Positions 1 through 64,000 of a stretch of 64,000 bases of DNA are shown one piece after another. The notes beneath the pieces were generated by a model. The model was not told where the DNA came from and searched no databases. It saw nothing but the letters and a program-made list of their open reading frames with translations. The position numbers and the translations under genes were made by a program. Source of the DNA: Robiginitomaculum sp. (GTDB lineage: Bacteria; Pseudomonadota; Alphaproteobacteria; Caulobacterales; Maricaulaceae); the NCBI GenBank assembly GCA_021776525.1, contig JAJFFT010000007.1, positions 1 to 64,000 on the forward strand. The letters are read 5' to 3'. How positions within the stretch are numbered: position 1 is the stretch's first letter; each line of letters opens with the position of its first letter.

Positions 1-1164
<1,164 letters not shown>

Positions 1165-1992
1165 ATGCTGGCTATTGTTTTTATCCTGATCAGCGCGGTT
1201 TTTCATGCCAGCGTTAATCTGGTGGTCAAACAAGCCGGTGATCGTCTGGTCAATCGGGCGCTGATCAATCTAACCTCTGGGCTGATCGCCATGCCGCTTC
1301 TGTTTTTCGTGGCCCCGCTGACGCCCCTTGCGGCCAAACATCTGGCCGTCGGGATTGCCTTTCACTGGGGGTACCAGATCGCCACAATTCAGGCTTTCAA
1401 ACACGGTGACTTTTCAGCTGTTTATCCCGTCATGCGCGGAACGTCAGTGCTGCTCACGGCGCTGGGCGCAGCCATTTTACTGCATGAAAGCTTTCCGCCT
1501 ATCAAGCTGGCTGGGTTGGTTGTCGCGTCACTGGCGCTCACACAATTTCGCAAAAGCGCCAGCCCGGCGCACCGTTCGGCCCTTCTTTGGGCTTTGCTGA
1601 CGGCGTTGATGATTGGCATTTATACAGTGAATGACGGTGCCGGTGCCAAAGCGGCGGCCAGTGGCATCAGCTATGTGGTCTGGTTTTTCTCTATTGAGGC
1701 TTTACCGATTACGTTAACCGCCATGGTAATACGCCGGGGTACTTTTATCACGGCCTGCCAAACCCAATGGCGTATAGCTGTGGTTGCTGGCGTGATGAGT
1801 TTTGTTGGTTATGGTCTCAGCCTTTTGGCTTTACGCATGGCAGATGTCAGCGAGATCACTGCGCTGCGCGAAACCAGTGTGGTGTTTGCTGCTATTATGG
1901 GGGTGGCTATCTTGAAGGAAAGTTTTGGCATGCGGCGCATTATTGCGGCTCTGGCCCTTGCCGCCGGTTTGATATTCATGCAACTGGGTTAG
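1165..1992 (+). CDS. EamA/DMT-superfamily transporter
   Basis: A 275-residue, very hydrophobic protein with about ten predicted membrane helices arranged as two EamA halves. This matches the drug/metabolite transporter superfamily (inner membrane, usually exporting metabolites or amino acids). The second half carries the common family feature of a helix ending near ALRETSVVFAAI followed by LKESFG and a last hydrophobic helix. Its ATG directly follows the ftsY stop with no gap, so it is probably translationally coupled to ftsY. Substrate cannot be told from sequence. Confidence 0.8.
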   Translation: MLAIVFILISAVFHASVNLVVKQAGDRLVNRALINLTSGLIAMPLLFFVAPLTPLAAKHLAVGIAFHWGYQIATIQAFKHGDFSAVYPVMRGTSVLLTALGAAILLHESFPPIKLAGLVVASLALTQFRKSASPAHRSALLWALLTALMIGIYTVNDGAGAKAAASGISYVVWFFSIEALPITLTAMVIRRGTFITACQTQWRIAVVAGVMSFVGYGLSLLALRMADVSEITALRETSVVFAAIMGVAILKESFGMRRIIAALALAAGLIFMQLG

Positions 1993-2007
1993 GTGGAGAA
2001 TACGTTC

Positions 2008-2559
2008 ATGAAAGCCAATCGTTTTTTGCTGGATATCGGGCCGCTGATTATCTTTTTTGCGGCCTTTAAGTTTGCTGGAATATTGTGGGCCACGGGTCTT
2101 TTTATGGGCGCCATGGTTTTGGCTCTGGGTTTTAGCTGGCTGACCGAAAAACGCCTGCGCATCATGCCGGTGATCACGCTGGTTCTGGTGCTATTTTTTG
2201 GCGGTTTGACGCTATATTTCAAAGACAGCACGTTCATCAAAATGAAGCCGACGGCAATATATTTGCTGTTTGCCATGGCGCTGGGCGGCGGCGCGGCGTT
2301 TGGCCAGTATTATCTCAAAGTGGTGTTTGACGGCGCATTTGAAATGCCTGATTCTGTTTGGCGAATACTCAGCTGGCGTTGGACCGGCTTCTTTCTGGCT
2401 CTGGCAGTCTTGAACGAAGCCATCTGGCGTAATTTTTCTGAAAGCACATGGGTGAATTTCAAAGTTTTTGGCCTGCTACCTCTGACCTTCGGCTTTGCCT
2501 TTGCCAATATGCCGCTGATGCTTAAATACATGCGCGAAGACGAGGCAAAAGAGGGCTAA
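2008..2559 (+). CDS. yciB: Inner-membrane septation protein YciB (IspZ family)
   Basis: A 183-residue integral membrane protein with about five to six helices. Signature segments include LLDIGPLIIFFAAFK at the start, KPTAIYLLFA, LSWRWTGFFLALAVLNEAIWR and FKVFGLLPLTFGFA, all typical of YciB. The family affects septation and envelope synthesis in enterobacteria; the biochemical role is not settled. I chose the ATG at 2008 because GGTGGAG sits a good distance upstream and family members begin just before this first hydrophobic segment. A GTG at 1993 would only add five residues. It follows the EamA gene closely and is probably in the ftsY operon. Confidence 0.92.
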   Translation: MKANRFLLDIGPLIIFFAAFKFAGILWATGLFMGAMVLALGFSWLTEKRLRIMPVITLVLVLFFGGLTLYFKDSTFIKMKPTAIYLLFAMALGGGAAFGQYYLKVVFDGAFEMPDSVWRILSWRWTGFFLALAVLNEAIWRNFSESTWVNFKVFGLLPLTFGFAFANMPLMLKYMREDEAKEG

Positions 2560-2565
2560 ACGCCT

Positions 2566-2841
2566 CTAAACGACAATGTTCAACAATGACCCGGGCGGCA
2601 GTGGCACACTGGCTGTGGACCGCAACGGTGCTTCGCGCATGGTGCTGATGGCATTGACCTGGGTTGTTGTGTTGGTTTGCACCGGTGCCGCTGTGGATGG
2701 TCGGGCGGGGGTTGCGGCGGTGGGCGCCGCTTTTCTCAGTTCAGCAAAGAATGCGGCCGAGGCGGCTTTGGCCTCTGTGTTGGTCCGCTGCACGCCCAAT
2801 TGCTGCGCCGCGATCAGGGATGATTGCCCGGTGACTTTCAT
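2566..2841 (-). CDS. Small Ala/Thr-rich hypothetical protein
   Basis: A 91-residue protein I do not recognise. It begins MKVTGQSSLIAAQQLG, has a central low-complexity stretch rich in Ala, Thr and Pro, and ends in LPPGSLLNIVV. There is no signal peptide or membrane segment. An AGAAGGG ribosome site lies about ten bases before the ATG, which favours this frame over the overlapping open frame on the other strand. It is convergent with yciB and preceded by a palindrome containing TTAACCAT half-sites, which would suit a cell-cycle or flagellar regulon gene. It may instead be non-coding. Confidence 0.5.
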   Translation of the reverse strand: MKVTGQSSLIAAQQLGVQRTNTEAKAASAAFFAELRKAAPTAATPARPSTAAPVQTNTTTQVNAISTMREAPLRSTASVPLPPGSLLNIVV

Positions 2842-2864
2842 GTCAGCTTCGCCCTTCTGGCGTC

Positions 2865-2890
2865 CTATGGTTAATCTGCATTAACCATAG
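2865..2890. promoter_or_regulatory. Perfect 10-bp inverted repeat with CtrA-like TTAACCAT half-sites
   Basis: CTATGGTTAA, a 6-base spacer, then TTAACCATAG: both arms match perfectly. It lies just upstream of the small minus-strand gene ending at 2841 and behind the ccmG stop. The alphaproteobacterial cell-cycle regulator CtrA binds TTAA-N7-TTAA and TTAACCAT-type half-sites; the spacing here is N6. No T-tract follows, so it does not look like a terminator. Assignment to CtrA is inference. Confidence 0.45.
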
Positions 2891-2911
2891 AGCGGATGCC
2901 TTATCGCAAAG

Positions 2912-3445
2912 TTAATCCTGAGCGAGAGGGGTGTGCAAAGCTGGCAGAATACGTTTTTCGACGATGCTCTGGTCCAAAGGGCTGGCCCAATTGGTCAGAA
3001 TTTTTCCATCCGCCCCAATGACAAACGTTTCTGGTACACCGGTAATGCCATAATCAATACCGGCGCGGCCGTTTTGATCCTGGCCAATGGCGATAAAGGG
3101 ATTGCCCAGTTCATCAACAAACGCCTGTGCGGCTTCTGGTTTGTCTTTGTAATTGATCCCAATGACAGTCACGCCTTGCGCCGCCAATTCCATCAACACC
3201 GGGTGTTCGGCCCGGCACGGCGTGCACCATGAGGCAAAGAAGTTGATGACAATCGGTTTGCCTGCGTAATCGGAAAGCCGCACCGGCGTTTCGGTGTTCA
3301 GAGAATCCAGTTGAAAATCTGCGGCGGTTTGGCCTACGAGGCGCGAGACGGGCGGTGCTTTTTCACCGCGCATGATCATCATGCCAAAAAGGGCAAATAA
3401 AGATACCAGCACCAATATGGGCAGTATAATCAATATTTTGCGCAT
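2912..3445 (-). CDS. ccmG: Thiol:disulfide interchange protein CcmG/DsbE (cytochrome c biogenesis)
   Basis: A 177-residue membrane-anchored periplasmic thioredoxin. It has an N-terminal signal anchor (about residues 3-23), then a TlpA/DsbE-type fold with the active-site motif WCTPC (about residue 75) and the family segment GVTVIGINYKD. The cis-Pro region GITGVPETFVI follows. CcmG reduces apocytochrome c cysteines before haem attachment. The start chosen is the ATG at 3445, eight bases after GGTGGAG; a GTG four codons upstream is possible. In many relatives ccmABCD sit between ccmG and acnA. Here only about 180 bases separate them, so the rest of the system must be elsewhere. Confidence 0.92.
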   Translation of the reverse strand: MRKILIILPILVLVSLFALFGMMIMRGEKAPPVSRLVGQTAADFQLDSLNTETPVRLSDYAGKPIVINFFASWCTPCRAEHPVLMELAAQGVTVIGINYKDKPEAAQAFVDELGNPFIAIGQDQNGRAGIDYGITGVPETFVIGADGKILTNWASPLDQSIVEKRILPALHTPLAQD

Positions 3446-3624
3446 AATGTTCTCCACCAGATCGACAGCATATGTTTAATGTCAGCTTTCAGGCCGTATG
3501 CCTAGTCTCAAGAATGGACGTTATCATCTGGCTGTGCGATACGTAATATGAACGAAATTTACTGATTCACGGACATTCTCCCCCTTAACTTGATGCCGTG
3601 AAATCTAACAATAAGGATGATCTC

Positions 3625-6300
3625 ATGGCCTCTCTCGACAGTTTCAAATGCCGCCGCACAATGGATGTAAACGGCAAGTCTTATACGTATTTTGATCTGA
3701 AAGAGGCTGAAAAAAACGGCCTTAACGGCATTTCATCCTTGCCGTACTCACTGAAAGTCCTTCTTGAAAACCTGCTTCGCTTTGAAGATGGCGGATCGGT
3801 GACCAAGGCTGATATCGAGGCCGTGGCCAAATGGCTTGATAACCGGTCTTCGGATCATGAAATTGCCTTTCGCCCGGCGCGCGTTCTGTTGCAGGATTTT
3901 ACCGGCGTTCCGGCTGTGGTCGATTTGGCCGCCATGCGTGATGCGGTTGTTGGTCTTGGTGCGGATGCACAGGTCATCAACCCGCAAGTCCCTGTTGATC
4001 TGGTTATTGACCACTCTGTGATGGTCGATAATTTTGGCCATGCGGACAGTTTTGCCAAAAACGTTGCCCGCGAATTTGAACGCAATCAGGAACGCTATGC
4101 GTTTCTGCGCTGGGGCTCGACCGCATTTACCAATTTTCGTGCTGTGCCACCGGGTGCTGGCATTTGCCACCAGGTCAATCTGGAATATTTGGCGCAAACG
4201 GTTTGGACGAACGAGCAAGATGGCGAACTTGTCGCTTATCCTGACACGCTGGTCGGCACAGACAGCCACACCACTATGGTCAACGGCATTTCCGCATTGG
4301 GTTGGGGGGTTGGCGGTATCGAAGCCGAAGCGGCCATGCTGGGCCAGCCTATTTCCATGCTGATCCCCGATGTTGTTGGGTTCAAACTGCACGGTGCCAT
4401 GCCCGAAGGAGCGACAGCCACAGATCTGGTGCTGACCGTGGTGGAAATGCTGCGCGAACTGGGCGTGGTTGGTAAATTTGTTGAATTTTATGGCGATGGA
4501 CTGGATCATTTGTCGCTGGAAGATCAGGCGACATTGGCCAATATGGCTCCGGAATATGGCGCGACTTGCGGCTTTTTCCCGGTTGATAAAGACACCATCA
4601 CTTATCTGACCGCCACCGGGCGCGATGCAGACCGTATTGCGCTGGTCGAGGCCTATGCCAAAACGCAAGGTTTGTGGCGCGAAGCCGGTCATGAGCCACA
4701 ATTTACCAAAACTCTGAGCCTGGACCTGGCGGGAGTGAAGCCTTCTATTGCGGGGCCAAAACGTCCGCAGGACCGTATTGCACTGGATAATGCCGCCAGT
4801 GCTTTTGGCGAAGCCATGGACAAGGTGTTTGATAAAGCTGCCGACCGGGATCGTAAAATCACCCCTGCGGGTGAGAATTTCAGCGTCAGTCACGGCGATG
4901 TGTTTATTGCTGCCATTACCTCCTGCACCAATACGTCCAACCCATCTGTGATGCTGGGGGCTGGCTTGCTTGCGCGCAATGCGGTCAAAAAAGGACTGAA
5001 AGTGAAGCCTTGGGTGAAAACCTCGCTGGCACCTGGATCACAGGTCGTGACCGATTATCTGGAACGGGCTGGCCTGCAGGACGATCTGGATGCACTGGGC
5101 TTTAATCTTGTCGGCTATGGCTGCACCACCTGTATTGGCAATTCCGGACCGTTGCCGGATCATTTTGCCGAGGCGATCAAGGACGGGGATTTGGTGTCCT
5201 GTTCGGTGCTTTCGGGCAACCGTAATTTTGAAGGGCGCATTGGTCCGGATATCAAGGCCAACTATCTGGCCTCACCGCCGCTTGTGGTGGCCTATGCTAT
5301 TGCTGGCTCGCTGAAGATTGATATTACCAAGGACCCGCTGGGCGAAGACAAACAGGGCAATCCTGTCTATCTGCGCGATATTTGGCCCAGCACGCACGAA
5401 ATTGCCGAGACGGTACGCAATTGCGTCACCCCTGAAATGTTTGCCAAACGCTATGCTGACGTCTTTAAAGGCGACGAGCATTGGCAGAAAATTGACGTGA
5501 GCGGTGGTCAGACTTATGATTGGAACCCCTCTTCAACCTATATCCAGAACCCACCTTTCTTTGATGGTATGACGATGGATATTGAGCCGGTCAAAGACAT
5601 CGAAAATGCCCGCATTTTGGGACTTTTTGGCGACAGCATCACCACCGACCACATCAGTCCGGCTGGCGGTATTGCCTCTAACAGCCCGGCGGGTGATTAT
5701 TTGCGCGCTCATCAGGTGCCGCCCAGCGAGTTTAACTCCTATGGCTCACGGCGGGGCAATCACAATGTGATGATGCGCGGCACCTTTGCCAATATTCGTA
5801 TCCGCAACTTGATGCTGGATGGCGTTGAAGGCGGGATGAGCAAACATTTCCCGGATGGTAAGGTCGAGCCAATTTATGATGCCGCCATGCAATATGCCGA
5901 TGAGGGTGTGCCGCTGGTGGTCATCGCAGGTAAGGAATATGGCACAGGGTCTTCACGGGACTGGGCCGCCAAGGGGACGCGCCTTTTGGGCGTTCGTGCC
6001 GTTGTGGTGGAAAGCTTTGAGCGTATTCACCGTTCCAATCTGATCGGCATGGGCGTTCTGCCTTTGCAGTTTGTCAACGGTCTGAACCGCGAAGCGCTTA
6101 ATCTGACGGGTGATGAAACCATCTCGATTGCCGACCTTGATAGCATTGCGCCGCAATCCTCCGTCAGTGTTCAGATTACCTCGGCCGATGGTACGGTGAA
6201 CAGCTTTGACGCTCTCATTCGCATCGATACCGATGACGAAATGGAGTATTTCCGCAATGGTGGTATTTTGCACTATGTGCTGCGCAATCTGGCGCGCTAG
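3625..6300 (+). CDS. acnA: Aconitate hydratase A
   Basis: An 891-residue monomeric aconitase that interconverts citrate and isocitrate in the TCA cycle. The three cluster-ligand cysteines are in [10 protein letters not shown] and [12 protein letters not shown], and the C-terminal swivel domain has [16 protein letters not shown] with the substrate-binding SSR. The protein opens [15 protein letters not shown], the usual AcnA N-terminus, after AAGGATGATCTC. This start is preferred over the GTG at 3598. It is complete, of normal length, and forms its own transcription unit divergent from ccmG. Confidence 0.97.
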
Positions 6301-6368
6301 GGCATGACGGCCCGGTAAGGATTGTCACGCTCAATTGATTGGTGTGTGTTCGGTTTTGTGATTAGGTT

Positions 6369-7103
6369 ATGCTCATGATCGCTCGTACACTTATTGCCTT
6401 TTTTGGGGTTTGGACGCTCGCCGCAACTGGCGCAGCACAGGATGTTGCGCCTTCAAAACCTGCCGTCGTGGTCGAGCTTTTTACCTCACAAGGGTGTCCT
6501 AACTGTCCCAAGGCCAATGCGTTTCTGGCTGATCTATCGACGCAAGATGATGTCATCGCGCTCAGCTTTGCTGTTGATTACTGGGACTATCTGGGCTGGT
6601 CGGATACCTTCGCCATGCCGGCCTTTACAGCGCGCCAATATGCCTATGGCAAGGCGCTGGCATATCCGCGCGTTTATACCCCACAGATCGTCATCAATGG
6701 CGGTAAAATCTATATGGGTGTGCATCAGGCCAAGGTGCGCAAAGCCGTTGATCATCAGTTGAACCAAGATCCAAACAGCGTGCAGGCAACACCAGTGGTC
6801 AAGGCCCACCTTAATGCCGATGGAAAGCTGGTGCTTGATGTTGAGGGCGGCGGTGTTGATGGTACAGCCATTTGGATGGCCGCCTATACGCCGGGTACGC
6901 AAACTGTCAAAGTGATGGGCGGAGAAAACAAGGGCAAGGAATTGGTGCAGGTTAATATGGTGACCTCGATGACCAAACTGGCCGACTGGACCGGCGGTCA
7001 TACGCGGATGGTCCTGCCCATGCCGAGCGAGGGCGGTTGCGCCATTTTGCTGCAAGGGGCCAATCAGGGCCCGATCATTGCTGCGGTCAAAGTCGAAGCC
7101 TAG
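6369..7103 (+). CDS. DUF1223 family secreted thioredoxin-fold protein
   Basis: A 244-residue protein with a signal peptide (cleavage near AATGAAQDV) and then the DUF1223 signature VVELFTSQGCPNCPKA, with a CPNC pair, followed by ALSFAVDYWDYLGW and YTPQIVINGG. The fold is thioredoxin/glutaredoxin-like, but function is not established. In alphaproteobacteria this gene is often next to acnA, as here. The CxxC after a signal peptide suggests a periplasmic redox or metal role (inference). Confidence 0.85.
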   Translation: MLMIARTLIAFFGVWTLAATGAAQDVAPSKPAVVVELFTSQGCPNCPKANAFLADLSTQDDVIALSFAVDYWDYLGWSDTFAMPAFTARQYAYGKALAYPRVYTPQIVINGGKIYMGVHQAKVRKAVDHQLNQDPNSVQATPVVKAHLNADGKLVLDVEGGGVDGTAIWMAAYTPGTQTVKVMGGENKGKELVQVNMVTSMTKLADWTGGHTRMVLPMPSEGGCAILLQGANQGPIIAAVKVEA

Positions 7104-7183
7104 GTTTAACCACGTTTCACCCGCATTCTCTCTTCCCCTTTGCGTTTGCAAGAATTATCTTGCCAGATTGGTGAGAAGAAAAA

Positions 7184-8992
7184 ATGCGCTTTGGCGAAGA
7201 TTTTATTGAAGAGCTGAAAAGCCGCGTCAAACCGTCCGATGTGATCGGGCGGACAGTAAAGTTGCGCCGTCAGGGCCGCGAGTTTGCCGGGCTATCTCCG
7301 TTTAATAAAGAAAAAACACCCAGCTTTTTCGTCAATGATGAAAAGGGATTTTATCATTGTTTCTCATCTGGCAAGCATGGCGACGTGATCTCCTGGTTTC
7401 AGGAAACCGAAGGCCTAAGCTTTACTGAAGCGGTCGAGCGGCTGGCGGGCGAGGCTGGTATGGCAATGCCTGCGCCAGACCCGGAGGCCGCACAAAAGGC
7501 CCAGCGCCAGAAAGGCCTGGTCGAATGGATGGAAGAGGCGGGTCGGTTTTACGCTGCTGAGCTGGGGCGGGTGCGTGGCCGCCATGCCCGCCATTATCTG
7601 GAAAACCGTGGGCTGGACGAAGATGCCTGTGCGCAATTTGGCATGGGATATGCCCCGGCTTCTCATACGGCCTTGAAAGATTATTTGCTGCAAAAAGGGG
7701 CAAACCCGGCGGCATTGGTCGAGGCTGGATTGCTAATCGCCCCTGATGGTGGCGGCGCGCCTTATGACCGGTTTCGGGACCGGGTGATGTTTCCCATTCA
7801 TGATGCGCGGCGGCGTCTGGTTGGTTTTGGCGGGCGGGCGCTCTCCGCGGATGCCAAGGCCAAATACCTCAACTCGCCGGAAACCCCGCTTTTCCATAAA
7901 GGCCGTACATTATATCATTATCCCGAAGCCCGCACCGCGGTGCGCGCCGCTGGTGCTGGCGGTCTGATCGTCGCTGAAGGTTATATGGATGTGATCGCAC
8001 TGGCTCGCGCCGGGATAGAACACGCCGTCGCGCCGCTTGGAACGGCGCTGACCGAAGATCAATTGCGTTTGTTGTGGCAGGCCGGACCAGATCCGATATT
8101 GTGTTTTGATGGCGATAAAGCCGGACAGCGCGCCGCCCACCGGGCGCTGGACCGGGCGCTGCCTTTGCTGGAACCTGGCCGCACTTTGAAGTTTGCTTTT
8201 CTACCCTCTGGTCTTGATCCCGATGATATGGTGCGTCAACGCGGCCGGGGTGCCATGGAAGACGTACTGCGCGAAGCGCGCACGCTGGTCGATGTGGTGT
8301 GGGAACGCGAACGGGACCTCGTGCCGCTGGATACACCGGAATCCCGTGCTGGTTTGAAGAAGCGCCTGCGCGATGTATCGGCAGAGATTGCCAATAAAGA
8401 AGTGGCCAGTTTTTACACCAGTGAATTTTATGCCCGCATTGATGCACTTTTTCGCCGCGCCCCGCGTCGCACGTCCGGCCGTGCGCCGACGCGGGCTTTT
8501 CCCAGTTCTGATTTACGTAAAATTGCCAAAAAATCAGGCGCGGGCCTCGCAGAACAACGGTTTTTACTGGCCCAGATTATTGCCTATCCGCAAATTCTTG
8601 TGGACGCCGACGAGACCTTTGCCAACATGCCGCTGGGTGATGAGGTCCTGATCCGGCTGCAAGCGGCTATTCTTGAACACTGGTTGGCGAGCCAAACTGT
8701 TGACAGAGAGAGTTTGCGTCGCCATTTAACGCACAAAGGTTTTGTAGACGATCTCAGGGAATTGGAACGGCGCACGATACCTGTCCCGGAACAGTCCGAA
8801 ACCGATCGCGTGGCGCGCTGGTTGCAGACAGCGCAAAATTTGATCGGACGGTCTGGTTTGGCGGATGAACAGGCGGCGCGGGTTAAACAATTACTTGATG
8901 GTCTGAAGCGTGGCGACCAGAGCAGCCTGCGGGCGCTTGGAGCATCGCAAATGTCTACGGAATTACGCGAGGATGATGAGAGCGGTATCTGA
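7184..8992 (+). CDS. dnaG: DNA primase DnaG with degenerate zinc finger
   Basis: A 602-residue primase that makes RNA primers at the replication fork. The N-terminal CHC2 region reads SPFNKEKTPSF then FYHCFSSG, so most of the usual Cys/His zinc ligands are replaced by Ser/Asn. I recall this form in other alphaproteobacterial primases. The catalytic TOPRIM region is intact: VAEGYMDV (about residue 267) and DGDKAGQRA (about residue 312). The C-terminal helicase-interaction part is divergent, as usual. It precedes rpoD, a conserved dnaG-rpoD pairing. Confidence 0.95.
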   Translation: MRFGEDFIEELKSRVKPSDVIGRTVKLRRQGREFAGLSPFNKEKTPSFFVNDEKGFYHCFSSGKHGDVISWFQETEGLSFTEAVERLAGEAGMAMPAPDPEAAQKAQRQKGLVEWMEEAGRFYAAELGRVRGRHARHYLENRGLDEDACAQFGMGYAPASHTALKDYLLQKGANPAALVEAGLLIAPDGGGAPYDRFRDRVMFPIHDARRRLVGFGGRALSADAKAKYLNSPETPLFHKGRTLYHYPEARTAVRAAGAGGLIVAEGYMDVIALARAGIEHAVAPLGTALTEDQLRLLWQAGPDPILCFDGDKAGQRAAHRALDRALPLLEPGRTLKFAFLPSGLDPDDMVRQRGRGAMEDVLREARTLVDVVWERERDLVPLDTPESRAGLKKRLRDVSAEIANKEVASFYTSEFYARIDALFRRAPRRTSGRAPTRAFPSSDLRKIAKKSGAGLAEQRFLLAQIIAYPQILVDADETFANMPLGDEVLIRLQAAILEHWLASQTVDRESLRRHLTHKGFVDDLRELERRTIPVPEQSETDRVARWLQTAQNLIGRSGLADEQAARVKQLLDGLKRGDQSSLRALGASQMSTELREDDESGI

Positions 8993-9015
8993 CGAGATGC
9001 AGCTTAGGGAAAGAG

Positions 9016-9081
9016 ATGGGTGCGCCCATCGCAGTGAAGGATTACCGCGCGACGCCCATGCGTTTGCGCGGCTATAGGTGA
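9016..9081 (+). CDS. Candidate 21-codon leader ORF upstream of rpoD
   Basis: An ATG preceded by AGGGAAAGAG opens a 21-codon frame (MGAPIAVKDYRATPMRLRGYR) whose TGA ends three bases before the rpoD ATG. The rpoD ribosome site AGGTGA overlaps this stop, so translating the leader could couple to rpoD. The peptide is basic and unlike any family I know. It may be chance; only conservation or ribosome profiling would decide. Confidence 0.3.
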   Translation: MGAPIAVKDYRATPMRLRGYR

Positions 9082-9084
9082 TTT

Positions 9085-11082
9085 ATGGCCAAGACCGCAG
9101 AGGCAGCACATTCTATGTCAACAGAAACTCAAGACGGACCATTGCTTGATCTTTCTGATAGTGGCGTAAAAAAAATGATTACACTGGCGAAGACACGCGG
9201 CTTCGTCACCCATGATGAACTGAACAAAGCTTTGCCATCTGGCGAGGTCAGTTCAGAAAAAATCGAAGACATTATGGTCTTGCTTTCGGGCATGGGAATC
9301 AACCTGGTTGATTCAGAAGACGGCGAGGTTGATCCGGGCAAGGTGGTTGCAACCCGGACCGCAACCACCGCCGTGCGCACTGGCAATACCACGGCAGCGG
9401 CCGACCGGACCGATGATCCGGTGCGGATGTATCTGCGCGAAATGGGCACGGTCGAGCTGCTCTCTCGCGAAGGCGAAATAGCCATTGCCAAACGTATTGA
9501 AGCCGGCCGCGACACCATGATTCGCGGACTTTGCGAAAGCGCGTTGACGTTTGAAGCCATTATGGTCTGGCGCGAAGAACTATCCGAAGGGCGGATTTTG
9601 CTGCGCGACATAATCGACCTGGATACGACATTTGCAACGCGTCATGGTGCCGAGGACGATAACGCGGGCGATGATGCGGCTGGCGAGGTTCAGGCCGAAG
9701 AACAACCAGACGACAAAAAAGCAGAAGAGTCTGACGATGAAAAAAAAGACGGCGACGAAAAAACTGAAGGTGAAACGACCAGTTCTGACGACGATGATGA
9801 TTATGATGATGAGGTCAATCTGTCGATTTCGGCCATGGAAGCCGAGCTGCGCGAAGGTGTGGTGGCCGAACTGGATGCTATTGCCTCTGACTTTAAGACA
9901 TTTAACAAACTGCAAGGCAAATTGATTGATGCACAGCTCAAAGGCAAAGACCTGACGCCGCAATCACGCCGCAAATATACCGAAATTCAGGACGCCATTA
10001 TCACCCGCCTGAAGGCCATCCATTTGAACAATAACCGGATCGAAGCACTGGTTGAACAACTCTATGCGATCAACAAACGTCTGGTCGGCTTGGAAGGGCG
10101 TATTTTACGACTTGCCGATGGTCATGGGGTGCCTCGGACGCAGTTCTTGCAACAATATTTCAAGCATGAGCTGGACCCGAACTGGGAAAAGGACGTCGCC
10201 AAGCTGTCACCGGCCTGGGCCAAGTTTATTGAGCGTGAGGCCGAGCAGGTCCAGCGCCTGCGCCGCTTGGTGGCGCAATTGGCACAAGATGCCGGGGTGA
10301 CCATTGACGAGTTCCGCATCATCGTCAAAACCGTTCAAAAAGGCCAACGCGAAGCCGCGCAGGCTAAAAAAGAAATGGTCGAAGCCAATCTGCGTCTGGT
10401 GATCTCGATTGCCAAAAAATATACCAATCGCGGCCTGCAATTCCTGGACCTTATTCAGGAAGGCAATATCGGCCTGATGAAGGCGGTCGATAAATTTGAA
10501 TACCGCCGGGGTTATAAGTTTTCGACCTATGCCACCTGGTGGATCAGACAGGCCATTACCCGGTCGATCGCTGATCAGGCCCGCACCATCCGTATTCCGG
10601 TGCACATGATTGAGACCATCAACAAGCTGGTGCGCACCTCGCGGCAAATGCTGCACGAAATTGGCCGTGAGCCAACGCCAGAAGAGCTGGCTGAAAAGCT
10701 TTCCATGCCGCTTGAAAAAGTGCGCAAAGTGATGAAGATCGCCAAAGAACCGATCAGTCTGGAAACGCCTATTGGCGATGAAGAAGACAGCCATCTTGGC
10801 GATTTCATCGAAGACAAGAACGCCATTTTGCCGGTCGAGGCCGCAATCCAGTCCAATTTGCGCGAAACCACGACACGGGTTCTGGCTAGCCTGACCCCCC
10901 GTGAAGAACGGGTGTTGCGCATGCGCTTTGGGATCGGCATGAACACCGATCATACGCTGGAAGAAGTCGGCCAACAGTTTTCGGTTACCCGCGAACGTAT
11001 TCGCCAGATCGAAGCCAAGGCCTTGCGCAAGCTCAAACACCCAAGCCGCTCGCGCAAACTGCGCAGTTTCCTGGATACCTGA
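9085..11082 (+). CDS. rpoD: RNA polymerase sigma factor RpoD (sigma-70)
   Basis: A 665-residue primary sigma factor. Region 1.1 lies at about residues 25-85 and the region 1.2 motif [21 protein letters not shown] at about 112. A long non-conserved region contains an acidic, Lys/Glu/Asp-rich insert (about residues 190-240). The core regions 2 to 4 follow: [35 protein letters not shown] for -10 recognition, and the C-terminal helix-turn-helix [18 protein letters not shown]. It directs housekeeping transcription. The start ATG is three bases after a possible leader peptide. Confidence 0.97.
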
Positions 11083-11231
11083 GCCAAACGTCCCGTTTCG
11101 TACGCTGTCTTAACCGTGGCTTTTTCACGGGGTGCAAACGTGCACCCAAAATCAGCAATAAAGCGCATGACATTGGTATTATCTGCCCCTAGATTGGCGC
11201 GAATATTCACGCCAGTTTACGAGGGTTCCTC

Positions 11232-11771
11232 ATGCGTATTGTACTTTCCATTTTTGCATTTTTTGCTTTTTTAACCCCCGCCATTGCCGGGCCAGAGAAT
11301 TTTCACGCGGGCACGGCCATTCCTGAGTTCGGCCAGATTGCCGATGTAAAATCTGAACAGCCGATCCCGGATGGGGCGGTTTTCAAAGTTCGCTTTGATG
11401 TGGGTAAAGGCGCTGATGCGGGTAAAATGAACCGACAGCTGCAAACCGTTGCGCGTTTCATTAACATGCATGTTGCCGCCGGGATGAGCGAAGACAATAT
11501 TCAGTTGGCTGTGGTTTTGCACGGCAAGGGCGCAACGGATGTCACCCGTGACGAATATTACAGCACCCGGCACGAGCACGCGCAAAATGCCAATGCTGCA
11601 TTGGTCGAGGCTTTGGCCGCCAAAAACGTCAGGTTTTACGTTTGCGGACAAACCGCGGCTTATTATGATATCGACAATGAAGACTTGTTACCGGGCGTGA
11701 AAATGTCCCTTTCGGCGCTGACGGCGCACGCCGTTCTAAACGGTGAAGGCTATGCGTTGAACCCGTTTTAA
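11232..11771 (+). CDS. Periplasmic DsrE-family protein
   Basis: A 179-residue protein with a cleavable signal peptide (to about AIAG, residue 19) and a DsrE/DsrF-like domain. Family features visible are ARFINMHVAAGM, LAVVLHGKGA and the C-terminal Cys in VRFYVCGQTAAYYDI. Cytoplasmic DsrE proteins carry sulfur on such a cysteine. Exported relatives are common but functionally uncharacterised. It stands alone between rpoD and a GST-like gene; the closeness of the GST gene (24 bases) suggests co-transcription. Confidence 0.8.
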   Translation: MRIVLSIFAFFAFLTPAIAGPENFHAGTAIPEFGQIADVKSEQPIPDGAVFKVRFDVGKGADAGKMNRQLQTVARFINMHVAAGMSEDNIQLAVVLHGKGATDVTRDEYYSTRHEHAQNANAALVEALAAKNVRFYVCGQTAAYYDIDNEDLLPGVKMSLSALTAHAVLNGEGYALNPF

Positions 11772-11795
11772 TCCGTTTCGTCAGGAAAACTGAAA

Positions 11796-12884
11796 ATGCC
11801 TTATCAATTTATCGCTGCCCCATTATCACTGTATTCGGGCAAGGCTCGTGGTTATTTGCGCTGGAAAAACATTCCATACCGCGAAGTTTTGTCTAACCGT
11901 AACGTGTATGAAAGCGTTATTTTGCCCCGCCTTGGCTATGGCATGGTGCCGGTCCTGATCACGCCAGATGATCAAACGGTACAGGACACCACGGATATTA
12001 TTGATTATCTGGAAAAGCACGAGGATGGTCCGTCGGTGTATCCGCAAGGTCCGGTGCAAAAACTGGCGGCTTTGATTATGGAATTGTTTGGCGATGAATG
12101 GCTGCTGATTGCTGCCATGCATTATCGTTGGGCGTATAATGAAGACTTTGCCTATCAGGAGTTTGGCAATACGGCATTTCCAGAACTGCCTAAAGACGAG
12201 CGTTATGCCTTGGGCAAAAAGGCCGCAGAGAAGTTCAAAGGCTCGTTGCCATTTTTGGGGATTACCCCCAAAACCGCTCCGGCGATCGAGAAAACTTACG
12301 AAGAATTTTTGCGGGCCTTTGATGCACACTTGGCCGTGCACCCGTTTTTGTTTGGCACGCGGCCATCCATTGGTGATTATGGCCTGTTGGGTCCGCTTTA
12401 TGCACATAATTATCGCGACCCGGCCTCTGGCGCGATGATGGAAAAGACCGCGCCGCGTGTTGCCGATTGGGCACGCCGTGCCCATGCCCCGCAACATCCG
12501 CTTACAGGGGATTTTATCGGGAATGATATGGTCCCTGAAACGCTGGTCCCGATTTTGAAAATGTTTGCACGGGAACAATTGCCGATCTTGCAAGACAGCA
12601 TTGCCGATTTGAAAAAGTGGGTGAGCGATAATCCAGACACACTTGAATTGCCGCGCATTACCGGGTTTCACAAATACACCATTGGTGGCGTCGAAGAAGA
12701 TCGGGCGGTATTTCCATACCCGCTTTGGATGTTGCAACGGGTGCAAGACCATTACGACAGTCTGTCCAGTGCCGAAAAAGCCACCGCCGACGCATTGTTG
12801 AAACGCATTGGCGCGGCGGACTTGATGGATATGCCTGTTCAGCCGCGCCTGATGCGCAAGGACTTCAAGCTGATGTTGGCCTGA
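11796..12884 (+). CDS. Glutathione S-transferase family protein
   Basis: A 362-residue protein with an N-terminal thioredoxin-like GST domain (PLSLYSGKARGYLRWKNIPY, then MVPVLITPDDQTVQDTTDIIDYLE at about residues 50-75) and an all-helical C-terminal domain with FLFGTRPSIGDYGLLGPL. It is about 150 residues longer than a classic GST, with an extra C-terminal region. The glutathione-binding SxxT/D-like segment is present as TTDIIDY. Substrate unknown. Assigning it to detoxification would be a guess. Confidence 0.75.
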   Translation: MPYQFIAAPLSLYSGKARGYLRWKNIPYREVLSNRNVYESVILPRLGYGMVPVLITPDDQTVQDTTDIIDYLEKHEDGPSVYPQGPVQKLAALIMELFGDEWLLIAAMHYRWAYNEDFAYQEFGNTAFPELPKDERYALGKKAAEKFKGSLPFLGITPKTAPAIEKTYEEFLRAFDAHLAVHPFLFGTRPSIGDYGLLGPLYAHNYRDPASGAMMEKTAPRVADWARRAHAPQHPLTGDFIGNDMVPETLVPILKMFAREQLPILQDSIADLKKWVSDNPDTLELPRITGFHKYTIGGVEEDRAVFPYPLWMLQRVQDHYDSLSSAEKATADALLKRIGAADLMDMPVQPRLMRKDFKLMLA

Positions 12885-12951
12885 TCTGCCCCTCTGGCCT
12901 TTTTGTTCAAAAGGCGTAAAAGCTATATAGTAACGTCGAGCAGGGATTTTT

Positions 12952-14076
12952 ATGCAGAACACGGCCGTATTGAGTGCAACGGGTCTATGGACCCCGTCGC
13001 AAAGTATTTCCAACGAAGAACTGGTTCAAAGCTATAACACCTGGGCGAATGGGTGGAATGAAGCATATGCTGAGGCCATAGAGCGCGGCGAGGTCGAGGC
13101 CAAACCTTTGTCCTCGGCTGCGTTCATCGAAAAAGCTTCGGGTATTAAGTCTCGCTATGTGGTCTCAAAAGATCCCATTTTGGACCCCACCATTATGGCA
13201 CCGCGTATCCCTGAACGGCCCAATGAGGAAACCTCTATTCTGGCTGAAATGGCAGTCAGTGCGGCTAAGGACGCGCTGAATAATGCCGGGCGCGAGGCCA
13301 AGGATGTGGATGCGGTTCTGGTCGCCTGTTCAAACCTGCAACGGGGTTATCCGGCGATCTCTGTCGAGGTTCAGGACGCGCTGGGCATGACCCGCGGCTT
13401 TGGCTATGACATGAACGTGGCCTGCTCGTCGGCGACCTTTGGTCTGGCCACAGCGCAAAGCATGATCATTGCCGGGCAGGCTAAATCGGTTCTGGTTTGC
13501 AACCCTGAGATTTGCTCTGGGCATTTGAATTTTCGAGATCGCGACAGCCACTTTATCTTTGGCGATGTGGCAACGGCCATTCTGGTCGAAGAGCAAAGCC
13601 TGAGCAATGGCGCAGGCTATGACATATTGGGGACAAAGCTGAAAACCCAGTTTTCCAATAACATTCGCAATAATTTTGGCTTTTTGAACCGTGCTGCGCC
13701 CGAAGGGCTTGGTCAGGACGATAAATTATTTGTTCAGGAAGGCCGCAAAGTGTTCCGCGAAGTTGTGCCACTGGTGGCGCAAATGATCAAAGAACATATG
13801 GCCGAACTGGATCTACAATCCAGCCAGTTGAAACGCCTGTGGTTGCACCAGGCCAATCTTTCGATGAACCAGTTGATTGCAAAACGTGTTATGGGCCATG
13901 AGGTTAGCGAGGATGATGCACCGGTGATCCTGGATGAATACGCCAATACCTCATCGGCAGGCTCAATCATTGCCTTTCACAAATACCATAATGATTTCGC
14001 CAAGGGTGATCTGGGCCTGATCTGCTCATTTGGCGCCGGCTATAGCGCCGGTACGGTGGTGTTGCAAAAGCGTTAA
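12952..14076 (+). CDS. Beta-ketoacyl-ACP synthase III-like (FabH family) enzyme
   Basis: A 374-residue thiolase-fold condensing enzyme. The nucleophilic Cys is in MNVACSSATFGLA (about residue 160), the catalytic His in LWLHQANLSMN and the Asn in EYANTSSAGSI, giving the FabH Cys-His-Asn triad. It is about 50 residues longer than housekeeping FabH, with an extended N-terminal part (about residues 25-60). It may serve a specialised acyl substrate rather than fatty-acid initiation; no neighbouring plsX or ACP gene supports a primary FabH role. Confidence 0.85.
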   Translation: MQNTAVLSATGLWTPSQSISNEELVQSYNTWANGWNEAYAEAIERGEVEAKPLSSAAFIEKASGIKSRYVVSKDPILDPTIMAPRIPERPNEETSILAEMAVSAAKDALNNAGREAKDVDAVLVACSNLQRGYPAISVEVQDALGMTRGFGYDMNVACSSATFGLATAQSMIIAGQAKSVLVCNPEICSGHLNFRDRDSHFIFGDVATAILVEEQSLSNGAGYDILGTKLKTQFSNNIRNNFGFLNRAAPEGLGQDDKLFVQEGRKVFREVVPLVAQMIKEHMAELDLQSSQLKRLWLHQANLSMNQLIAKRVMGHEVSEDDAPVILDEYANTSSAGSIIAFHKYHNDFAKGDLGLICSFGAGYSAGTVVLQKR

Positions 14077-14139
14077 ATATAACCGCGATGGGTTGTTGGT
14101 TAGCTATTTAACCTAGTAGAAAAAGGCATTTCAACTTCT

Positions 14140-17100
14140 TCACTCACTATGATAATTACGTCGCCTGAGGATATTCGTGTACACGACAATCGTAAGAGAA
14201 ATAACGATCCAGCCTAATAGAACATAGATCGTTTGAAAAATGCGCCATGTGGTCGGGTGCTTGATAAACACGTCCAGTGGAGTGTACCAAGGCTTCAAGG
14301 AAAGCATGGTACGGTATGGTTTGTCACCCATCTTTTTGGAGAATGGCCTAATTAGACAGCGATCCTCTTGATCAAGATCCAACAGAGGAATGAAACTATC
14401 AATTGCATAAGTGACGTAATCGACCAGCCCTTTACAACTGACAGCAGAGGTGGAGGTCAGATGTGGAAAGGGTGTTGTGCTTTCGCCATTTTTGGAGGCA
14501 TCAAGCATGAGCGTGTCGTAATATGGAGCACGAATAGTGCCTTTGTATTTGTCATCATTGATGTCTTCAAGGACATAGGCGGACACTATGGTGGACTCTG
14601 TGGTCAATAACCCGTTTTCTCCCATATAACTGGTTCCCCACCAACCAATTGAAAATAAAATTAGTATGGTGACGAAAGGGCGTAACAAAGACAGGCTGTA
14701 TCGGAAAGTTAACCAGTAAACGAAGCTGAATAAACTGATGATATGGCCCATGGCACGCTTGAAAAGTTGGCGAAAGGGAGATTTATTCCACCATAAAAAA
14801 AATAACGCCAAAAATGCACTGAGAGAAGACCAAAGGCCAAATTCGCTCTTGAGAAGAGATGGGTAGTTTGTGGGTGTAAATACACCTAATAAACTTTCTT
14901 TACAGCCATTGTGAACATTACAGGCTATCGATATAGAAATTATGGACCCGAGCAGGAATAGAGAAAAAAACCAGATAGGGTGGTCTATTTTATAATTATA
15001 TCGGGAGTGTTTTTTACTTAATTCATTCATATCAATACGGTATTTGGCTTCGTCTACATCTTTGGCTTCATCGACGAGGCCCAGTTTCCAATATATTGTT
15101 GAGATTTGGCGAAATACCCCGCCATCTACATAAGTGCCAGTTTTTTCAATTTTGTTTTTTGATGAGTCGCTGTTGCTTTGGCCTGGGTTGTCCAGAGTAA
15201 GGTCTTGGACATAGCGCATCAGCCATAAAAGCCGTTGTCTTGAAAAGTGCATTTCATGGTTATTGGTGTAACAAATACCGTCATATTCACGCCGGCTTTC
15301 AGGTGTCTTGAAGTCTGGAAATATCTTCAGACGCTCAGCAATAATATCTTTAAGTTTGAGCATAGCTTGCGAAGAATAAGAGGCTGTGGATTTGTTTTTT
15401 TCAGTGCGAGTAACGCTCTCAAAAGTGAAACGGTCAGTCTTAAAGTGCGTACCATCGCTCCATCCGCGGCCGCTATAATCATCTAGAACGCGGCAGGAAG
15501 CATCTGATAAATCCACAAGTGCCGCAGGGCGATCTTCGGATTTATATTGCTTGTTTTCGGAGTATTCAATTGGTCTGGGCGATTTTAGACTGCGCCTGAT
15601 CTGGGCGTTATGTAAATTGAGTTTTGGCTTGTTCTTATTATTCTGTAGCCAAGGTTTATTCTTGCTTGTGCCCCCCGGGTAACCTTTATAGTCCATTGAG
15701 GGCATCCATCCTGACGTGTTTAAATCACCATCGATATTGATATCAGGAAGAAGCACATTCCATACATTACCCGTTATTTCTAAGTCCCCACCAATGCGTG
15801 CGAACCCGGAAAAATCGATGGCCGTTGCTGAAATTCTAATCTTTGCACTTTTACTAACCTTAAGCGCTGTGGCCTGTAATGAAGAACCACTGGATAGTGC
15901 TATGTTTAGCACCAAGGACTTTAAGTTTGTGTTGGATAAATTTACATCACACGGCATATATACGTCATATTCATAACCCTCTATTCCAGTGCCGTTTCCT
16001 CTAGGGGGGATTACGTGCCCTTTTACAAGGTGTCTTTTAGAGCTGATTAATAATTGATTGCAATCAACATATAAAAGACGTAAAAGGCATTTAGAAATCA
16101 AGGGTTTGGACCACTCTGGTGATTGCAAAACCTCAATACCTTCAATCCTTATGGTGCCCGCTTTGCACCCATATAAATCGAGGCACCCAACAATAGTCGA
16201 TCGTCGATCATATTGTCCATTATGAATGTTATGGCTGATTGAAAGGTTCTTGCAAAAAGTTGCGTACTGCGCGAGCAAAGCTTTATGTTCATTGAGACTG
16301 CTAAGATTATCGTCCTTGTGTTCTTCGTCGCCCAGGTAGTTAGCGCTAATGAACGCTCTGGTTAGCCAGGCTTCTCCAAGACATTGCAACTCTTTTAGTT
16401 GCAGGCCACCATGGCATTCAAACCACGGTGAAAGCCGCAACTCACCCGCTAATTGTGCTCCAACCATTGAAAAGCAATACGGCAAAGAGCCGTGGGCCCC
16501 GATCTGTATGTATTTCCAATGCTCAGCAAAAATGGAAAATGCCGCCTCAACGGATCCGCGTATACGTGCGCCGTCGAAATTGGCCATCAAGCTACAATCA
16601 GCAGCAATCTCCTCCTCCTCGATCAAGGCTTTAAAGCTCGGGCTTTTGACACTTTCAGGCCTGTGATCAATCATGGGTGTAATGTGGGATAAATCTAAAT
16701 CGCCCAAGATCTCCGCGTTGCGACCATTTATGTGCACTAGATTGTTATGGTAATCACCTTTGGCATTGTCACGATTTAGAAAAAAGCGGCTGCCGCGTAA
16801 GCTAAGGCCAGAAAGTTTGGAATCCTGCAGGCATATACCATTGTCAAAATAGCATTGAACGAATTTCAATGGAGGTAGCGGAGTGTCTCCTTCTAGTCTG
16901 GCACCTTCCAATATAAGGCGCCCTTTAATATGAACACCTCGTAGATAGCGTTGGCCTGGTATACTGGTTTCCATAATGAGGCGGCGCAGTACTTTTGCGT
17001 CGACGACAGGAATGTCGGCGGCCTTTCTCACTGGAAAGTCACAAGACTCAACTACACCGGGGCGTATCTGGTATAATTCTGCAATATCGCCAAGAGTGTC

Positions 17101-17154
17101 AAAACGTTCGCCAGAACGCCAAGTGTTTTCTATTTCTTGCTCTATACTTCTCAT
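14140..17154 (-). CDS. Large AT-rich membrane protein of unknown function with beta-solenoid-like N-terminus
   Basis: A 1004-residue protein. About residues 60-630 carry irregular repeats of the GRLILEGARLEG, LSGLSLRGSRFF and GDLDLSHI kind, resembling pentapeptide/bactofilin-like solenoids. About residues 720-1000 contain several membrane helices (for example WFFSLFLLGSIISISIA, FVTILILFSIGWW and VLLGWIVISLTIVVY). Similar proteins appear in databases as membrane-associated or pentapeptide-like proteins without a proven role. The ATG at 17154 has a GGA ribosome site; a TTG six codons earlier is less likely. The gene is strikingly AT-rich (about 35-45% G+C in the two 60-base lines I counted) against about 60% in murA, which suggests horizontal acquisition. 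Confidence 0.75.
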   Translation of the reverse strand: MRSIEQEIENTWRSGERFDTLGDIAELYQIRPGVVESCDFPVRKAADIPVVDAKVLRRLIMETSIPGQRYLRGVHIKGRLILEGARLEGDTPLPPLKFVQCYFDNGICLQDSKLSGLSLRGSRFFLNRDNAKGDYHNNLVHINGRNAEILGDLDLSHITPMIDHRPESVKSPSFKALIEEEEIAADCSLMANFDGARIRGSVEAAFSIFAEHWKYIQIGAHGSLPYCFSMVGAQLAGELRLSPWFECHGGLQLKELQCLGEAWLTRAFISANYLGDEEHKDDNLSSLNEHKALLAQYATFCKNLSISHNIHNGQYDRRSTIVGCLDLYGCKAGTIRIEGIEVLQSPEWSKPLISKCLLRLLYVDCNQLLISSKRHLVKGHVIPPRGNGTGIEGYEYDVYMPCDVNLSNTNLKSLVLNIALSSGSSLQATALKVSKSAKIRISATAIDFSGFARIGGDLEITGNVWNVLLPDINIDGDLNTSGWMPSMDYKGYPGGTSKNKPWLQNNKNKPKLNLHNAQIRRSLKSPRPIEYSENKQYKSEDRPAALVDLSDASCRVLDDYSGRGWSDGTHFKTDRFTFESVTRTEKNKSTASYSSQAMLKLKDIIAERLKIFPDFKTPESRREYDGICYTNNHEMHFSRQRLLWLMRYVQDLTLDNPGQSNSDSSKNKIEKTGTYVDGGVFRQISTIYWKLGLVDEAKDVDEAKYRIDMNELSKKHSRYNYKIDHPIWFFSLFLLGSIISISIACNVHNGCKESLLGVFTPTNYPSLLKSEFGLWSSLSAFLALFFLWWNKSPFRQLFKRAMGHIISLFSFVYWLTFRYSLSLLRPFVTILILFSIGWWGTSYMGENGLLTTESTIVSAYVLEDINDDKYKGTIRAPYYDTLMLDASKNGESTTPFPHLTSTSAVSCKGLVDYVTYAIDSFIPLLDLDQEDRCLIRPFSKKMGDKPYRTMLSLKPWYTPLDVFIKHPTTWRIFQTIYVLLGWIVISLTIVVYTNILRRRNYHSE

Positions 17155-17344
17155 GAAAATTCCAACGCTCAACGGTTGTAAAGTATCGTTTGGGGAATAA
17201 GAGGTATTGAAAACTTTAGTGTCAAATGCTTTCTATAAAAAATCGATTTGTGTGCCGTTTGGCAGATAGAAAAAAAACTGATTTATCTGTCTGGTGCGTA
17301 AGTTTGTTGTTATAAGATTGAAGACGGTTAAAGGATCTCCTCTC

Positions 17345-17977
17345 ATGAAAACTACGCTGGATATTGTCTCTGATGTTGTTTGCCCATGGTGCTGGATTGG
17401 GTTGCGCAATGCACAAAATGCCATTGCTGCGCTGGGCGATGAGGTCGAAGTGCAAAGTGCGTTCAGGCCGTTTTTTCTGGACGCGGGTATTCCCAAAGAA
17501 GGTCTGGAATACCACGCCTATATGGACCGTAAATTCCCGGACAAAGCGGCCCGGAAAATCGGTATGGAAAACCTGCAACAGGCCGGCAAGGCCGTTGGCA
17601 TTGATTTTCGCTTTGATAAAATCACCAAGCGCCCCAATACGCTCAACGCGCATCGGCTGATCCGCTGGGCCGAAGGGCAAGATAAGGGCTGGGCCGCAAA
17701 AGAAGCCCTGTTCGAAGCGTTTTTCACCAATGGTCAGGATGTCGGCGATACCGAAACATTGATCAAAATCGGTGGGCAAATTGGCCTTGATGAAAAGTTG
17801 CTGGCTTCCTTGTTCGACAGCGATCGCGATATCGCCCAGATCAACCGCGAAGTGCAAGAAGCACAGCAAATCGGCGTTCAAGCGGTGCCAACCTTTATTG
17901 TGGCGCGCTCGCGCGGGGCGTCAGGGGCACAGCCGCCCCATGTTTTGGAAAAACTGCTTCGCGAGCATGCCGCTTAA
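17345..17977 (+). CDS. DsbA-family oxidoreductase (FrnE-like)
   Basis: A 210-residue thioredoxin-fold protein of the DsbA/FrnE/2-hydroxychromene-2-carboxylate isomerase group. It has DVVCPWCWIG (CPWC active site) near the start, an inserted helical domain with NTLNAHRLIRWA, and the cis-Pro segment GVQAVPTFIV followed by SGAQPPHVLEKLL. There is no signal peptide, so it is probably cytoplasmic, as in FrnE. The ATG at 17345 is chosen for its AAGGA site; an upstream GTG would add 17 residues. It is divergent from the AT-rich gene. Confidence 0.88.
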   Translation: MKTTLDIVSDVVCPWCWIGLRNAQNAIAALGDEVEVQSAFRPFFLDAGIPKEGLEYHAYMDRKFPDKAARKIGMENLQQAGKAVGIDFRFDKITKRPNTLNAHRLIRWAEGQDKGWAAKEALFEAFFTNGQDVGDTETLIKIGGQIGLDEKLLASLFDSDRDIAQINREVQEAQQIGVQAVPTFIVARSRGASGAQPPHVLEKLLREHAA

Positions 17978-18004
17978 ATCGGCCGTATCGCCGGGGCGCA
18001 GGCC

Positions 18005-18085
18005 CTAGTCCAGCCGCCCGTACTCGATAATGTTGAGAACGGCAAAAATGACGAATACAGCAATAATGGCAAGAAGGGCGCTCAT
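18005..18085 (-). CDS. 26-residue single-helix membrane peptide
   Basis: A very short gene with good signals. ATG is preceded by AAGGA with seven bases of spacing. The peptide begins MSALLAIIAVFVIFAVLN and continues IIEYGRLD before TAG. It is one membrane helix followed by a short polar tail with the pattern N-x-I-E-Y/F-G-R-x-D. I recall small proteobacterial peptides with this tail, but no function is known. It lies in an otherwise empty 283-base gap, convergent with the DsbA-like gene. Confidence 0.65.
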   Translation of the reverse strand: MSALLAIIAVFVIFAVLNIIEYGRLD

Positions 18086-18260
18086 GGCATAATCCTTAAA
18101 TGGACTTATCAGAAAAGTGCGCTTCGAAACAACGCAATAGGCAAGCTATACCACGACCCAAACCCTGACTGTCAACACATCAATATTGTGAACTGGACTC
18201 ATCCGTTATCCGGGGGCATTCTGGTGTTTTAGTAGATCAATTTATGAAAGGGGTATTCCA

Positions 18261-18698
18261 ATGGGATTTCTTGATTTTGCGAGCGCAGTTGGAAAAAAGC
18301 TAGGCCTTGGGAAAAGTAAAGAAGACGATGAAGCGGCCCTACGCAAAGAAGTCGAGGGCCTGGGTTTGTCCGTCGACGGTGTGATTATCTCCGTTGAAGG
18401 CGATACGGTCACGGCCGGGGGAAAAACGTCCAGTCAGGCGGAAAAGGAAAAAATTCTCATCGCGCTTGGGAATATCCAGGGGGTCGCCAAGGTGGATGAC
18501 CAGTTGGCGGTTGAAGAGCCGGCGCCAGAGGCGAGTTACCATACGGTTGCCAGTGGTGACACGTTGTGGGCGATTTCTAAAAAGTATTATGGTGCAGGCA
18601 ATAAGTATATGGTCATTTTTGAGGCCAATACGCCGATGCTTGGCCATCCAGATAAAATCTATCCCGGTCAAATGTTACGCATCCCACCGCAAGACTGA
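18261..18698 (+). CDS. lysM: BON-LysM protein (Kbp/YgaU-like)
   Basis: A 145-residue protein with an N-terminal Gly/Lys segment (MGFLDFASAVGKKLG), a BON domain (about residues 25-85: VDGVIISVEGDTVTAGG, IQGVAKVDDQL), and a C-terminal LysM domain (about 92-143: YHTVASGDTLWAISKKYYG, IYPGQMLRIP). This is the architecture of E. coli Kbp/YgaU, a potassium-binding cytoplasmic protein. There is no signal peptide, consistent with that role despite the LysM domain. It forms its own unit, convergent with the minus-strand pair that follows. Confidence 0.9.
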   Translation: MGFLDFASAVGKKLGLGKSKEDDEAALRKEVEGLGLSVDGVIISVEGDTVTAGGKTSSQAEKEKILIALGNIQGVAKVDDQLAVEEPAPEASYHTVASGDTLWAISKKYYGAGNKYMVIFEANTPMLGHPDKIYPGQMLRIPPQD

Positions 18699-18722
18699 CA
18701 TCAGGTTAAAGGGGCGGGCTAG

Positions 18723-19205
18723 CTAGTGGCGTGATGCCAATGCGCTGGCCTGTCCCCGCCAATTATCGCGAATGATCCGTCCTTTAAACCGCAGACGGTC
18801 ATCAATTTTTGCGGCCTGCCCATCGGTCCATGCGGCGATCTGGTGGTAATAATAGACGCCCATATCATTCAGCAGTTTTTCCAATTGCGGTCCGATGCCT
18901 TTGATTTCTTTTAAATCATCGGCACGTCCGTCGCTGGCGTTTTCATAAAACAAAGGGTCAGGCTCGCTATCAATTTCGTCCGCCGTATAACCTTTTGTTT
19001 CTGTTTCATATTCCAGCAATTGCGAACGCAATTTCGCCTTCTCCGCGTCGCTTTCCTCAACACGGGAGCGCAATTTCGCCAATTCTTTATCGGCCTCAAC
19101 GTCTGTATTGTTTGAAGGACGATGCCAAATCCACCAGCCGATGAGCAATCCCAACATCAGGCTGAGTGACAGCAAAACCCACATTTGTGTGGCAAGCCAG
19201 ACCAT
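18723..19205 (-). CDS. Membrane-anchored coiled-coil protein with helix-hairpin-helix domain
   Basis: A 160-residue protein: one N-terminal membrane helix (about residues 8-27), a charged coiled coil (about 38-70), then a helix-hairpin-helix-like domain DDLKEIKGIGPQLEKLLNDMG followed by YYYHQIAAWTDGQAAKID. The same C-terminal domain is seen attached to NuoE or stand-alone in alphaproteobacteria. Role unknown; DNA or protein binding at the membrane is a guess. It follows the OmpA-like gene by 16 bases and is probably co-transcribed with it. Confidence 0.7.
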   Translation of the reverse strand: MVWLATQMWVLLSLSLMLGLLIGWWIWHRPSNNTDVEADKELAKLRSRVEESDAEKAKLRSQLLEYETETKGYTADEIDSEPDPLFYENASDGRADDLKEIKGIGPQLEKLLNDMGVYYYHQIAAWTDGQAAKIDDRLRFKGRIIRDNWRGQASALASRH

Positions 19206-19221
19206 GGTTACGTCCTCTCTC

Positions 19222-20343
19222 TTACTCTACAGATATTTCTATCCGGCGGTTCAGCCGGCGGCAAGACGCCGTATTGTTCTGGCACACTGGTTCTTTTGAC
19301 CCCGCGCCACGGGCTTTAATTGATGTGTGTGCAATGCCCTTGCCGGTCAAATAGGTCATCACAGCCTGTGCCCTTTGTTCGGACAGCCAATTGTTAAAAT
19401 CTGGGTCGCCCAAATGGTCCGTATGCCCGGTAATGGTCATCTGGAACTCTGCGCAGCGACCGGCCAATGCGGCCAGAGAATCCAGTAAAGCAAAGCTGTC
19501 TGGTTCAATATTGGCCTTGGACGTTGCAAAATGGATGGTATTTTCGCTCAGCGCCTGATTAAAAAGGGCCTGACAATCCTGTGCGTCTTTTATGTCGCTG
19601 GCATTATTGGCCTCGTTGGTCTGGCTGCTTGGCGCCTCACTTTCTTCTTCATTAGCAGGGGTGTTCAGTACAATGGATGTGGTGCCGGTTATCGGCGGTG
19701 CAAAACTGGCAAAAACCTGCTCCAGGTCTGTTTTGACTTGCGCACTGGTGGTGCTGCCTTGCAAAGCCACAATATTGCCCTGCATTGAGGCGCGTCCCGT
19801 ATCCAGACGCTTGAGTGCATCCAGCAAGGTGCGGGCGCGTCTGTCCCATTGCTCGTCCACGTCATCAGTAACGTTCATGTCTTCTGTAATTTTCGCACCG
19901 ACATCGGAAAGATTGTCCAGCAGTGACAGTCGCGTAATTTTTGTGGCAACGGCACCCGATAAAAGCCATTGATGGTCTGCCTGCTTTTGTGCCTGCCAGG
20001 TGCTGGGCTGTTCAGGTTTGCTGATCCTAATCTGGTCTGTTTGTACGGCGGTAATACCGCCCATAAGCATGCCACCTTTACCCATGCTGCCATACACCGC
20101 TTCGCGGGCAGCATTTAAGGCATTCTGGTCTGGAGCAGCACCAGAAATGACCGCTTTTTGACCTTTCATACGGACCTTGGCCCATTTGATATTTGCGGTG
20201 TTCAGGGCGCTTTGCGCCTGACTGTGCAGGGTTTGTTCAATCGTCTGTATGCCAGATCCGCCAGAAAGTACGGAAAAAGCGTCAAAATTGATGCCGGCAA
20301 TGCCAAGGGCAGCAAAACCAACAAGTGCAACAATCCATTTCAC
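19222..20343 (-). CDS. OmpA-family protein with BON-like N-terminal region
   Basis: A 373-residue envelope protein with an N-terminal membrane anchor or signal (about residues 3-20), two BON-like segments (about 30-105 and 120-225), a Ser/Asn/Glu-rich linker and an OmpA C-terminal peptidoglycan-binding domain (about 255-372). The latter has the hallmark MTITGHTDHLGDPDFNNWLS followed by EQRAQAV. Two cysteines near the C-terminus (VCQNNTASC) may pair. It probably tethers to peptidoglycan. Upstream is a free 112-base promoter region. Confidence 0.82.
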   Translation of the reverse strand: MKWIVALVGFAALGIAGINFDAFSVLSGGSGIQTIEQTLHSQAQSALNTANIKWAKVRMKGQKAVISGAAPDQNALNAAREAVYGSMGKGGMLMGGITAVQTDQIRISKPEQPSTWQAQKQADHQWLLSGAVATKITRLSLLDNLSDVGAKITEDMNVTDDVDEQWDRRARTLLDALKRLDTGRASMQGNIVALQGSTTSAQVKTDLEQVFASFAPPITGTTSIVLNTPANEEESEAPSSQTNEANNASDIKDAQDCQALFNQALSENTIHFATSKANIEPDSFALLDSLAALAGRCAEFQMTITGHTDHLGDPDFNNWLSEQRAQAVMTYLTGKGIAHTSIKARGAGSKEPVCQNNTASCRRLNRRIEISVE

Positions 20344-20455
20344 AGCTATCCCCAGTTTAGAACGCCCTCAAGAAAGCACGCCACCTAAATATTAGCAATA
20401 AAGGAAGTGGTCCTGAACCAGAGATGAACGCCTTAGGGTTAATATGATCAATATT

Positions 20456-21739
20456 CTATTGCGAGGCGCTTTGCGCGGGTAGTAAAGCATCGGCCATTGC
20501 ATTTGGGATATAGGCCAGGCTGTTGATGTTGCCGTTCAGGTGCTGACCGGCAAGGGATGACCCCAGCCTGAATTGCGTTATCCCCGTTGCCATGGGCAAA
20601 TTGGTTGCGGTGACGGCACTGCCATCGACGCTCATCGCCAACCGTCCCGTCATGGCGTTATAGGATATGGCAATTTTGTGCGTGCCATTCGACAACGGCC
20701 CAGGGCTGGACGTATATGTTGGTCCATCTGTCACAATACCTGAAACTTGCGATTTGAGACGCAGCCAGAAAGACAGGTCGGTGATTTGAAGAAACCACCG
20801 ATTATTCAATGATCCATCAGAGATCTCAAAAATATAAGGGGCCTCAGCGCCGGTAATCTCGTCAACATCGGACCATGCGATCAAAAACGTCCCTTCATTT
20901 GGGTTAAACCCTGAAAAAGGCAGGATGCCACTTTGAGCCAGGGTGATATTATCGGCCTTCGAAGGCAGGGATACATCTGTTGCGGGGGTATATGGCCCCG
21001 CCTGCGTGCCGGTTTCAAATTGCGCCATATCAATAAAGTTATGGTCGCCAGGCGCGGTAACGACCCCGGTCATGCCGGGATAAAATGTCAACACATCGCC
21101 AATATTGACGGGTATCGAGGCGACCTCAATCCGGTATGTATTATTGCCAAGGTCTACGGCCCGGCCCGTACCCGTCGTGGCTGTGAACGTGCCGGTGTCA
21201 TAATTCAGGCTGGCCAGGGCAGCCCACGCATTGGCCGTGCCATTCCAGACCCCAAATTTATTATACTGGCTTGCACCACTGCCTTTTTGGGCCACAACAG
21301 AAAATGTGTGTGTGGTCGCTGTGGCCGGCCTGGATTGTGAAAATACGGTGCCGCCAGACGCTGTTGAGGCCTGTTTGGTCATTGTGCCGGGGCCTCTGGG
21401 GCCATCCGATGCGCCGGGTGTCAGCGTAATGTTAGCACCAGCCCAGGGGGATTGGGTAAAATCCTCGCTCCATAACGCCAAATTGCTAACACCCTCCCAG
21501 ACCAATAATCCCTTGCCGGTGATGGCTGGCTCATTGGCTTGAAAAAGCTGTAAAACCCCATCGGGATGGGCGGCATATTTTGTGCTGTCGCGCACGGTAT
21601 TCAGCAATGACTTTGGCGCGATGGCTGTGCCATTTATGATGGCTTGATGACGCGTAAAGTCGGCGGCCATAGTTGCGCCGCTTGGCCACCATGATATTGG
21701 CCTGCGACTTTGGCTTAGACCAAGTTCAAGACCCAACAT
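20456..21739 (-). CDS. Lectin-like fibre protein in GTA-type head-spike module
   Basis: A 427-residue protein with phage-fibre character. A segment NLALWSEDFTQSPW near residue 95 begins a carbohydrate-binding-like beta domain common in phage tail and spike proteins. A concanavalin/LamG-like domain follows at about residues 255-420 (GTFLIAWSDVD, HKIAISYNAMTGRLAMSVDG). No signal peptide. The ATG overlaps the preceding stop (TAATG), so it is translationally coupled to the spike-base gene. It is a plausible receptor-binding tip of a GTA or phage-like spike. Lectin function is inferred from fold only. Confidence 0.65.
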   Translation of the reverse strand: MLGLELGLSQSRRPISWWPSGATMAADFTRHQAIINGTAIAPKSLLNTVRDSTKYAAHPDGVLQLFQANEPAITGKGLLVWEGVSNLALWSEDFTQSPWAGANITLTPGASDGPRGPGTMTKQASTASGGTVFSQSRPATATTHTFSVVAQKGSGASQYNKFGVWNGTANAWAALASLNYDTGTFTATTGTGRAVDLGNNTYRIEVASIPVNIGDVLTFYPGMTGVVTAPGDHNFIDMAQFETGTQAGPYTPATDVSLPSKADNITLAQSGILPFSGFNPNEGTFLIAWSDVDEITGAEAPYIFEISDGSLNNRWFLQITDLSFWLRLKSQVSGIVTDGPTYTSSPGPLSNGTHKIAISYNAMTGRLAMSVDGSAVTATNLPMATGITQFRLGSSLAGQHLNGNINSLAYIPNAMADALLPAQSASQ

Positions 21740-22005
21740 TATACCAGTCCACACAGATCAGTTGCGGTTGTGCCCGTGGCCATGATTTTTTTGACCCGCA
21801 GCGGCAAAATAATGCCAGCGGGTACGCCTTTGAAGGTCACCACGGCGTTGCTGTCTTTCATGATCACGGCAATATCGCCGCTGGCGCCGCAATAAAGGGC
21901 GCGGGTGATCTGGGCTAGATCTGCCCCATCATCGGGGGTGATGGAAAAAGCATTGGCGGCTGGGCCGCTCATGCCGGTTGCGGTGTTGGCGTAACTGTCG
22001 CTCAT
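21739..22005 (-). CDS. Spike base protein, RCAP_rcc01079 family (GTA head spike)
   Basis: An 88-residue protein. DSYANTATGMSGPAANAF, DLAQITRALYCG, VTFKGVPAGIILPLRVKKI and ATGTTATDLCGL match the small spike-base family named after Rhodobacter capsulatus GTA gene rcc01079. The ATG at 22005 has AAGGA seven bases upstream; an upstream in-frame start would add an unlikely N-terminus. It lies between the DUF2793 and fibre genes. In R. capsulatus the two head-spike genes bind the particle to recipient capsule. Family assignment is from recall of the motif pattern. Confidence 0.7.
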   Translation of the reverse strand: MSDSYANTATGMSGPAANAFSITPDDGADLAQITRALYCGASGDIAVIMKDSNAVVTFKGVPAGIILPLRVKKIMATGTTATDLCGLV

Positions 22006-22033
22006 GGTTTTGTCCTTAAATGGGGGTGAATAT

Positions 22034-22753
22034 TCAGGAAGTTGGTGCGTCACACAGCATCATATGGATGGCGATGCGTACCGTGCCGCCGGTGAAACTG
22101 GCGGTGTTTGCCCTAAGGCGCACAGGGGTGTTGGCGTAAAACGCGGTGGGGCCTGTGACGCCAGAGTTGGTGGCATCAAGTGCGGTGCTCAAACTGCCGC
22201 CATATTTGTTTGGCTCGCCGCTAAGGCCGCAATCATAATCGCTGGCCCCGGTGATGGCGGTGGTGGTTCGGGTGGATACCGCAAAGACAATGGCGCGGTC
22301 CGGGATCATGATGGCGCTGTCCACAAAGGCCCCGCTTAAGATCATCTCTTCTTCAAGAACTTCAAAGCGGGTTTGCGCCCCAAAGGGGCTGGCATTGGCG
22401 ATAAAGCTTTGCCCTTGCAGCATGGCCTGCCAAACACTGCCATCAAAATAGAGCCTTTGCAGATCGGCAATGGTCCACGCCTGCCAGCCGGGTTGCGGGA
22501 CATAAAAGGCCCAGGCTCCGTCCTGCCAGGCGGCAATTTGGGTGTCATGGGTGGCCCAGATACCGGTGGCACCATTGGCAATAATAAAGCGCTCGCCCGG
22601 CGCGGGGCTGGTGGGCGGTGCGATCAATGTATGGTCGACCACGACCAATTGGACCAGTGCATCAAGGGCGCGAATGGCTTCGTTATGGGTGACGTGTTTT
22701 TGCGCCTGCGCCTCTAATATATAGGGCAGTTGCAGATTGGGGGATTGGCTCAT
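22034..22753 (-). CDS. DUF2793 protein (GTA head-spike, rcc01080-like)
   Basis: A 239-residue protein opening LQLPYILEAQAQKHVTHNEA and then ALDALVQLVV, the DUF2793 signature, with FIIANGATGIWATHDTQIAAW and a C-terminal beta-rich part. DUF2793 proteins occur in phage tails and in GTA head spikes (GhsB in R. capsulatus). It is first in a three-gene operon with the spike base and the lectin-like fibre. No capsid, portal or terminase gene is near, so this is a detached spike module. Confidence 0.75.
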   Translation of the reverse strand: MSQSPNLQLPYILEAQAQKHVTHNEAIRALDALVQLVVVDHTLIAPPTSPAPGERFIIANGATGIWATHDTQIAAWQDGAWAFYVPQPGWQAWTIADLQRLYFDGSVWQAMLQGQSFIANASPFGAQTRFEVLEEEMILSGAFVDSAIMIPDRAIVFAVSTRTTTAITGASDYDCGLSGEPNKYGGSLSTALDATNSGVTGPTAFYANTPVRLRANTASFTGGTVRIAIHMMLCDAPTS

Positions 22754-22797
22754 CCTTGCCGTGTCCTTGGGCCGTGAAAGTGAGCCACAAGAATAGG

Positions 22798-22815
22798 CGA
22801 GGGCAATGGCCCTCG
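22798..22815. terminator. GC-rich hairpin, possible terminator of the nucleotidyltransferase/PrpD operon
   Basis: CGAGGGC, loop AATG, GCCCTCG: a perfect 7-bp stem in the 106-base gap between the nucleotidyltransferase gene and the spike operon. Read on the minus strand it lies about 45 bases after the nucleotidyltransferase stop, but the downstream T-content is poor (CCTATTCTT), so termination is only plausible. Confidence 0.4.
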
Positions 22816-22859
22816 GATTAGTTTTGCTTATCCCCGCCAGTAAGCGGGCAAGACGGGGG

Positions 22860-23684
22860 TTATTTTTTGGCTAGACGGCGTTCTTTTAAGGCCCGCTCCG
22901 AGATTTCGAAGAATTGGATATTGTCCACATCGATCGGCCCGTAGGAATAGGGCAGCATGATAATATCCGCAGTAATGCCAAGGCGTCTGGCAATGCCTTT
23001 CAAAAGCTGATCCATGGTGGAAAGTTGGAACTTGTATTGGATGAAGGGCATAATGCCAAAGGCTTTGACGATCCGCCACGGGCGTTTGCCAAACTGTCCG
23101 CCGCCTTCAAAAATACGTACCGCAGTCAGCGCCTTTGCGGACCGAAAGGCATAGAGATTGCACGAAGAATAACCACCGTCTTTAAGGCGGTGATAAGCCA
23201 GACCAACTTCGGGGAAGTCGGCAATAACCGTTTCGGCGGTGGTGAAGCCGGCGGCGGCATCGCCTGTCATGTCTTTGAACTGGCTGACGAAATCTTGCAA
23301 TATTTCCGGGGTATGCAGGGCATTATCGCCAGTGGTGATAACCATTGGAAAGGCCGGATCCATCACCTCGGCCGCAGCCAGAACGCTGTCGGCCAGATTG
23401 CCGCGCACCGGGGCCATGCGAATAACGCCCTGATCCAGCCATTGCTCCAGCGCCGGAACCGTGCGCAATAAAGCCTCGTTTTCGATCGAGATATAAATCT
23501 GGCCGAGCATATCAGCGTCTAAAATGGCCTGAACAACCCGTTCCAGCATGACCACGCCATCAATGGGGGCCAGGCATTTATGCGATGTGCCGCATCGCTG
23601 TGCGACCGGGTCATCGGCACCGGAGCGGCTGGCGGCCAGCACCAGTACGGACGGGCGAAAATCAGAAAATGCGGCTGTGCTCAT
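22860..23684 (-). CDS. Nucleotidyltransferase-family (MobA-like NTP transferase) protein
   Basis: A 274-residue protein of the GT-A nucleotidyltransferase fold. It starts with VLVLAASRSGADDPVAQ, a variant of the usual LAAGxGxR motif, then HKCLAPIDGVVMLERVV with the Lys that contacts phosphate, and VITTGDNALHTPE. Such enzymes load a nucleotide onto a sugar, alcohol or cofactor; the substrate cannot be told. It overlaps the MmgE/PrpD gene by four bases (ATGA), so the pair is translationally coupled, which hints that both act on one metabolite. Confidence 0.72.
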   Translation of the reverse strand: MSTAAFSDFRPSVLVLAASRSGADDPVAQRCGTSHKCLAPIDGVVMLERVVQAILDADMLGQIYISIENEALLRTVPALEQWLDQGVIRMAPVRGNLADSVLAAAEVMDPAFPMVITTGDNALHTPEILQDFVSQFKDMTGDAAAGFTTAETVIADFPEVGLAYHRLKDGGYSSCNLYAFRSAKALTAVRIFEGGGQFGKRPWRIVKAFGIMPFIQYKFQLSTMDQLLKGIARRLGITADIIMLPYSYGPIDVDNIQFFEISERALKERRLAKK

Positions 23685-25087
23685 GATGGCTCCGTAAAGG
23701 TTTGGGCGAGATGCTGGGTCATATCTGTGATGTCATCCAGAGACGTAAAGTCCATAAGGCTGGCTTTTAGTGCATCCAGATCACGGGCCGTCATATAAGG
23801 CGCGGCGCAGGTTTCAAACTTTGCCCAGTATTGCTGATCGCTAAATGGTGCGGCTTTACTGCCCAGCGGCATGGCGCGTATGGTTTTATAAACCTGGCCA
23901 TCGTGCAAGGTGACTTTGACCTCGGTCGGGCAGGCGCCTTCCAGCGCATCAACGCCATGCAAATGGATGCGCGGATAAAGCGCCCGTATTTGCGGCCGCA
24001 TGACGGCCTTTTGTGTGAAGTCCTGTAAGGTCAGATCACCGCTAATCAGGGCTGTGCTCAGTGCGTATTCAAACGAGAATTTGGCCTGCAAGGGATCTTG
24101 CGGGTCATGATACATCAGATTGTTCACGTGCACTTGCGGCAGGGTGATATCAACGCGGGCCACATCATCGGCACCAAAGCCATGTTTTTCGCGCAGGATC
24201 AAAAGGCCATCCATGGCCCGGTGTGAGGCACCGCAATTGGCAAAGCGTTTGACGCGAAAGGCGTGCTCGGTAATCAGCAAAGGCTCGCCGACATTATCCG
24301 TATCAAAGGTCATGGTGTGGCCATGATCCGGATTGGTCAAATTATCGCGTAAGATTTCGTAATCTTGCCCGACCATCAGGTGGTTCAGCCCGTTTTGGCT
24401 GTCAAACGTGCTCATGCTGGCGCTCAAACCGGCGCGGGCAAGACAGGCGGCCATAATGCCGGCCTTGGCGGCCAGCCCAGCGTGCAGGGGTTTGGCCATG
24501 GTGCCAAATTGCGCCATAAACCCGGCCGCCATGCTGGTCGCCAATGACAGGGCGCAGGCGGCGCGGCTCTCATCAAGGCGTAATAGACGTGCGCAAGCCG
24601 CGGCGGCGCCAATGGCTCCAAGGGTTGCCGTGGCATGCCAGCCACGATCACGGTGATAGGGGTTTACCCCTTGCCCGACCTTGCCAATAATTTGCAAGCC
24701 ACAGATATAAGCATCAATACAGGCCGCTCCGCCAATGCTTTCCTGCTCGGCCAGCGCCCAAATGGCTGGATATAATACCGTCGTGGCATGGGATTTTGAC
24801 GGGTCGAAATTGTCATCCAGGTCCAGCGCATGGCCCGCTGTGCCATTGACCAGCGCCGCCCATGGTGCGGCAAGGCGGGTGCTTTGCCCGGCCGCCATGC
24901 TGGGGCCGGTACCCCAGTCGCTGACGATTTTTGCGGCAATTTTCGAGGCTGGTTCTGCGGTGCCGGGAATGGTTACGCCAATTTGATCAACCAGTTCCCG
25001 CCAGGCAGAATGACGCGCCGCCTGGGACCAGTCATCGGGCGCATGGGCCAACCAATGGCCATAAGCTTGAACAGGATTGCTGTGCAC
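23681..25087 (-). CDS. MmgE/PrpD family protein
   Basis: A 468-residue protein of the 2-methylcitrate dehydratase/aconitate-decarboxylase fold. Family traits include VNGTAGHALDLDDNFDPSKSH (about residues 82-102), FANCGASHRAMDG, and the C-terminal KVTLHDGQVYKT. The GTG start has GGAG six bases upstream. Family members act on methylcitrate, aconitate and other hydroxy acids. The adjacent nucleotidyltransferase is not a propionate-pathway gene, so methylcitrate is not supported here. Confidence 0.8.
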   Translation of the reverse strand: MHSNPVQAYGHWLAHAPDDWSQAARHSAWRELVDQIGVTIPGTAEPASKIAAKIVSDWGTGPSMAAGQSTRLAAPWAALVNGTAGHALDLDDNFDPSKSHATTVLYPAIWALAEQESIGGAACIDAYICGLQIIGKVGQGVNPYHRDRGWHATATLGAIGAAAACARLLRLDESRAACALSLATSMAAGFMAQFGTMAKPLHAGLAAKAGIMAACLARAGLSASMSTFDSQNGLNHLMVGQDYEILRDNLTNPDHGHTMTFDTDNVGEPLLITEHAFRVKRFANCGASHRAMDGLLILREKHGFGADDVARVDITLPQVHVNNLMYHDPQDPLQAKFSFEYALSTALISGDLTLQDFTQKAVMRPQIRALYPRIHLHGVDALEGACPTEVKVTLHDGQVYKTIRAMPLGSKAAPFSDQQYWAKFETCAAPYMTARDLDALKASLMDFTSLDDITDMTQHLAQTFTEPS

Positions 25088-25247
25088 TGTGGGCTCCGCA
25101 AAAGAAGGGGCAGCAGGTTTTGCGGCAAACTGTCAAACCACCGGGCCGCATGCAAGGAAAAGCTGCATAAGGGGGAAGAAAACACCCGCACTTCACCGCA
25201 CTGGCGCAATCGCTTTGCGTTTGTCATGCCATGGGGTAAGGGTAAAC

Positions 25248-26414
25248 ATGTTAATTGCCGGGAAAGCCATCACTATGGTGCCGATTTATGCCTTGCCAGA
25301 CCATGAGGTCGTAGAGCGCCTTCTTCCGGGCCGCTTTGATACGCCTGTGCCTGATGCCGAGGCCGTGCGGCGCATTCGTGCGACGCCGGGGCTTGTTCCC
25401 GCAGCGATCGAGCCAACGCATGATGCCGAGGGCGGCGGGCGCGTCTATTGGGTGGATATCGGCCAACACGCCTATCGCGACTGGCAGCACCTTTTCACTA
25501 TCGAACGTCTGGCACAGGCCGATATGATTGAAGATGCCTTCGCATCGTCCATGACTGTGCTGGAAACGCCGGACCTGATCGAAGACGCGATAATGCCATC
25601 TGGCTTTATTTTTCATACATCGCGGTGTGGCTCGACTCTTTTGGGAAAAGCCCTGGCGCGCATCCCTGAACATTGCGTGGTCAATCAAGGTGGACCCTTG
25701 CAACGCGGCTTCTGGGCCGCGCTGACCCAAGACTGGACCCGCCCATTGCCTCATGATGGGCGATCATTTCAGATGTTCAGAAACCTGATATTTGCACTCA
25801 CCCGGCCACGTCTGGGCACCGAAAAGACCAGTTTTGTAAAATTTATCAGCTGGAATGCACTCTATGTGGATTTTGTGGCCGAGGCCTTTCCCGAGGTGCA
25901 CAGCCTGTTTTTATACCGCGACCCGGTCGAGGTAATTGCATCTGTTATTAAGGAAACAACAGCCGTTTTGGTGGCAAAAGACTGGCCGCAGGCCTCTTTT
26001 TTGACCGGAAAGCCCATGGAAGACGTGCAAAAAATGGACGATGTGACATATCTTGCGCACTGTTATAATAATTATTTCAAGGTGATACTGGAATCTTCAA
26101 TAGCCAATGTGAAGGCTTTAGATTATCCTAACCTAAGGCCTGATACATTAGGGGGGGTCTTGAAGTCAGGATTTTCCTTTATACCGGACGAACAGGTAAT
26201 CGCTGAAATGTGTACACAGTTTCGCTTCCATTCAAAGGATGATTCTGATACGAGCACCTTCCGAAGTGATGGCAATGCCAAACGGGCCGCCATCGCAGAT
26301 GAGGACAGAATACAAATTGAGCGCATTACAACAGCGCTGCTTGGAAAGTTACGAGCGGCGCCAAACGCCATTTTCGGGGTAAGTCAATGCAGTTCCCAAG
26401 GAGCCGCAAGTTGA
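25248..26414 (+). CDS. Sulfotransferase-like protein
   Basis: A 388-residue protein with a PAPS-binding-like loop SGFIFHTSRCGSTLLGKALA (about residue 116) and a second nucleotide-binding segment SLFLYRDPVEVIASV (about 220), the 5'- and 3'-phosphosulfate motifs of the P-loop sulfotransferase family. The N-terminal about 100 residues are unfamiliar. The start at 25248 has AAGGG; a longer frame upstream would overlap the divergent PrpD promoter. The next gene is a glycosyltransferase 16 bases downstream, so surface-glycan decoration is a reasonable inference. Confidence 0.68.
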   Translation: MLIAGKAITMVPIYALPDHEVVERLLPGRFDTPVPDAEAVRRIRATPGLVPAAIEPTHDAEGGGRVYWVDIGQHAYRDWQHLFTIERLAQADMIEDAFASSMTVLETPDLIEDAIMPSGFIFHTSRCGSTLLGKALARIPEHCVVNQGGPLQRGFWAALTQDWTRPLPHDGRSFQMFRNLIFALTRPRLGTEKTSFVKFISWNALYVDFVAEAFPEVHSLFLYRDPVEVIASVIKETTAVLVAKDWPQASFLTGKPMEDVQKMDDVTYLAHCYNNYFKVILESSIANVKALDYPNLRPDTLGGVLKSGFSFIPDEQVIAEMCTQFRFHSKDDSDTSTFRSDGNAKRAAIADEDRIQIERITTALLGKLRAAPNAIFGVSQCSSQGAAS

Positions 26415-26430
26415 AAAGTGGATACAGTCT

Positions 26431-27192
26431 ATGAGTGGTGGTTCAGCGCCGGTCCTGTTGTCGGTCATTATTCCTAACCATAATTATGGCCAGTTCATTG
26501 GTGAGACTGTAGCCAGTCTGGCGCGTCAGGACTATTCGCCATTAGAAATTGTCATTGTTGACGATGCCAGTTCGGATGATTCGGTCGCAATTATTAACGC
26601 GCTGATTGAGTCCTATAAGGGCAAGCTTGATATATCCCTGATCGCTATGGAGAAAAACGCTGGCAAGGTGGCTGCGGTTAATCGCGCCATGGACGTTGTC
26701 TCCGGAGAATATTGCCTGCTGCTCGATTCCGATGATTACCTGATGGACAATCACATTGTCCGTTGTCTGGCCGTTCTGGAACGGGCCAGGGCCGAAGAAG
26801 AACATGTGGGCTTTGTCTATATGGATTGCCATCTGATTTCATCAAACGGCGAATTTCTGGAGCGCGGACGCTCGGCACCTTTTGATGCAGAACTGATCCG
26901 CACGCTCAGCTATATCCCGGAACCTGCGCTGGTCGTCATGGAGGCCATGAAACAGGTGGCACCCTTTGACGAAAGCGTTCGCAAGGGCACCAAACAGGAT
27001 AAATGGTGCCGGATTATCGCAAACGGCTGGACCGGTGTTTATATTCCGGAACCTCTTTTTTGCTATCGCATGCATGATAACAATCTTTCGGGTATTGGTG
27101 CGCGGGTGCAAGAAGAAGTCGAGAACGGTAAAACCGGCGAACGCATTCTTTCTGGCTATTGGCCTGTGGCTTCGCGCAAAAAAACCGGCTGA
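26431..27192 (+). CDS. Family 2 glycosyltransferase
   Basis: A 253-residue GT2 enzyme. It has LLSVIIPNHNYGQFIGETVA, LEIVIVDDASSDDS, the NAGKVAAVNRAMDV motif and the DxD-like metal site LLLDSDDYL (about residue 98), then an acceptor region ending near IPEPLFCYRMHDNNLSG. No membrane segment, so it is probably cytoplasmic or membrane-associated. It is co-transcribed with the sulfotransferase-like gene. Donor and acceptor unknown. Confidence 0.82.
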   Translation: MSGGSAPVLLSVIIPNHNYGQFIGETVASLARQDYSPLEIVIVDDASSDDSVAIINALIESYKGKLDISLIAMEKNAGKVAAVNRAMDVVSGEYCLLLDSDDYLMDNHIVRCLAVLERARAEEEHVGFVYMDCHLISSNGEFLERGRSAPFDAELIRTLSYIPEPALVVMEAMKQVAPFDESVRKGTKQDKWCRIIANGWTGVYIPEPLFCYRMHDNNLSGIGARVQEEVENGKTGERILSGYWPVASRKKTG

Positions 27193-27268
27193 TCGCCGCC
27201 TCGTACTGACAATCCTGCCCTGATGGCCTAGTCTGGTGCTGCTTTCGTAGTGCAGGATTTAGATTGTT

Positions 27269-28459
27269 ATGATGTTTTTTCGCGTCCTCTTTATACCCCT
27301 TGGTCTGCTTTTGCTTGGCGGGTGTGGTGACACAAGGCTCAAAGATGCGGCGAGCCTTCATCAGGGTGCTATCGTTATTGACACCCATTCAGATTTTCTG
27401 GATCGTAGCGCCATCGATGGATCGCACTTAAGTGACGATCCGATAGGCGCGCAAACCACATTGACCAAGTTGAAAGAGGGGCAGGTTGATGCCCAGTTTT
27501 TCTCGGTCTTTGTGCCGCCAGCGTTCGAGGATTATGGGTTTTCACGGCGCGCCGATGAGCTGATCGACCGGCTCTATGCTGAAGCGGCCGCGAATTCCGA
27601 TGATGTTGAAATCGTCACCAGTGCGGCGGGTATTCGCCGCCTCGCCAATAGCGGAAAAATTGCCGCCTTAATGGGCATAGAAGGTGGCCATGCCATAGAG
27701 GGTGACCTTGGCAAGTTAGAGCATTTCTACCGGCGCGGCGTGCGTTACATGACGCTCAGCTGGGCAAATACCAATGCTTTCGCGGATTCGTCCGGTGACG
27801 CCCCCCGCTGGGGCGGCCTGAATACCTTGGGCGAACAGGTTGTAAAGACCATGAACCGGTTGGGCATGATGGTTGATATCAGTCATGTTTCGGATGAGAC
27901 ATTTTGGGATGTTATGGCCGTGACCACGTCACCGGTGATTGCGTCGCACTCTGATGTGCGGGGCATTGTGGACCATAAACGCAATATGGGGGACAAAATG
28001 ATCCGCGCCATTGCCGATAATGGCGGTGTCATACAAATCAGCTTTTACGCCCAATATGTAGACCAGAATTTTGCCGACCAGTTCGAGGTTGCCAAAGCTG
28101 CCGCCAAGCCCCGGTTTGATGCTCTTAAACAACGCTATGGCGATGATCCGGTAGAGCTGGATATTCAGGAGTGGTCGTTGGAAATATCAATTGAACAGGG
28201 GCTGACGCCACCATCGGTCGCCAAGGTGGTTGATCACATTGATTATGTCGTCAAATTGGGCGGCATTGACCATGTGGGGCTGGGGTCCGATTTTGATGGC
28301 ATGGGGGCACCGCCGGCCGGGTTGGAAAATATCGGTAAAGTTTCGGCGATTACTGACGAGTTGGTCAGGCGCGGCTATAGCGGCGCTGATGTCCGTAAAA
28401 TCCTTGGGGAAAATCTGTTGCGGGTGTTGGCTCAAAACGAATCTCGTGCTGAACAATAG
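27269..28459 (+). CDS. Membrane dipeptidase (peptidase M19), lipoprotein
   Basis: A 396-residue zinc dipeptidase of the renal-dipeptidase family. The signal peptide ends in LLLLGGCGD, a lipobox, so it is a predicted periplasmic or outer-membrane lipoprotein. Metal and catalytic motifs are in order: VIDTHSDF (His-x-Asp), MGIEGGHAIEG (bridging Glu), VDISHVSDETF, ASHSDVRGI and VGLGSDFDG. It cleaves dipeptides, often with D- or beta-lactam substrates. Its stop codon TAG forms the first bases of the tandem repeat behind it. Confidence 0.9.
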   Translation: MMFFRVLFIPLGLLLLGGCGDTRLKDAASLHQGAIVIDTHSDFLDRSAIDGSHLSDDPIGAQTTLTKLKEGQVDAQFFSVFVPPAFEDYGFSRRADELIDRLYAEAAANSDDVEIVTSAAGIRRLANSGKIAALMGIEGGHAIEGDLGKLEHFYRRGVRYMTLSWANTNAFADSSGDAPRWGGLNTLGEQVVKTMNRLGMMVDISHVSDETFWDVMAVTTSPVIASHSDVRGIVDHKRNMGDKMIRAIADNGGVIQISFYAQYVDQNFADQFEVAKAAAKPRFDALKQRYGDDPVELDIQEWSLEISIEQGLTPPSVAKVVDHIDYVVKLGGIDHVGLGSDFDGMGAPPAGLENIGKVSAITDELVRRGYSGADVRKILGENLLRVLAQNESRAEQ

Positions 28460-28628
28460 CCAGACTTGCCGTCGCAATAGGGCAAGGAAACCCGTCCTCA
28501 AATAGCGAGGCTTGCCGTCGCGATAGGACAAGGAAACCCGTCCTCAAATAGCGAGGCTTGCCGTCGCGATAGGACAAGGAAACCCGTCCTCAAATAGCGA
28601 GGCTTGCCGTCGCGATAGGACAAGGAAA
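28458..28628. repeat. 46-bp tandem repeat (3.7 copies) between the dipeptidase and tRNA-Thr
   Basis: Copies begin at 28458 (diverged), 28504, 28550 and 28596 (truncated at the tRNA). Each unit starts AGCGAGGCTTGCCGTCGCGAT, a stem GCGAGG/CC(g)TCGC, and continues with AGGAC...GTCCT, a second stem with a 10-base loop. There is no unique spacer between units, so this is not CRISPR. The array sits immediately 3' of tRNA-Thr on the tRNA's strand and is related to the array behind tRNA-Phe. Confidence 0.93.
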
Positions 28629-28631
28629 GAC

Positions 28632-28706
28632 TGGTGCCGCAGGGGAGAATTGAACTCCCGACCTCGTCATTACCAATGACGCGCTCTACCACTGAGCTAC
28701 TGCGGC
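28632..28706 (-). tRNA. tRNA-Thr (GGT)
   Basis: Seventy-five bases including an encoded CCA. Acceptor stem GCCGCAG pairs with CTGCGGC, the D arm is GCTC/GAGC, the anticodon stem CGTCA/TGACG holds loop TTGGTAA (anticodon GGT), and the T arm GGGAG-TTCAATT-CTCCC is canonical. A small basic-protein gene and murA lie divergently upstream. Confidence 0.97.
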
Positions 28707-28816
28707 CAAAGGCGTCACATCTCATGGACAAACGCCTGTTGGGCTGCGCATATAACCCAGTGGCGGGGCGAGATAAAGGGTGCAGCTTCATTCCTTCTGC
28801 ATATGGGTGCTTTTTT

Positions 28817-28963
28817 ATGGTTAAAGATTCGGGCAAGTCGAACAAAAAGCCAGCAAAAACCAAAGAACAGCGTCTGGCTGAGGCTTTGCGGGCCAATTTG
28901 CGCCGCCGTAAAGCACCTGCGCGCGGCGCTGTAAAAGAGGCCCCGGATACCAAAACACCGTAA
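28817..28963 (+). CDS. Small basic protein upstream of murA
   Basis: A 48-residue Lys/Arg-rich protein: [20 protein letters not shown], then [17 protein letters not shown] and a short tail. Small proteins with the LRxNLRRRKAQxR core occur next to murA in several alphaproteobacteria, as I recall, which supports it being real. The charge suggests nucleic-acid or ribosome binding, but no function is known. Confidence 0.65.
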
Positions 28964-29016
28964 ATCGGCCTTGCTTTGGCCTTGCCGTGGCCCATTGGGG
29001 CGGTTATCCCCCGGTT

Positions 29017-30288
29017 ATGGATAGAATACTGATCAATGGTGGCCCCAGGCTCAACGGCCGGGTGCGTATAAACGGTGCCAAAAATTCGGCGCTGAAACTG
29101 ATGGCTGCGGCGTTGCTAAGCGATGAGCCTCTGATTTTGACCAATATGCCGGATCTGGCGGATACCCGCTTTATGGCGACATTGCTGGAACATTTGGGGG
29201 TCAATATTACGCGGCCAAGCGAAACCCGTATGGACTTGCACGCCAATGGGTTGGCCGAGCCTTTTGCGCCCTATGATCTGGTGCGTAAAATGCGCGCCAC
29301 CTTTAATGTGTTGGGGCCTTTATTGGCTCGGCGCGGCACCGCCCGCGTATCCTTGCCCGGCGGTTGTGCCATTGGCGCCCGCCCGGTTGATCTACACCTG
29401 AAGGCCCTGGAGGCCATGGGCGCGCAGATCGAACTGGATGAAGGTTATGCAGTGGCACAGGCCCCCAAAGGCTTGCAGGGTGCCCAGATCAGCTTTCCAT
29501 TCGTTTCCGTCGGGGCCACAGAGCATGCCATGCTGGCTGCGGTTCTGGCCGACGGGGAAACGGTACTGAATAATGCGGCGCGCGAGCCGGAAATTACTGA
29601 TCTGGCCGATTGCCTGAACGCCATGGGCGCGCGGATCACAGGCGCCGGCAGCGCCAGTATTATTATCACCGGGGTCAGCAGCCTTTCGGGCACCACACAC
29701 AGGGTTGTGCCAGACCGTATCGAGGCAGGCACCTATGCGTTGGCCGTGGCGGCGACGGGCGGTGATGTTATCGTTGAAAACTGTGTGCCGGATCATCTGG
29801 ACGTTTTGTGGGACCGTATGCGGGCCATTGGCGTACAGGTTGAGGGACAGGATGATCAGTCTGTCCGGATCACACAGAACAATGAACGTTGCGGCGCAGC
29901 CGACATTGAAACCCAGGCTTATCCCGGTTTTCCTACTGATTTGCAGGCCCAGTTTATGGCCGTGGTCTGCCGCGCCGACGGGGCGTCAATTATTCGGGAA
30001 ACCATCTTTGAAAACCGCTTTATGCATGCGCCAGAGCTTTCGCGACTGGGGGCTGATATCACTGTGCATGGCCGCGAGGCCGTCGTGCGCGGTGTGGCGC
30101 AATTGCACGGTGCGCCGGTGATGGCCACCGATTTGCGCGCTAGTGTCAGTCTGGTGATTGCCGGTCTGATGGCCAAAGGGCAAACCGAAGTGAACCGGGT
30201 CTATCACCTTGATCGGGGTTTTGAGGGGTTAGAGCGCAAGCTCAGCGCCCTTGGGGCTGATATAAAAAGGGTTTCCGAGGCCGGTTAA
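29017..30288 (+). CDS. murA: UDP-N-acetylglucosamine 1-carboxyvinyltransferase MurA
   Basis: A 423-residue enzyme catalysing the first committed step of peptidoglycan synthesis (enolpyruvyl transfer from PEP to UDP-GlcNAc). Motifs: [17 protein letters not shown] (catalytic Lys/Asn), the fosfomycin-target loop [20 protein letters not shown] with the active-site Cys, [14 protein letters not shown] and [12 protein letters not shown]. The start at 29017 gives [14 protein letters not shown], the normal N-terminus; an in-frame upstream start would add ten odd residues. It follows the small basic-protein gene. Confidence 0.97.
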
Positions 30289-30333
30289 ACGGCACACGAA
30301 AACCCTCTTTAAAAAGACGTCATGAGACGAGGA

Positions 30334-30732
30334 TTAGTCGTCGTGGTGTCCGTCGTCCAAGCCGTCCATATAGGCGATGACCGCCTGACGGTCGGCTTCT
30401 TTTTTGAGGCCGGCAAAGGACATTTTGGTTTTGGCGACAACATCGCGTGGCTTGGTGAGGTACGCATCCAATGTGGCGGCATCCCAGGTGACGCCCGTGG
30501 CACCATATTCAATCATGGACGCGCTATATTTATAACCGTCCAAAGTGCCCGGTGTGCGGCCAACGACGCCATAAAGGCTGGGGCCAACTTTCTTTTTACC
30601 GGCTTCGGTTGAATGGCAAGCCTTGCATTTTTTAAAGACAGCCTCGCCAGCTTCGTTATCGGCCACAGCGGCACCCGCAGTAAAGCTGAGCGCCAACGCA
30701 CTGCCGATAAGCATCATTGTAGATTTATGCAT
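30334..30732 (-). CDS. Class I cytochrome c (c2-like)
   Basis: A 132-residue periplasmic monohaem cytochrome: signal peptide (to about AAVA, residue 24), haem-binding CKACH (about residue 36), GPSLYGVVGR, and the axial Met in KTKMSFAG (about 104). A His/Asp tail (DDGHHDD) ends the protein. It resembles mitochondrial-type cytochrome c/c2, which carries electrons between bc1 and oxidases. It is convergent with murA and downstream of, but separated by a terminator from, the repeat cytochrome gene. Confidence 0.92.
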   Translation of the reverse strand: MHKSTMMLIGSALALSFTAGAAVADNEAGEAVFKKCKACHSTEAGKKKVGPSLYGVVGRTPGTLDGYKYSASMIEYGATGVTWDAATLDAYLTKPRDVVAKTKMSFAGLKKEADRQAVIAYMDGLDDGHHDD

Positions 30733-30873
30733 TGTATTTTCCTTATTGTGAAAGTCTGCCTAACACACGCACCTGCAGACTATGCCTCAGTGTACCCAAG
30801 TCAGGTTGAACCAAAGATGAACAATAAAGCAAATCGCAAATGTTCACATCTGCGTCATGATGACGCTGATACC

Positions 30874-30897
30874 AAAACGCCCGCCAAAGGGCGGGCG
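30874..30897 (-). terminator. Rho-independent terminator of the repeat cytochrome gene
   Basis: On the minus strand, CGCCCGCC-CTTT-GGCGGGCG gives a perfect 8-bp GC stem followed by TTTT, about 35 bases past the stop codon of the repeat-containing cytochrome. It indicates that this gene ends here and does not read into the c2-like cytochrome. Confidence 0.85.
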
Positions 30898-30930
30898 CAA
30901 AGGCTGATATGATCATATGGTCCGTGCAAA

Positions 30931-31731
30931 TTACTTTGCAGCATACTCTTTTTGCAGCACTTCGACATACGTGGTCAAAGCGGCCAATTCTTCAGAGTCC
31001 CAGGCCAGTGGTTTGGCTTCCATGGGTTGCTGCATGCAAATCTGGACCATGGATTCTGCGGTGACTTTCTTTTGGCGATACAGGTCTTTGCCCATAGCAA
31101 CGTAATGGCTGTATGGGTTTTTGAAGGTATCGTTATAGCCCTCTAGATCTGCATGGCAGCTATTGCAGCTCAGGCCATTGGTCGACAATGAGGCATCGTC
31201 ATAAAGCTCTTTGCCACGTGCGGCCAGATGCGTGCGATCACCCTTATATTTTTTGGACAACCAAGAGCGTTTAACGTCTTTGGGATTGCCCTCGGCCTCA
31301 CCTTCAGCTTCACCTTCACCTTCAGCTTCGCCCTTGGCGTGCTCGGCTTCACCTTCAGCTTCACCTTCAGCTTCGCCCTTGGCGTGCTCGGCTTCGCCTT
31401 CAGCTTCGCCCTTGGCATGTTCGGCTTCGCCCTTGGCATGATGTTCAGCTTCGCCTTTGGCGTGATGTTCGGCTTCGCCTTTGGCATGTTCAGCTTCGCC
31501 CTTGGCGTGATGTTCGGCTTCGCCCTTGGCATGTTCAGCTTCGCCTTTGGCGTGATGTTCAGCTTCGCCCTTGGCGTGTTCGGCTTCGCCAGCGGCTTGT
31601 TCATAAGCCGAAGTGGTTGCATTTGCAGCTTGGCTAAGGCCAACACTGGCGACCATGAGCGGCGTCGAGTACAGAAGACCTCGCGCTAGATTTTTGAGCA
31701 AAGTCTGTCTTTGATCGTGACGGTCCTGCAT
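30931..31731 (-). CDS. Exported c-type cytochrome with AKGEAEH(H) repeat region
   Basis: A 266-residue precursor. There is a signal sequence with a basic start (about residues 1-38), then about 100 residues of Glu/Ala/His/Lys/Gly repeats: ten AKGEAE units, most ending in H or HH, the later ones with GEAE insertions. A C-terminal domain (about 146-266) has a haem site CNSCH and the segment ICMQQPMEAKPLAWDSEEL followed by AALTTYV. That last pattern recalls SoxA/TsdA-type cytochromes. The start at 31731 has AGGGGAAG upstream. It is divergent from a TTL-like ligase gene, making the Glu-rich repeat a candidate substrate. The repeat could also bind metals through His. Confidence 0.85.
   Translation of the reverse strand: MQDRHDQRQTLLKNLARGLLYSTPLMVASVGLSQAANATTSAYEQAAGEAEHAKGEAEHHAKGEAEHAKGEAEHHAKGEAEHAKGEAEHHAKGEAEHHAKGEAEHAKGEAEGEAEHAKGEAEGEAEGEAEHAKGEAEGEGEAEGEAEGNPKDVKRSWLSKKYKGDRTHLAARGKELYDDASLSTNGLSCNSCHADLEGYNDTFKNPYSHYVAMGKDLYRQKKVTAESMVQICMQQPMEAKPLAWDSEELAALTTYVEVLQKEYAAK
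31291..31590. repeat. In-frame coding repeat (GAAGCCGAACACGCCAAGGGC-like units)
   Basis: About 300 bases of imperfect 15-24 base units, all keeping the frame of the cytochrome gene and encoding AKGEAEH, AKGEAEHH and GEAE variants. Third positions differ between copies (for example GCC/GCT, AAG/AAA, GGC/GGT), so the array is not a recent perfect duplication. Confidence 0.9.
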
Positions 31732-31762
31732 GGTCTTCCCCTTGGTATATGATAAGGTCCAA

Positions 31763-31777
31763 GGCGTAAAATACGCC
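31763..31777. promoter_or_regulatory. Palindrome GGCGTA-AAA-TACGCC upstream of the repeat cytochrome
   Basis: A perfect 6-bp inverted repeat with a 3-base spacer, 32 bases before the cytochrome ATG in the 229-base divergent region. The position fits an operator or a 5' UTR hairpin. Confidence 0.4.
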
Positions 31778-31907
31778 AAGTCTTCAAATGCTATGGCGCA
31801 CCAGCTGATTGATCAACGCACAACCTATCTCTTTTGGTAACGTTTTCGAGAGGTGCAGGTATTTTTCCATAAAATGCCGGTTTCTGGTTTTTGGTGCGCT
31901 TGACATT

Positions 31908-31929
31908 ATGGGGCGATGCCATGCCCCAT
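31908..31929. promoter_or_regulatory. Inverted repeat ATGGGGC-N8-GCCCCAT upstream of the TTL-like gene
   Basis: A perfect 7-bp inverted repeat starting two bases after a TTGACA (31900-31905) and ending 31 bases before the ligase ATG. The placement between a possible -35 and the start suggests an operator, but no good -10 is visible at the right distance. Confidence 0.4.
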
Positions 31930-31960
31930 CCGGTCACGGGAATATGGACAAGGGTGAATG

Positions 31961-34360
31961 ATGACCAGCACGGAAAAACAACGGCGTTCATACTGGCTGG
32001 CCGGTAATCGCGAGCCGGGGCAGGACGTGTTTTTTGTCGAGGCGCTGGACCCCGCCCTCTGGACGCCAGGCAATGCCGATAACTGGGACACATGCTGGTA
32101 TACCGGCATGCCCAATGCCGATGTTTTTGAATACCTGGATGAAACCAGAACCATCAACCATATCCCGGGTAATAACGGGCTGACGATCAAGGATTTTCTC
32201 TACGAGACTTTGCGAGCCGCCCGCGAGCGCCAGGGCAGTGCGCAAAACGTTGCCCGGATGGGGTGTTTCCCGCGGGTTTATGCCATGCCCGATGATTATC
32301 ACGAACTACAAGCCTGCGCCGCACAAAACCCAGATAAAAAGTGGATCTTAAAGCCCAAGAACTCATCGCGTGGGCGCGGCATCGAAGTGGTGCAGGACAT
32401 TGCCACCATCCCGCTCGAAAAAAAGTGGATGGTTCAGGAATATATTGACAATCCGCATGTGATGAACGATCGCAAATATGTGCTCAGGCTTTATGTGCTG
32501 GTGACGTCGGTCGAGCCTTTGCGGTTTTATCTGCACAAAGAAGGCTTCGCCAAGCTGGCCTCGGAACCTTACAATATCGAAGATCCGGATAACCCCTTTG
32601 CGCATCTGACCAATCCGGACATCAATGCCACCAATACCGATGCCGATGCGCCAGTGGTGTTTGTTGGCCTGTCGGACTATCGCGCCTGGTTGCGGGACGA
32701 AGGCCATGATGACGAGGTCTTGTTCGCCAAAATCCATGACTTGGTCACGCTGAGCGTGATGGCGGTACGTGAACGCATGCGCAAACGGCTTTTGGCACAA
32801 AAGGCCCCGGCCAATGGTTGTTACGAATTGCTGGGGGTGGATTGTCTGGTCGATGAGGACCTGAAACCCTGGATACTGGAATGTAACCTCAGCCCGTCGC
32901 TGGCGGTTTGTGCCGCCCCCGAAGATGGTGGGGAGGTCGAAACCGAGATCAAACGCACCATGGTCGCGGATATGGTCTCGCTTTTGGGCCTCAATGAGCC
33001 AGTGCAGGACCGTTCAAGCTTGAGCAAGGAAGAGCGCATCATTGACGATGCCAAAGGCGAGATGGCCCGCGCCGGCGGGTTTCAATTATTGTTTCCGGCA
33101 CCCGAAACGGCCGAGGACTACTTAAGCTTTTTTCCGGTGCCGCGCTATGCCGATCTGGTCAGTGCCCGCGCCATAACAGGTCATGAGCTGAAGCCGATAT
33201 GCCTTGTGCCCAACCAGACCACAGAAATTGTTTCGAATGACGAACTGGCGCTATATTCCGCGGTCAATGGCACGCTTTTTACGCCCAATCCTGTGTCTGG
33301 ATGGATCTGGCTGAAAGTGGTCGATGGGGCAGATCCCGAAGACATTGCCAGCGAGCTGATGGCCTCGCACGAGGCGGCCCACGGTGCGCCAAATGCCGAC
33401 GAACAATGGATGATCCGCGAGAACGTTTGGGATGCATTGTCTAACTGGGCTCATATTGGCCTGTTGCGCCGCGCCGCAAAGGGCCAGCCCCTTGGACCAC
33501 CCAAGACCAATGACTTACAGGTCAATACAGCGCCCGATGGGCTTTTGATTGGTAATCGCGCCGTGTCGGTTGATTATGGCTGCCCCGCTGTGGCGGATCG
33601 TCTTGCCGCCTTGTTTGCGCCTTTAAAAACTGGCAACAGCCCTGATCTTTCCATTGCAGTGCAACAGGCCCCGGCGGGTTATGCCATGGCCGTTGGGCCG
33701 CGTCTGGTGGCCACGGGCTTGGGGCTGGACCAGACAGCGCCGATGGTGGCGCGGGCGCTTTTCGAGCAGGCCCCGGCATCGCCGCACGATTTGGCCATAG
33801 CCGGTGCGCTGGTCCCCATCAGCCCAGATGAGGCTGTGCTGATTGCCGCCGGGCGGGAGCACCAATGGGACGATGCCTTGGCGGTGACGCTTGGCGCACG
33901 GCTCAACACGGGCTGGGCCGGCGGGGCCATACTGAACATGGAACAGGATCAACAAGTGCGGCCCATTGGCTTGCCGGTGCGTCTGGATGAGGGGGATTGC
34001 GATGCCATTGCCGCGGTGCTTGGCACGGCGCTGTCTACGCATCGCCAAACCTGGCCAACGGGCGGGCAAGGGCGATATTTACCTGCTGCATCCCATCAGG
34101 CCGGGCAAAGTTTTTCTCTGCGCGCTGTGGTTATACCCGAACGTCGCAAAGACAGCGATGCTGGCTTGAAAGCGGTTAGTGTGCACCGGGGGCTTGAGGC
34201 GCTTCTTGTTTCGGCTGTTGGTGCGCAGGGGCGCCGTCCGGACGGGGCGCAAGTGCGCTCGTTGAGTGAATGGCTGGCACCGTGCGGGCTGTATACGCTC
34301 GGATTTGCCGCACCCCAACAAGGTGTCGACATGCTCGTCAAAACACTGGACATCGTATAG
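31961..34360 (+). CDS. TTL-like ATP-grasp ligase fused to PqqD-like and degenerate HPr-kinase-like domains
   Basis: A 799-residue fusion. Residues about 45-345 form a tubulin-tyrosine-ligase-like ATP-grasp domain: WILKPKNSSRGRGIEVV, MVQEYIDNP, KYVLRLYVLVTSVEPLRFYL, FAHLTNPDIN and GVDCLVDEDLKPWILECNLS, with the metal-binding Glu and Asn in the last. About 405-505 resembles a PqqD-type peptide-recognition domain (TLFTPNPVSGWIWLKVVDGA, then DPEDIASEL). About 515-795 resembles the HPr-kinase-like domains found with PqqD, but the P-loop position reads AAGREHQWDDALA and looks dead. No signal peptide, so cytoplasmic. TTL enzymes add amino acids (Tyr, Glu or Gly) to Glu-rich tails. Its divergent neighbour encodes a Glu-rich repeat protein. 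The TTL call is strong; the other two domains are moderate. Confidence 0.8.
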   Translation: MTSTEKQRRSYWLAGNREPGQDVFFVEALDPALWTPGNADNWDTCWYTGMPNADVFEYLDETRTINHIPGNNGLTIKDFLYETLRAARERQGSAQNVARMGCFPRVYAMPDDYHELQACAAQNPDKKWILKPKNSSRGRGIEVVQDIATIPLEKKWMVQEYIDNPHVMNDRKYVLRLYVLVTSVEPLRFYLHKEGFAKLASEPYNIEDPDNPFAHLTNPDINATNTDADAPVVFVGLSDYRAWLRDEGHDDEVLFAKIHDLVTLSVMAVRERMRKRLLAQKAPANGCYELLGVDCLVDEDLKPWILECNLSPSLAVCAAPEDGGEVETEIKRTMVADMVSLLGLNEPVQDRSSLSKEERIIDDAKGEMARAGGFQLLFPAPETAEDYLSFFPVPRYADLVSARAITGHELKPICLVPNQTTEIVSNDELALYSAVNGTLFTPNPVSGWIWLKVVDGADPEDIASELMASHEAAHGAPNADEQWMIRENVWDALSNWAHIGLLRRAAKGQPLGPPKTNDLQVNTAPDGLLIGNRAVSVDYGCPAVADRLAALFAPLKTGNSPDLSIAVQQAPAGYAMAVGPRLVATGLGLDQTAPMVARALFEQAPASPHDLAIAGALVPISPDEAVLIAAGREHQWDDALAVTLGARLNTGWAGGAILNMEQDQQVRPIGLPVRLDEGDCDAIAAVLGTALSTHRQTWPTGGQGRYLPAASHQAGQSFSLRAVVIPERRKDSDAGLKAVSVHRGLEALLVSAVGAQGRRPDGAQVRSLSEWLAPCGLYTLGFAAPQQGVDMLVKTLDIV

Positions 34361-34388
34361 GGTTGGCACAGCCAGAAGGAGCTGCGCC

Positions 34389-35120
34389 ATGGACGAGCAA
34401 GATTACAAAGCCTACCCGGTTTGGGATTGGCCGGTTCGAATATTTCACTGGGTCAACTTTGTCTGCGTCATCGGGTTAATCGCCATTGGTACGGTGATTT
34501 TTTATGCCAAGTCATTGGGGCTGGATACGGATGGCAAAATCCTGATTAAAACCGTCCATGTTCTGGTCGGCTATGTGTTTGTCGTAAATCTGGGCCTGCG
34601 TTTGCTGTGGGCGTTTATGGGTAATCGCTTTGCCCGCTGGGGCAGTTTTCTGCCGCTGGGAAGCAACTATGCCGAACGGCTTAAATCTTATATTGCTGCC
34701 GAAAAATCGGGCCAGCCGCAGTATTATCTTGGCCATAACCCCAAAGGGCGTTTGGCGGTTACCGTGCTTTTTCTGGTTCTGAGCACGATGGCCGTGACCG
34801 GTCTGGTGCTGGCCGGGACAGATATATATTTCCCGCCCTTTGGCGGTGCCATACGGGAATGGGTGGCGGCCAATGGGGTCAATCCGGCGGACATCGCCCC
34901 TTATGTTAAAGACAATGTCGACGCCGAAGCCTTCAAGGAAATGCGGGCCTTTCGCAAACCCTTTATCACCATACATTATTGGATATTTTTTGTCGTGCTC
35001 GGCGTGATTGCGGTGCACGTCGGCGCGGTGGTGTATATGGAAATCAAGACCGGCGGCGGCATTATTTCTGCCATGTTTAGTGGCAAAAAAGTCTTCCCGC
35101 GCGCGCCTGAGGATCAATGA
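34389..35120 (+). CDS. Cytochrome b561-family membrane protein
   Basis: A 243-residue b-type cytochrome with four membrane helices and candidate haem-ligand histidines in VRIFHWVNF, IKTVHVLVGY, ITIHYWIFF and IAVHVGAVV. The pattern is that of b561/Ni-Fe hydrogenase cytochrome b subunits, which move quinol electrons to a periplasmic cytochrome. It starts 28 bases after the TTL-like gene with a strong AAGGAG site, so both are on one transcript. The natural partner would be the nearby c-type cytochrome. Confidence 0.85.
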   Translation: MDEQDYKAYPVWDWPVRIFHWVNFVCVIGLIAIGTVIFYAKSLGLDTDGKILIKTVHVLVGYVFVVNLGLRLLWAFMGNRFARWGSFLPLGSNYAERLKSYIAAEKSGQPQYYLGHNPKGRLAVTVLFLVLSTMAVTGLVLAGTDIYFPPFGGAIREWVAANGVNPADIAPYVKDNVDAEAFKEMRAFRKPFITIHYWIFFVVLGVIAVHVGAVVYMEIKTGGGIISAMFSGKKVFPRAPEDQ

Positions 35121-35125
35121 TAGGT

Positions 35126-36739
35126 TCAGTGCCCACCGCCCAAAATGCCTGTGCGCACTGAATAATCCACGGCCACGCCATAATCCGGGTCATCATTGGA
35201 ATCGACCATCAACTGGCCAGCACGGTTCAGCAATGTGTGACAATCGCGAGATAAATGACGCAATTGCAGGGTCTTGCCACGCTTTTGGTATTTTGATGCC
35301 AAGGCTTCGATGGCTTGCAAAGCGGACTGGTCCACAACGCGGGATTTCATGAAATCGACGATCACCACGTCGGGGTCTTCATCGGGTGTGAAAAGTTCGG
35401 CAAAGCCGTCGGTTGAACCAAAGAACAACGGTCCTTCGATCTCATAAACCTTGGCACCGCTTTCTGAATGACTTTCGCGAACCACCGCATGAATGCGCCG
35501 CGCATTGCTCCACGCATAGGCCAGTGCCGAAACAATCACCCCAACCACGACGGCGGTGGCCAGATCATACTTCACGGTTACGGCGGTCACCAAAATGATC
35601 ACAAAGGCATCAAGGCGCGGAATGCGCCGCATAATGCGCAGGCTCTGCCAGGCAAAGGTTCCGATCACCACCATAAACATCACGCCAACCAGTGCGGCCA
35701 ATGGAATTTGCTCGATCAGGCCAGAGGCCAGCAGGATAAATGTCAAAAGGAACAGCGCCGCCGCCAAAGCGGAAAGACGCGTGCGCCCACCGGATTTCAC
35801 ATTGATCATCGATTGACCGATCATCGCACAACCGCCCATGCCGCCAAACATGCCGGTGACGGTATTGGCCAGACCTTGGGCCATACATTCACGCGATGCG
35901 CCGCCGCTGTGTTTGCCGGTCATTTCACCCACCAAATTCAATGTCAACAAGCTTTCGATCAGGCCAATGGCGGCCAGAATGATCGCATAGGGAAAGATAA
36001 TTTCCAGCGTTTCCAGATTAACCGGCACCATGGGAATATGAAAAGACGGCAGACCGCCCTTGATCGAGGCCAGATCGCCCACCCGCGGCACCTCCAGCCC
36101 AAAGCCGATCACAATGGCCGCGACAATGGCAATACCCGCCAATGGGGCCGGTATGGCGGTGGTGATTTTGGGGACCAGCCAGATAATACCCATGGTCAGG
36201 GCGACCAGACCTAAGGTCATGACCAATGGCAGGCCGGTCATCCAGACCTTGTGGTCTTCCGGTCCCACCTGAAACTGCGACAGCTGCGCCAAAAAGATGA
36301 CAATAGCCAGTCCGTTGACAAAGCCCAGCATGACCGGGTGCGGCACCAGGCGGATCAATTTTCCCAGCCGAAACGCACCGGCCAGTATTTGTAATATGCC
36401 CATCAACACCACGGTGGCGAACAGATATTCAACCCCATGCCCGGCGACCAGCGCCACCATGACCACGGCCAATGCCCCGGTTGCCCCGGAAATCATGCCC
36501 GGTTGCCCCCCAAGAAGGGCGGTGATCAGACCCACCATAAAGGCGGCGTACAGGCCGACCAACGGATGCACACCGGCAACAAAGGCAAAGGCCACAGCCT
36601 CTGGCACTAGCGCCAGTGCCACAGTCAACCCGGCCAGAACTTCAATCTTGATCCGCTTTGGTGTGAAGTCGTGCAGACTTCGGTCTTTCCATCCGGAAAC
36701 CGAAAGGCGATCGGCAAAGGCGGCGAGGGTAGCTCTCAT
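35126..36739 (-). CDS. SulP/SLC26-family anion transporter with STAS domain
   Basis: A 537-residue transporter with about 12-14 helices (residues about 25-400), SulP signatures ([54 protein letters not shown]), and a C-terminal STAS domain at about 415-530 ([20 protein letters not shown]). Family members carry sulfate, bicarbonate or dicarboxylates; the substrate is unclear. It is convergent with the b561 gene (5 bases apart) and has a 565-base upstream region full of repeats. Confidence 0.9.
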
Positions 36740-36841
36740 GGTCGTGACCTGGTTGATTGTGCGCCCGCGGGCAAAGGGTGTGCTTGTTCATCAGATCGCA
36801 CGGCAATGCAATTAAATAGAGCATGTTTGCAGGTGTCGCTC

Positions 36842-36953
36842 CATCCTTCGAGACGATTGCGAAAACGCAATCCCTCAGGATGAGGTTTACAGTAAATTAA
36901 ATCAGGCCTCATGCTGTGGTGCGTAGCGCAGCGAAGCCTCGAAGTATGGATGG
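36842..36953. repeat. Two dispersed palindromic elements (CATCCTTCGAG...AGGATG type)
   Basis: The first (36842-36882) has outer arms CATCCT/AGGATG and an inner perfect stem GATTGCG-AAAA-CGCAATC. The second (about 36903-36953) has the related words GCGTAGCGCAGCGAAGCCTCG and ATGGATGG. Elements of this kind are common intergenic repeats in alphaproteobacteria. The 80 bases before them, upstream of the SulP gene, hold nothing else I recognise. Confidence 0.6.
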
Positions 36954-37009
36954 AATATACGCCAATCCTCCCGGTGTGGGATAAGTTTGTGCAATCCACC
37001 ATTTGTGGC

Positions 37010-37092
37010 GCCCCGGAAAAACCCCGGTTTTATCCGGGGCCCAGTGTGAATATGCAATGCCCGATGTATCCTGGATCAAGCCCGGGATGACA
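37010..37092. repeat. GC-rich intergenic palindrome GCCCCGGA...TCCGGGGC with CCTGGATCAAGCCCGGGATGACA-type tail
   Basis: An 8-bp perfect inverted repeat (37010-37017 with 37033-37040), followed at about 37069 by the words CCTGGATCAAG and CCCGGGATGACA typical of another widespread alphaproteobacterial intergenic repeat. Probably mobile or structural non-coding elements; no gene is present. Confidence 0.55.
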
Positions 37093-37137
37093 CCAAATGT
37101 GGCTATCCCGAGGATAGTGGGCAGAAGGGGCAATTAG

Positions 37138-37230
37138 CCCCTCGCTTACCCCTCTCTTTGCACCTCATTTGCCCCTAAATTACCCCTTAACCGCCCCTCG
37201 CACGTCCCTCAATTGGGCCAATCAGCCCCT
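37138..37230. repeat. 11-bp-phased CCCCT (AGGGG) array, locus 1
   Basis: CCCCT (or one-off variants) begins at 37138, 37149, 37161, 37172, 37183, 37194, 37205 and 37226: steps of 11, 12, 11, 11, 11, 11 and 21. Read on the minus strand the unit is about AGGGGyAAwTn. The phase is kept through degenerate copies. Bases 37231-37304 up to the cyclase stop hold nothing else recognised. A second array of the same type is near 59.6 kb. Confidence 0.85.
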
Positions 37231-37304
37231 TATGAACCCTGCCAGAATCGGGGGTAATTTCGGTTTGCCCACAGGTCGGGCAAAGGGGTGTATTCTCTTG
37301 TTAT

Positions 37305-38090
37305 TTACGCCGGGGCCAGCGCCAATACCCGCAAGGGACTGCCCGAACCGCCTACAATTTTCAAAGGCGGTGCAATGACAATGGCGCCGGTGGGCGGCAA
37401 TTGGTCCAAATTGGTCAGACTGGCCAGACCGAACTTGTTGGCCCCATGCATCAAGGTGTGGCAGGGAAAGGCTGGATCAAACATGTGGGCTTGCCCTGCA
37501 TCGGTGCCAACGGTTTCCACGCCAACGCCCAACACGTCGCGCTCTTCGGCCAGAAACGGAATGCATGATGCCTCCCAGCCGGGGGTGTGGGCGCCGTCTT
37601 CATGGAAGTTTAAAAACTCGGCCGGGTCCAGACGTTTGGACCAGTCGGTGCGGAACAACACCCAGGACCCGGGGGCAATTTTGCCGTGGGTCTTTTCCCA
37701 GGCTTTGACATAATCAATGCTGACCAGAAAATCCGGGTTTTTTTCCACCTCTTGGGTGGCGTCAATAACACAGGCCGGGCCGATAAATTTTTCCACCGGA
37801 ATGGTGTCGGTGGCGTTGTTTTCGTAATCCTTGCCGGTGACAAAATGAATGGGTGCATCGAAATGCGTGCCGGTATGTTCGCCGCATTTGAACTTGTTCC
37901 AATACCAGGCCGGGCCGCGCTCGTCATATTTGGACAGAACCTCGATCTCAAAAGGCGGGTTTTGCACAAATTCGGGCGGCAATTGCAACACCGGAGTTTT
38001 AGGCTCCAACGGTTGGGTAAGGTCAACAACACGGACACCCCCTTGCCCCAACGCCCCGGTCAGGGCCGTTAAAATATCTGAACCATTCAT
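37305..38090 (-). CDS. Cyclase-family protein (kynurenine formamidase-like)
   Basis: A 261-residue hydrolase of the cyclase/KynB family with the metal motif GEHTGTHFDAP (about residue 70) and PGSWVLFRTDW. Members hydrolyse N-formylkynurenine, isatin and related amides; this is somewhat longer than bacterial KynB. Its ATG overlaps the iorB stop (ATGA), so it is the third gene of the iorA-iorB unit. Given kynureninase elsewhere in the island, a role in tryptophan breakdown is likely, but the true formamidase may instead be the alpha/beta hydrolase near 53.8 kb. Confidence 0.8.
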   Translation of the reverse strand: MNGSDILTALTGALGQGGVRVVDLTQPLEPKTPVLQLPPEFVQNPPFEIEVLSKYDERGPAWYWNKFKCGEHTGTHFDAPIHFVTGKDYENNATDTIPVEKFIGPACVIDATQEVEKNPDFLVSIDYVKAWEKTHGKIAPGSWVLFRTDWSKRLDPAEFLNFHEDGAHTPGWEASCIPFLAEERDVLGVGVETVGTDAGQAHMFDPAFPCHTLMHGANKFGLASLTNLDQLPPTGAIVIAPPLKIVGGSGSPLRVLALAPA

Positions 38091-39610
38091 GTCTTTCTCC
38101 CTTTGTGTAGTTTATTCATGGCCGCGTTCAAGGCGGCTCCGTCTTCGTCCATTAAGGCGGCATCTTTAAGTGTTTTCAATTGTTTGTGGGCATTTGGCGC
38201 GGCCTTAAAGGCATCCAGCGCGCCAGTAATCGTGGTGAAATTTCCAAGACCTCGATCATAGGTGCTGCCATAGCCCTTGATCAGTCTTTGCAGGCCGGCG
38301 ATTTCACAGGCCAGCGCATAATTTTCAGGTGCGGTATTGGTGATGGTATCCAGCCATGTCTTGGTGCGTTCTTCTTCTACGGCAAAGCGCAAGGAAGCGC
38401 GGCGCATGAATTTCAGCCCAGACACACCGTACAACAACACAAATCCACGTAAAGACGTGGTCTGGATTTTACGGCCCTTGCCAAACAACACACCCAATGC
38501 GGCTTTGGTTTTGGGTGAGCGCAGGATGAAACGACCCAGTGCGGCTGGCAGGATATCGCACAGCTCTTGCACACGCGGGTGCATGAATTCGGTGACCGTG
38601 ATGATTTGCGCGTCTGTGGTGCCTAGCTCGTCAGGAAAGCGTGCAAAGCGGCCAGCGCGGGTTTTCAGGTCGGCCACACGAATGGTGTCCTCATAGGTCA
38701 TTTTCAGGGCCAGATAGCGGGCCACATCATTGGTCAGCCGCCAGCTTTTGCCTGATCCGTTCTGGGCTTGGTCAAGGCCATGGATGGCCGCCATGCGGTC
38801 CAGATACAGCGTCCCATAGGCCGGGTCCTGATAATCGACCACACGGGTCAGGCCATGACGCAACATCTCGTGAGTGGGTGCGGCAAAATCATCGTTCAGG
38901 CGTTGCAGCAATGGTGCAACAGCCGGGGCCGGTGGCACGCCGGTGGCCGGGTCGGTGTGTTTTACAGTATTTGATCGCGTTGTTTGTGCAGCTTCGCTCA
39001 ACCCAAGCTCAAACCCACGTAAGCTGGACGAAACGCCCTTTTTACCACTGCGGATGATGTCTTCAAAGGCGTTGTGGGCAAAGGGCAACGCCTCTGATCC
39101 AGCCAGTGCACCAAACAAAACGGCACTGATAAAGCTGCCGGTGGTGTTGGCGGCGGCGTCCATATCAAAAGCGATAAAACGCCCGGCGGTGTCCTTGGCC
39201 AGTTGGTGAATTTGCGCAGTATCACGGCGACCATCGCCCAAAGGCTCTTTTTCCGAAATGGCGTAAATGCGGTGGGTCGAGGCAATCAATGTGGTGCGCG
39301 CAGTGACAAAGCCCCGCATCAAAGCGCGTCCGGCCTCCATCATTTCCGAGGCAATGACAATATCCACATCGCCGGGGACTGGCATCATCGCCAAAATAGG
39401 CTCTTGCCTGGCTTTTTTGGCGGCGTCTTTAGGGAACAGCTCGACATAATAAATCGTCGCCCCGGTGCGCTGGGCCACGCCCGGCACCGATGTGGATTGG
39501 GCCATAAAACCATTGGCTTCGGCCAGCGCCACAATCCAGCCGGCCAACACGCCGCCGCCCTATCCGCCCATGGCGGTGATGGCGATGGTGATGGGGCGCA
39601 CCGGCTTCAT
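38087..39610 (-). pseudogene. iorB: Indolepyruvate oxidoreductase beta subunit, interrupted by an in-frame amber codon
   Basis: The gene begins at the ATG at 39610, which overlaps the iorA stop (ATGA). It reads MKPVRPITIAIT then AMGG, then TAG at 39562-39560, and continues GGGVLAGWIVALAEANGFMA in the same frame for 487 more codons. Relatives read MGGQGGG here, so one C-to-T change turned the conserved Gln CAG into TAG. The rest looks intact (VPGVAQRTGATIYYVELFP, DVDIVIASEMMEAGRALMRG) and has its extra C-terminal domain. Translation might restart at a GTG at 39550, but that would lack the first strand and glycine-rich loop. A true nonsense mutation, a suppressed codon or a sequencing error are all possible. 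Confidence 0.85.
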
Positions 39611-41757
39611 GGGGCTGTTCCAAAGCTGTAGCGGGCGCGTTTTTTATCGGCGCGGCGTTGTAAAAAGCCAATCACGGCACCCCGAAAGCCAGCACGCCAG
39701 CGATCCCAGCCAGACGGGTTGTGAATCACCTGCGCGCTGTAAAAGGACGGGCACAAAACCGCCGCATGGGTGATCTCGCCGCATACGCCGCAGCCCACAC
39801 AATCATTGTTGACGCGGGTGATCGGGTCTTCGCGTAAAGGGTCGGGATTGTCGGCTATACTTAAAGACGGGCAACCCGAAAGCCGGATACAGGCATGGTC
39901 ACCGGTGCAGGTATCCGCATCAACGCCAAAGCGGGTTTTGATGGTGCGCTGGCCTTTTTTGATGGCGGCATTGGTTAAGGGTTTTTCGCGGCGCTGTTTG
40001 TTCAGCATGCATTCGGACTGGGCCAGAATGACTTTTGGCCCTTTTACGTCGGTGGTCAGGGCTTCGGTCAGGGTTTTGACCATGGTGCCTAAATCATAGG
40101 TGTTGACCGGACGTACCCAGTCAACACCCAGACCACGTACCGCATTTTCAATGGGTTGCCCGGTGACGCGGGTTTTATTCTTGGCCCGCGAGGAGAGCAA
40201 GTCCTGGCCACCCGTGGCCGCCGAATAACCATTGTCGATGATCACCAAAATGTTGTCATTCTTGTTGAAAACCGAATTGCCGACACCAGAGGTCAGGCCA
40301 TTATGCCAAAATCCGCCATCGCCCATAATGCTGATGGTGCGCTTGTCGGCGGGGGTGTTAAAGGCAGATGCCCCGGACCAGCCGAGCCCATAGCCCATGG
40401 TGGTGTTGCCGATATTAAACGGCGGCAGGATGGAAAATAAATGGCAACCAATATCGCAGGAGACGTGAAAATTTCCCAACTCGCGCTGGACTAGCTTCAT
40501 GGCAGTAAACACCGGGCGTTCCGGACAGCCCGTACAAAACCCAACCGGGCGAATGGGCACGCTCTGGGTCAATTTTTTCTGTGCTTTGGGGTCCAGCGGT
40601 GTGTCGGGGGTGGCGGCTTTGATTTTGCCTTTTGAGTAGGTTTCAAAAAATGCCTGCAACCCGGACAACAAGACTTGGCCGGTATATTCTCCGGCGCGTG
40701 GCAAAACCTCTTTACCGACAATGCGGGTGGGCAGGTCGGCCTGGCGTAAAATGGTGTTCAGCGCCTGTTCGATGTATTCGGGCTGGCCTTCTTCGACCAT
40801 TAAAACGGCGCGCTTGTCGGCGCAAAACCCGCGCATTTCGTCCTCGATCAGCGGGTAGGTAACGTTCAGACAATATATCGGAATATCGGTCCGCCCAAAA
40901 CTGTCAGCAAGTCCGGCCAACTCCATGGCGCGCATCAAAGTGTTATAGAGGCCCCCTTGGACGACAATGCCGACATCGCCCTTATGGCCACCCAAAAACT
41001 CATTGAATTTGTGCTTTTTGATGTGGGCCACGGCGGCGGGCCAGCGTCTCTCAATCTTCTCGACCTCGTGGACGAAGTTTGATGGTGGCAGAACCACACG
41101 GCCATAATCACGCACCGGGTTTTCCATGGCGTCGCGCAAAGTAAATTCTGGCCGGACATTATCTTTGGCGGCAAAGCTGCCCGACACATGACAGGCGCGA
41201 ATGCGCAACTCGAGCATGACCGGGGTGTTTGAAGCCTCGGACAACGCGAAGCCTTTTTCCACCATGGTTGTGATCGACGTGAGGTTGGGGCGCGGGTCCA
41301 ACAGCCAGATTTGTGACTTCATGGCAAACGGGTGCGAGCGTTCCTGCATGATCGAGGAACCTTCGCCATAGTCTTCGCCAACAATGATCAGCGTGCCGCC
41401 CATTACCCCGCTGGAGGCGACGCTGGCCAGCGCATCAGAGGCGACATTGGTGCCAACGGTAGATTTCCAGGTCACCGCACCGCGCAAGGGATAATTGACC
41501 GAGGCCGCCAACATGGCGGCGGCGGCCCCTTCATTGGCGCTGGTTTCAAAATGCACGCCCAGATCATTGAGAATGGGTTCGGCGTCCGACAAAACATCCA
41601 TCAGGTGCGAAATCGGCGCACCTTGATAGCCACCGACATAGGAAACGCCGGATTGCAACAACGCCTTGGTGACGGCCAGAATGCCTTCCCCGTGAAAAGT
41701 TTCACCGGCCCCGATGGTCAGTTTTTGCACTTCGTTTGTGAAAGACCGTTCTGCCAC
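39607..41757 (-). CDS. iorA: Indolepyruvate ferredoxin oxidoreductase alpha subunit
   Basis: A 716-residue thiamine-pyrophosphate enzyme that oxidatively decarboxylates aryl pyruvates (indolepyruvate, phenylpyruvate) to aryl-acetyl-CoA. Seen are the N-terminal pyrimidine-binding domain (VGGYQGAPISHLMDVL, NEGAAAAMLAAS), the TPP-binding GDGGFWHNGLTSG with VIIDNGYSAATGGQD, and C-terminal iron-sulfur cysteines (CTGDHACIRLSGCPSL and DCVGCGVCG). The GTG at 41757 follows GAGGAG by seven bases. It is the first gene of iorA-iorB-cyclase and is divergent from the SDR gene. If iorB is dead this subunit may be idle. Confidence 0.92.
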   Translation of the reverse strand: MAERSFTNEVQKLTIGAGETFHGEGILAVTKALLQSGVSYVGGYQGAPISHLMDVLSDAEPILNDLGVHFETSANEGAAAAMLAASVNYPLRGAVTWKSTVGTNVASDALASVASSGVMGGTLIIVGEDYGEGSSIMQERSHPFAMKSQIWLLDPRPNLTSITTMVEKGFALSEASNTPVMLELRIRACHVSGSFAAKDNVRPEFTLRDAMENPVRDYGRVVLPPSNFVHEVEKIERRWPAAVAHIKKHKFNEFLGGHKGDVGIVVQGGLYNTLMRAMELAGLADSFGRTDIPIYCLNVTYPLIEDEMRGFCADKRAVLMVEEGQPEYIEQALNTILRQADLPTRIVGKEVLPRAGEYTGQVLLSGLQAFFETYSKGKIKAATPDTPLDPKAQKKLTQSVPIRPVGFCTGCPERPVFTAMKLVQRELGNFHVSCDIGCHLFSILPPFNIGNTTMGYGLGWSGASAFNTPADKRTISIMGDGGFWHNGLTSGVGNSVFNKNDNILVIIDNGYSAATGGQDLLSSRAKNKTRVTGQPIENAVRGLGVDWVRPVNTYDLGTMVKTLTEALTTDVKGPKVILAQSECMLNKQRREKPLTNAAIKKGQRTIKTRFGVDADTCTGDHACIRLSGCPSLSIADNPDPLREDPITRVNNDCVGCGVCGEITHAAVLCPSFYSAQVIHNPSGWDRWRAGFRGAVIGFLQRRADKKRARYSFGTAP

Positions 41758-41884
41758 ACACCCACTCCTCAATTCCCCTATCTTGCAGCGCCAGACATGA
41801 TATGGCTAGGGCTATTGGTGATTTATTTTAGTGCTATAATGGTTTTGCCGTGTTAGGGTTGGAAAACGGTATAGTGGGTACGAA

Positions 41885-42622
41885 ATGAGCCTCGACGGAA
41901 AAACAGCATTGGTTACGGGCGGGGGATCTGGCATTGGGCTGGCCTGTGCCCATCGTCTGGCCGAAGATGGGGCAAAGGTGCTGGTATCGGGACGCAATGA
42001 AGCGGTACTCAAAGCCAGTCCGTTTAATTCTGTGGTGATGGATGTCACCGATGTAGCGTCCATAAAACAAGCCTTTATTGAGGCTGGCCCTATTGATATT
42101 CTGGTCAATAATGCCGGTGCGGCGGCAACGGCCCCGGCTTTAAAAACCAGTCTCGATATGTGGCAGGATATGCTGGCGGTTAATCTGACTGGTGCGTTTT
42201 TGTGTGCGCAGGCGACAATTCCGGGCATGGTTGAGCGTGGCTGGGGGCGGTATATCGTCATCGCTTCAACGGCATCTCTTAAAGGCTACGCCTATACGGC
42301 GGCCTATAGCGCCGCCAAACACGGCGTGTTGGGACTGGTGAAAACACTGGGGATCGAGCTGGCCAAAACCGGCGTTACGGCCAATGCGGTCTGCCCGGGC
42401 TTTACCCGAACTGATCTGGTGGCAGGCTCGGTACGGGCTATTGCACAAAAAACCGGACGCTCAGAAGAAGATAGTTTGAGCACTTTAATACGAGACAACC
42501 CGATGGGCAGACTGGTAGAACCCAGTGAGGTTGCTGATGCGGTATCGTATTTAAGCGGGCCAGGTGCGGCAGCAACCAATGGACAAAGTATTGTTATTGA
42601 TGGCGGAGAGGTGATTGCATGA
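41885..42622 (+). CDS. Short-chain dehydrogenase/reductase (beta-oxidation-type 3-hydroxyacyl role likely)
   Basis: A 245-residue classical SDR: TGGGSGIGLA (cofactor loop), NNAGAAATAP, a catalytic Ser in VIASTASLKG, YTAAYSAAKH (Tyr-x3-Lys) and CPGFTRTDLV. The length and sequence suit 3-hydroxybutyrate/3-hydroxyacyl dehydrogenases. It heads an operon (next ATG overlaps its stop) with MarR, enoyl-CoA hydratase, acyl-CoA dehydrogenase, thioesterase and RidA. In such a 2-aminobenzoyl-CoA cluster it would oxidise a ring-derived 3-hydroxyacyl-CoA (inference). Confidence 0.87.
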   Translation: MSLDGKTALVTGGGSGIGLACAHRLAEDGAKVLVSGRNEAVLKASPFNSVVMDVTDVASIKQAFIEAGPIDILVNNAGAAATAPALKTSLDMWQDMLAVNLTGAFLCAQATIPGMVERGWGRYIVIASTASLKGYAYTAAYSAAKHGVLGLVKTLGIELAKTGVTANAVCPGFTRTDLVAGSVRAIAQKTGRSEEDSLSTLIRDNPMGRLVEPSEVADAVSYLSGPGAAATNGQSIVIDGGEVIA

Positions 42623-43074
42623 CGGATGGACGGGATACATTACGGGCGTGGCTGACCTTACTTAATACGTCCAACACCATTAAAAAATCTGTTGATGCGC
42701 AATTACGGTCGCGCTTTGGCATTTCCATTTCCCGTTTTGATGTGATGTCGGCGCTGGAACGGCGAGACCCGGAAGGGCTGCGTGCCGGCGAACTGTCCCG
42801 TCAATTGATGGTTACTGAAGGGAATACCACGCAAGTGACTGCGCCTTTGATCCGTGATGGTTTTGTGGAACGACGGACCAGCCCGCACGATGCACGGGGG
42901 GTAATTTTTTCGCTGACCCCCGAAGGGCGGTCGCTGTTCAACGCCATGGCGGCAGAACACAAAGAGTGGATTCACGATGCCTTTGCGCGCCTGTCGGCCA
43001 AGGACTTGTCTGATCTGCGCGCTCTTTTGGACCTTCTGGAACCTGAAGCCACAACAAAACGGAAATCCGCATGA
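42619..43074 (+). CDS. MarR-family regulator 1
   Basis: A 151-residue winged-helix repressor. The family fold is visible: [18 protein letters not shown], recognition-helix region [20 protein letters not shown], and wing [19 protein letters not shown]. MarR proteins in aromatic-acid clusters often sense an aryl-CoA. It is co-translated with the SDR and enoyl-CoA hydratase genes (4-base overlaps on both sides), so it probably controls its own operon. Confidence 0.9.
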
Positions 43075-43880
43075 ACCCCGAAACATTTTCGCCGCAACAT
43101 TTTTGCTGGTCTTTTGATGGCGGCGTGGCCCGCATCACCCTAAACCGTCCGGAACGCAAAAATCCGCTGACGTTCGAATCCTATGCTGAATTGCGCGACA
43201 CATTTCGGGCGCTGGTTTATGACAAAAAAGTCAAGACAATCGTGTTTGGCAGTCACGGGGGTAATTTTTGCTCTGGCGGCGATGTGCACGAGATCATCGC
43301 GCCCTTAACCAAAATGGATATGACCGAATTGCTGGATTTTACCCGCATGACCGGTGATCTGGTCAAATCCATGCGCGGCTGTCCACAACCGATCATTGCC
43401 GCCGTTGACGGGATCAGTGTTGGGGCCGGGGCGATTATTTCCATGGCGTCTGATCTGCGGCTGGCTACACAATCGGCTAAAACCGCATTTTTGTTTAACC
43501 GTGTTGGTCTGGCCGGATGCGATATGGGGGCGTGCGCCATGCTGCCGCGTATTATCGGCCAGGGGCGCGCCACCGAGCTATTGATGACCGGGCGCAGCTT
43601 TGGGGCCGAGGAAGGTCTCAATTGGGGGTTTTTCAATGCCATTCACGAGGCCGAAACACTGGATGATGCAGCCATGACGTTGGCCCGACGACTGGCGGCG
43701 GGGCCAAGCTTTGCCAATGGAATCACTAAAAACCAGCTCAACATGGAATGGGATATGAGCCTTGATACAGCCATTGAGGCCGAGGCGCAGGCGCAGGCCA
43801 TTTGCATGCAGACCCGCGATTTTGAACGCGCCTATCATGCCTTTGTGGCCAAGGAAAAGCCTGTGTTTGAGGGTGATTGA
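43071..43880 (+). CDS. Enoyl-CoA hydratase/isomerase family protein
   Basis: A 269-residue crotonase-fold enzyme. It shows [36 protein letters not shown] (oxyanion hole region) and [20 protein letters not shown], with [20 protein letters not shown] carrying the second catalytic segment. It resembles hydratases of aromatic-ring beta-oxidation. Its start overlaps the MarR stop by four bases, and its stop overlaps the acyl-CoA dehydrogenase start (TGATG). Confidence 0.9.
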
Positions 43881-45040
43881 TGTCTGATCAAAGCTTTCTC
43901 GACTGGCCGTTTTTTGAACCGCACCATGTGCTGCTGGCCAATGAGCTGGACGCCTGGGCGAGCCGCGAGCTGCCGGCTATTGTTGATAGACAAGGCGCCC
44001 ATGACGATGTCGACCAGACGTGCCGCGACCTGGTTGCGGCTTTGGGGGGCGCAGGCTGGTTGCGCTATTGCGTGCCGGCGGCGTATGGCGGAGTGCATGA
44101 CAGTCTGGACGTGCGTTCCTTGTGCATAATCCGCGAGACGTTGGCGCGCTATTCGGGCCTGGCCGATTTTGCCTTTGCCATGCAGGGTCTTGGCTCTGGC
44201 GCGATCAGCATGTTTGGTAATGAAGCCCAAAAAGCGGCCTATCTGCCAGCCGTAGCCGCGGGCAAGAAAATCGCCGCCTTTGCACTGACTGAACCGGATG
44301 CCGGATCCGATGCCGCCGCGATGACCACACATTTAACCCTGGCCGATGGCCATTATATCGCCAACGGGCAAAAGACGTTTATTTCCAATGGTGGCATTGC
44401 CGACTTCTACACCCTGTTTGCCCGCACTGATGTGGGGGTCAGCGCGATTATTGTCGATGCTGATACACCGGGGCTTGAGATTGCTAAACGCATTGAGGTC
44501 ATTGCCCCGCACCCGCTGGCACAACTCAACTTCACTGATTGCGCGATCCCTGCCGGAAATCTTCTGGATGAAGAAGGGCGCGGCTTTAAGGTGGCACTTT
44601 CGACACTGGATGTATTTCGCACCACGGTTGGCGCCGCGGCACTTGGCTTTTCACGCCGGGCACTGGACGAAGCACTGTCTTATGCCCGCCAGCGGGAAAT
44701 GTTCGGGGCGACGCTGGTCGATCTTCCTATTGCGCAAAGCATGCTGGCTGAAATGGCGCTGGATGTGGATGCGTCGGCCCTGCTGATTTATCGTTCGGCC
44801 TGGACCAAGGATGTACAGGGTCAGCGGGTCACCCGCGAAGCGGCGATGGCCAAACTTTATGCCACTGATCAGGCCCAGAGCGTGATCGACAAGGCAGTGC
44901 AATTGCTGGGCGGTCTGGGCGTCACCAAAGGTCAAAAGGTCGAAGAGCTGTACCGCGAAGTTCGGGCCTTGCGCATCTATGAAGGGGCCTCTGAGGTTCA
45001 AAAAATAGTCATCGCCCGCCAGTTGATGCAAGGACATTAG
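43880..45040 (+). CDS. Acyl-CoA dehydrogenase
   Basis: A 386-residue FAD flavoprotein. Motifs: [16 protein letters not shown] and [17 protein letters not shown] (FAD and substrate contacts), [19 protein letters not shown], and the C-terminal [21 protein letters not shown] and [16 protein letters not shown]. The acid at the family catalytic position (Glu in YEGASEVQK) is present. The ATG at 43880 is preferred over the TTG one codon earlier. It would introduce a double bond into a cyclohexane-carboxyl-CoA-like intermediate in this pathway (inference). Confidence 0.92.
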
Positions 45041-45046
45041 GGCGGC

Positions 45047-45472
45047 ATGGCAGCTTTTGAAAAACTGAAAAAAATACGCTTTGGTCATACGGATCCGGCG
45101 GGGATCATGTTTTACCCGCGCTATTTCGAATTGTTGAACGAAGTTGTCGAAGACTGGTTTGATGAGGCGTTGGGGATGAGCTTTGGAACATTATTGGATG
45201 ATCATGAGGTTGGTGCGCCGCTGGGCGACGTGCACACCCGCTTTATGGCGCCGTGCCGTCTTGGTGATCGCCTGAAATTCACCCTTGGGGTGACCGAGGT
45301 GCGCCGTTCAACAGCCAAATTAGTCGTGACTGTCAGCGGGGACGAGGGGGTACGCATTCGATCAAAACTGGTGCTGGTGTGTGCGAAAAAAGATATGTCT
45401 GGCGCGGGTGGCTGGCCACGATCCGTTGAAGATCGTATGAAGGCGTATCTGGATGAAGGGAAGCCTCGGTGA
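45047..45472 (+). CDS. Acyl-CoA thioesterase (4-hydroxybenzoyl-CoA thioesterase family)
   Basis: A 141-residue hot-dog-fold thioesterase with the motif IRFGHTDPAGIMFYPRYFEL, including the catalytic Asp, and a second strand pattern HTRFMAPCRLGDRLKFTLGV. It probably releases CoA from a dead-end aryl-CoA. It lies six bases after the acyl-CoA dehydrogenase and overlaps the RidA gene (GTGA). Confidence 0.88.
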   Translation: MAAFEKLKKIRFGHTDPAGIMFYPRYFELLNEVVEDWFDEALGMSFGTLLDDHEVGAPLGDVHTRFMAPCRLGDRLKFTLGVTEVRRSTAKLVVTVSGDEGVRIRSKLVLVCAKKDMSGAGGWPRSVEDRMKAYLDEGKPR

Positions 45473-45864
45473 AACGCACATTACAACCAACTGGATGGAA
45501 GCGCCCCAAAGGCTATGCCAACGGTATTGAGGCCCAGGGTCGCTTGGTCCTGACCGCCGGTGTTATTGGCTGGAACTCCAATGAGGAATTTGAAAGCGAT
45601 GATCTGGTCGATCAGATTCGCCTAACTCTGGAGAATACAATTTCCATCCTGGCCGAAGCCGGGGCAGCGCCTGACCACATTGTGCGCATGACCTGGTATA
45701 TCACTGACCGCGACGACTATCTGGCGCGACAAAAGGAAGTCGGTGCGGTTTGGAAAGAAGTGATCGGCACGCATTATCCCTGCATGGCATGTGTGCAGGT
45801 GCTGTCGCTGATGGAACAACGCGCCAAAATCGAGATTGAAACCACCGCCGTGGTGCCACACTGA
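45469..45864 (+). CDS. RidA-family enamine/imine deaminase
   Basis: A 131-residue YjgF/YER057c/UK114 protein: EAQGRLVLTAGVIGWNSN, DHIVRMTWYITDRDDY, then CMACVQVLSLMEQRAKIEIE followed by TTAV, with the conserved Arg near the C-terminus. RidA enzymes hydrolyse reactive enamines and imines, releasing ammonia. Within an aminobenzoyl-CoA pathway it is well placed to remove the amino group from an amino-cyclohexene carboxyl-CoA intermediate (inference). The GTG start overlaps the thioesterase stop. Confidence 0.87.
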   Translation: MKRTLQPTGWKRPKGYANGIEAQGRLVLTAGVIGWNSNEEFESDDLVDQIRLTLENTISILAEAGAAPDHIVRMTWYITDRDDYLARQKEVGAVWKEVIGTHYPCMACVQVLSLMEQRAKIEIETTAVVPH

Positions 45865-45866
45865 TT

Positions 45867-46316
45867 TTATGGTGATGGGGCCTTTGACAAGGCCCGTTGT
45901 ATAGCGTGCAGATTATCCACCATTTTGCCTTGTTGTTTAATTGGAATGTCGCCCAATATCTCGGCGATCCAACACGCATGGTCATGGGCCATGCGTTCAA
46001 ATAGTTTAAGCCCTGTCGGGGTCATGATGATCATGGTGCTGCGCCGGTCATGGGGGGCGGGGCGGCGTTCCAACATGCCCTCGTTTTGCATCCTGTCCAA
46101 CAGGCGGGTGATATTGCCCGACGAGGCAATCAAGGCAGCCGATAAGGCCCCGACACTCAGCGTATAATCATCAGCCCGTGCCAATTGCGAAAGCACATCA
46201 AAACGCACCAGAGATTGGCCATAATCGGCCCGAAAACGGGTGTTGATTCGGGTGTGTAAATCAGCCGAGGTCTTGGCCAGTTGCAGCCAGAGTTTCAGCG
46301 CTGTCTTATCCGTCAT
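45867..46316 (-). CDS. MarR-family regulator 2
   Basis: A 149-residue winged-helix regulator with FRADYGQSLVRFDVLSQLAR, the recognition region VGALSAALIASSGNITRLLD and the wing MLERRPAPHDRRSTMIIMTP. It is divergent from the fused monooxygenase/reductase gene and ends two bases from the RidA stop. The 77-base divergent region carries a TTTAC-N2-GTAAA palindrome, a candidate operator for it. Confidence 0.9.
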   Translation of the reverse strand: MTDKTALKLWLQLAKTSADLHTRINTRFRADYGQSLVRFDVLSQLARADDYTLSVGALSAALIASSGNITRLLDRMQNEGMLERRPAPHDRRSTMIIMTPTGLKLFERMAHDHACWIAEILGDIPIKQQGKMVDNLHAIQRALSKAPSP

Positions 46317-46333
46317 GGCGAAGGTCCAAAATA

Positions 46334-46352
46334 ATAGTTTACACGTAAATAT
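46334..46352. promoter_or_regulatory. Candidate MarR operator TTTAC-AC-GTAAA
   Basis: A perfect 5-bp inverted repeat with a 2-base spacer (46338-46349), flanked by further near-symmetric ATA/TAT, in the short gap between the divergent MarR and monooxygenase genes. MarR dimers bind such palindromes. No other strong palindrome is in the gap. Confidence 0.5.
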
Positions 46353-46393
46353 CTTATAGCTAAAGTAAATGCAATGACAAACGGGAGGCGACT

Positions 46394-48739
46394 ATGAAAA
46401 TCACGGTAATTGGCGGCGGGCCAGGCGGTTTATATTTTGCGCTTCTCACCAAAAAGGCACGGCCTGATTTTGACATAGAAGTCTATGAGCAGAACCAATG
46501 CGATGACACATTTGGTTTTGGCGTGGTGTTTTCCGATGAAACACTGGACGAGTTTTTGAGCGCAGATCCCGGCTCGTACGAGATGATCCGCGACAGTTTC
46601 GCCCATTGGAGCGACATCGTTATTGAACATAAGGGTGAGCGCACCATTGTTGGCGGGAATGGATTTGCCGGGTGTTCGCGCCTGACCCTGTTACAGGTTC
46701 TGCAACGGCGTTGCGAGGCCGTGGGTGTGCCGATCCATTATGGGGCGCGTATTGATCCGGATGAGCTGGCAACGCAGTTCCCTGATTCGGATATCATTGT
46801 TGCTGCTGATGGCATTAACAGCGCCATTCGGGACAAACATAAAAATGAGTTTGGCATGCATACGCAATTGCGGCCCAACCATTTTGTCTGGCTCGGCTCT
46901 GCCCGGCCTTTGGATGCCTTTACATTTTTCTTTAAGAAGACCGAGCACGGGCATTTTTGCGCTCATACCTATCAGTATGAAGACGGGCATTCGACCTGGG
47001 TGGTGGAAACCACCGATGCGTGTTGGCAGGCCAGCGGCTTTGCCGACATGAATGAAGATGAATGTGCCCGTTATCTGGAAGGCGTCTTTAAGGACGAGCT
47101 GGACGGCCACGATTTTATCACCAACCGGTCCTTGTGGCGTAATTTCCCGGTGATCACCTGTGATCGTTGGGATGCGGGTAATATCGTGCTGTTGGGCGAT
47201 AACAAAGCCACCGCGCACTGGTCAATTGGTTCAGGAACCAAGCTGGCCATGGAATGCGCCATAGGCCTGAGCGATGCCGTTCTGGATAATGCGGGGCATG
47301 TCCCGGCGATTTTTGAACAATACGAAAAAAACCGGCGTACGCCGGTGGAGATTACCCAGCACAATGCCGGCGTGTCCTTGCGATGGTTTGAAAATATGCC
47401 GCAACATTGGGATAAATCCCGTTATGCCTTTGCGTTTTCTCTGATGAGCCGCGCCAAATCGATCACCTGGGATAATCTGGGTTTACGCGATGCAGATTTT
47501 CTGCGGGCCGCAGAAGATGAATATTATGAACGTTATCAGCAAGACACTGGCCGCGATGTTTCTGTGAGCCGCCCGACGCCGATGTTTACGCCCTTTACCC
47601 TGCGCGGTCTTACATTGCCTAACCGAGTGGCCGTGGCCCCAATGGCGCAATACAGCGCCGTTGACGGGTGTCCGACGGATTGGCATTTCAGCCATTATAC
47701 GGCGCGTGCCCTGGGCGGTGCCGGATTGATCTTTGCAGAAATGACTTGCCCCAGCGCCGATGCGCGGATCACTGATGGCTGTACGGGCCTGTGGAATGAT
47801 GAACAGGAAAGCGCCTGGGCAAGGATAAATGACTTCATCCATCAAAACACCACATCAAAGATTGCCCTGCAAATCGGTCATGCGGGGCGCAAAGGCTCAA
47901 CCCAGCGTGGCTGGGAAAAGGCGGACCACCCCAAAGATGCTGATAATTGGCCGTTGGTTTCAGCTTCGCCAATTCCGTATCTGGACGGCATGTCAGCCAC
48001 TCCTGTCGCGCTACAGCGCGGTGATATGTTTGACATACGTGATGCATTTGTGGCTAGTGCGCGGCGCGCCGATGCCGCCGGTTTCGATATACTGGAATTG
48101 CATTGCGCCCATGGTTATTTGCTGGCCAGCTTCCTGTCGCCGCTGACCAATACACGCGATGACGCATACGGTGGCTCGGTGCAAAACCGCGTGCGTTTTC
48201 CGCTCGAAGTGTTCACTGCCATGCGTGCCGTTTGGCCCAAGGACAAACCCATGTCGGTGCGCCTGTCATCATCAGACTGGGCCGAGGGCGGGCTTGATCT
48301 TACTGATCTGAAAACTATTGCCAAGGCCTTCAAGGACGCCGGGGTGGATATCATCCACGCCTCATCGGGCCAGACTGTGCCGTGGCAAAAGCCGGTTTAT
48401 GGGCGCATGTGGCAAACGCCGTTTGCAGAATTTATCCGTCATGAAGTAGATGTGCCAACCATTGCGGTGGGCGATATAACCTTGCCTGAACAGATCAATA
48501 CGATCATCGCCGATGGCCGCGCGGATTTATGCGCACTGGCGCGCCCACATCTGAACAATCCCAACCTCACCCGCCAGGCCGCCGGGCATTATGGCGTGCG
48601 CGACCAAAACTGGCCGCCGCAATATGAAACCGGCGAATATCAGCTTTATCGCGAAGCCGAAAAAACCAATGAAAAGGCGCGTGATCTGGCGATCAAAGCG
48701 CGCCCCAATCGCCGTCATTATCAACGGGCAGTGAAGTAG
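46394..48739 (+). CDS. Fused flavin monooxygenase/Old Yellow Enzyme: 2-aminobenzoyl-CoA monooxygenase/reductase (or salicylyl-CoA 5-hydroxylase) type
   Basis: A 781-residue two-domain flavoprotein. Residues about 1-385 are an FAD aromatic hydroxylase: ITVIGGGPGGLYFALL, the FGVVFSDETLDEF segment, and GNIVLLGDNKATAHWSIGSG. Residues about 395-765 are an NADH:flavin oxidoreductase of the Old Yellow Enzyme type: LTLPNRVAVAPMAQYSAVDG, LQIGHAGRKGS, ELHCAHGYLLASFLSPLTN. This fusion is known from aerobic anthranilate breakdown, where one protein hydroxylates and reduces 2-aminobenzoyl-CoA, and from salicylyl-CoA hydroxylases. Neighbouring RidA and kynureninase favour anthranilate. The CoA ligase that would feed it is not in the window. 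Confidence 0.87.
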   Translation: MKITVIGGGPGGLYFALLTKKARPDFDIEVYEQNQCDDTFGFGVVFSDETLDEFLSADPGSYEMIRDSFAHWSDIVIEHKGERTIVGGNGFAGCSRLTLLQVLQRRCEAVGVPIHYGARIDPDELATQFPDSDIIVAADGINSAIRDKHKNEFGMHTQLRPNHFVWLGSARPLDAFTFFFKKTEHGHFCAHTYQYEDGHSTWVVETTDACWQASGFADMNEDECARYLEGVFKDELDGHDFITNRSLWRNFPVITCDRWDAGNIVLLGDNKATAHWSIGSGTKLAMECAIGLSDAVLDNAGHVPAIFEQYEKNRRTPVEITQHNAGVSLRWFENMPQHWDKSRYAFAFSLMSRAKSITWDNLGLRDADFLRAAEDEYYERYQQDTGRDVSVSRPTPMFTPFTLRGLTLPNRVAVAPMAQYSAVDGCPTDWHFSHYTARALGGAGLIFAEMTCPSADARITDGCTGLWNDEQESAWARINDFIHQNTTSKIALQIGHAGRKGSTQRGWEKADHPKDADNWPLVSASPIPYLDGMSATPVALQRGDMFDIRDAFVASARRADAAGFDILELHCAHGYLLASFLSPLTNTRDDAYGGSVQNRVRFPLEVFTAMRAVWPKDKPMSVRLSSSDWAEGGLDLTDLKTIAKAFKDAGVDIIHASSGQTVPWQKPVYGRMWQTPFAEFIRHEVDVPTIAVGDITLPEQINTIIADGRADLCALARPHLNNPNLTRQAAGHYGVRDQNWPPQYETGEYQLYREAEKTNEKARDLAIKARPNRRHYQRAVK

Positions 48740-48743
48740 GCGC

Positions 48744-49877
48744 TCAGGCTAACAGGGCTTTATTGTTGTCCAACGCAGCCAATACGGCGTTGATGTCGCT
48801 CATATCGTTATAAAAATGTGCTGAAACGCGCAAATTGCCATCCCGGCAAGAGGTGACAATTTTATCTGCCTCCAGAGCTGCGACCAGCGCATGGTCATCG
48901 CTGCTGCGTACCGCCACCATGGGGCCTTGGGCCGCATCATCCAGATCACAGGTTAGCGTGCCGCCAAGGCCAGTGACGCCGTCTTTTAGCGCCCGGTTCA
49001 GCCCTTGCACATGGGCGCGAATATTGTCCACACCGACGTTGAGAAGATAATCCAGCCCGGCTTTGGCTGCATAGAGCGCCGGGACGGACGGCGTGCCTTG
49101 TTCGAACCGCCGTGCATTGGGGGCTGGCTCATTACCGTGGATTTTCATGGCATGAATATCGGCCTGCGCAAACCACCCGGTTTGCAGCGGGTACAGGTCT
49201 TTGATCAGGCTTTCGCGGACATATAAAAACCCGACGCCGGCGCTGGAGAGAAGGTATTTCAATGCGCCGCCAATGAGGAAATCCACATCCAGTTCATGCA
49301 CATCAAAGGGCACGCCCCCCAAACCCTGATAGCCATCAACCAGCATTAATGCGCCGGCATCATGGGCAATTTTGCAAATCGCCGCGATGTCGTTCAGGGC
49401 ACCGTGGCGATAACAAACGAGTGGTACAGCAACCACCAAGGTGTGCTCGTCCACCAGCGCGCGCAAATGATCCAGGTCCAGTTGGCCGCGTCTCGTTTCG
49501 CGCACGTGCTTTACCGTAGCGCCGCGCGAGGTTTGCGCATGCCAGTTTTGCGCCTCGGTGGGAAAGGCTTGTTCGGTGGTCACGACCCCCTTGCGGGCGC
49601 CGGAAAAATCAAGGGCGCTGATCAAACTGCTGAGTGAGGCCGACGCCGAAGTGGTGACCGCCACGTTATCAGCCTTGGCACCGACCAGCGTGGCAAAGCG
49701 GTCGCGCACATCATCGTGAATTTGGCACCAATACATCCAGTCGGTGCCTTTGGTGTGTCGACAATTCAGATATTCACTGTATGCCGCCTCGGCCTGATGG
49801 GATAAGGCACCATAGGAACAGGAGTTGATGTAATGGGTGTGTTCGAATATCGGAAAATCGCGGCGATAATTGTCCAT
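48744..49877 (-). CDS. Class V aminotransferase-fold PLP enzyme
   Basis: A 377-residue PLP enzyme with the class-V features INSCSYGALSHQAEAAYSEY, LMLVDGYQGLGGVPFDVHEL (Asp of the cofactor ring) and FLIGGALKYLLSSAGVGFLYV with the Schiff-base Lys. It resembles cysteine-desulfurase/isopenicillin-epimerase-like members and kynureninases. The ATG at 49877 starts MDNYRRDFPIFEHTHYIN, ten bases after the transporter stop; a longer frame would overlap that gene. It ends four bases from the monooxygenase stop (convergent). Its substrate in the island is unknown. Confidence 0.8.
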   Translation of the reverse strand: MDNYRRDFPIFEHTHYINSCSYGALSHQAEAAYSEYLNCRHTKGTDWMYWCQIHDDVRDRFATLVGAKADNVAVTTSASASLSSLISALDFSGARKGVVTTEQAFPTEAQNWHAQTSRGATVKHVRETRRGQLDLDHLRALVDEHTLVVAVPLVCYRHGALNDIAAICKIAHDAGALMLVDGYQGLGGVPFDVHELDVDFLIGGALKYLLSSAGVGFLYVRESLIKDLYPLQTGWFAQADIHAMKIHGNEPAPNARRFEQGTPSVPALYAAKAGLDYLLNVGVDNIRAHVQGLNRALKDGVTGLGGTLTCDLDDAAQGPMVAVRSSDDHALVAALEADKIVTSCRDGNLRVSAHFYNDMSDINAVLAALDNNKALLA

Positions 49878-49887
49878 GCTGATGTGT

Positions 49888-51240
49888 TCACTTCCATACT
49901 GCGATGAGAATAATGGCCACCGGAATAACAAGGCGCAAGGTCCAGATCCAGATGCTTTCCAGGACAGGGGCAAGGCCCAGCTTGCCACGGGTCAGATGAG
50001 CCACGACCCAGCCGGTAAAAAGCGCAATCAAAAATCCGTTAAAAGGCAAAAGCACACTGGCAATGGCAAAGTCCATGGCGTCAAATACGGCTTTTCCTTC
50101 GAAACCCGGTACCGCGTTCAATGGGTGAATATCTTTCCAGATATTAAACGAGAGCAGTGCTGCAATACCCACGAACCAGGCCGCAATACCAGCCACCAGA
50201 GTGCCGCGCGTACGCGTCATTTTGCGGCGCTCTTCCATCCATGAAACCACCGGTTCCAGCGTACCAATGCCTGTGGTGAAAGCGGCAAAAAATAAAAGGA
50301 TAAAGAATACCGCGCCAACCACAACACCGCCCGGCATTTGCCCAAAGGCAGTGGGCAGGGTGACAAAAATCAGGCCCGGCCCGCCGGCGGGGTCCAGCCC
50401 TTGGGCAAACACCAGCGGGAATATCGCCAGTCCGGCCATGATCGCCACCGTCGTATCCACCAGCGCGATAATGGCTACGGAGCGGCCCAAGGATATGGTT
50501 GTGGGGACATAAGCCCCATAGGTGATCATAATGCCGACGCCAATGGCCAACGAGAAGAACGCCTGTCCAGCGGCTAAAATGATGGTCTTGCCGGTGACGG
50601 CAGACCAGTCCGGCGAGAATAAAAACTGCAAGGCTTGCGCCGCATCGCCGCGTGTTAGAGCATAAAACATCAACCCGGTCAGCATGATAAAGAGCGCCGG
50701 CATCAGCAGGCGCGACAAGGCTTCAATGCCGCCCTGAACGCCGCGGATCAGGACCAGCATGACCCCGATCATAAACACGCTATGGGCCAGCAAAAGCCGC
50801 CATGGGCTGGCCAGCATGGCGTCAAAACGTGTTGCGGCGGTGGCTCCATCAATGCTGGCCACGCGACCGGCTAGCCCTTGTGTCGCATAGTCTACTGTCC
50901 AGCCGCCAACCACGCTGTAATAGGCGATACCCACAAAGGGGATGAAAATACTCAAGGCTCCGATCAGGGTCCACGCCCGGTTAGCCCCGGTTTTGTTGAC
51001 CAAGGCTTTTATGGCGTGGGTGGCGCTGCCGCCGCCGCTGCGCCCAAGTGCCAGTTCCGCCAGCATGATCGGCATGCCGATAACAAGAACACAGGCAATA
51101 TAAATCAGCACAAAGGCTCCGCCGCCGTTTTCACCAGCCAAAAACGAAAACCGCCATAAATTACCAAGGCCTACCGCTGCGCCTGTTGTGGCCAGAATAA
51201 AGCCGAGGTTTGAAGACCAGTGTTTTGAGTCCGCTGCCAT
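49888..51240 (-). CDS. Na+-dependent neurotransmitter:sodium symporter (NSS) family transporter 1
   Basis: A 450-residue LeuT-fold transporter with about 11-12 helices. The first helix carries the sodium/substrate motif TGAAVGLGNLWRFSFLAGENGG, split around the unwound region, and LPTAFGQMPGGVVVGAVFF and FAAFTTGIGTLEPVVSWMEE are seen later. NSS members include tryptophan, tyrosine and other amino-acid carriers, so import of tryptophan or kynurenine is plausible here. It lies in an operon after the CDGSH-cupin gene and before the PLP enzyme. Confidence 0.9.
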   Translation of the reverse strand: MAADSKHWSSNLGFILATTGAAVGLGNLWRFSFLAGENGGGAFVLIYIACVLVIGMPIMLAELALGRSGGGSATHAIKALVNKTGANRAWTLIGALSIFIPFVGIAYYSVVGGWTVDYATQGLAGRVASIDGATAATRFDAMLASPWRLLLAHSVFMIGVMLVLIRGVQGGIEALSRLLMPALFIMLTGLMFYALTRGDAAQALQFLFSPDWSAVTGKTIILAAGQAFFSLAIGVGIMITYGAYVPTTISLGRSVAIIALVDTTVAIMAGLAIFPLVFAQGLDPAGGPGLIFVTLPTAFGQMPGGVVVGAVFFILLFFAAFTTGIGTLEPVVSWMEERRKMTRTRGTLVAGIAAWFVGIAALLSFNIWKDIHPLNAVPGFEGKAVFDAMDFAIASVLLPFNGFLIALFTGWVVAHLTRGKLGLAPVLESIWIWTLRLVIPVAIILIAVWK

Positions 51241-51252
51241 AAAGACCGTCCT

Positions 51253-52332
51253 TTAGTAATTGATGGCCGGGCTTCCGGCGGGGTAAAAAGCCCCCATCAG
51301 ACGCAGACCCTTGGGGTCGGTGCATTCCAATGAATGTCCCTGGCGTTTGGCCAAAAAGATAATGTCGCCGGGGTTTACCGGTGCGCGGCAGTTTTCGGTC
51401 CACATCATGCCGGTTCCAGACAGGATAACGATCGCTTCCTCATAGAGGTGTCGATGAAAAGCGGCGCGCGATAAGGGAACTTCGCCTATGAACTGGGTGA
51501 TCTCTTTGGACCCGACCTGGTCATCAACCAGGATCTGGAAAAACCGATCGGCCATGACCTCGGCCTTGTCATGGTCGACGCCAACCCGGCGCTCAGTAAA
51601 GCTGGTGTTAAAGGCACCATTTGGGCCATCAGGCCATTCGGCCCCATCACTTTGCGGGCATATGGCGGCCATGATGGTCATCGGCTCGTCGGCATGTAGA
51701 AAATAGCGTTCCCCGGCTTGCACAAACAGGCCGGTTTCCGGCCCAACGGTAAACGCTTTGTCCTCAATGGTGATCGTGCCTTTGCCAGAAACTATAAATA
51801 AAACACTGTCGCTTTTTTTATGAGATTGCCATGGCGCGGTGCCTTTTGCGGCTGTTATGCGCACCAAGCCCAGATGTTTGGCACCGTCTTCGGCCCCGAT
51901 TAGCGATTGCCAGGACAGAGTGCCTTTGTGTTGAGCGTTTGCCGGGTCCGGGGTCAACACATAGGCCCCGCCATCCAGTATAGCCTTGCCACCATTATCT
52001 GCATCGCGTGCGATCAATTTGGCATCGCTCATGGCGGTAATCTCGTCGGCGCTGGCCTCTTCATAGGTGTCTTGCAGATTGTTATGCGCGCCATCGCAAT
52101 AAGGGCCGGAGCGGGTGCGTTTACAGGCGCAAAGCAACACCTCTTCGGTCTTTTCGGCAACAAACATCAGAGGCTTAAAGTCTGTACCGGCGTGCGAACC
52201 ATCGCAAAAGGGTTGTTTTTCGCTGCGCCCACACGTGCACCAAAAATACTTCTTACCTTCCTGCAGGGCGGCAAGTGCGGGTTTGTAGGCCGCAATAACA
52301 GGTTCATCGGGTTGTGTTTTTTGATCAGTCAT
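51253..52332 (-). CDS. Two-CDGSH, two-cupin fusion protein
   Basis: A 359-residue protein. Two CDGSH iron-sulfur motifs come first: CTCGRSEKQPFCDGSH (about residue 32) and CACKRTRSGPYCDGAH (about 68). Two cupin domains follow: about 165-235 (LFIVSGKGTITIEDKAFTVG) and about 290-355 (HRHLYEEAIVILSGTGMM, PVNPGDIIFLAKRQGHSLEC). The second cupin keeps an HxH...E...H metal pattern; the first is less clear. The CDGSH-type cluster could pass electrons to a cupin oxygenase. I do not recognise a named enzyme. It heads the operon with transporter 1 and the PLP enzyme. Confidence 0.82.
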   Translation of the reverse strand: MTDQKTQPDEPVIAAYKPALAALQEGKKYFWCTCGRSEKQPFCDGSHAGTDFKPLMFVAEKTEEVLLCACKRTRSGPYCDGAHNNLQDTYEEASADEITAMSDAKLIARDADNGGKAILDGGAYVLTPDPANAQHKGTLSWQSLIGAEDGAKHLGLVRITAAKGTAPWQSHKKSDSVLFIVSGKGTITIEDKAFTVGPETGLFVQAGERYFLHADEPMTIMAAICPQSDGAEWPDGPNGAFNTSFTERRVGVDHDKAEVMADRFFQILVDDQVGSKEITQFIGEVPLSRAAFHRHLYEEAIVILSGTGMMWTENCRAPVNPGDIIFLAKRQGHSLECTDPKGLRLMGAFYPAGSPAINY

Positions 52333-52351
52333 AAAAATACTTTAGCCCTTA

Positions 52352-52363
52352 ACAATCGATTGT
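52352..52363. promoter_or_regulatory. Perfect 12-bp palindrome ACAATCGATTGT between divergent genes
   Basis: Fully symmetric, in the 73-base gap between the CDGSH-cupin gene and the MBL hydrolase gene. Position and symmetry suit an operator controlling both. The regulator is unknown. Confidence 0.4.
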
Positions 52364-52405
52364 GCTATCTAAAAAACAACCAATAGTGCACTTGAGGATA
52401 AAAAG

Positions 52406-53344
52406 ATGAAACCCATACGGCATTACCTTGCCATACTTGCCCCGGTGTTGGCCATGTTCATTACGATTCCGGCCAATGCGCAAATCGACCTGCCGGATTG
52501 GGACACGGTTGAAATTGTCACCGAAGATCTGGGCCATGGCGTTTATATGTTGCAAGGATTTGGCAGCAATGTCGGGGCGTATGTGGGGCCAGATGGAATA
52601 TTTCTGGTTGATAACGAATATGCGCCGCTGTCTCAAAAAATCATGGCGGCCCTCGCCGGTTTGAGCGATCAAAAAGTGCGCTATGTGGTCAACACGCACT
52701 GGCACCGGGACCATCGTGGCGGCAATGAAAATTTCGCCAAAGCCGGGGCGGTGATCGTTGCGCAGGCTGAGACGCGCCGCATTATGGCGCTGGCCCAAAA
52801 GACCCCGGAATTGCAGAGCGAAATTGGTGCCGCGCCGGAAAATCTGCCGACGATCACCTATGATCAGGCCATGACTTTTCATTTGGGCGAGGAAACCATC
52901 GCGCTTCGTTATGTGCCCAATGTGCATACCTCTGGTGATACGCTGGTGATCTTTAAAAAGGCGAATGTGATCCAGACGGGGGATATGTATTTCAATGGCT
53001 TTTATCCTTTTATCGACGTGCCGTTTGGCGGCTCGATCGACAATATGATCCGCTTTTATGACGTGCTTTATGGTTTGGCCGGGCCAGATACCAAAATCAT
53101 TCCGGGCCATGGTCCGATTGCTGATCGGGACGATGTACGGGCCTATCAGAATATGCTGAAAATTGTCCGCACGCGGGTGGCGCTGGCGATTGTAAAAGAC
53201 ACATCATTGGATGATCTGAAGGCGGCTAAACCACTAGACGACCTCGACCCGCAATGGGGTGATAATCTGATCACGGCTGACTGGTTGTTGGATATGGTCC
53301 ATGCGGACCTTGTAAAACACGGCGTAGGACCAAAAAATGACTGA
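52406..53344 (+). CDS. Secreted metallo-beta-lactamase-fold hydrolase
   Basis: A 312-residue protein: signal peptide (to about ANAQ, residue 23), then an MBL fold with NTHWHRDHRGGN (HxHxDH), VHTSGDTLVIF (third His), QTGDMYFNGFYPFID (Asp) and IIPGHGPIADRDD (last His), so both zinc sites look complete. Such proteins include quinohaemoprotein-linked hydrolases and lactonases. It overlaps the next gene by eight bases, linking it to the formamidase-like enzyme. Substrate unknown. Confidence 0.85.
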   Translation: MKPIRHYLAILAPVLAMFITIPANAQIDLPDWDTVEIVTEDLGHGVYMLQGFGSNVGAYVGPDGIFLVDNEYAPLSQKIMAALAGLSDQKVRYVVNTHWHRDHRGGNENFAKAGAVIVAQAETRRIMALAQKTPELQSEIGAAPENLPTITYDQAMTFHLGEETIALRYVPNVHTSGDTLVIFKKANVIQTGDMYFNGFYPFIDVPFGGSIDNMIRFYDVLYGLAGPDTKIIPGHGPIADRDDVRAYQNMLKIVRTRVALAIVKDTSLDDLKAAKPLDDLDPQWGDNLITADWLLDMVHADLVKHGVGPKND

Positions 53345-54197
53345 AGCCAATATGACGGCACGGGAGCGCGACTATTCGCCCAGTTCCTGTGTCGAAAATC
53401 TGGATGACGTTTTGGCGGACTTTCTGGAACAGTGCGTTTCGTCCAGTGAAAAATATGCCAGCCAAACCCATAAAGATGTTGCATATGGCTCGGCGGTCCG
53501 CACCGTTATGGATGTTTCTGTGCCGGACGGGGAGGGGCCTTTCCCGGTTCATGTGTTTGTTCATGGCGGTTATTGGCAGGAGTTTTCAAAGGCGGAAAGC
53601 ACGTTTGCGATTGGCAATTTTCTTGACCATGACAGCATTTTGGTGGTCATGGATTACACGCTGGCGCCAAAGGCAGGCATGGCCCAGATTATTGACGAGG
53701 TGCGCGCCGGAACCTTGTGGGTATTACGCAATATCGCGCGTTTTGGCGGTGATCCGGAAAATATAACCATGTCGGGGCATTCAGCCGGGGCGCATCTGTT
53801 GGCGCAAACCATTGCCATGGATTGGCAAAGCGAGGGGTTTGACGCATGTCCCTTAAAGGGTGCGACGCTGGTCAGCGGCGTTTATGATCTGCGGCCCTTG
53901 GTGGGCACCTATATCAATGATGCGCTGGGCATGGATGGAACCGAAGCGGCCCGTCATAGTCCGGCTTTGCATTTGCCTAAAAGCGCTTGCCCAATGGTGC
54001 TCAGTGTTGGGGAAAATGAAACCGATGCCTTCAAAATGCAAACCCAGAGCTATGGCGAAATTTTAGCCAAAGCGGGTTTTGAAAACGATGATATTCCTAT
54101 GTCGGGCTTTAATCACTTCGATATTATTTTGGAACTGGGCAATCCAGACAGCCCATTGTTTTTGGCCATTGCTGAGCAGATGGGGCTTACCCTCTGA
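53337..54197 (+). CDS. Alpha/beta hydrolase, arylformamidase-like
   Basis: A 286-residue hydrolase. It has the oxyanion motif FVHGGYWQEFS (HGGYW, shared with kynurenine formamidases of the eukaryotic type), nucleophile MSGHSAGAHLLAQ (GxSxG), an acid in GENETDAF and the His in GFNHFDI. No signal peptide. In an island with kynureninase it probably hydrolyses N-formylkynurenine to kynurenine. It overlaps the MBL gene at its start and the transporter-2 gene by 11 bases at its end (convergent). Confidence 0.83.
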   Translation: MTEANMTARERDYSPSSCVENLDDVLADFLEQCVSSSEKYASQTHKDVAYGSAVRTVMDVSVPDGEGPFPVHVFVHGGYWQEFSKAESTFAIGNFLDHDSILVVMDYTLAPKAGMAQIIDEVRAGTLWVLRNIARFGGDPENITMSGHSAGAHLLAQTIAMDWQSEGFDACPLKGATLVSGVYDLRPLVGTYINDALGMDGTEAARHSPALHLPKSACPMVLSVGENETDAFKMQTQSYGEILAKAGFENDDIPMSGFNHFDIILELGNPDSPLFLAIAEQMGLTL

Positions 54198-55563
54198 ACA
54201 CCAGCGTATAAATAATAAATCCGATCGCCAAAGGCACCAAAAAACGCACCGCAAACTGCCAGAGGGTAAAGCCGGTTTGGGTTTTAAATTCCAGTTGTTT
54301 GGCAATGTTGGTACGGTGCATCACCCAGCCGGAAAATAGCGCCAAAAACAGGGCGTTCAGCGGCAGGGCGATATTGGTCACCAGATAGTCCGCAACCCGG
54401 AACAGGTTAAAATCAGCAAACGGTTTAATAAATTCCAAGGGCTTGAAATCGGCTAGCACGTTAAAGCTGGCGACCATAAGAAGGCCAACCGCCCATGCCC
54501 CAAGTCCAACCAGCATACTCATGCGCGGGCGGTCATGACCGCGATCTTCCAACCACGCGACCACCGGCTCTAACATGGCAATGGACGAGGTAAAAGCGGC
54601 CCCAAAAAGCAGGACAAAAAACGCGGTGGCAAAGATCAGTCCGCCCGGCATTTGTCCAAAGGCGATGGGCAGGCTGACAAAGATCAGGCCGGGGCCTTCA
54701 CCAACCTCCAGACCATAGGCAAAAACCAATGGAAAGATGGTCAGACCGGCTAATATGGCCACCCCGGTATCAGCGATGATAATGGTTCGCGCTGCACCCT
54801 GTATGTGCATATCACTGCGCATATAAGCGCCATAAGTGATCAACGCACCGACCCCGATGGCCAGCGAGAAAAATGCCTGTCCCAGGGCCACCAGAACGGC
54901 CTGAAAGCTGAGCTTAGAAAAATCTGGGGTGAACAAAAACCCAATCGCCGCCTTGGCATCTCCGGTCACCAATGCAAAAGCACAGAGCGCCAGAAGAGCC
55001 AGAAATAATAGCGGCATCATGATCCGTACCGCCAGTTCCAGGCCGTTGTGCAGGCCCCGGCCAATGATCAGAACAATCAACGCAATATTGATACTGTGCC
55101 AGAGGGTGAGTTGCCAGAACGAGGCTTGCAGACCTTCAAAAAGGGCGCTTGAGCCAGCCACATCAATGGCGGAAAACTGGCCTGATGCAGCCTTGAAAAC
55201 ATAGCTGAGCGCCCAGCCCGAAACCACGCTGTAATAGGTCAGGGCCAGCAAAGGGATCAAAATGGCAAACCAGCCAATAACCATCCAAAACTGCGAGAAT
55301 GTGCCTTCGCGGATCAGCTTTTTCATACTGGTGATGGCGCTGGCTTGCCCGGCCCGGCCAATGGCCAGCTCGCCCATAATCATCGGCAGGCCGATAATGA
55401 CGACGAAACCGATATAAACCAGCACAAAGGCGCTGCCGCCGTTTTCGCCAACCACAAAAGGAAATCGCCAGATATTGCCAAGGCCGACAGCGACCCCGAT
55501 GGCCGCCAGAACAAAGGCGCGCGATGAAGACCATTTTCTGTTTTGTGTGGGATCCTGCGCCAT
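54187..55563 (-). CDS. NSS-family sodium-dependent transporter 2
   Basis: A 458-residue LeuT-fold transporter, clearly a paralogue of the one at 49.9-51.2 kb: IGVAVGLGNIWRFPFVVGEN in the first helix, LPIAFGQMPGGLIFATAFF and AAFTSSIAMLEPVVAWLED later. The ATG at 55563 (MAQDPTQNRKW) follows GAGGAAG; the frame runs 22 codons further upstream without support. It is last in the kynureninase-receptor-transporter set, so uptake of an aromatic amino acid across the inner membrane is the best guess. Confidence 0.9.
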   Translation of the reverse strand: MAQDPTQNRKWSSSRAFVLAAIGVAVGLGNIWRFPFVVGENGGSAFVLVYIGFVVIIGLPMIMGELAIGRAGQASAITSMKKLIREGTFSQFWMVIGWFAILIPLLALTYYSVVSGWALSYVFKAASGQFSAIDVAGSSALFEGLQASFWQLTLWHSINIALIVLIIGRGLHNGLELAVRIMMPLLFLALLALCAFALVTGDAKAAIGFLFTPDFSKLSFQAVLVALGQAFFSLAIGVGALITYGAYMRSDMHIQGAARTIIIADTGVAILAGLTIFPLVFAYGLEVGEGPGLIFVSLPIAFGQMPGGLIFATAFFVLLFGAAFTSSIAMLEPVVAWLEDRGHDRPRMSMLVGLGAWAVGLLMVASFNVLADFKPLEFIKPFADFNLFRVADYLVTNIALPLNALFLALFSGWVMHRTNIAKQLEFKTQTGFTLWQFAVRFLVPLAIGFIIYTLVFRG

Positions 55564-55659
55564 TGATATCTTCCTCGCCTGTAATTGGTCTGACCATACA
55601 ACAACGCCGCTGGTAGGCGAACCCACCAACGGCGCGTTATATACTGTGTGTTGCAGGCC

Positions 55660-57987
55660 CTAGGGCATGCGCACAGTAATGTTCAGGCCATAGGTTCTGG
55701 GTCGGGTTATCAAAAATCCCAGAGGGTCCTGGTCTGAGGAGATGGCATCGACGATACCGCGTTCATCAAGCAGATTGTTGACGAAAAGTTTGGCGCTCCA
55801 ACGGTCGTTTTCCACACCGATTTTGGCATTCACGGTGCTGTATCCACCAACCCGTTGGGTGAAGGGGTTGAAACCCGGTCCTGTGCCTTGAGGCAGGAAC
55901 TCGGTTTTGTAATGGCCAACCCATGAGAAATCGACACGCGCCATGCCTTGCAGAGTGTCGCCCACCGGGTAGGTATATTCGGCCGAAGCATTGAAGGTGA
56001 AGTCCGGTACATTTGGCACATCGTCGCCTTTGCGTCCGGGGTTTGTCACCTCGATGATATTGCCCGGTGTGACCCCCGGCTGGTCTTTGACCAGACGGGC
56101 GTCAGTATAAGCCAAACCGCCGGAAAGTTCGAAATTATCGGTGACTTTCGCGGTGCCGTTCAGCTCGATACCGTTAATGCGGGCATCACCGGCATTGGCG
56201 ATAAACTGAAAGGCGCCGGTGGCATCCTTGCTGACCGATTGCATGTCGGACCAGTCAATCTGATAGACTGAAAAGTCAAAGAAGACCCGGCCATCAGCGA
56301 TAGTATTCTTAACGCCGATCTCATAATTCCACAGGCTGTCCGGCCCAAAATTGCGCGGTACGCCGGCAATCAGCGGCAGGCTGGCGGCATTCAAGCCACC
56401 AACCCGAAAACCCTGGGATGCCGTTGCAAACACCAGCAGGTTGTCATTGGCTTTGTAGGCCAGATTAAACTTGGAGGTGAATTTGTTGTTGCTGGCATCA
56501 TTTGGATCAGGATCCGGCCGGTTGGCATTGGGGAAGCCGCCAAACGGGTGCGTTTGCACCTCTGATGATTTTTGCCGCGAATGGAAATAACGCAGGCCTG
56601 CCGTCGCTGTCAGCTTGTCGCTAAGGTCAAATGATACCTCGCCAAACAATGCTTCTTGATTGATGGTGCCATCATTGGTGCGTCCAAAAAAGGCGTTGCC
56701 TGTTCCGGCCAATGCGTCGGTATCGGGATCAAATGGCCCCAGCGCAAAACCGGTGACCGGGTCAGAGGCAATCACCTGAACCTCGAAATTGGTTTTTTCA
56801 CGCTGGACCAGACCGCCCAGAACGACCTGCACTGGACCATCCCAATCAGAGGCATAGCGCATTTCATTCGACCAGACACGCCGTGATTGTGGCTGGTGTG
56901 TTGTTGCTGGAATGGGTACCCCGAAGAAGATCAGGATTGGGGTCGAATCAAAGTTGAAGTTCAACTTGCGATCAAACCAGTTTGTGGTGGCGGTAATCGT
57001 ACCATTATCCATTTGGTATTCGCCGGTCAGGCTATAGATTTCCCAGTCATCATCCCATTCGTCGGTGGTAAAAGAGGTTGTGATATAGTCGCCGCCCTGA
57101 AATGTCGGCAAGGCATTGGTGGGTACATGGCCTATGGTGCCTGTGGGGGTTTCGCGTGATGTGCCGTTTGAATGTGTACGTTGCAACATCACCGACGCAT
57201 CAACGGTAAAGCGTTCGCTGGCCGCCAGACGCAACATGGCGCGCGCCCCCCAGGTGTTTTCGTCATTGATGTTTTTTTGACCCAGACGCACATTATCGAT
57301 CCAGCCTGAACGTTCGTCTTTCCAGGCAACCACCCGCACCGCGGCCTTGTCTTCGACCAGTGGCATGTTGACCATACCATTGACGCCCCAGTCAAAGCCG
57401 CCATGTTCTGTGCCGCCAATGGTGGTGTCGATATAGGCGTCATTGCCGCTCAGACTTGGCTTATTGGGGACCAGCTTGATGGTCCCGGACATGGAATTAG
57501 CGCCATAGAGCGTGCCTTGTGGGCCTTTGAGAACCTCAATACGATCCAGGTCATAAAGCTTGATATCCACATTGCGGCCACCGCCGTCTTCTTTGTTGGA
57601 CCCGGTGATAACAGCCTCGTCAAAATAGACGCCGGCGGTTGAGGCCCCAATGGAATTGATACCGCGCAGGAATATACGTTTATCGCCTGGCCCCAGATCT
57701 TCATAGCGCAGGCTGGGTACGGCAATCGCCCAGTCGGCAAAGTCCTTGACCCCGCGGGCTTCCAGATCTTCACCTGAAATGGCCTGTACCGCGATCGGTA
57801 CGTCATGCAGGCTCTGGCCACCGCGTTTCGAGGCGGTGATGATAATCTCATCCGAGTTTGCATCATTGTCGGCTTGTGCCAGCGCCATGGATGGCACCAT
57901 CAGCATGGCCAATACAGATGCACTGGCGATTAAATGCCGATGTCTGATTTTGCGGAAGCTGTTATTAGACGAAGTTCCCGTTTTCAT
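55660..57987 (-). CDS. TonB-dependent outer-membrane receptor
   Basis: A 775-residue receptor with a signal peptide (cleavage near SMALAQ), TonB-box-like DEIIITASKRGG, plug domain (VPIAVQAISGEDLEARGV, FLRGINSIGASTAGVYFDE, IEVLKGPQGTLYGANSMSGT), and a 22-strand barrel ending in LNITVRMP. The start ATG is chosen for a GAGGGG site. It lies between kynureninase and NSS transporter 2 on the same strand, so its ligand may be a kynurenine, peptide or indole compound. The sequence resembles the broad Sphingomonas-type receptors with unknown ligands. Confidence 0.92.
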   Translation of the reverse strand: MKTGTSSNNSFRKIRHRHLIASASVLAMLMVPSMALAQADNDANSDEIIITASKRGGQSLHDVPIAVQAISGEDLEARGVKDFADWAIAVPSLRYEDLGPGDKRIFLRGINSIGASTAGVYFDEAVITGSNKEDGGGRNVDIKLYDLDRIEVLKGPQGTLYGANSMSGTIKLVPNKPSLSGNDAYIDTTIGGTEHGGFDWGVNGMVNMPLVEDKAAVRVVAWKDERSGWIDNVRLGQKNINDENTWGARAMLRLAASERFTVDASVMLQRTHSNGTSRETPTGTIGHVPTNALPTFQGGDYITTSFTTDEWDDDWEIYSLTGEYQMDNGTITATTNWFDRKLNFNFDSTPILIFFGVPIPATTHQPQSRRVWSNEMRYASDWDGPVQVVLGGLVQREKTNFEVQVIASDPVTGFALGPFDPDTDALAGTGNAFFGRTNDGTINQEALFGEVSFDLSDKLTATAGLRYFHSRQKSSEVQTHPFGGFPNANRPDPDPNDASNNKFTSKFNLAYKANDNLLVFATASQGFRVGGLNAASLPLIAGVPRNFGPDSLWNYEIGVKNTIADGRVFFDFSVYQIDWSDMQSVSKDATGAFQFIANAGDARINGIELNGTAKVTDNFELSGGLAYTDARLVKDQPGVTPGNIIEVTNPGRKGDDVPNVPDFTFNASAEYTYPVGDTLQGMARVDFSWVGHYKTEFLPQGTGPGFNPFTQRVGGYSTVNAKIGVENDRWSAKLFVNNLLDERGIVDAISSDQDPLGFLITRPRTYGLNITVRMP

Positions 57988-58148
57988 TGCGATATTCCCC
58001 TCTTGTGTCGTCATCTATGCCTGGTTTTCCAAGCCATGACGGCGCATTTTTGTTCACCAATTAAAGGGATGATTATCCCCTTACCGCCTTTGTAAACAGG
58101 CAGGTGATGGTAATATTTACATGAATTTTAATACTAAAGCAAATCGTT

Positions 58149-58162
58149 TCACGAAAACGTGA
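58149..58162. promoter_or_regulatory. Palindrome TCACG-AAAA-CGTGA between kynureninase and receptor genes
   Basis: A perfect 5-bp inverted repeat with AAAA spacer in the 234-base gap upstream of the receptor gene. No T-tract, so an operator or 5' UTR element is more likely than a terminator. The rest of the gap is AT-rich, with nothing else recognised. Confidence 0.35.
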
Positions 58163-58221
58163 GAGGTCATGGCGTACCTCGCACTGTGGTCATATGCTTT
58201 TGTTGACTGGCTGAGGCCTGT

Positions 58222-59460
58222 CTATGTGACGTTTTCTCGCCGGGAAAACCGTGGCTCTTGCCAGGTGTTTTTGCCCATAATGGTTTTCAGGGTTTGCACC
58301 GCATCCCAGACATCCACATAGCGGGTATAGAGCGGTGTAAAACCAAACCGCATTATGTCTGGCGCCCGAAAATCACCAATAACGCCATGTTCGATCAAAG
58401 CGCGCATAATGGCATAACCGTGGGGGTGGGTGTAGGCGATCTGGCTGGCCCGGTGCGCCGCCTCTGATGGACTGGCCAGCGTAAAGCCGGCATCCGCACA
58501 ATGTGCCGTCATCAGGTCTTGAAACGCCTGACCCAGCGCCATGGACTTGTCTCGTATCGCCCGCATATCGGCGCGCAGCATGATGTCCAATCCGCATTCC
58601 AGCGCCGCCATGGACAAAATCGGTTGTGTGCCGCTGAGCATTTGATTGATGGTTTTAGCGGGACGGTAATCGCGTTCAAAGGCGAAAGGTTCGGCATGGC
58701 TCCACCAACCGGTCAGCGGTTGCCCGGCCTGACCGTGATGGCGTTTTGCGACATAGAGAAATGCCGGTGCACCGGGGCCACCATTCAGGTATTTATAGCC
58801 GCAACCAACGGCAAAATCAGCATTGGACGCACCCAGATCAACCGGTAAAGCGCCGGCGCTGTGGCACAGATCCCAACAGATCAACGCCCCGACCGCATGG
58901 GCGCGCCGGGTCATATCATGCATGTCGAAAACCGCGCCGGTTTTGTAATGTACCTGGGTCAGGGCCACAACGGCAACATCGTCGGTGATTTGATCTTGCA
59001 TGTCCTCGCGGCTTGCAAAGCGGATCTCAAAATGACCGCCCAGCTGTTGCACCAGACCCTGCGCGATATAATTATCCGTTGGAAAATTGCTGTCTTCCAT
59101 CAAAATCACACTGCGATCGGGGCGCAGGTCCAGTGCCATGGCGAGCAATTTATAAAGATTGATACCGGTGCTGTCGGTGACCAGAATTTCACCCGCCTGT
59201 GCACCGACCAGTTTGGCCGTTTGGTCGCCAAGGCGGTGCGGCAGGTCAAACCAGCCATTAATGTTCCAGCTGGTGATCAGATCACGGCCCCATTCTTTTG
59301 CCACAACGTCCGCGACCCGTTTCTTGGCGGCTTTTGGCATGGCCCCCAATGAATTGCCGTCCAGATAAATCACCCCTTCGGGCAGTTCAAACTCATCACG
59401 AAAACCAGCCAAAGCATCGTCATTGTCGCGTGCGATCATGTCTTGACGAGATAGTGTCAT
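58222..59460 (-). CDS. kynU: Kynureninase
   Basis: A 412-residue PLP enzyme that cleaves kynurenine to anthranilate and alanine. Motifs: IYLDGNSLGAMPKAAKKRV, VTDSTGINLYKLL, LICWDLCHSAGALPVDL (Asp/His of the cofactor pocket), GCGYKYLNGGPGAPAFLYVA with the Schiff-base Lys, and GWWSHAEPFAFERDY. The length is normal. It is divergent from a DUF547 gene across an approximately 510-base region, and the receptor and transporter genes follow it. Its product anthranilate is the expected substrate chain for the aminobenzoyl-CoA genes of this island. Confidence 0.95.
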   Translation of the reverse strand: MTLSRQDMIARDNDDALAGFRDEFELPEGVIYLDGNSLGAMPKAAKKRVADVVAKEWGRDLITSWNINGWFDLPHRLGDQTAKLVGAQAGEILVTDSTGINLYKLLAMALDLRPDRSVILMEDSNFPTDNYIAQGLVQQLGGHFEIRFASREDMQDQITDDVAVVALTQVHYKTGAVFDMHDMTRRAHAVGALICWDLCHSAGALPVDLGASNADFAVGCGYKYLNGGPGAPAFLYVAKRHHGQAGQPLTGWWSHAEPFAFERDYRPAKTINQMLSGTQPILSMAALECGLDIMLRADMRAIRDKSMALGQAFQDLMTAHCADAGFTLASPSEAAHRASQIAYTHPHGYAIMRALIEHGVIGDFRAPDIMRFGFTPLYTRYVDVWDAVQTLKTIMGKNTWQEPRFSRRENVT

Positions 59461-59565
59461 GAAGGTGCTCCCAAGGGCAAAACCAAAAAATTCCCCGGTA
59501 ATCTCGCATCATAATACCGCAAAGATCAGCGCAGAGGACAACGGCGCTATACACCCAAAACCTGG

Positions 59566-59665
59566 AGGGTCAAAGAGGGACCATAAGGTCAATTCGAGGG
59601 TTAAATCAGGGGTAAAAACGTGAAAATCAGGGACAAAACAGGGGCAGATCAGGGGCAATTGAGGG
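59566..59665. repeat. 11-bp-phased AGGGG array, locus 2
   Basis: AGGG or AGGGG begins at 59566, 59576, 59597, 59608, 59629, 59640, 59651 and 59662, with a degenerate copy at 59586: steps of 10-11 or about 21 bases. Units read AGGGACAAAAC, AGGGGCAGATC, AGGGGCAATTG and AGGGGTAATTT, the same kind as the array at 37.1-37.2 kb. Bases 59461-59565 and 59697-59970 of this long gap hold no gene I can support. Confidence 0.85.
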
Positions 59666-59696
59666 GTAATTTTTGACCCTCAATTGCCCCTTGATC
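59647..59696. repeat. Long hairpin at the end of the AGGGG array
   Basis: GATCAGGGGCAATTGAGGG pairs with CCCTCAATTGCCCCTTGATC across an 11-base loop: 19 base pairs with one bulged base. The left arm is the last part of the 11-bp array and the right arm is its inverted copy. It is too long and A/T-mixed for a plain terminator. Confidence 0.85.
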
Positions 59697-59970
59697 AACT
59701 GTTCGCCGGATAAAACCTTCAAAGGGCTATCTCTGCCTGTCTTTGATGCCAGGGCGCTGGAAACTTATCCCACAGCTTTGATGCTGGCGTATAATGAAAT
59801 GCGTGGGAGATAAGAGATGCGGATTAACAGATTTGATTGCTTATTCACAATTAAACTGAGGCCCAATAGATACGGGGTTTTAATTTGTACCTCACGTGTC
59901 ATTGATGTTGTATAAGGTGAGTTTCGCTCGTGATATGTTGTTGAATTATAATTGAAACGTGGTTTCTGAT

Positions 59971-61233
59971 ATGAAGTTGAATGCTGTTGCCCCTGCTTTT
60001 GCACTGATGCTGATGATCATCGGTCCGGCATATGCTTTGAACAATGCAGCGTCACCTTCGGTAAAAAATAGCGTTCGGGAAGACGCCACGAACGCAGATG
60101 GTTTTGACGCATCTCTGGCTGTTTTTACGCCCGCCGCACCACAAGCTGAAGTGCGAATGCCGTATCCCGTTCTGGATATAGTTCTGAAGCGTATCGTCGT
60201 AGACTTTGGGCCTTCGGCCCGCATCTCACACCAGCAACGCACGTCAACCGGGACCAAGTTCCGATTTGGGCATTCCGGCGTTGCAGCCTTAGAAGGAAAC
60301 CGTGTCACCTTTTCCAGATTTTCGCCGACGCTGATTGAGGCGCTAGGCATGTATCGCCATGATCTGGAAAAGCTAGGCAGCGCAATAGATTTTGCACGGC
60401 TGACGCACAATCAGCAATTGGCCTATTGGTATAATTTGCACAACATTACAGTGATCGAGCAAATCGCCCGCCACTATCCGGTGATAATTCCAGAAAACAT
60501 ACTGATCGGTGCTCAGAAAACGCCCTTACATGACGCGAAAATTCTCAAGGTTAAGGGTATAGGCCTGAGCCTGCGCGACATTCGCACTAAAATTGTCTTT
60601 CAGCACTGGACCGACCCACTGGTCATTTACGGATTCTTTTTGGGATCGGTTGGTGGGCCCAGCATTCAGACGCAGGCCTATACCGGCGATAACGTCCAAG
60701 ACATGCTTGGTGCCAATGCGGAAGAATTTATAAATTCGTTGCGCGGTGTGCGCCGTTTTAACAGGAAAGTTTTTGTCGCAGCCATCTATCGTGAGGCTGC
60801 GGCGTTGTTTCCCGACTGGCCGCACGATTTACGGACTCACTTAATGGGTTTTGCACAGGTCGCGGTACAACGGTCTTTGGCCAAAAATGACCCCTTTTCC
60901 ACAAGCGCCAGATATCCACGTGTGGCAGATTTGATGGGCGGGCAGCCGTTCATCTCTGACACAGCGCAAAAAGCCCGTATTTACGGCGCTCAGGCGGGTT
61001 TCTTTGGCGCAATGCCTTCCAACTCTACGGGGTTGATTTCAACGAAGACTATGCGTGGTGGTGGTTATGATATGCCGGTTCATGCGCAGGATCTGATGCA
61101 GGCCGTCGATAAGAAAAACATTGTCTTAAAAAGACGGCTGCGGCGTGAAAGTTTATTAAAGGAGAGAATAGTTATTGTTGGCGAAGACCGGGACGCTAAG
61201 ATGCTGGTCGAACATGGATTGGCGGACGAATAA
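59971..61233 (+). CDS. DUF547 domain protein, secreted
   Basis: A 420-residue protein with a signal peptide (cleavage near PAYALNN) and a DUF547 domain at about residues 125-260: QLAYWYNLHNITVIEQIAR, then LSLRDIRTKIVFQHWTDPLV and FVAAIYREAAALF. DUF547 proteins are periplasmic or plant proteins of unknown role. The ATG at 59971 is chosen over the GTG at 59959 because it directly precedes the signal sequence. A Lys/Arg-rich tail (about 380-400) follows a Gly-rich linker. It is convergent with tRNA-Phe and abuts its repeat array. Confidence 0.8.
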   Translation: MKLNAVAPAFALMLMIIGPAYALNNAASPSVKNSVREDATNADGFDASLAVFTPAAPQAEVRMPYPVLDIVLKRIVVDFGPSARISHQQRTSTGTKFRFGHSGVAALEGNRVTFSRFSPTLIEALGMYRHDLEKLGSAIDFARLTHNQQLAYWYNLHNITVIEQIARHYPVIIPENILIGAQKTPLHDAKILKVKGIGLSLRDIRTKIVFQHWTDPLVIYGFFLGSVGGPSIQTQAYTGDNVQDMLGANAEEFINSLRGVRRFNRKVFVAAIYREAAALFPDWPHDLRTHLMGFAQVAVQRSLAKNDPFSTSARYPRVADLMGGQPFISDTAQKARIYGAQAGFFGAMPSNSTGLISTKTMRGGGYDMPVHAQDLMQAVDKKNIVLKRRLRRESLLKERIVIVGEDRDAKMLVEHGLADE

Positions 61234-61243
61234 TCGCGCTTAA

Positions 61244-61370
61244 AGCGAGGTTACAGTCTCGATAGCACACTTAATAAAACAGTGCTCAACTAGCGGGCGT
61301 CAGCACCGCGATAGCAGACTTAATAAAACAGTGCTCATATAGCGAGGTTTACCATCGCGATAGCACACTA
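61244..61370. repeat. 48-49 bp tandem hairpin repeat (about 2.6 copies) behind tRNA-Phe
   Basis: Units begin at 61244, 61292 and 61341. Each starts AGCGAGG- or AGCGGGC- and runs to CGATAGCA, then AGCAC...GTGCT. The unit at 61341 folds as GCGAGG-TTTA-CC(A)TCGC. The unit at 61292 folds as GCGGGC-GTCA-GC(A)CCGC, with paired changes. It lies directly 3' of tRNA-Phe on its strand, as the 46-bp array does at tRNA-Thr. A T-run follows the tRNA CCA before the repeats. Confidence 0.85.
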
Positions 61371-61384
61371 AAAGTAAGAAAAAA

Positions 61385-61459
61385 TGGTGCCCGGGGGCGG
61401 ATTTGAACCACCGACACGAGGATTTTCAGTCCACTGCTCTACCCCTGAGCTACCCGGGC
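61385..61459 (-). tRNA. tRNA-Phe (GAA)
   Basis: Seventy-five bases with encoded CCA. Acceptor GCCCGGG/CCCGGGC, D arm GCTC/GAGC, anticodon loop CTGAAAA (GAA), T arm CGGTGG-TTCAAAT-CCGCC. It lies downstream of the infA-maf-RNase-yacG block on the same strand, a conserved order in this class. Confidence 0.96.
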
Positions 61460-61569
61460 GCCGGGTTTGCCAAGCCAATATCATTGGCTGGGGAGCCGGG
61501 GTTATAGGAAAGCGCGCCGCCCCTGTCTATGGCTTTTCGCTTATCGCTGCACATGGGGGACAGTTTAGT

Positions 61570-61755
61570 TCAGTCGTCGGTTTCTGATGGGTCGTCGGCG
61601 GGCAGGCCTTCGCTCTCATCTATGGCCGGTCCGGGGATCACGTAATTGCCTTTTAACCAACGGCCCAGATCAATATCGGCACAGCGTTTAGAGCAAAACG
61701 GGGCGTGATTTTCGCTTGCCGGTTTTTTGCATAAAGGACAGGCTGGCGTGCTCAT
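61570..61755 (-). CDS. yacG: DNA gyrase inhibitor YacG
   Basis: A 61-residue zinc protein: CPLCKKP, then FCSKRCADIDLGRWLKGNYV, giving the four-Cys zinc finger (CxxC...CxxxC), and an acidic tail. YacG inhibits gyrase in E. coli. Its ATG overlaps the RNase stop by four bases, so it is co-translated. Confidence 0.92.
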   Translation of the reverse strand: MSTPACPLCKKPASENHAPFCSKRCADIDLGRWLKGNYVIPGPAIDESEGLPADDPSETDD

Positions 61756-62819
61756 TGGGCAATCACCTCGAACTGGTCTTCATTCAGGTTCGCATTTTCG
61801 CAAAATGTCAGACGTGCGCCAAGACCGGTTAACAGCGGCGCTGTCCAAAACGCCCGATTTTTTTCCAGCCATCTGATCACCGTTGCCGGTGCGCTCAGGC
61901 GGATGGCTTTGGCCGGATTTGCGCGGTGTTCATTGTGCACGGCGCGCAAGGCGTCGAGCGCAATTGTTGCGGTGCGGGGCGTACCGTTGGCATGCAACAT
62001 GGTTTCGGCGATCGGGCGGTGGCTGCGTTGCAGGGTCAAGACGGCAACCCCAAACCGGGTCAGCGGGGCGCATTCCATGCGGCCATGTTGGCGGTTGACG
62101 GCCTGGGTCAGTGCGGTTTCAAGCTTTTTGCGTTCTTTGGCCCCTTTCATGGGGGCAAAATCAATGGCGATAATGCCGGCCAGACCACGCAAAGCGAGGT
62201 GGCGAAAGATAACATCAATGGCCTCGACATTAACGTCCAGAGCACGGCTTTTATCGGATGCGGTGTCGATATCAACGGCCACCATTGCGCGGGTTGGCTC
62301 GATCATCACTTCGCCGCCGCCCGGCAGGCGAACCAGCGGATCAAGCGCCGCGTCAAAGGCGGCATCCAGCATGTCGCGATCGGTGCGGCTAGCCTCGCGT
62401 TGTTCCGTATCGCGAATGTTAATGCGCTGGATGAAATCAGGGGCCGGTTTCAGCAAGGACGGACAGGCCAATGCGGCGCAATCGCGGCCCTTGTCTTCGT
62501 GCATCAATAACGGGCCTTTTTCGGCAAAGGCTTCACGGCGTACCCGGACAACAATCGCGGCACCTTCAAAAACACCGCTTTTGCCGCGCTCTTTGCCCAG
62601 CGGCATAAAGCCCGGTGCGCCAAGCCCCAAATCAACAAAGGCGGCGTTTAAGCTGGCGTCTACGGTTTTTACACGGCCGCAATACAATGCCCCGGCACTG
62701 GCCCTTGTGTGGGTTTCAAAGGCGCGCTCGACATAAAGCGCCAAGGCCTGGTCATGGGCATCAAACAATCCGGCACGCACTTCGCCCGGTGCCTGGTCTA
62801 TGATCAATGTTTTACTCAT
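61752..62819 (-). CDS. RNase E/G-like endoribonuclease (short form)
   Basis: A 355-residue protein of the RNase E/G family. It has an S1-like region (YCGRVKTVDASLNAAFVDLG, GFMPLGKERG) and the catalytic metal Asp pair in MVAVDIDTAS and IIAIDFAPMKGAKERKKLE, followed by RFGVAVLTLQRSH. It is shorter than E. coli RNase G (about 490), lacking part of the N- and C-terminal extensions. It is coupled to yacG (ATGA) and to maf. Confidence 0.85.
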   Translation of the reverse strand: MSKTLIIDQAPGEVRAGLFDAHDQALALYVERAFETHTRASAGALYCGRVKTVDASLNAAFVDLGLGAPGFMPLGKERGKSGVFEGAAIVVRVRREAFAEKGPLLMHEDKGRDCAALACPSLLKPAPDFIQRINIRDTEQREASRTDRDMLDAAFDAALDPLVRLPGGGEVMIEPTRAMVAVDIDTASDKSRALDVNVEAIDVIFRHLALRGLAGIIAIDFAPMKGAKERKKLETALTQAVNRQHGRMECAPLTRFGVAVLTLQRSHRPIAETMLHANGTPRTATIALDALRAVHNEHRANPAKAIRLSAPATVIRWLEKNRAFWTAPLLTGLGARLTFCENANLNEDQFEVIAQ

Positions 62820-63421
62820 GATGCGGATGGCGGCGTCGGAAAGGCACCATAGCCCGCGCCCTCAAGAAGCGCCGCCGTTTCATAAAGCGGCAGGCCAACC
62901 ACCGCCGTGTAAGAGCCGCTCAGCGATAAAACAAACACCCCGGCCAGCCCCTGAATGCCATAACCACCGGCTTTGCCGTCCCATTCGCCCGAATGCACAT
63001 AGCCGTCAATTTCGCGGGCGCTCAGGCGTTTGAACTTGATACGGGCCTCAACCAGACGGTGGGTCAATGTGCCATCCGGGCGGTGCACCGCAATGCCGCT
63101 ATAGACCCGGTGGGCGCGTCCCGACATCAGGCGCAACATAGCGGCGGCATCATCGGCATCTTTTGGTTTTCCCAAAATACGTCGTCCGACACCGACCACC
63201 GTATCGGCGGCAAGGATCAGTGCGTCCGGGTGACGTGTCGCACCGGCACGCGCTTTTGCGCACGCCAGCCGTTTGGCCAACAGGCGCGGAGTTTCATCCG
63301 GTGAAGGTGTTTCGTCAATATCGACGGCGTCTATGGCATCGGGAATAATCCCGATGGTGGCCAGCAATTCTCGCCGCCTTGGGCTTTGACTGGCCAGAAT
63401 AAGTCGCGGGCGTACAGCCAC
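62816..63421 (-). CDS. maf: Maf-family nucleoside triphosphate pyrophosphatase
   Basis: A 201-residue house-cleaning pyrophosphatase: LILASQSPRRRELLATIG, VDETPSPDETP-like segment, ALILAADTVVGVGRRILGKP, and the C-terminal GKAGGYGIQGLAGVFV. It hydrolyses non-canonical or modified dNTPs/UTP. Stop and start overlap the next gene's start (ATGA), within the infA-maf-RNase-yacG operon. Confidence 0.93.
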   Translation of the reverse strand: MAVRPRLILASQSPRRRELLATIGIIPDAIDAVDIDETPSPDETPRLLAKRLACAKARAGATRHPDALILAADTVVGVGRRILGKPKDADDAAAMLRLMSGRAHRVYSGIAVHRPDGTLTHRLVEARIKFKRLSAREIDGYVHSGEWDGKAGGYGIQGLAGVFVLSLSGSYTAVVGLPLYETAALLEGAGYGAFPTPPSAS

Positions 63422-63425
63422 CGGC

Positions 63426-63644
63426 TTATTTATAACGATAGGTGATGCGCCCTTTGGACAGATCGTAAGGTGTCATTTCGACCAGTACTTTATCACCGGC
63501 CAGCACACGAATACGGTTTTTGCGCATTTTTCCAGCGGTATGGGCGATAATTTCATGATCGTTTTCCAGCTTGACGCGAAACGTCGCGTTGGGCAGCAAT
63601 TCGGTCACTTCGCCGGGAAATTCCAAGAGTTCTTCTTTAGCCAT
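63426..63644 (-). CDS. infA: Translation initiation factor IF-1
   Basis: A 72-residue S1/OB-fold protein: [20 protein letters not shown], then [20 protein letters not shown] and [20 protein letters not shown]. It binds the A site of the 30S subunit during initiation. The start at 63644 gives the normal N-terminus; four upstream codons in frame are not supported. Confidence 0.97.
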
Positions 63645-63712
63645 GCAGAGCTTCAATTCCTGTAAATTGGGTTGTGTTTGCGCCTGTATAAGGCGTTGCG
63701 CCGCTCACGTCA

Positions 63713-64000
63713 CTAGATAATGCCGCGTTTTCGCAGGCGGGCAATATCCATCTCGCCCAGATCTAAAAGGTCAGCCAGAACCTGATCGGTATCGGCCCCC
63801 AGACTGGGCGGGGCCTTAGGCACTTTGACGGGCGTTTCTGAGAGCCGCAGCGGCGATGCGGCAACGCGCACCGGCTGATCCAGATCATCGCGGTCCATGG
63901 TGTCGATCATCTGGCGGGCGATCACCTGTGGTTCGGCCAGTGCTTCGGCCATGGTGTTCAGTGGTCCGCATGGCACACCGACGGCGGCCAGCGCCTCGAT
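63713..64000 (-). CDS. CaiB/BaiF CoA-transferase family protein (5' part beyond window)
   Basis: The C-terminal 95 residues of a class III CoA-transferase. The frame enters from beyond base 64000 as IEALAAVGVPCGPLNTMAEA and continues PQVIARQMIDTM, RVAASPLRLSETPVKV and ADTDQVLADLLDLGEMDIAR. These match the usual end of the family. The substrate cannot be told from this part. It is upstream of infA by about 70 bases on the same strand. Confidence 0.88.
   Translation of the reverse strand: MEALAAVGVPCGPLNTMAEALAEPQVIARQMIDTMDRDDLDQPVRVAASPLRLSETPVKVPKAPPSLGADTDQVLADLLDLGEMDIARLRKRGII

Follow-up and report, generated by a model that had tools for sequence, protein, structure and literature searches.

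The window, a stretch of 64,000 nucleotides from a Robiginitomaculum sp. contig, carries a gene for a three-part fusion protein and, divergently transcribed beside it, a gene for a cytochrome with a Glu-rich tract. The features of this locus, in window coordinates, are as follows.

30334..30732, minus strand: small cytochrome c (c-550-like), near the substrate gene in 7/15 neighbourhoods compared
30931..31731, minus strand: candidate substrate, an export-type SoxA/TsdA-like cytochrome c of 266 aa with a Glu-rich repeat tract (Pfam, sequence, adjacency)
31153..31167, minus strand: haem-binding CNSCH of this cytochrome (sequence)
31258..31617, minus strand: Glu-rich tract, 34 Glu in 120 residues, with GEAEHAK-type repeats; proposed modification site
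31618..31716, minus strand: probable leader of this cytochrome (DQRQTLLKNLARGLLYSTPLMVA...), with a YxxPx[LM] core and an invariant Pro (leader profiles)
31732..31957, no strand: intergenic region separating the divergent genes of substrate and enzyme; from the gene layout, both promoters presumably lie here
31961..34360, plus strand: TTL-RRE-HprK-like fusion protein, 799 aa (ORF, Pfam, structure; alternative ATG at 31958)
31976..33133, plus strand: TTL domain, residues 6-391
33200..33460, plus strand: PqqD-type RRE, residues about 414-500 (secondary structure, Foldseek, Pfam PqqD in homologues)
33512..34357, plus strand: HprK/PEPCK-fold domain without a P-loop, residues 518-799
34389..35120, plus strand: cytochrome b561 downstream of the enzyme, with homologues near the enzyme in 3/15 neighbourhoods

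The fusion reading frame is open from an ATG at 31958 or 31961 to a stop ending at 34360 (799-800 aa), and the frame of the cytochrome is open back to a TTG at 31779, an alternative start. A promoter scan of the intergenic region returned 2 candidates against 3.8 expected, no better than shuffled sequence. Just 3' of the substrate gene, a GC-rich hairpin with a T run (30877-30898, minus strand) is consistent with a terminator. The c-550-like cytochrome and the cytochrome b561 are possible redox partners. Beyond the central pair of genes, the neighbourhood differs between lineages, and related genomes share one.

The preliminary description had read the fusion as a tubulin-tyrosine-ligase (TTL)-like enzyme joined to PqqD-like and dead HPr-kinase-like domains. 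All four TTL motifs that it quoted are present in the translation in the order given, and a search with the Pfam TTL model placed the protein far above the cut-off (200 bits against 20.1, E 6.4e-59, residues 63-316); the same model matched 25/25 fusion homologues. No other ATP-grasp family fitted better: the next scored 24 bits, under its own cut-off, and the best NCBIfam match, a RimK-related one, reached only 13.5 bits. By sequence and predicted structure the domain has the TTLL fold, with the glutamylases TTLL6, TTLL7 and TTLL11 as its nearest relatives and TTLL6 the nearest of all.

Of the active-site positions compared, K172, R176, D294, E307 and N309 are kept in 25/25 homologues, as is Leu310, and K131 in 24 with one gap. 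V174 stands for the Asp of the TTLL6 FDLR motif in 25/25 homologues, and R137 sits at the position of TTLL6 Q180, with Arg in 23 of the 24 ungapped homologues and Lys in one. The native Gln and His of TTLL6 are Arg and Ile in engineered TTLL6 (6vzq), which the fusion resembles, through R137 and L310, at both changed positions; the engineered TTLL6 of a 2020 study is reportedly a branch initiator. Published work names Q180 as the primary determinant of TTLL6 elongase selectivity (PMC12366701). Because Arg occupies the place of this Gln, the fusion enzyme looks, as far as its residues can tell, like a branch initiator.

The other two domains called in the preliminary description also hold. Neither outcome that it had named as refuting came about: no rival ATP-grasp family did better over the TTL region, and the predicted structures did resemble PqqD and HprK. 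For the window protein itself, the Pfam PqqD match is below the cut-off (16.1 bits against 23.4, E 0.014), but the model is matched at E<=0.1 by 21/25 homologues (best 1.1e-8) and exceeds the cut-off in the L072 homologue (24.2 bits). The predicted model folds as beta-beta-beta then alpha-alpha-alpha at 415-498, and among the Foldseek matches to the C-terminal half the lasso RRE TbiB1 comes first (5v1v; E 5.4e-4, target TM 0.80-0.83). PqqD was not among the best 50 VIA-align structure matches listed, which PEPCK filled, but Foldseek did show it (5sxy, TM 0.65). The remainder has a PEPCK/HprK fold by predicted structure and structure comparison, and profile alignment of the C-terminal half with four stand-alone PqqD+HprK_rel_A proteins gave a probability of 99.7 (E 3e-26, 363 columns). 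These relatives, the HPr-rel-A proteins (TIGR04352 HprK_rel_A, with a PqqD domain), keep the P-loop (4/4) and are without TTL, whereas the P-loop is missing at the equivalent position, which varies freely, in 27/27 fusion homologues; the fusion is therefore not classed as a kinase. The RRE-HprK half looks to have been inherited from peptide-phosphorylating systems with its kinase retired; RiPP enzymes that phosphorylate peptides are the probable source of both the RRE and the HprK-like domain, and the latter probably serves as a scaffold. The partial PqqD/HprK-type matches L021-L027 (E about 4e-7) count as relatives only; the four aligned, L021, L022, L023 and L025, are stand-alone proteins with an intact P-loop from other genomes of the class. 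At L022/L027 and L023 a nucleotidyltransferase-like ORF adjoins the PqqD+HprK_rel_A gene, as in HPr-rel-A systems.

Fifteen loci of the fusion family were found in 14/299 genomes of the window's order, and one further locus (L002) came from named genomes. In the class, 9/385 genomes matched, three at full length, of which two were new; family f5 gave 12/62 genomes (two new) and the genus 10/18 (seven new). The Pfam TTL model matched 48/398 genomes of the phylum, three at E <1e-49, of which two were new (G813 and G1039), and in the order of G1039 7/341 genomes matched, four at full length, with two new (G1333 and G1321). In total there are 31 distinct fusion loci, among them that of G680, which is broken into two frames; G681 adds one fragment at a contig edge. 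A weaker TTL match in G982 (E 8.5e-13) lies in another protein, of 875 aa, and was set aside, and the remaining PF03133 matches in the phylum (E 5e-9 to 1e-3, mostly over 30-60 positions) lie outside the family count. Two genomes, G179 (L012 and L017) and G681 (L038 and L042, the second enzyme being cut by the contig end), each carry two enzyme-partner pairs with differing partner types, which hints at parallel modules. Among the matches listed in the openly licensed literature, we recognised no description of such a fusion-partner system.

In all 31 loci, which come from the families of Alphaproteobacteria and from the order of G1039, a partner gene encoding an export-type N-terminus and a Glu-rich tract adjoins the enzyme gene. 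At 14 alphaproteobacterial loci the partner is a SoxA/TsdA-like cytochrome whose gene runs divergently from that of the enzyme and whose tract separates the signal from the haem domain; the window cytochrome matches Pfam SoxA-TsdA_cyt-c at E 4.7e-10. At 13 loci the partner measures about 104-153 aa (from the first start codon), has a C-terminal tract and is convergent with the enzyme, and at four loci in the order of G1039 (L071, L072 with L113, L173 and L174) a cytochrome and a small partner are both present. The partners of L052 and L053 became visible once longer stretches were read. The pairing does not concern cytochromes as such, as 18/36 tabulated partners are without a haem motif; by eye, a lipobox-like LLAAC, LLAGC or LVAGC is found in 11 of the 18 tabulated small partners. 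Each tract offers 9-34 Glu. At the four loci in the order of G1039, a DinB_2-type gene directly follows the small Glu-rich partner:

L072 3777-4379, minus strand: DinB_2-type gene
L174 7881-8483, minus strand: DinB_2-type gene
L071 3322-3909, minus strand: DinB_2-type gene
L173 4518-5036, minus strand: DinB_2-type gene

No such gene was found by tblastn in the other loci compared; its product is a possible third component in that order.

The tract is hardly a chance feature of the partner. At a threshold of E50>=0.24, which misses the 82-aa partners of L072 and L174 (E50 0.20), just 1 of the 199 window ORFs of at least 80 aa qualified, and it is the partner; in 14 loci, 16/221 picked genes qualified, 12 of them partners and four others, including RpoD. 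In the window, imperfect tandem repeats with periods of 12-90 bases (31298-31631) encode the tract, so its length probably changes fast between strains. The suggestion in the preliminary description that an alphaproteobacterial TTL must act on a protein other than tubulin has thus gained a specific candidate adjoining the enzyme gene, and this Glu-rich exported protein is very probably the enzyme's target. The Glu-rich cytochrome, the shared leader and the initiase-like active site did not figure in that description.

Enzyme and partner also occur together. Within the genus, the enzyme and the cytochrome domain, searched without the tract, are present in exactly the same 10/18 genomes; this may reflect few events, since the two genes adjoin and a number of the remaining genomes have a completeness of 73-84 %. 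A search of family f5 found the cytochrome domain in 5/62 genomes, three of them weakly; strong matches came only from the two genomes where the enzyme adjoins the cytochrome. A DNA pattern coding for EAEGEA was matched in 15/26 genomes and in 0/8 enzyme-less genus genomes, against matches in 5 genomes for the reversed control pattern. It lies in the partner gene in 13/18 enzyme-positive genomes searched; G691, G203 and G134 have none, and G014 and G692 have it only outside the partner gene. Among the off-locus matches, those at L106, L130 and L133 look ordinary or ambiguous, and those at L103/L134 and L131 are Glu-rich without a leader. The proteins of L134 (3770-4132, minus strand; G014) and L131 (1461-1802, minus strand; G242) are small, Glu-rich and exported-looking, lie far from the enzyme in enzyme-positive genomes, and are either a coincidence or secondary substrates.

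The two partner types share a leader centred on an invariant proline, often as YxxPxL. When a profile built from 10 cytochrome leaders was run against 2,672 ORFs, the first 24 ranks all fell to partners: the 10 that had built it, another 6 cytochromes and, unseen by the model, 8 of the 16 small partners. The first non-partner stood at rank 25 (E 1.5); of the small partners missed, three lay within the noise and five were not listed. In held-out G1333 both partners were the top leader matches (E 7.5e-15 and 8e-9), and in held-out G1321 they were the top two of the locus but weak (E 0.05 and 0.27). A 21-row profile searched against 29 whole genomes returned 25 matches at E<=3.4e-11, all of them partners and covering all 21 enzyme-positive genomes, then, after a gap, a match at E 0.005; no match from the 8 enzyme-less genomes was better than 0.035. 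Since the positives mostly belong to the model or lie close to it, the informative part of this search is that no other strong leader-bearing gene appeared in the 29 genomes. Proline is the sole invariant column of the 21 rows. YxxPx[LVIFAM] occurs in 12/21 leader rows and in 7/422 control ORFs with hydrophobic N-termini, and a relaxed form in 20/21 and 87/422, in counts for which the rows are related to one another and the control ORFs are mechanical.

Published work describes [Y/W]xxPx[L/V/I/F/A] as the motif recognised by lasso RREs and reports that YxxP is essential to LPP, which pairs an RRE with an HprK-like kinase (PMC13381572); DUF2063-type RREs are described as showing YxxP to LxxP variation and Sec-signal precursors (PMC12710340). 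The leader motif fits lasso-type RREs, and the substrate leader probably doubles as a Sec signal. A precursor with a conserved leader and a variable core adjoins the enzyme in 31/31 loci, which is a RiPP-like trait.

The composition of the tracts is strongly skewed towards Glu over Asp. The 18 cytochrome tracts hold 418 Glu and 1 Asp, against 178 and 137 in the haem parts (Fisher 2e-58, a value exaggerated by repeats and kinship), and in the 18 small partners Glu:Asp is 402:63 in the tract versus 37:29; the tract was defined by Glu content, a definition that does not itself shut out Asp. A requirement for Glu itself, as opposed to charge alone, fits an enzyme that works on Glu side chains. Because the cytochrome tract is internal, only side chains could be modified there, in agreement with a branch initiator. 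The same figures bear on whether the TTL half is catalytically dead and the fusion a protein that binds leaders and acts on acidic proteins as a chaperone or as a guide to export. The V174 replacement of Asp in 25/25 and the loss of the P-loop in 27/27 would suit such a protein, but the other active-site positions compared are kept in 24-25/25 while the lost P-loop position varies freely, and a chaperone would not need near-exclusive Glu over Asp; we regard a dead ligase as quite improbable.

The tract could instead be a mere acidic tether of the cytochrome or lipoprotein, with the fusion modifying something else. Paracoccus cytochrome c1 carries an acidic stretch, a precedent that our literature search did not retrieve, and acidic periplasmic tracts exist without such an enzyme, as in the leaderless proteins of L103/L134 and L131. 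Nevertheless, two unrelated protein types beside the enzyme have only leader and tract in common, the rest of the neighbourhood changes, and the 29 genomes gave no other strong leader-bearing gene, which makes a tether the least probable of the accounts considered here.

The most economical account would be a leader-guided two-part module, in which Glu-rich exported proteins are marked by a leader and a ligase reads it. With a probability of roughly 0.7, the fusion ligates amino acids, probably glutamate, to Glu residues of the tract before export. In the order of events that we infer, the cytochrome or small lipoprotein would be synthesised with a leader at its N-terminus, doubling as export signal, and the RRE would bind this leader around a [Y/L/V]xxPx[L/M/I/A] core. 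From the fold, the active site and the composition of the substrate, we infer that the TTL domain would then activate Glu side-chain carboxylates of the tract with ATP and attach to them, through an isopeptide bond, a branching amino acid that is most likely glutamate. The decorated protein would subsequently be exported, lipoprotein-type substrates being lipidated. The resulting cytochrome or lipoprotein would bear a brush that is very acidic and perhaps branched; cation binding and the docking of redox partners are both guesses as to its biological role.

The same enzyme and partners could also serve the transfer of another amino acid, such as glycine, or addition at the C-terminus instead of the Glu side chain. 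Members of the TTL family add Tyr, Gly or Glu, a choice that is not readable from sequence, and glycylation by TTLL8 and TTLL10 is reported (PMC12340829). Against these variants, which we consider rather unlikely, the TTL domain is nearest in sequence and structure to the glutamylases TTLL6/7/11, the C-termini of the 36 partners are not conserved, and the cytochrome tracts are not C-terminal.

TTLL-type glutamylation is known from eukaryotes, where it is directed largely at tubulin. The fusion shares with TTLL6, TTLL7 and TTLL11 a homologous ATP-grasp domain over about 370 residues, the main active-site residues and a Glu-rich disordered target; it differs in V174 and in Arg at the Q180 position, in carrying an RRE-HprK half in place of microtubule-binding elements, and in its probable target, an exported bacterial protein rather than tubulin. 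With LPP/paeninodin-type lasso systems (discrete RRE and HprK-like kinase) it has in common a lasso-type RRE, an HprK-related partner domain and leaders resembling the [Y/W]xxPx[L/V/I/F/A] motif (PMC13381572). There, however, the kinase is live and phosphorylates, whereas in the fusion the P-loop is gone, a TTL ligase is fused and Glu-tract-bearing cytochromes and lipoproteins take the place of the precursors. Leader-guided modification of proteins with Sec or lipoprotein signals, including long substrates, is described for bufferins and lipidated DAG-RiPPs (PMC12452194, PMC12636315); these systems resemble the one proposed here in guidance by leader and in export-signal-bearing substrates, but use MNIO enzymes (multinuclear iron oxidases, mostly acting on Cys) and are without an RRE-TTL fusion. 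Bacterial ATP-grasp ligation to protein carboxylates is likewise reported for RimK polyglutamylation (PMC11957791), and graspetide ligases are ATP-grasp enzymes acting on peptide carboxylates (PMC8939145). Both belong to other ATP-grasp families; RimK acts on a ribosomal protein, and graspetides form internal lactams or lactones.

On balance, we lean somewhat towards a new bacterial class, a TTLL-type branch-initiating glutamate ligase, directed by a lasso-type RRE and a retired peptide kinase, that adds glutamyl branches to the Glu tracts of cytochromes c and lipoproteins bound for export. If true, this would be tubulin-style modification without tubulin, taking TTLL chemistry outside the cytoskeleton and giving a bacterial counterpart of the tubulin code. 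Leader-guided protein modification would also gain an enzyme class, and a Glu-rich tail could be decorated with a compact set of two genes by attaching a short leader to it. The proposal provides a testable reason for periplasmic cytochrome tracts that are rich in Glu and almost without Asp.
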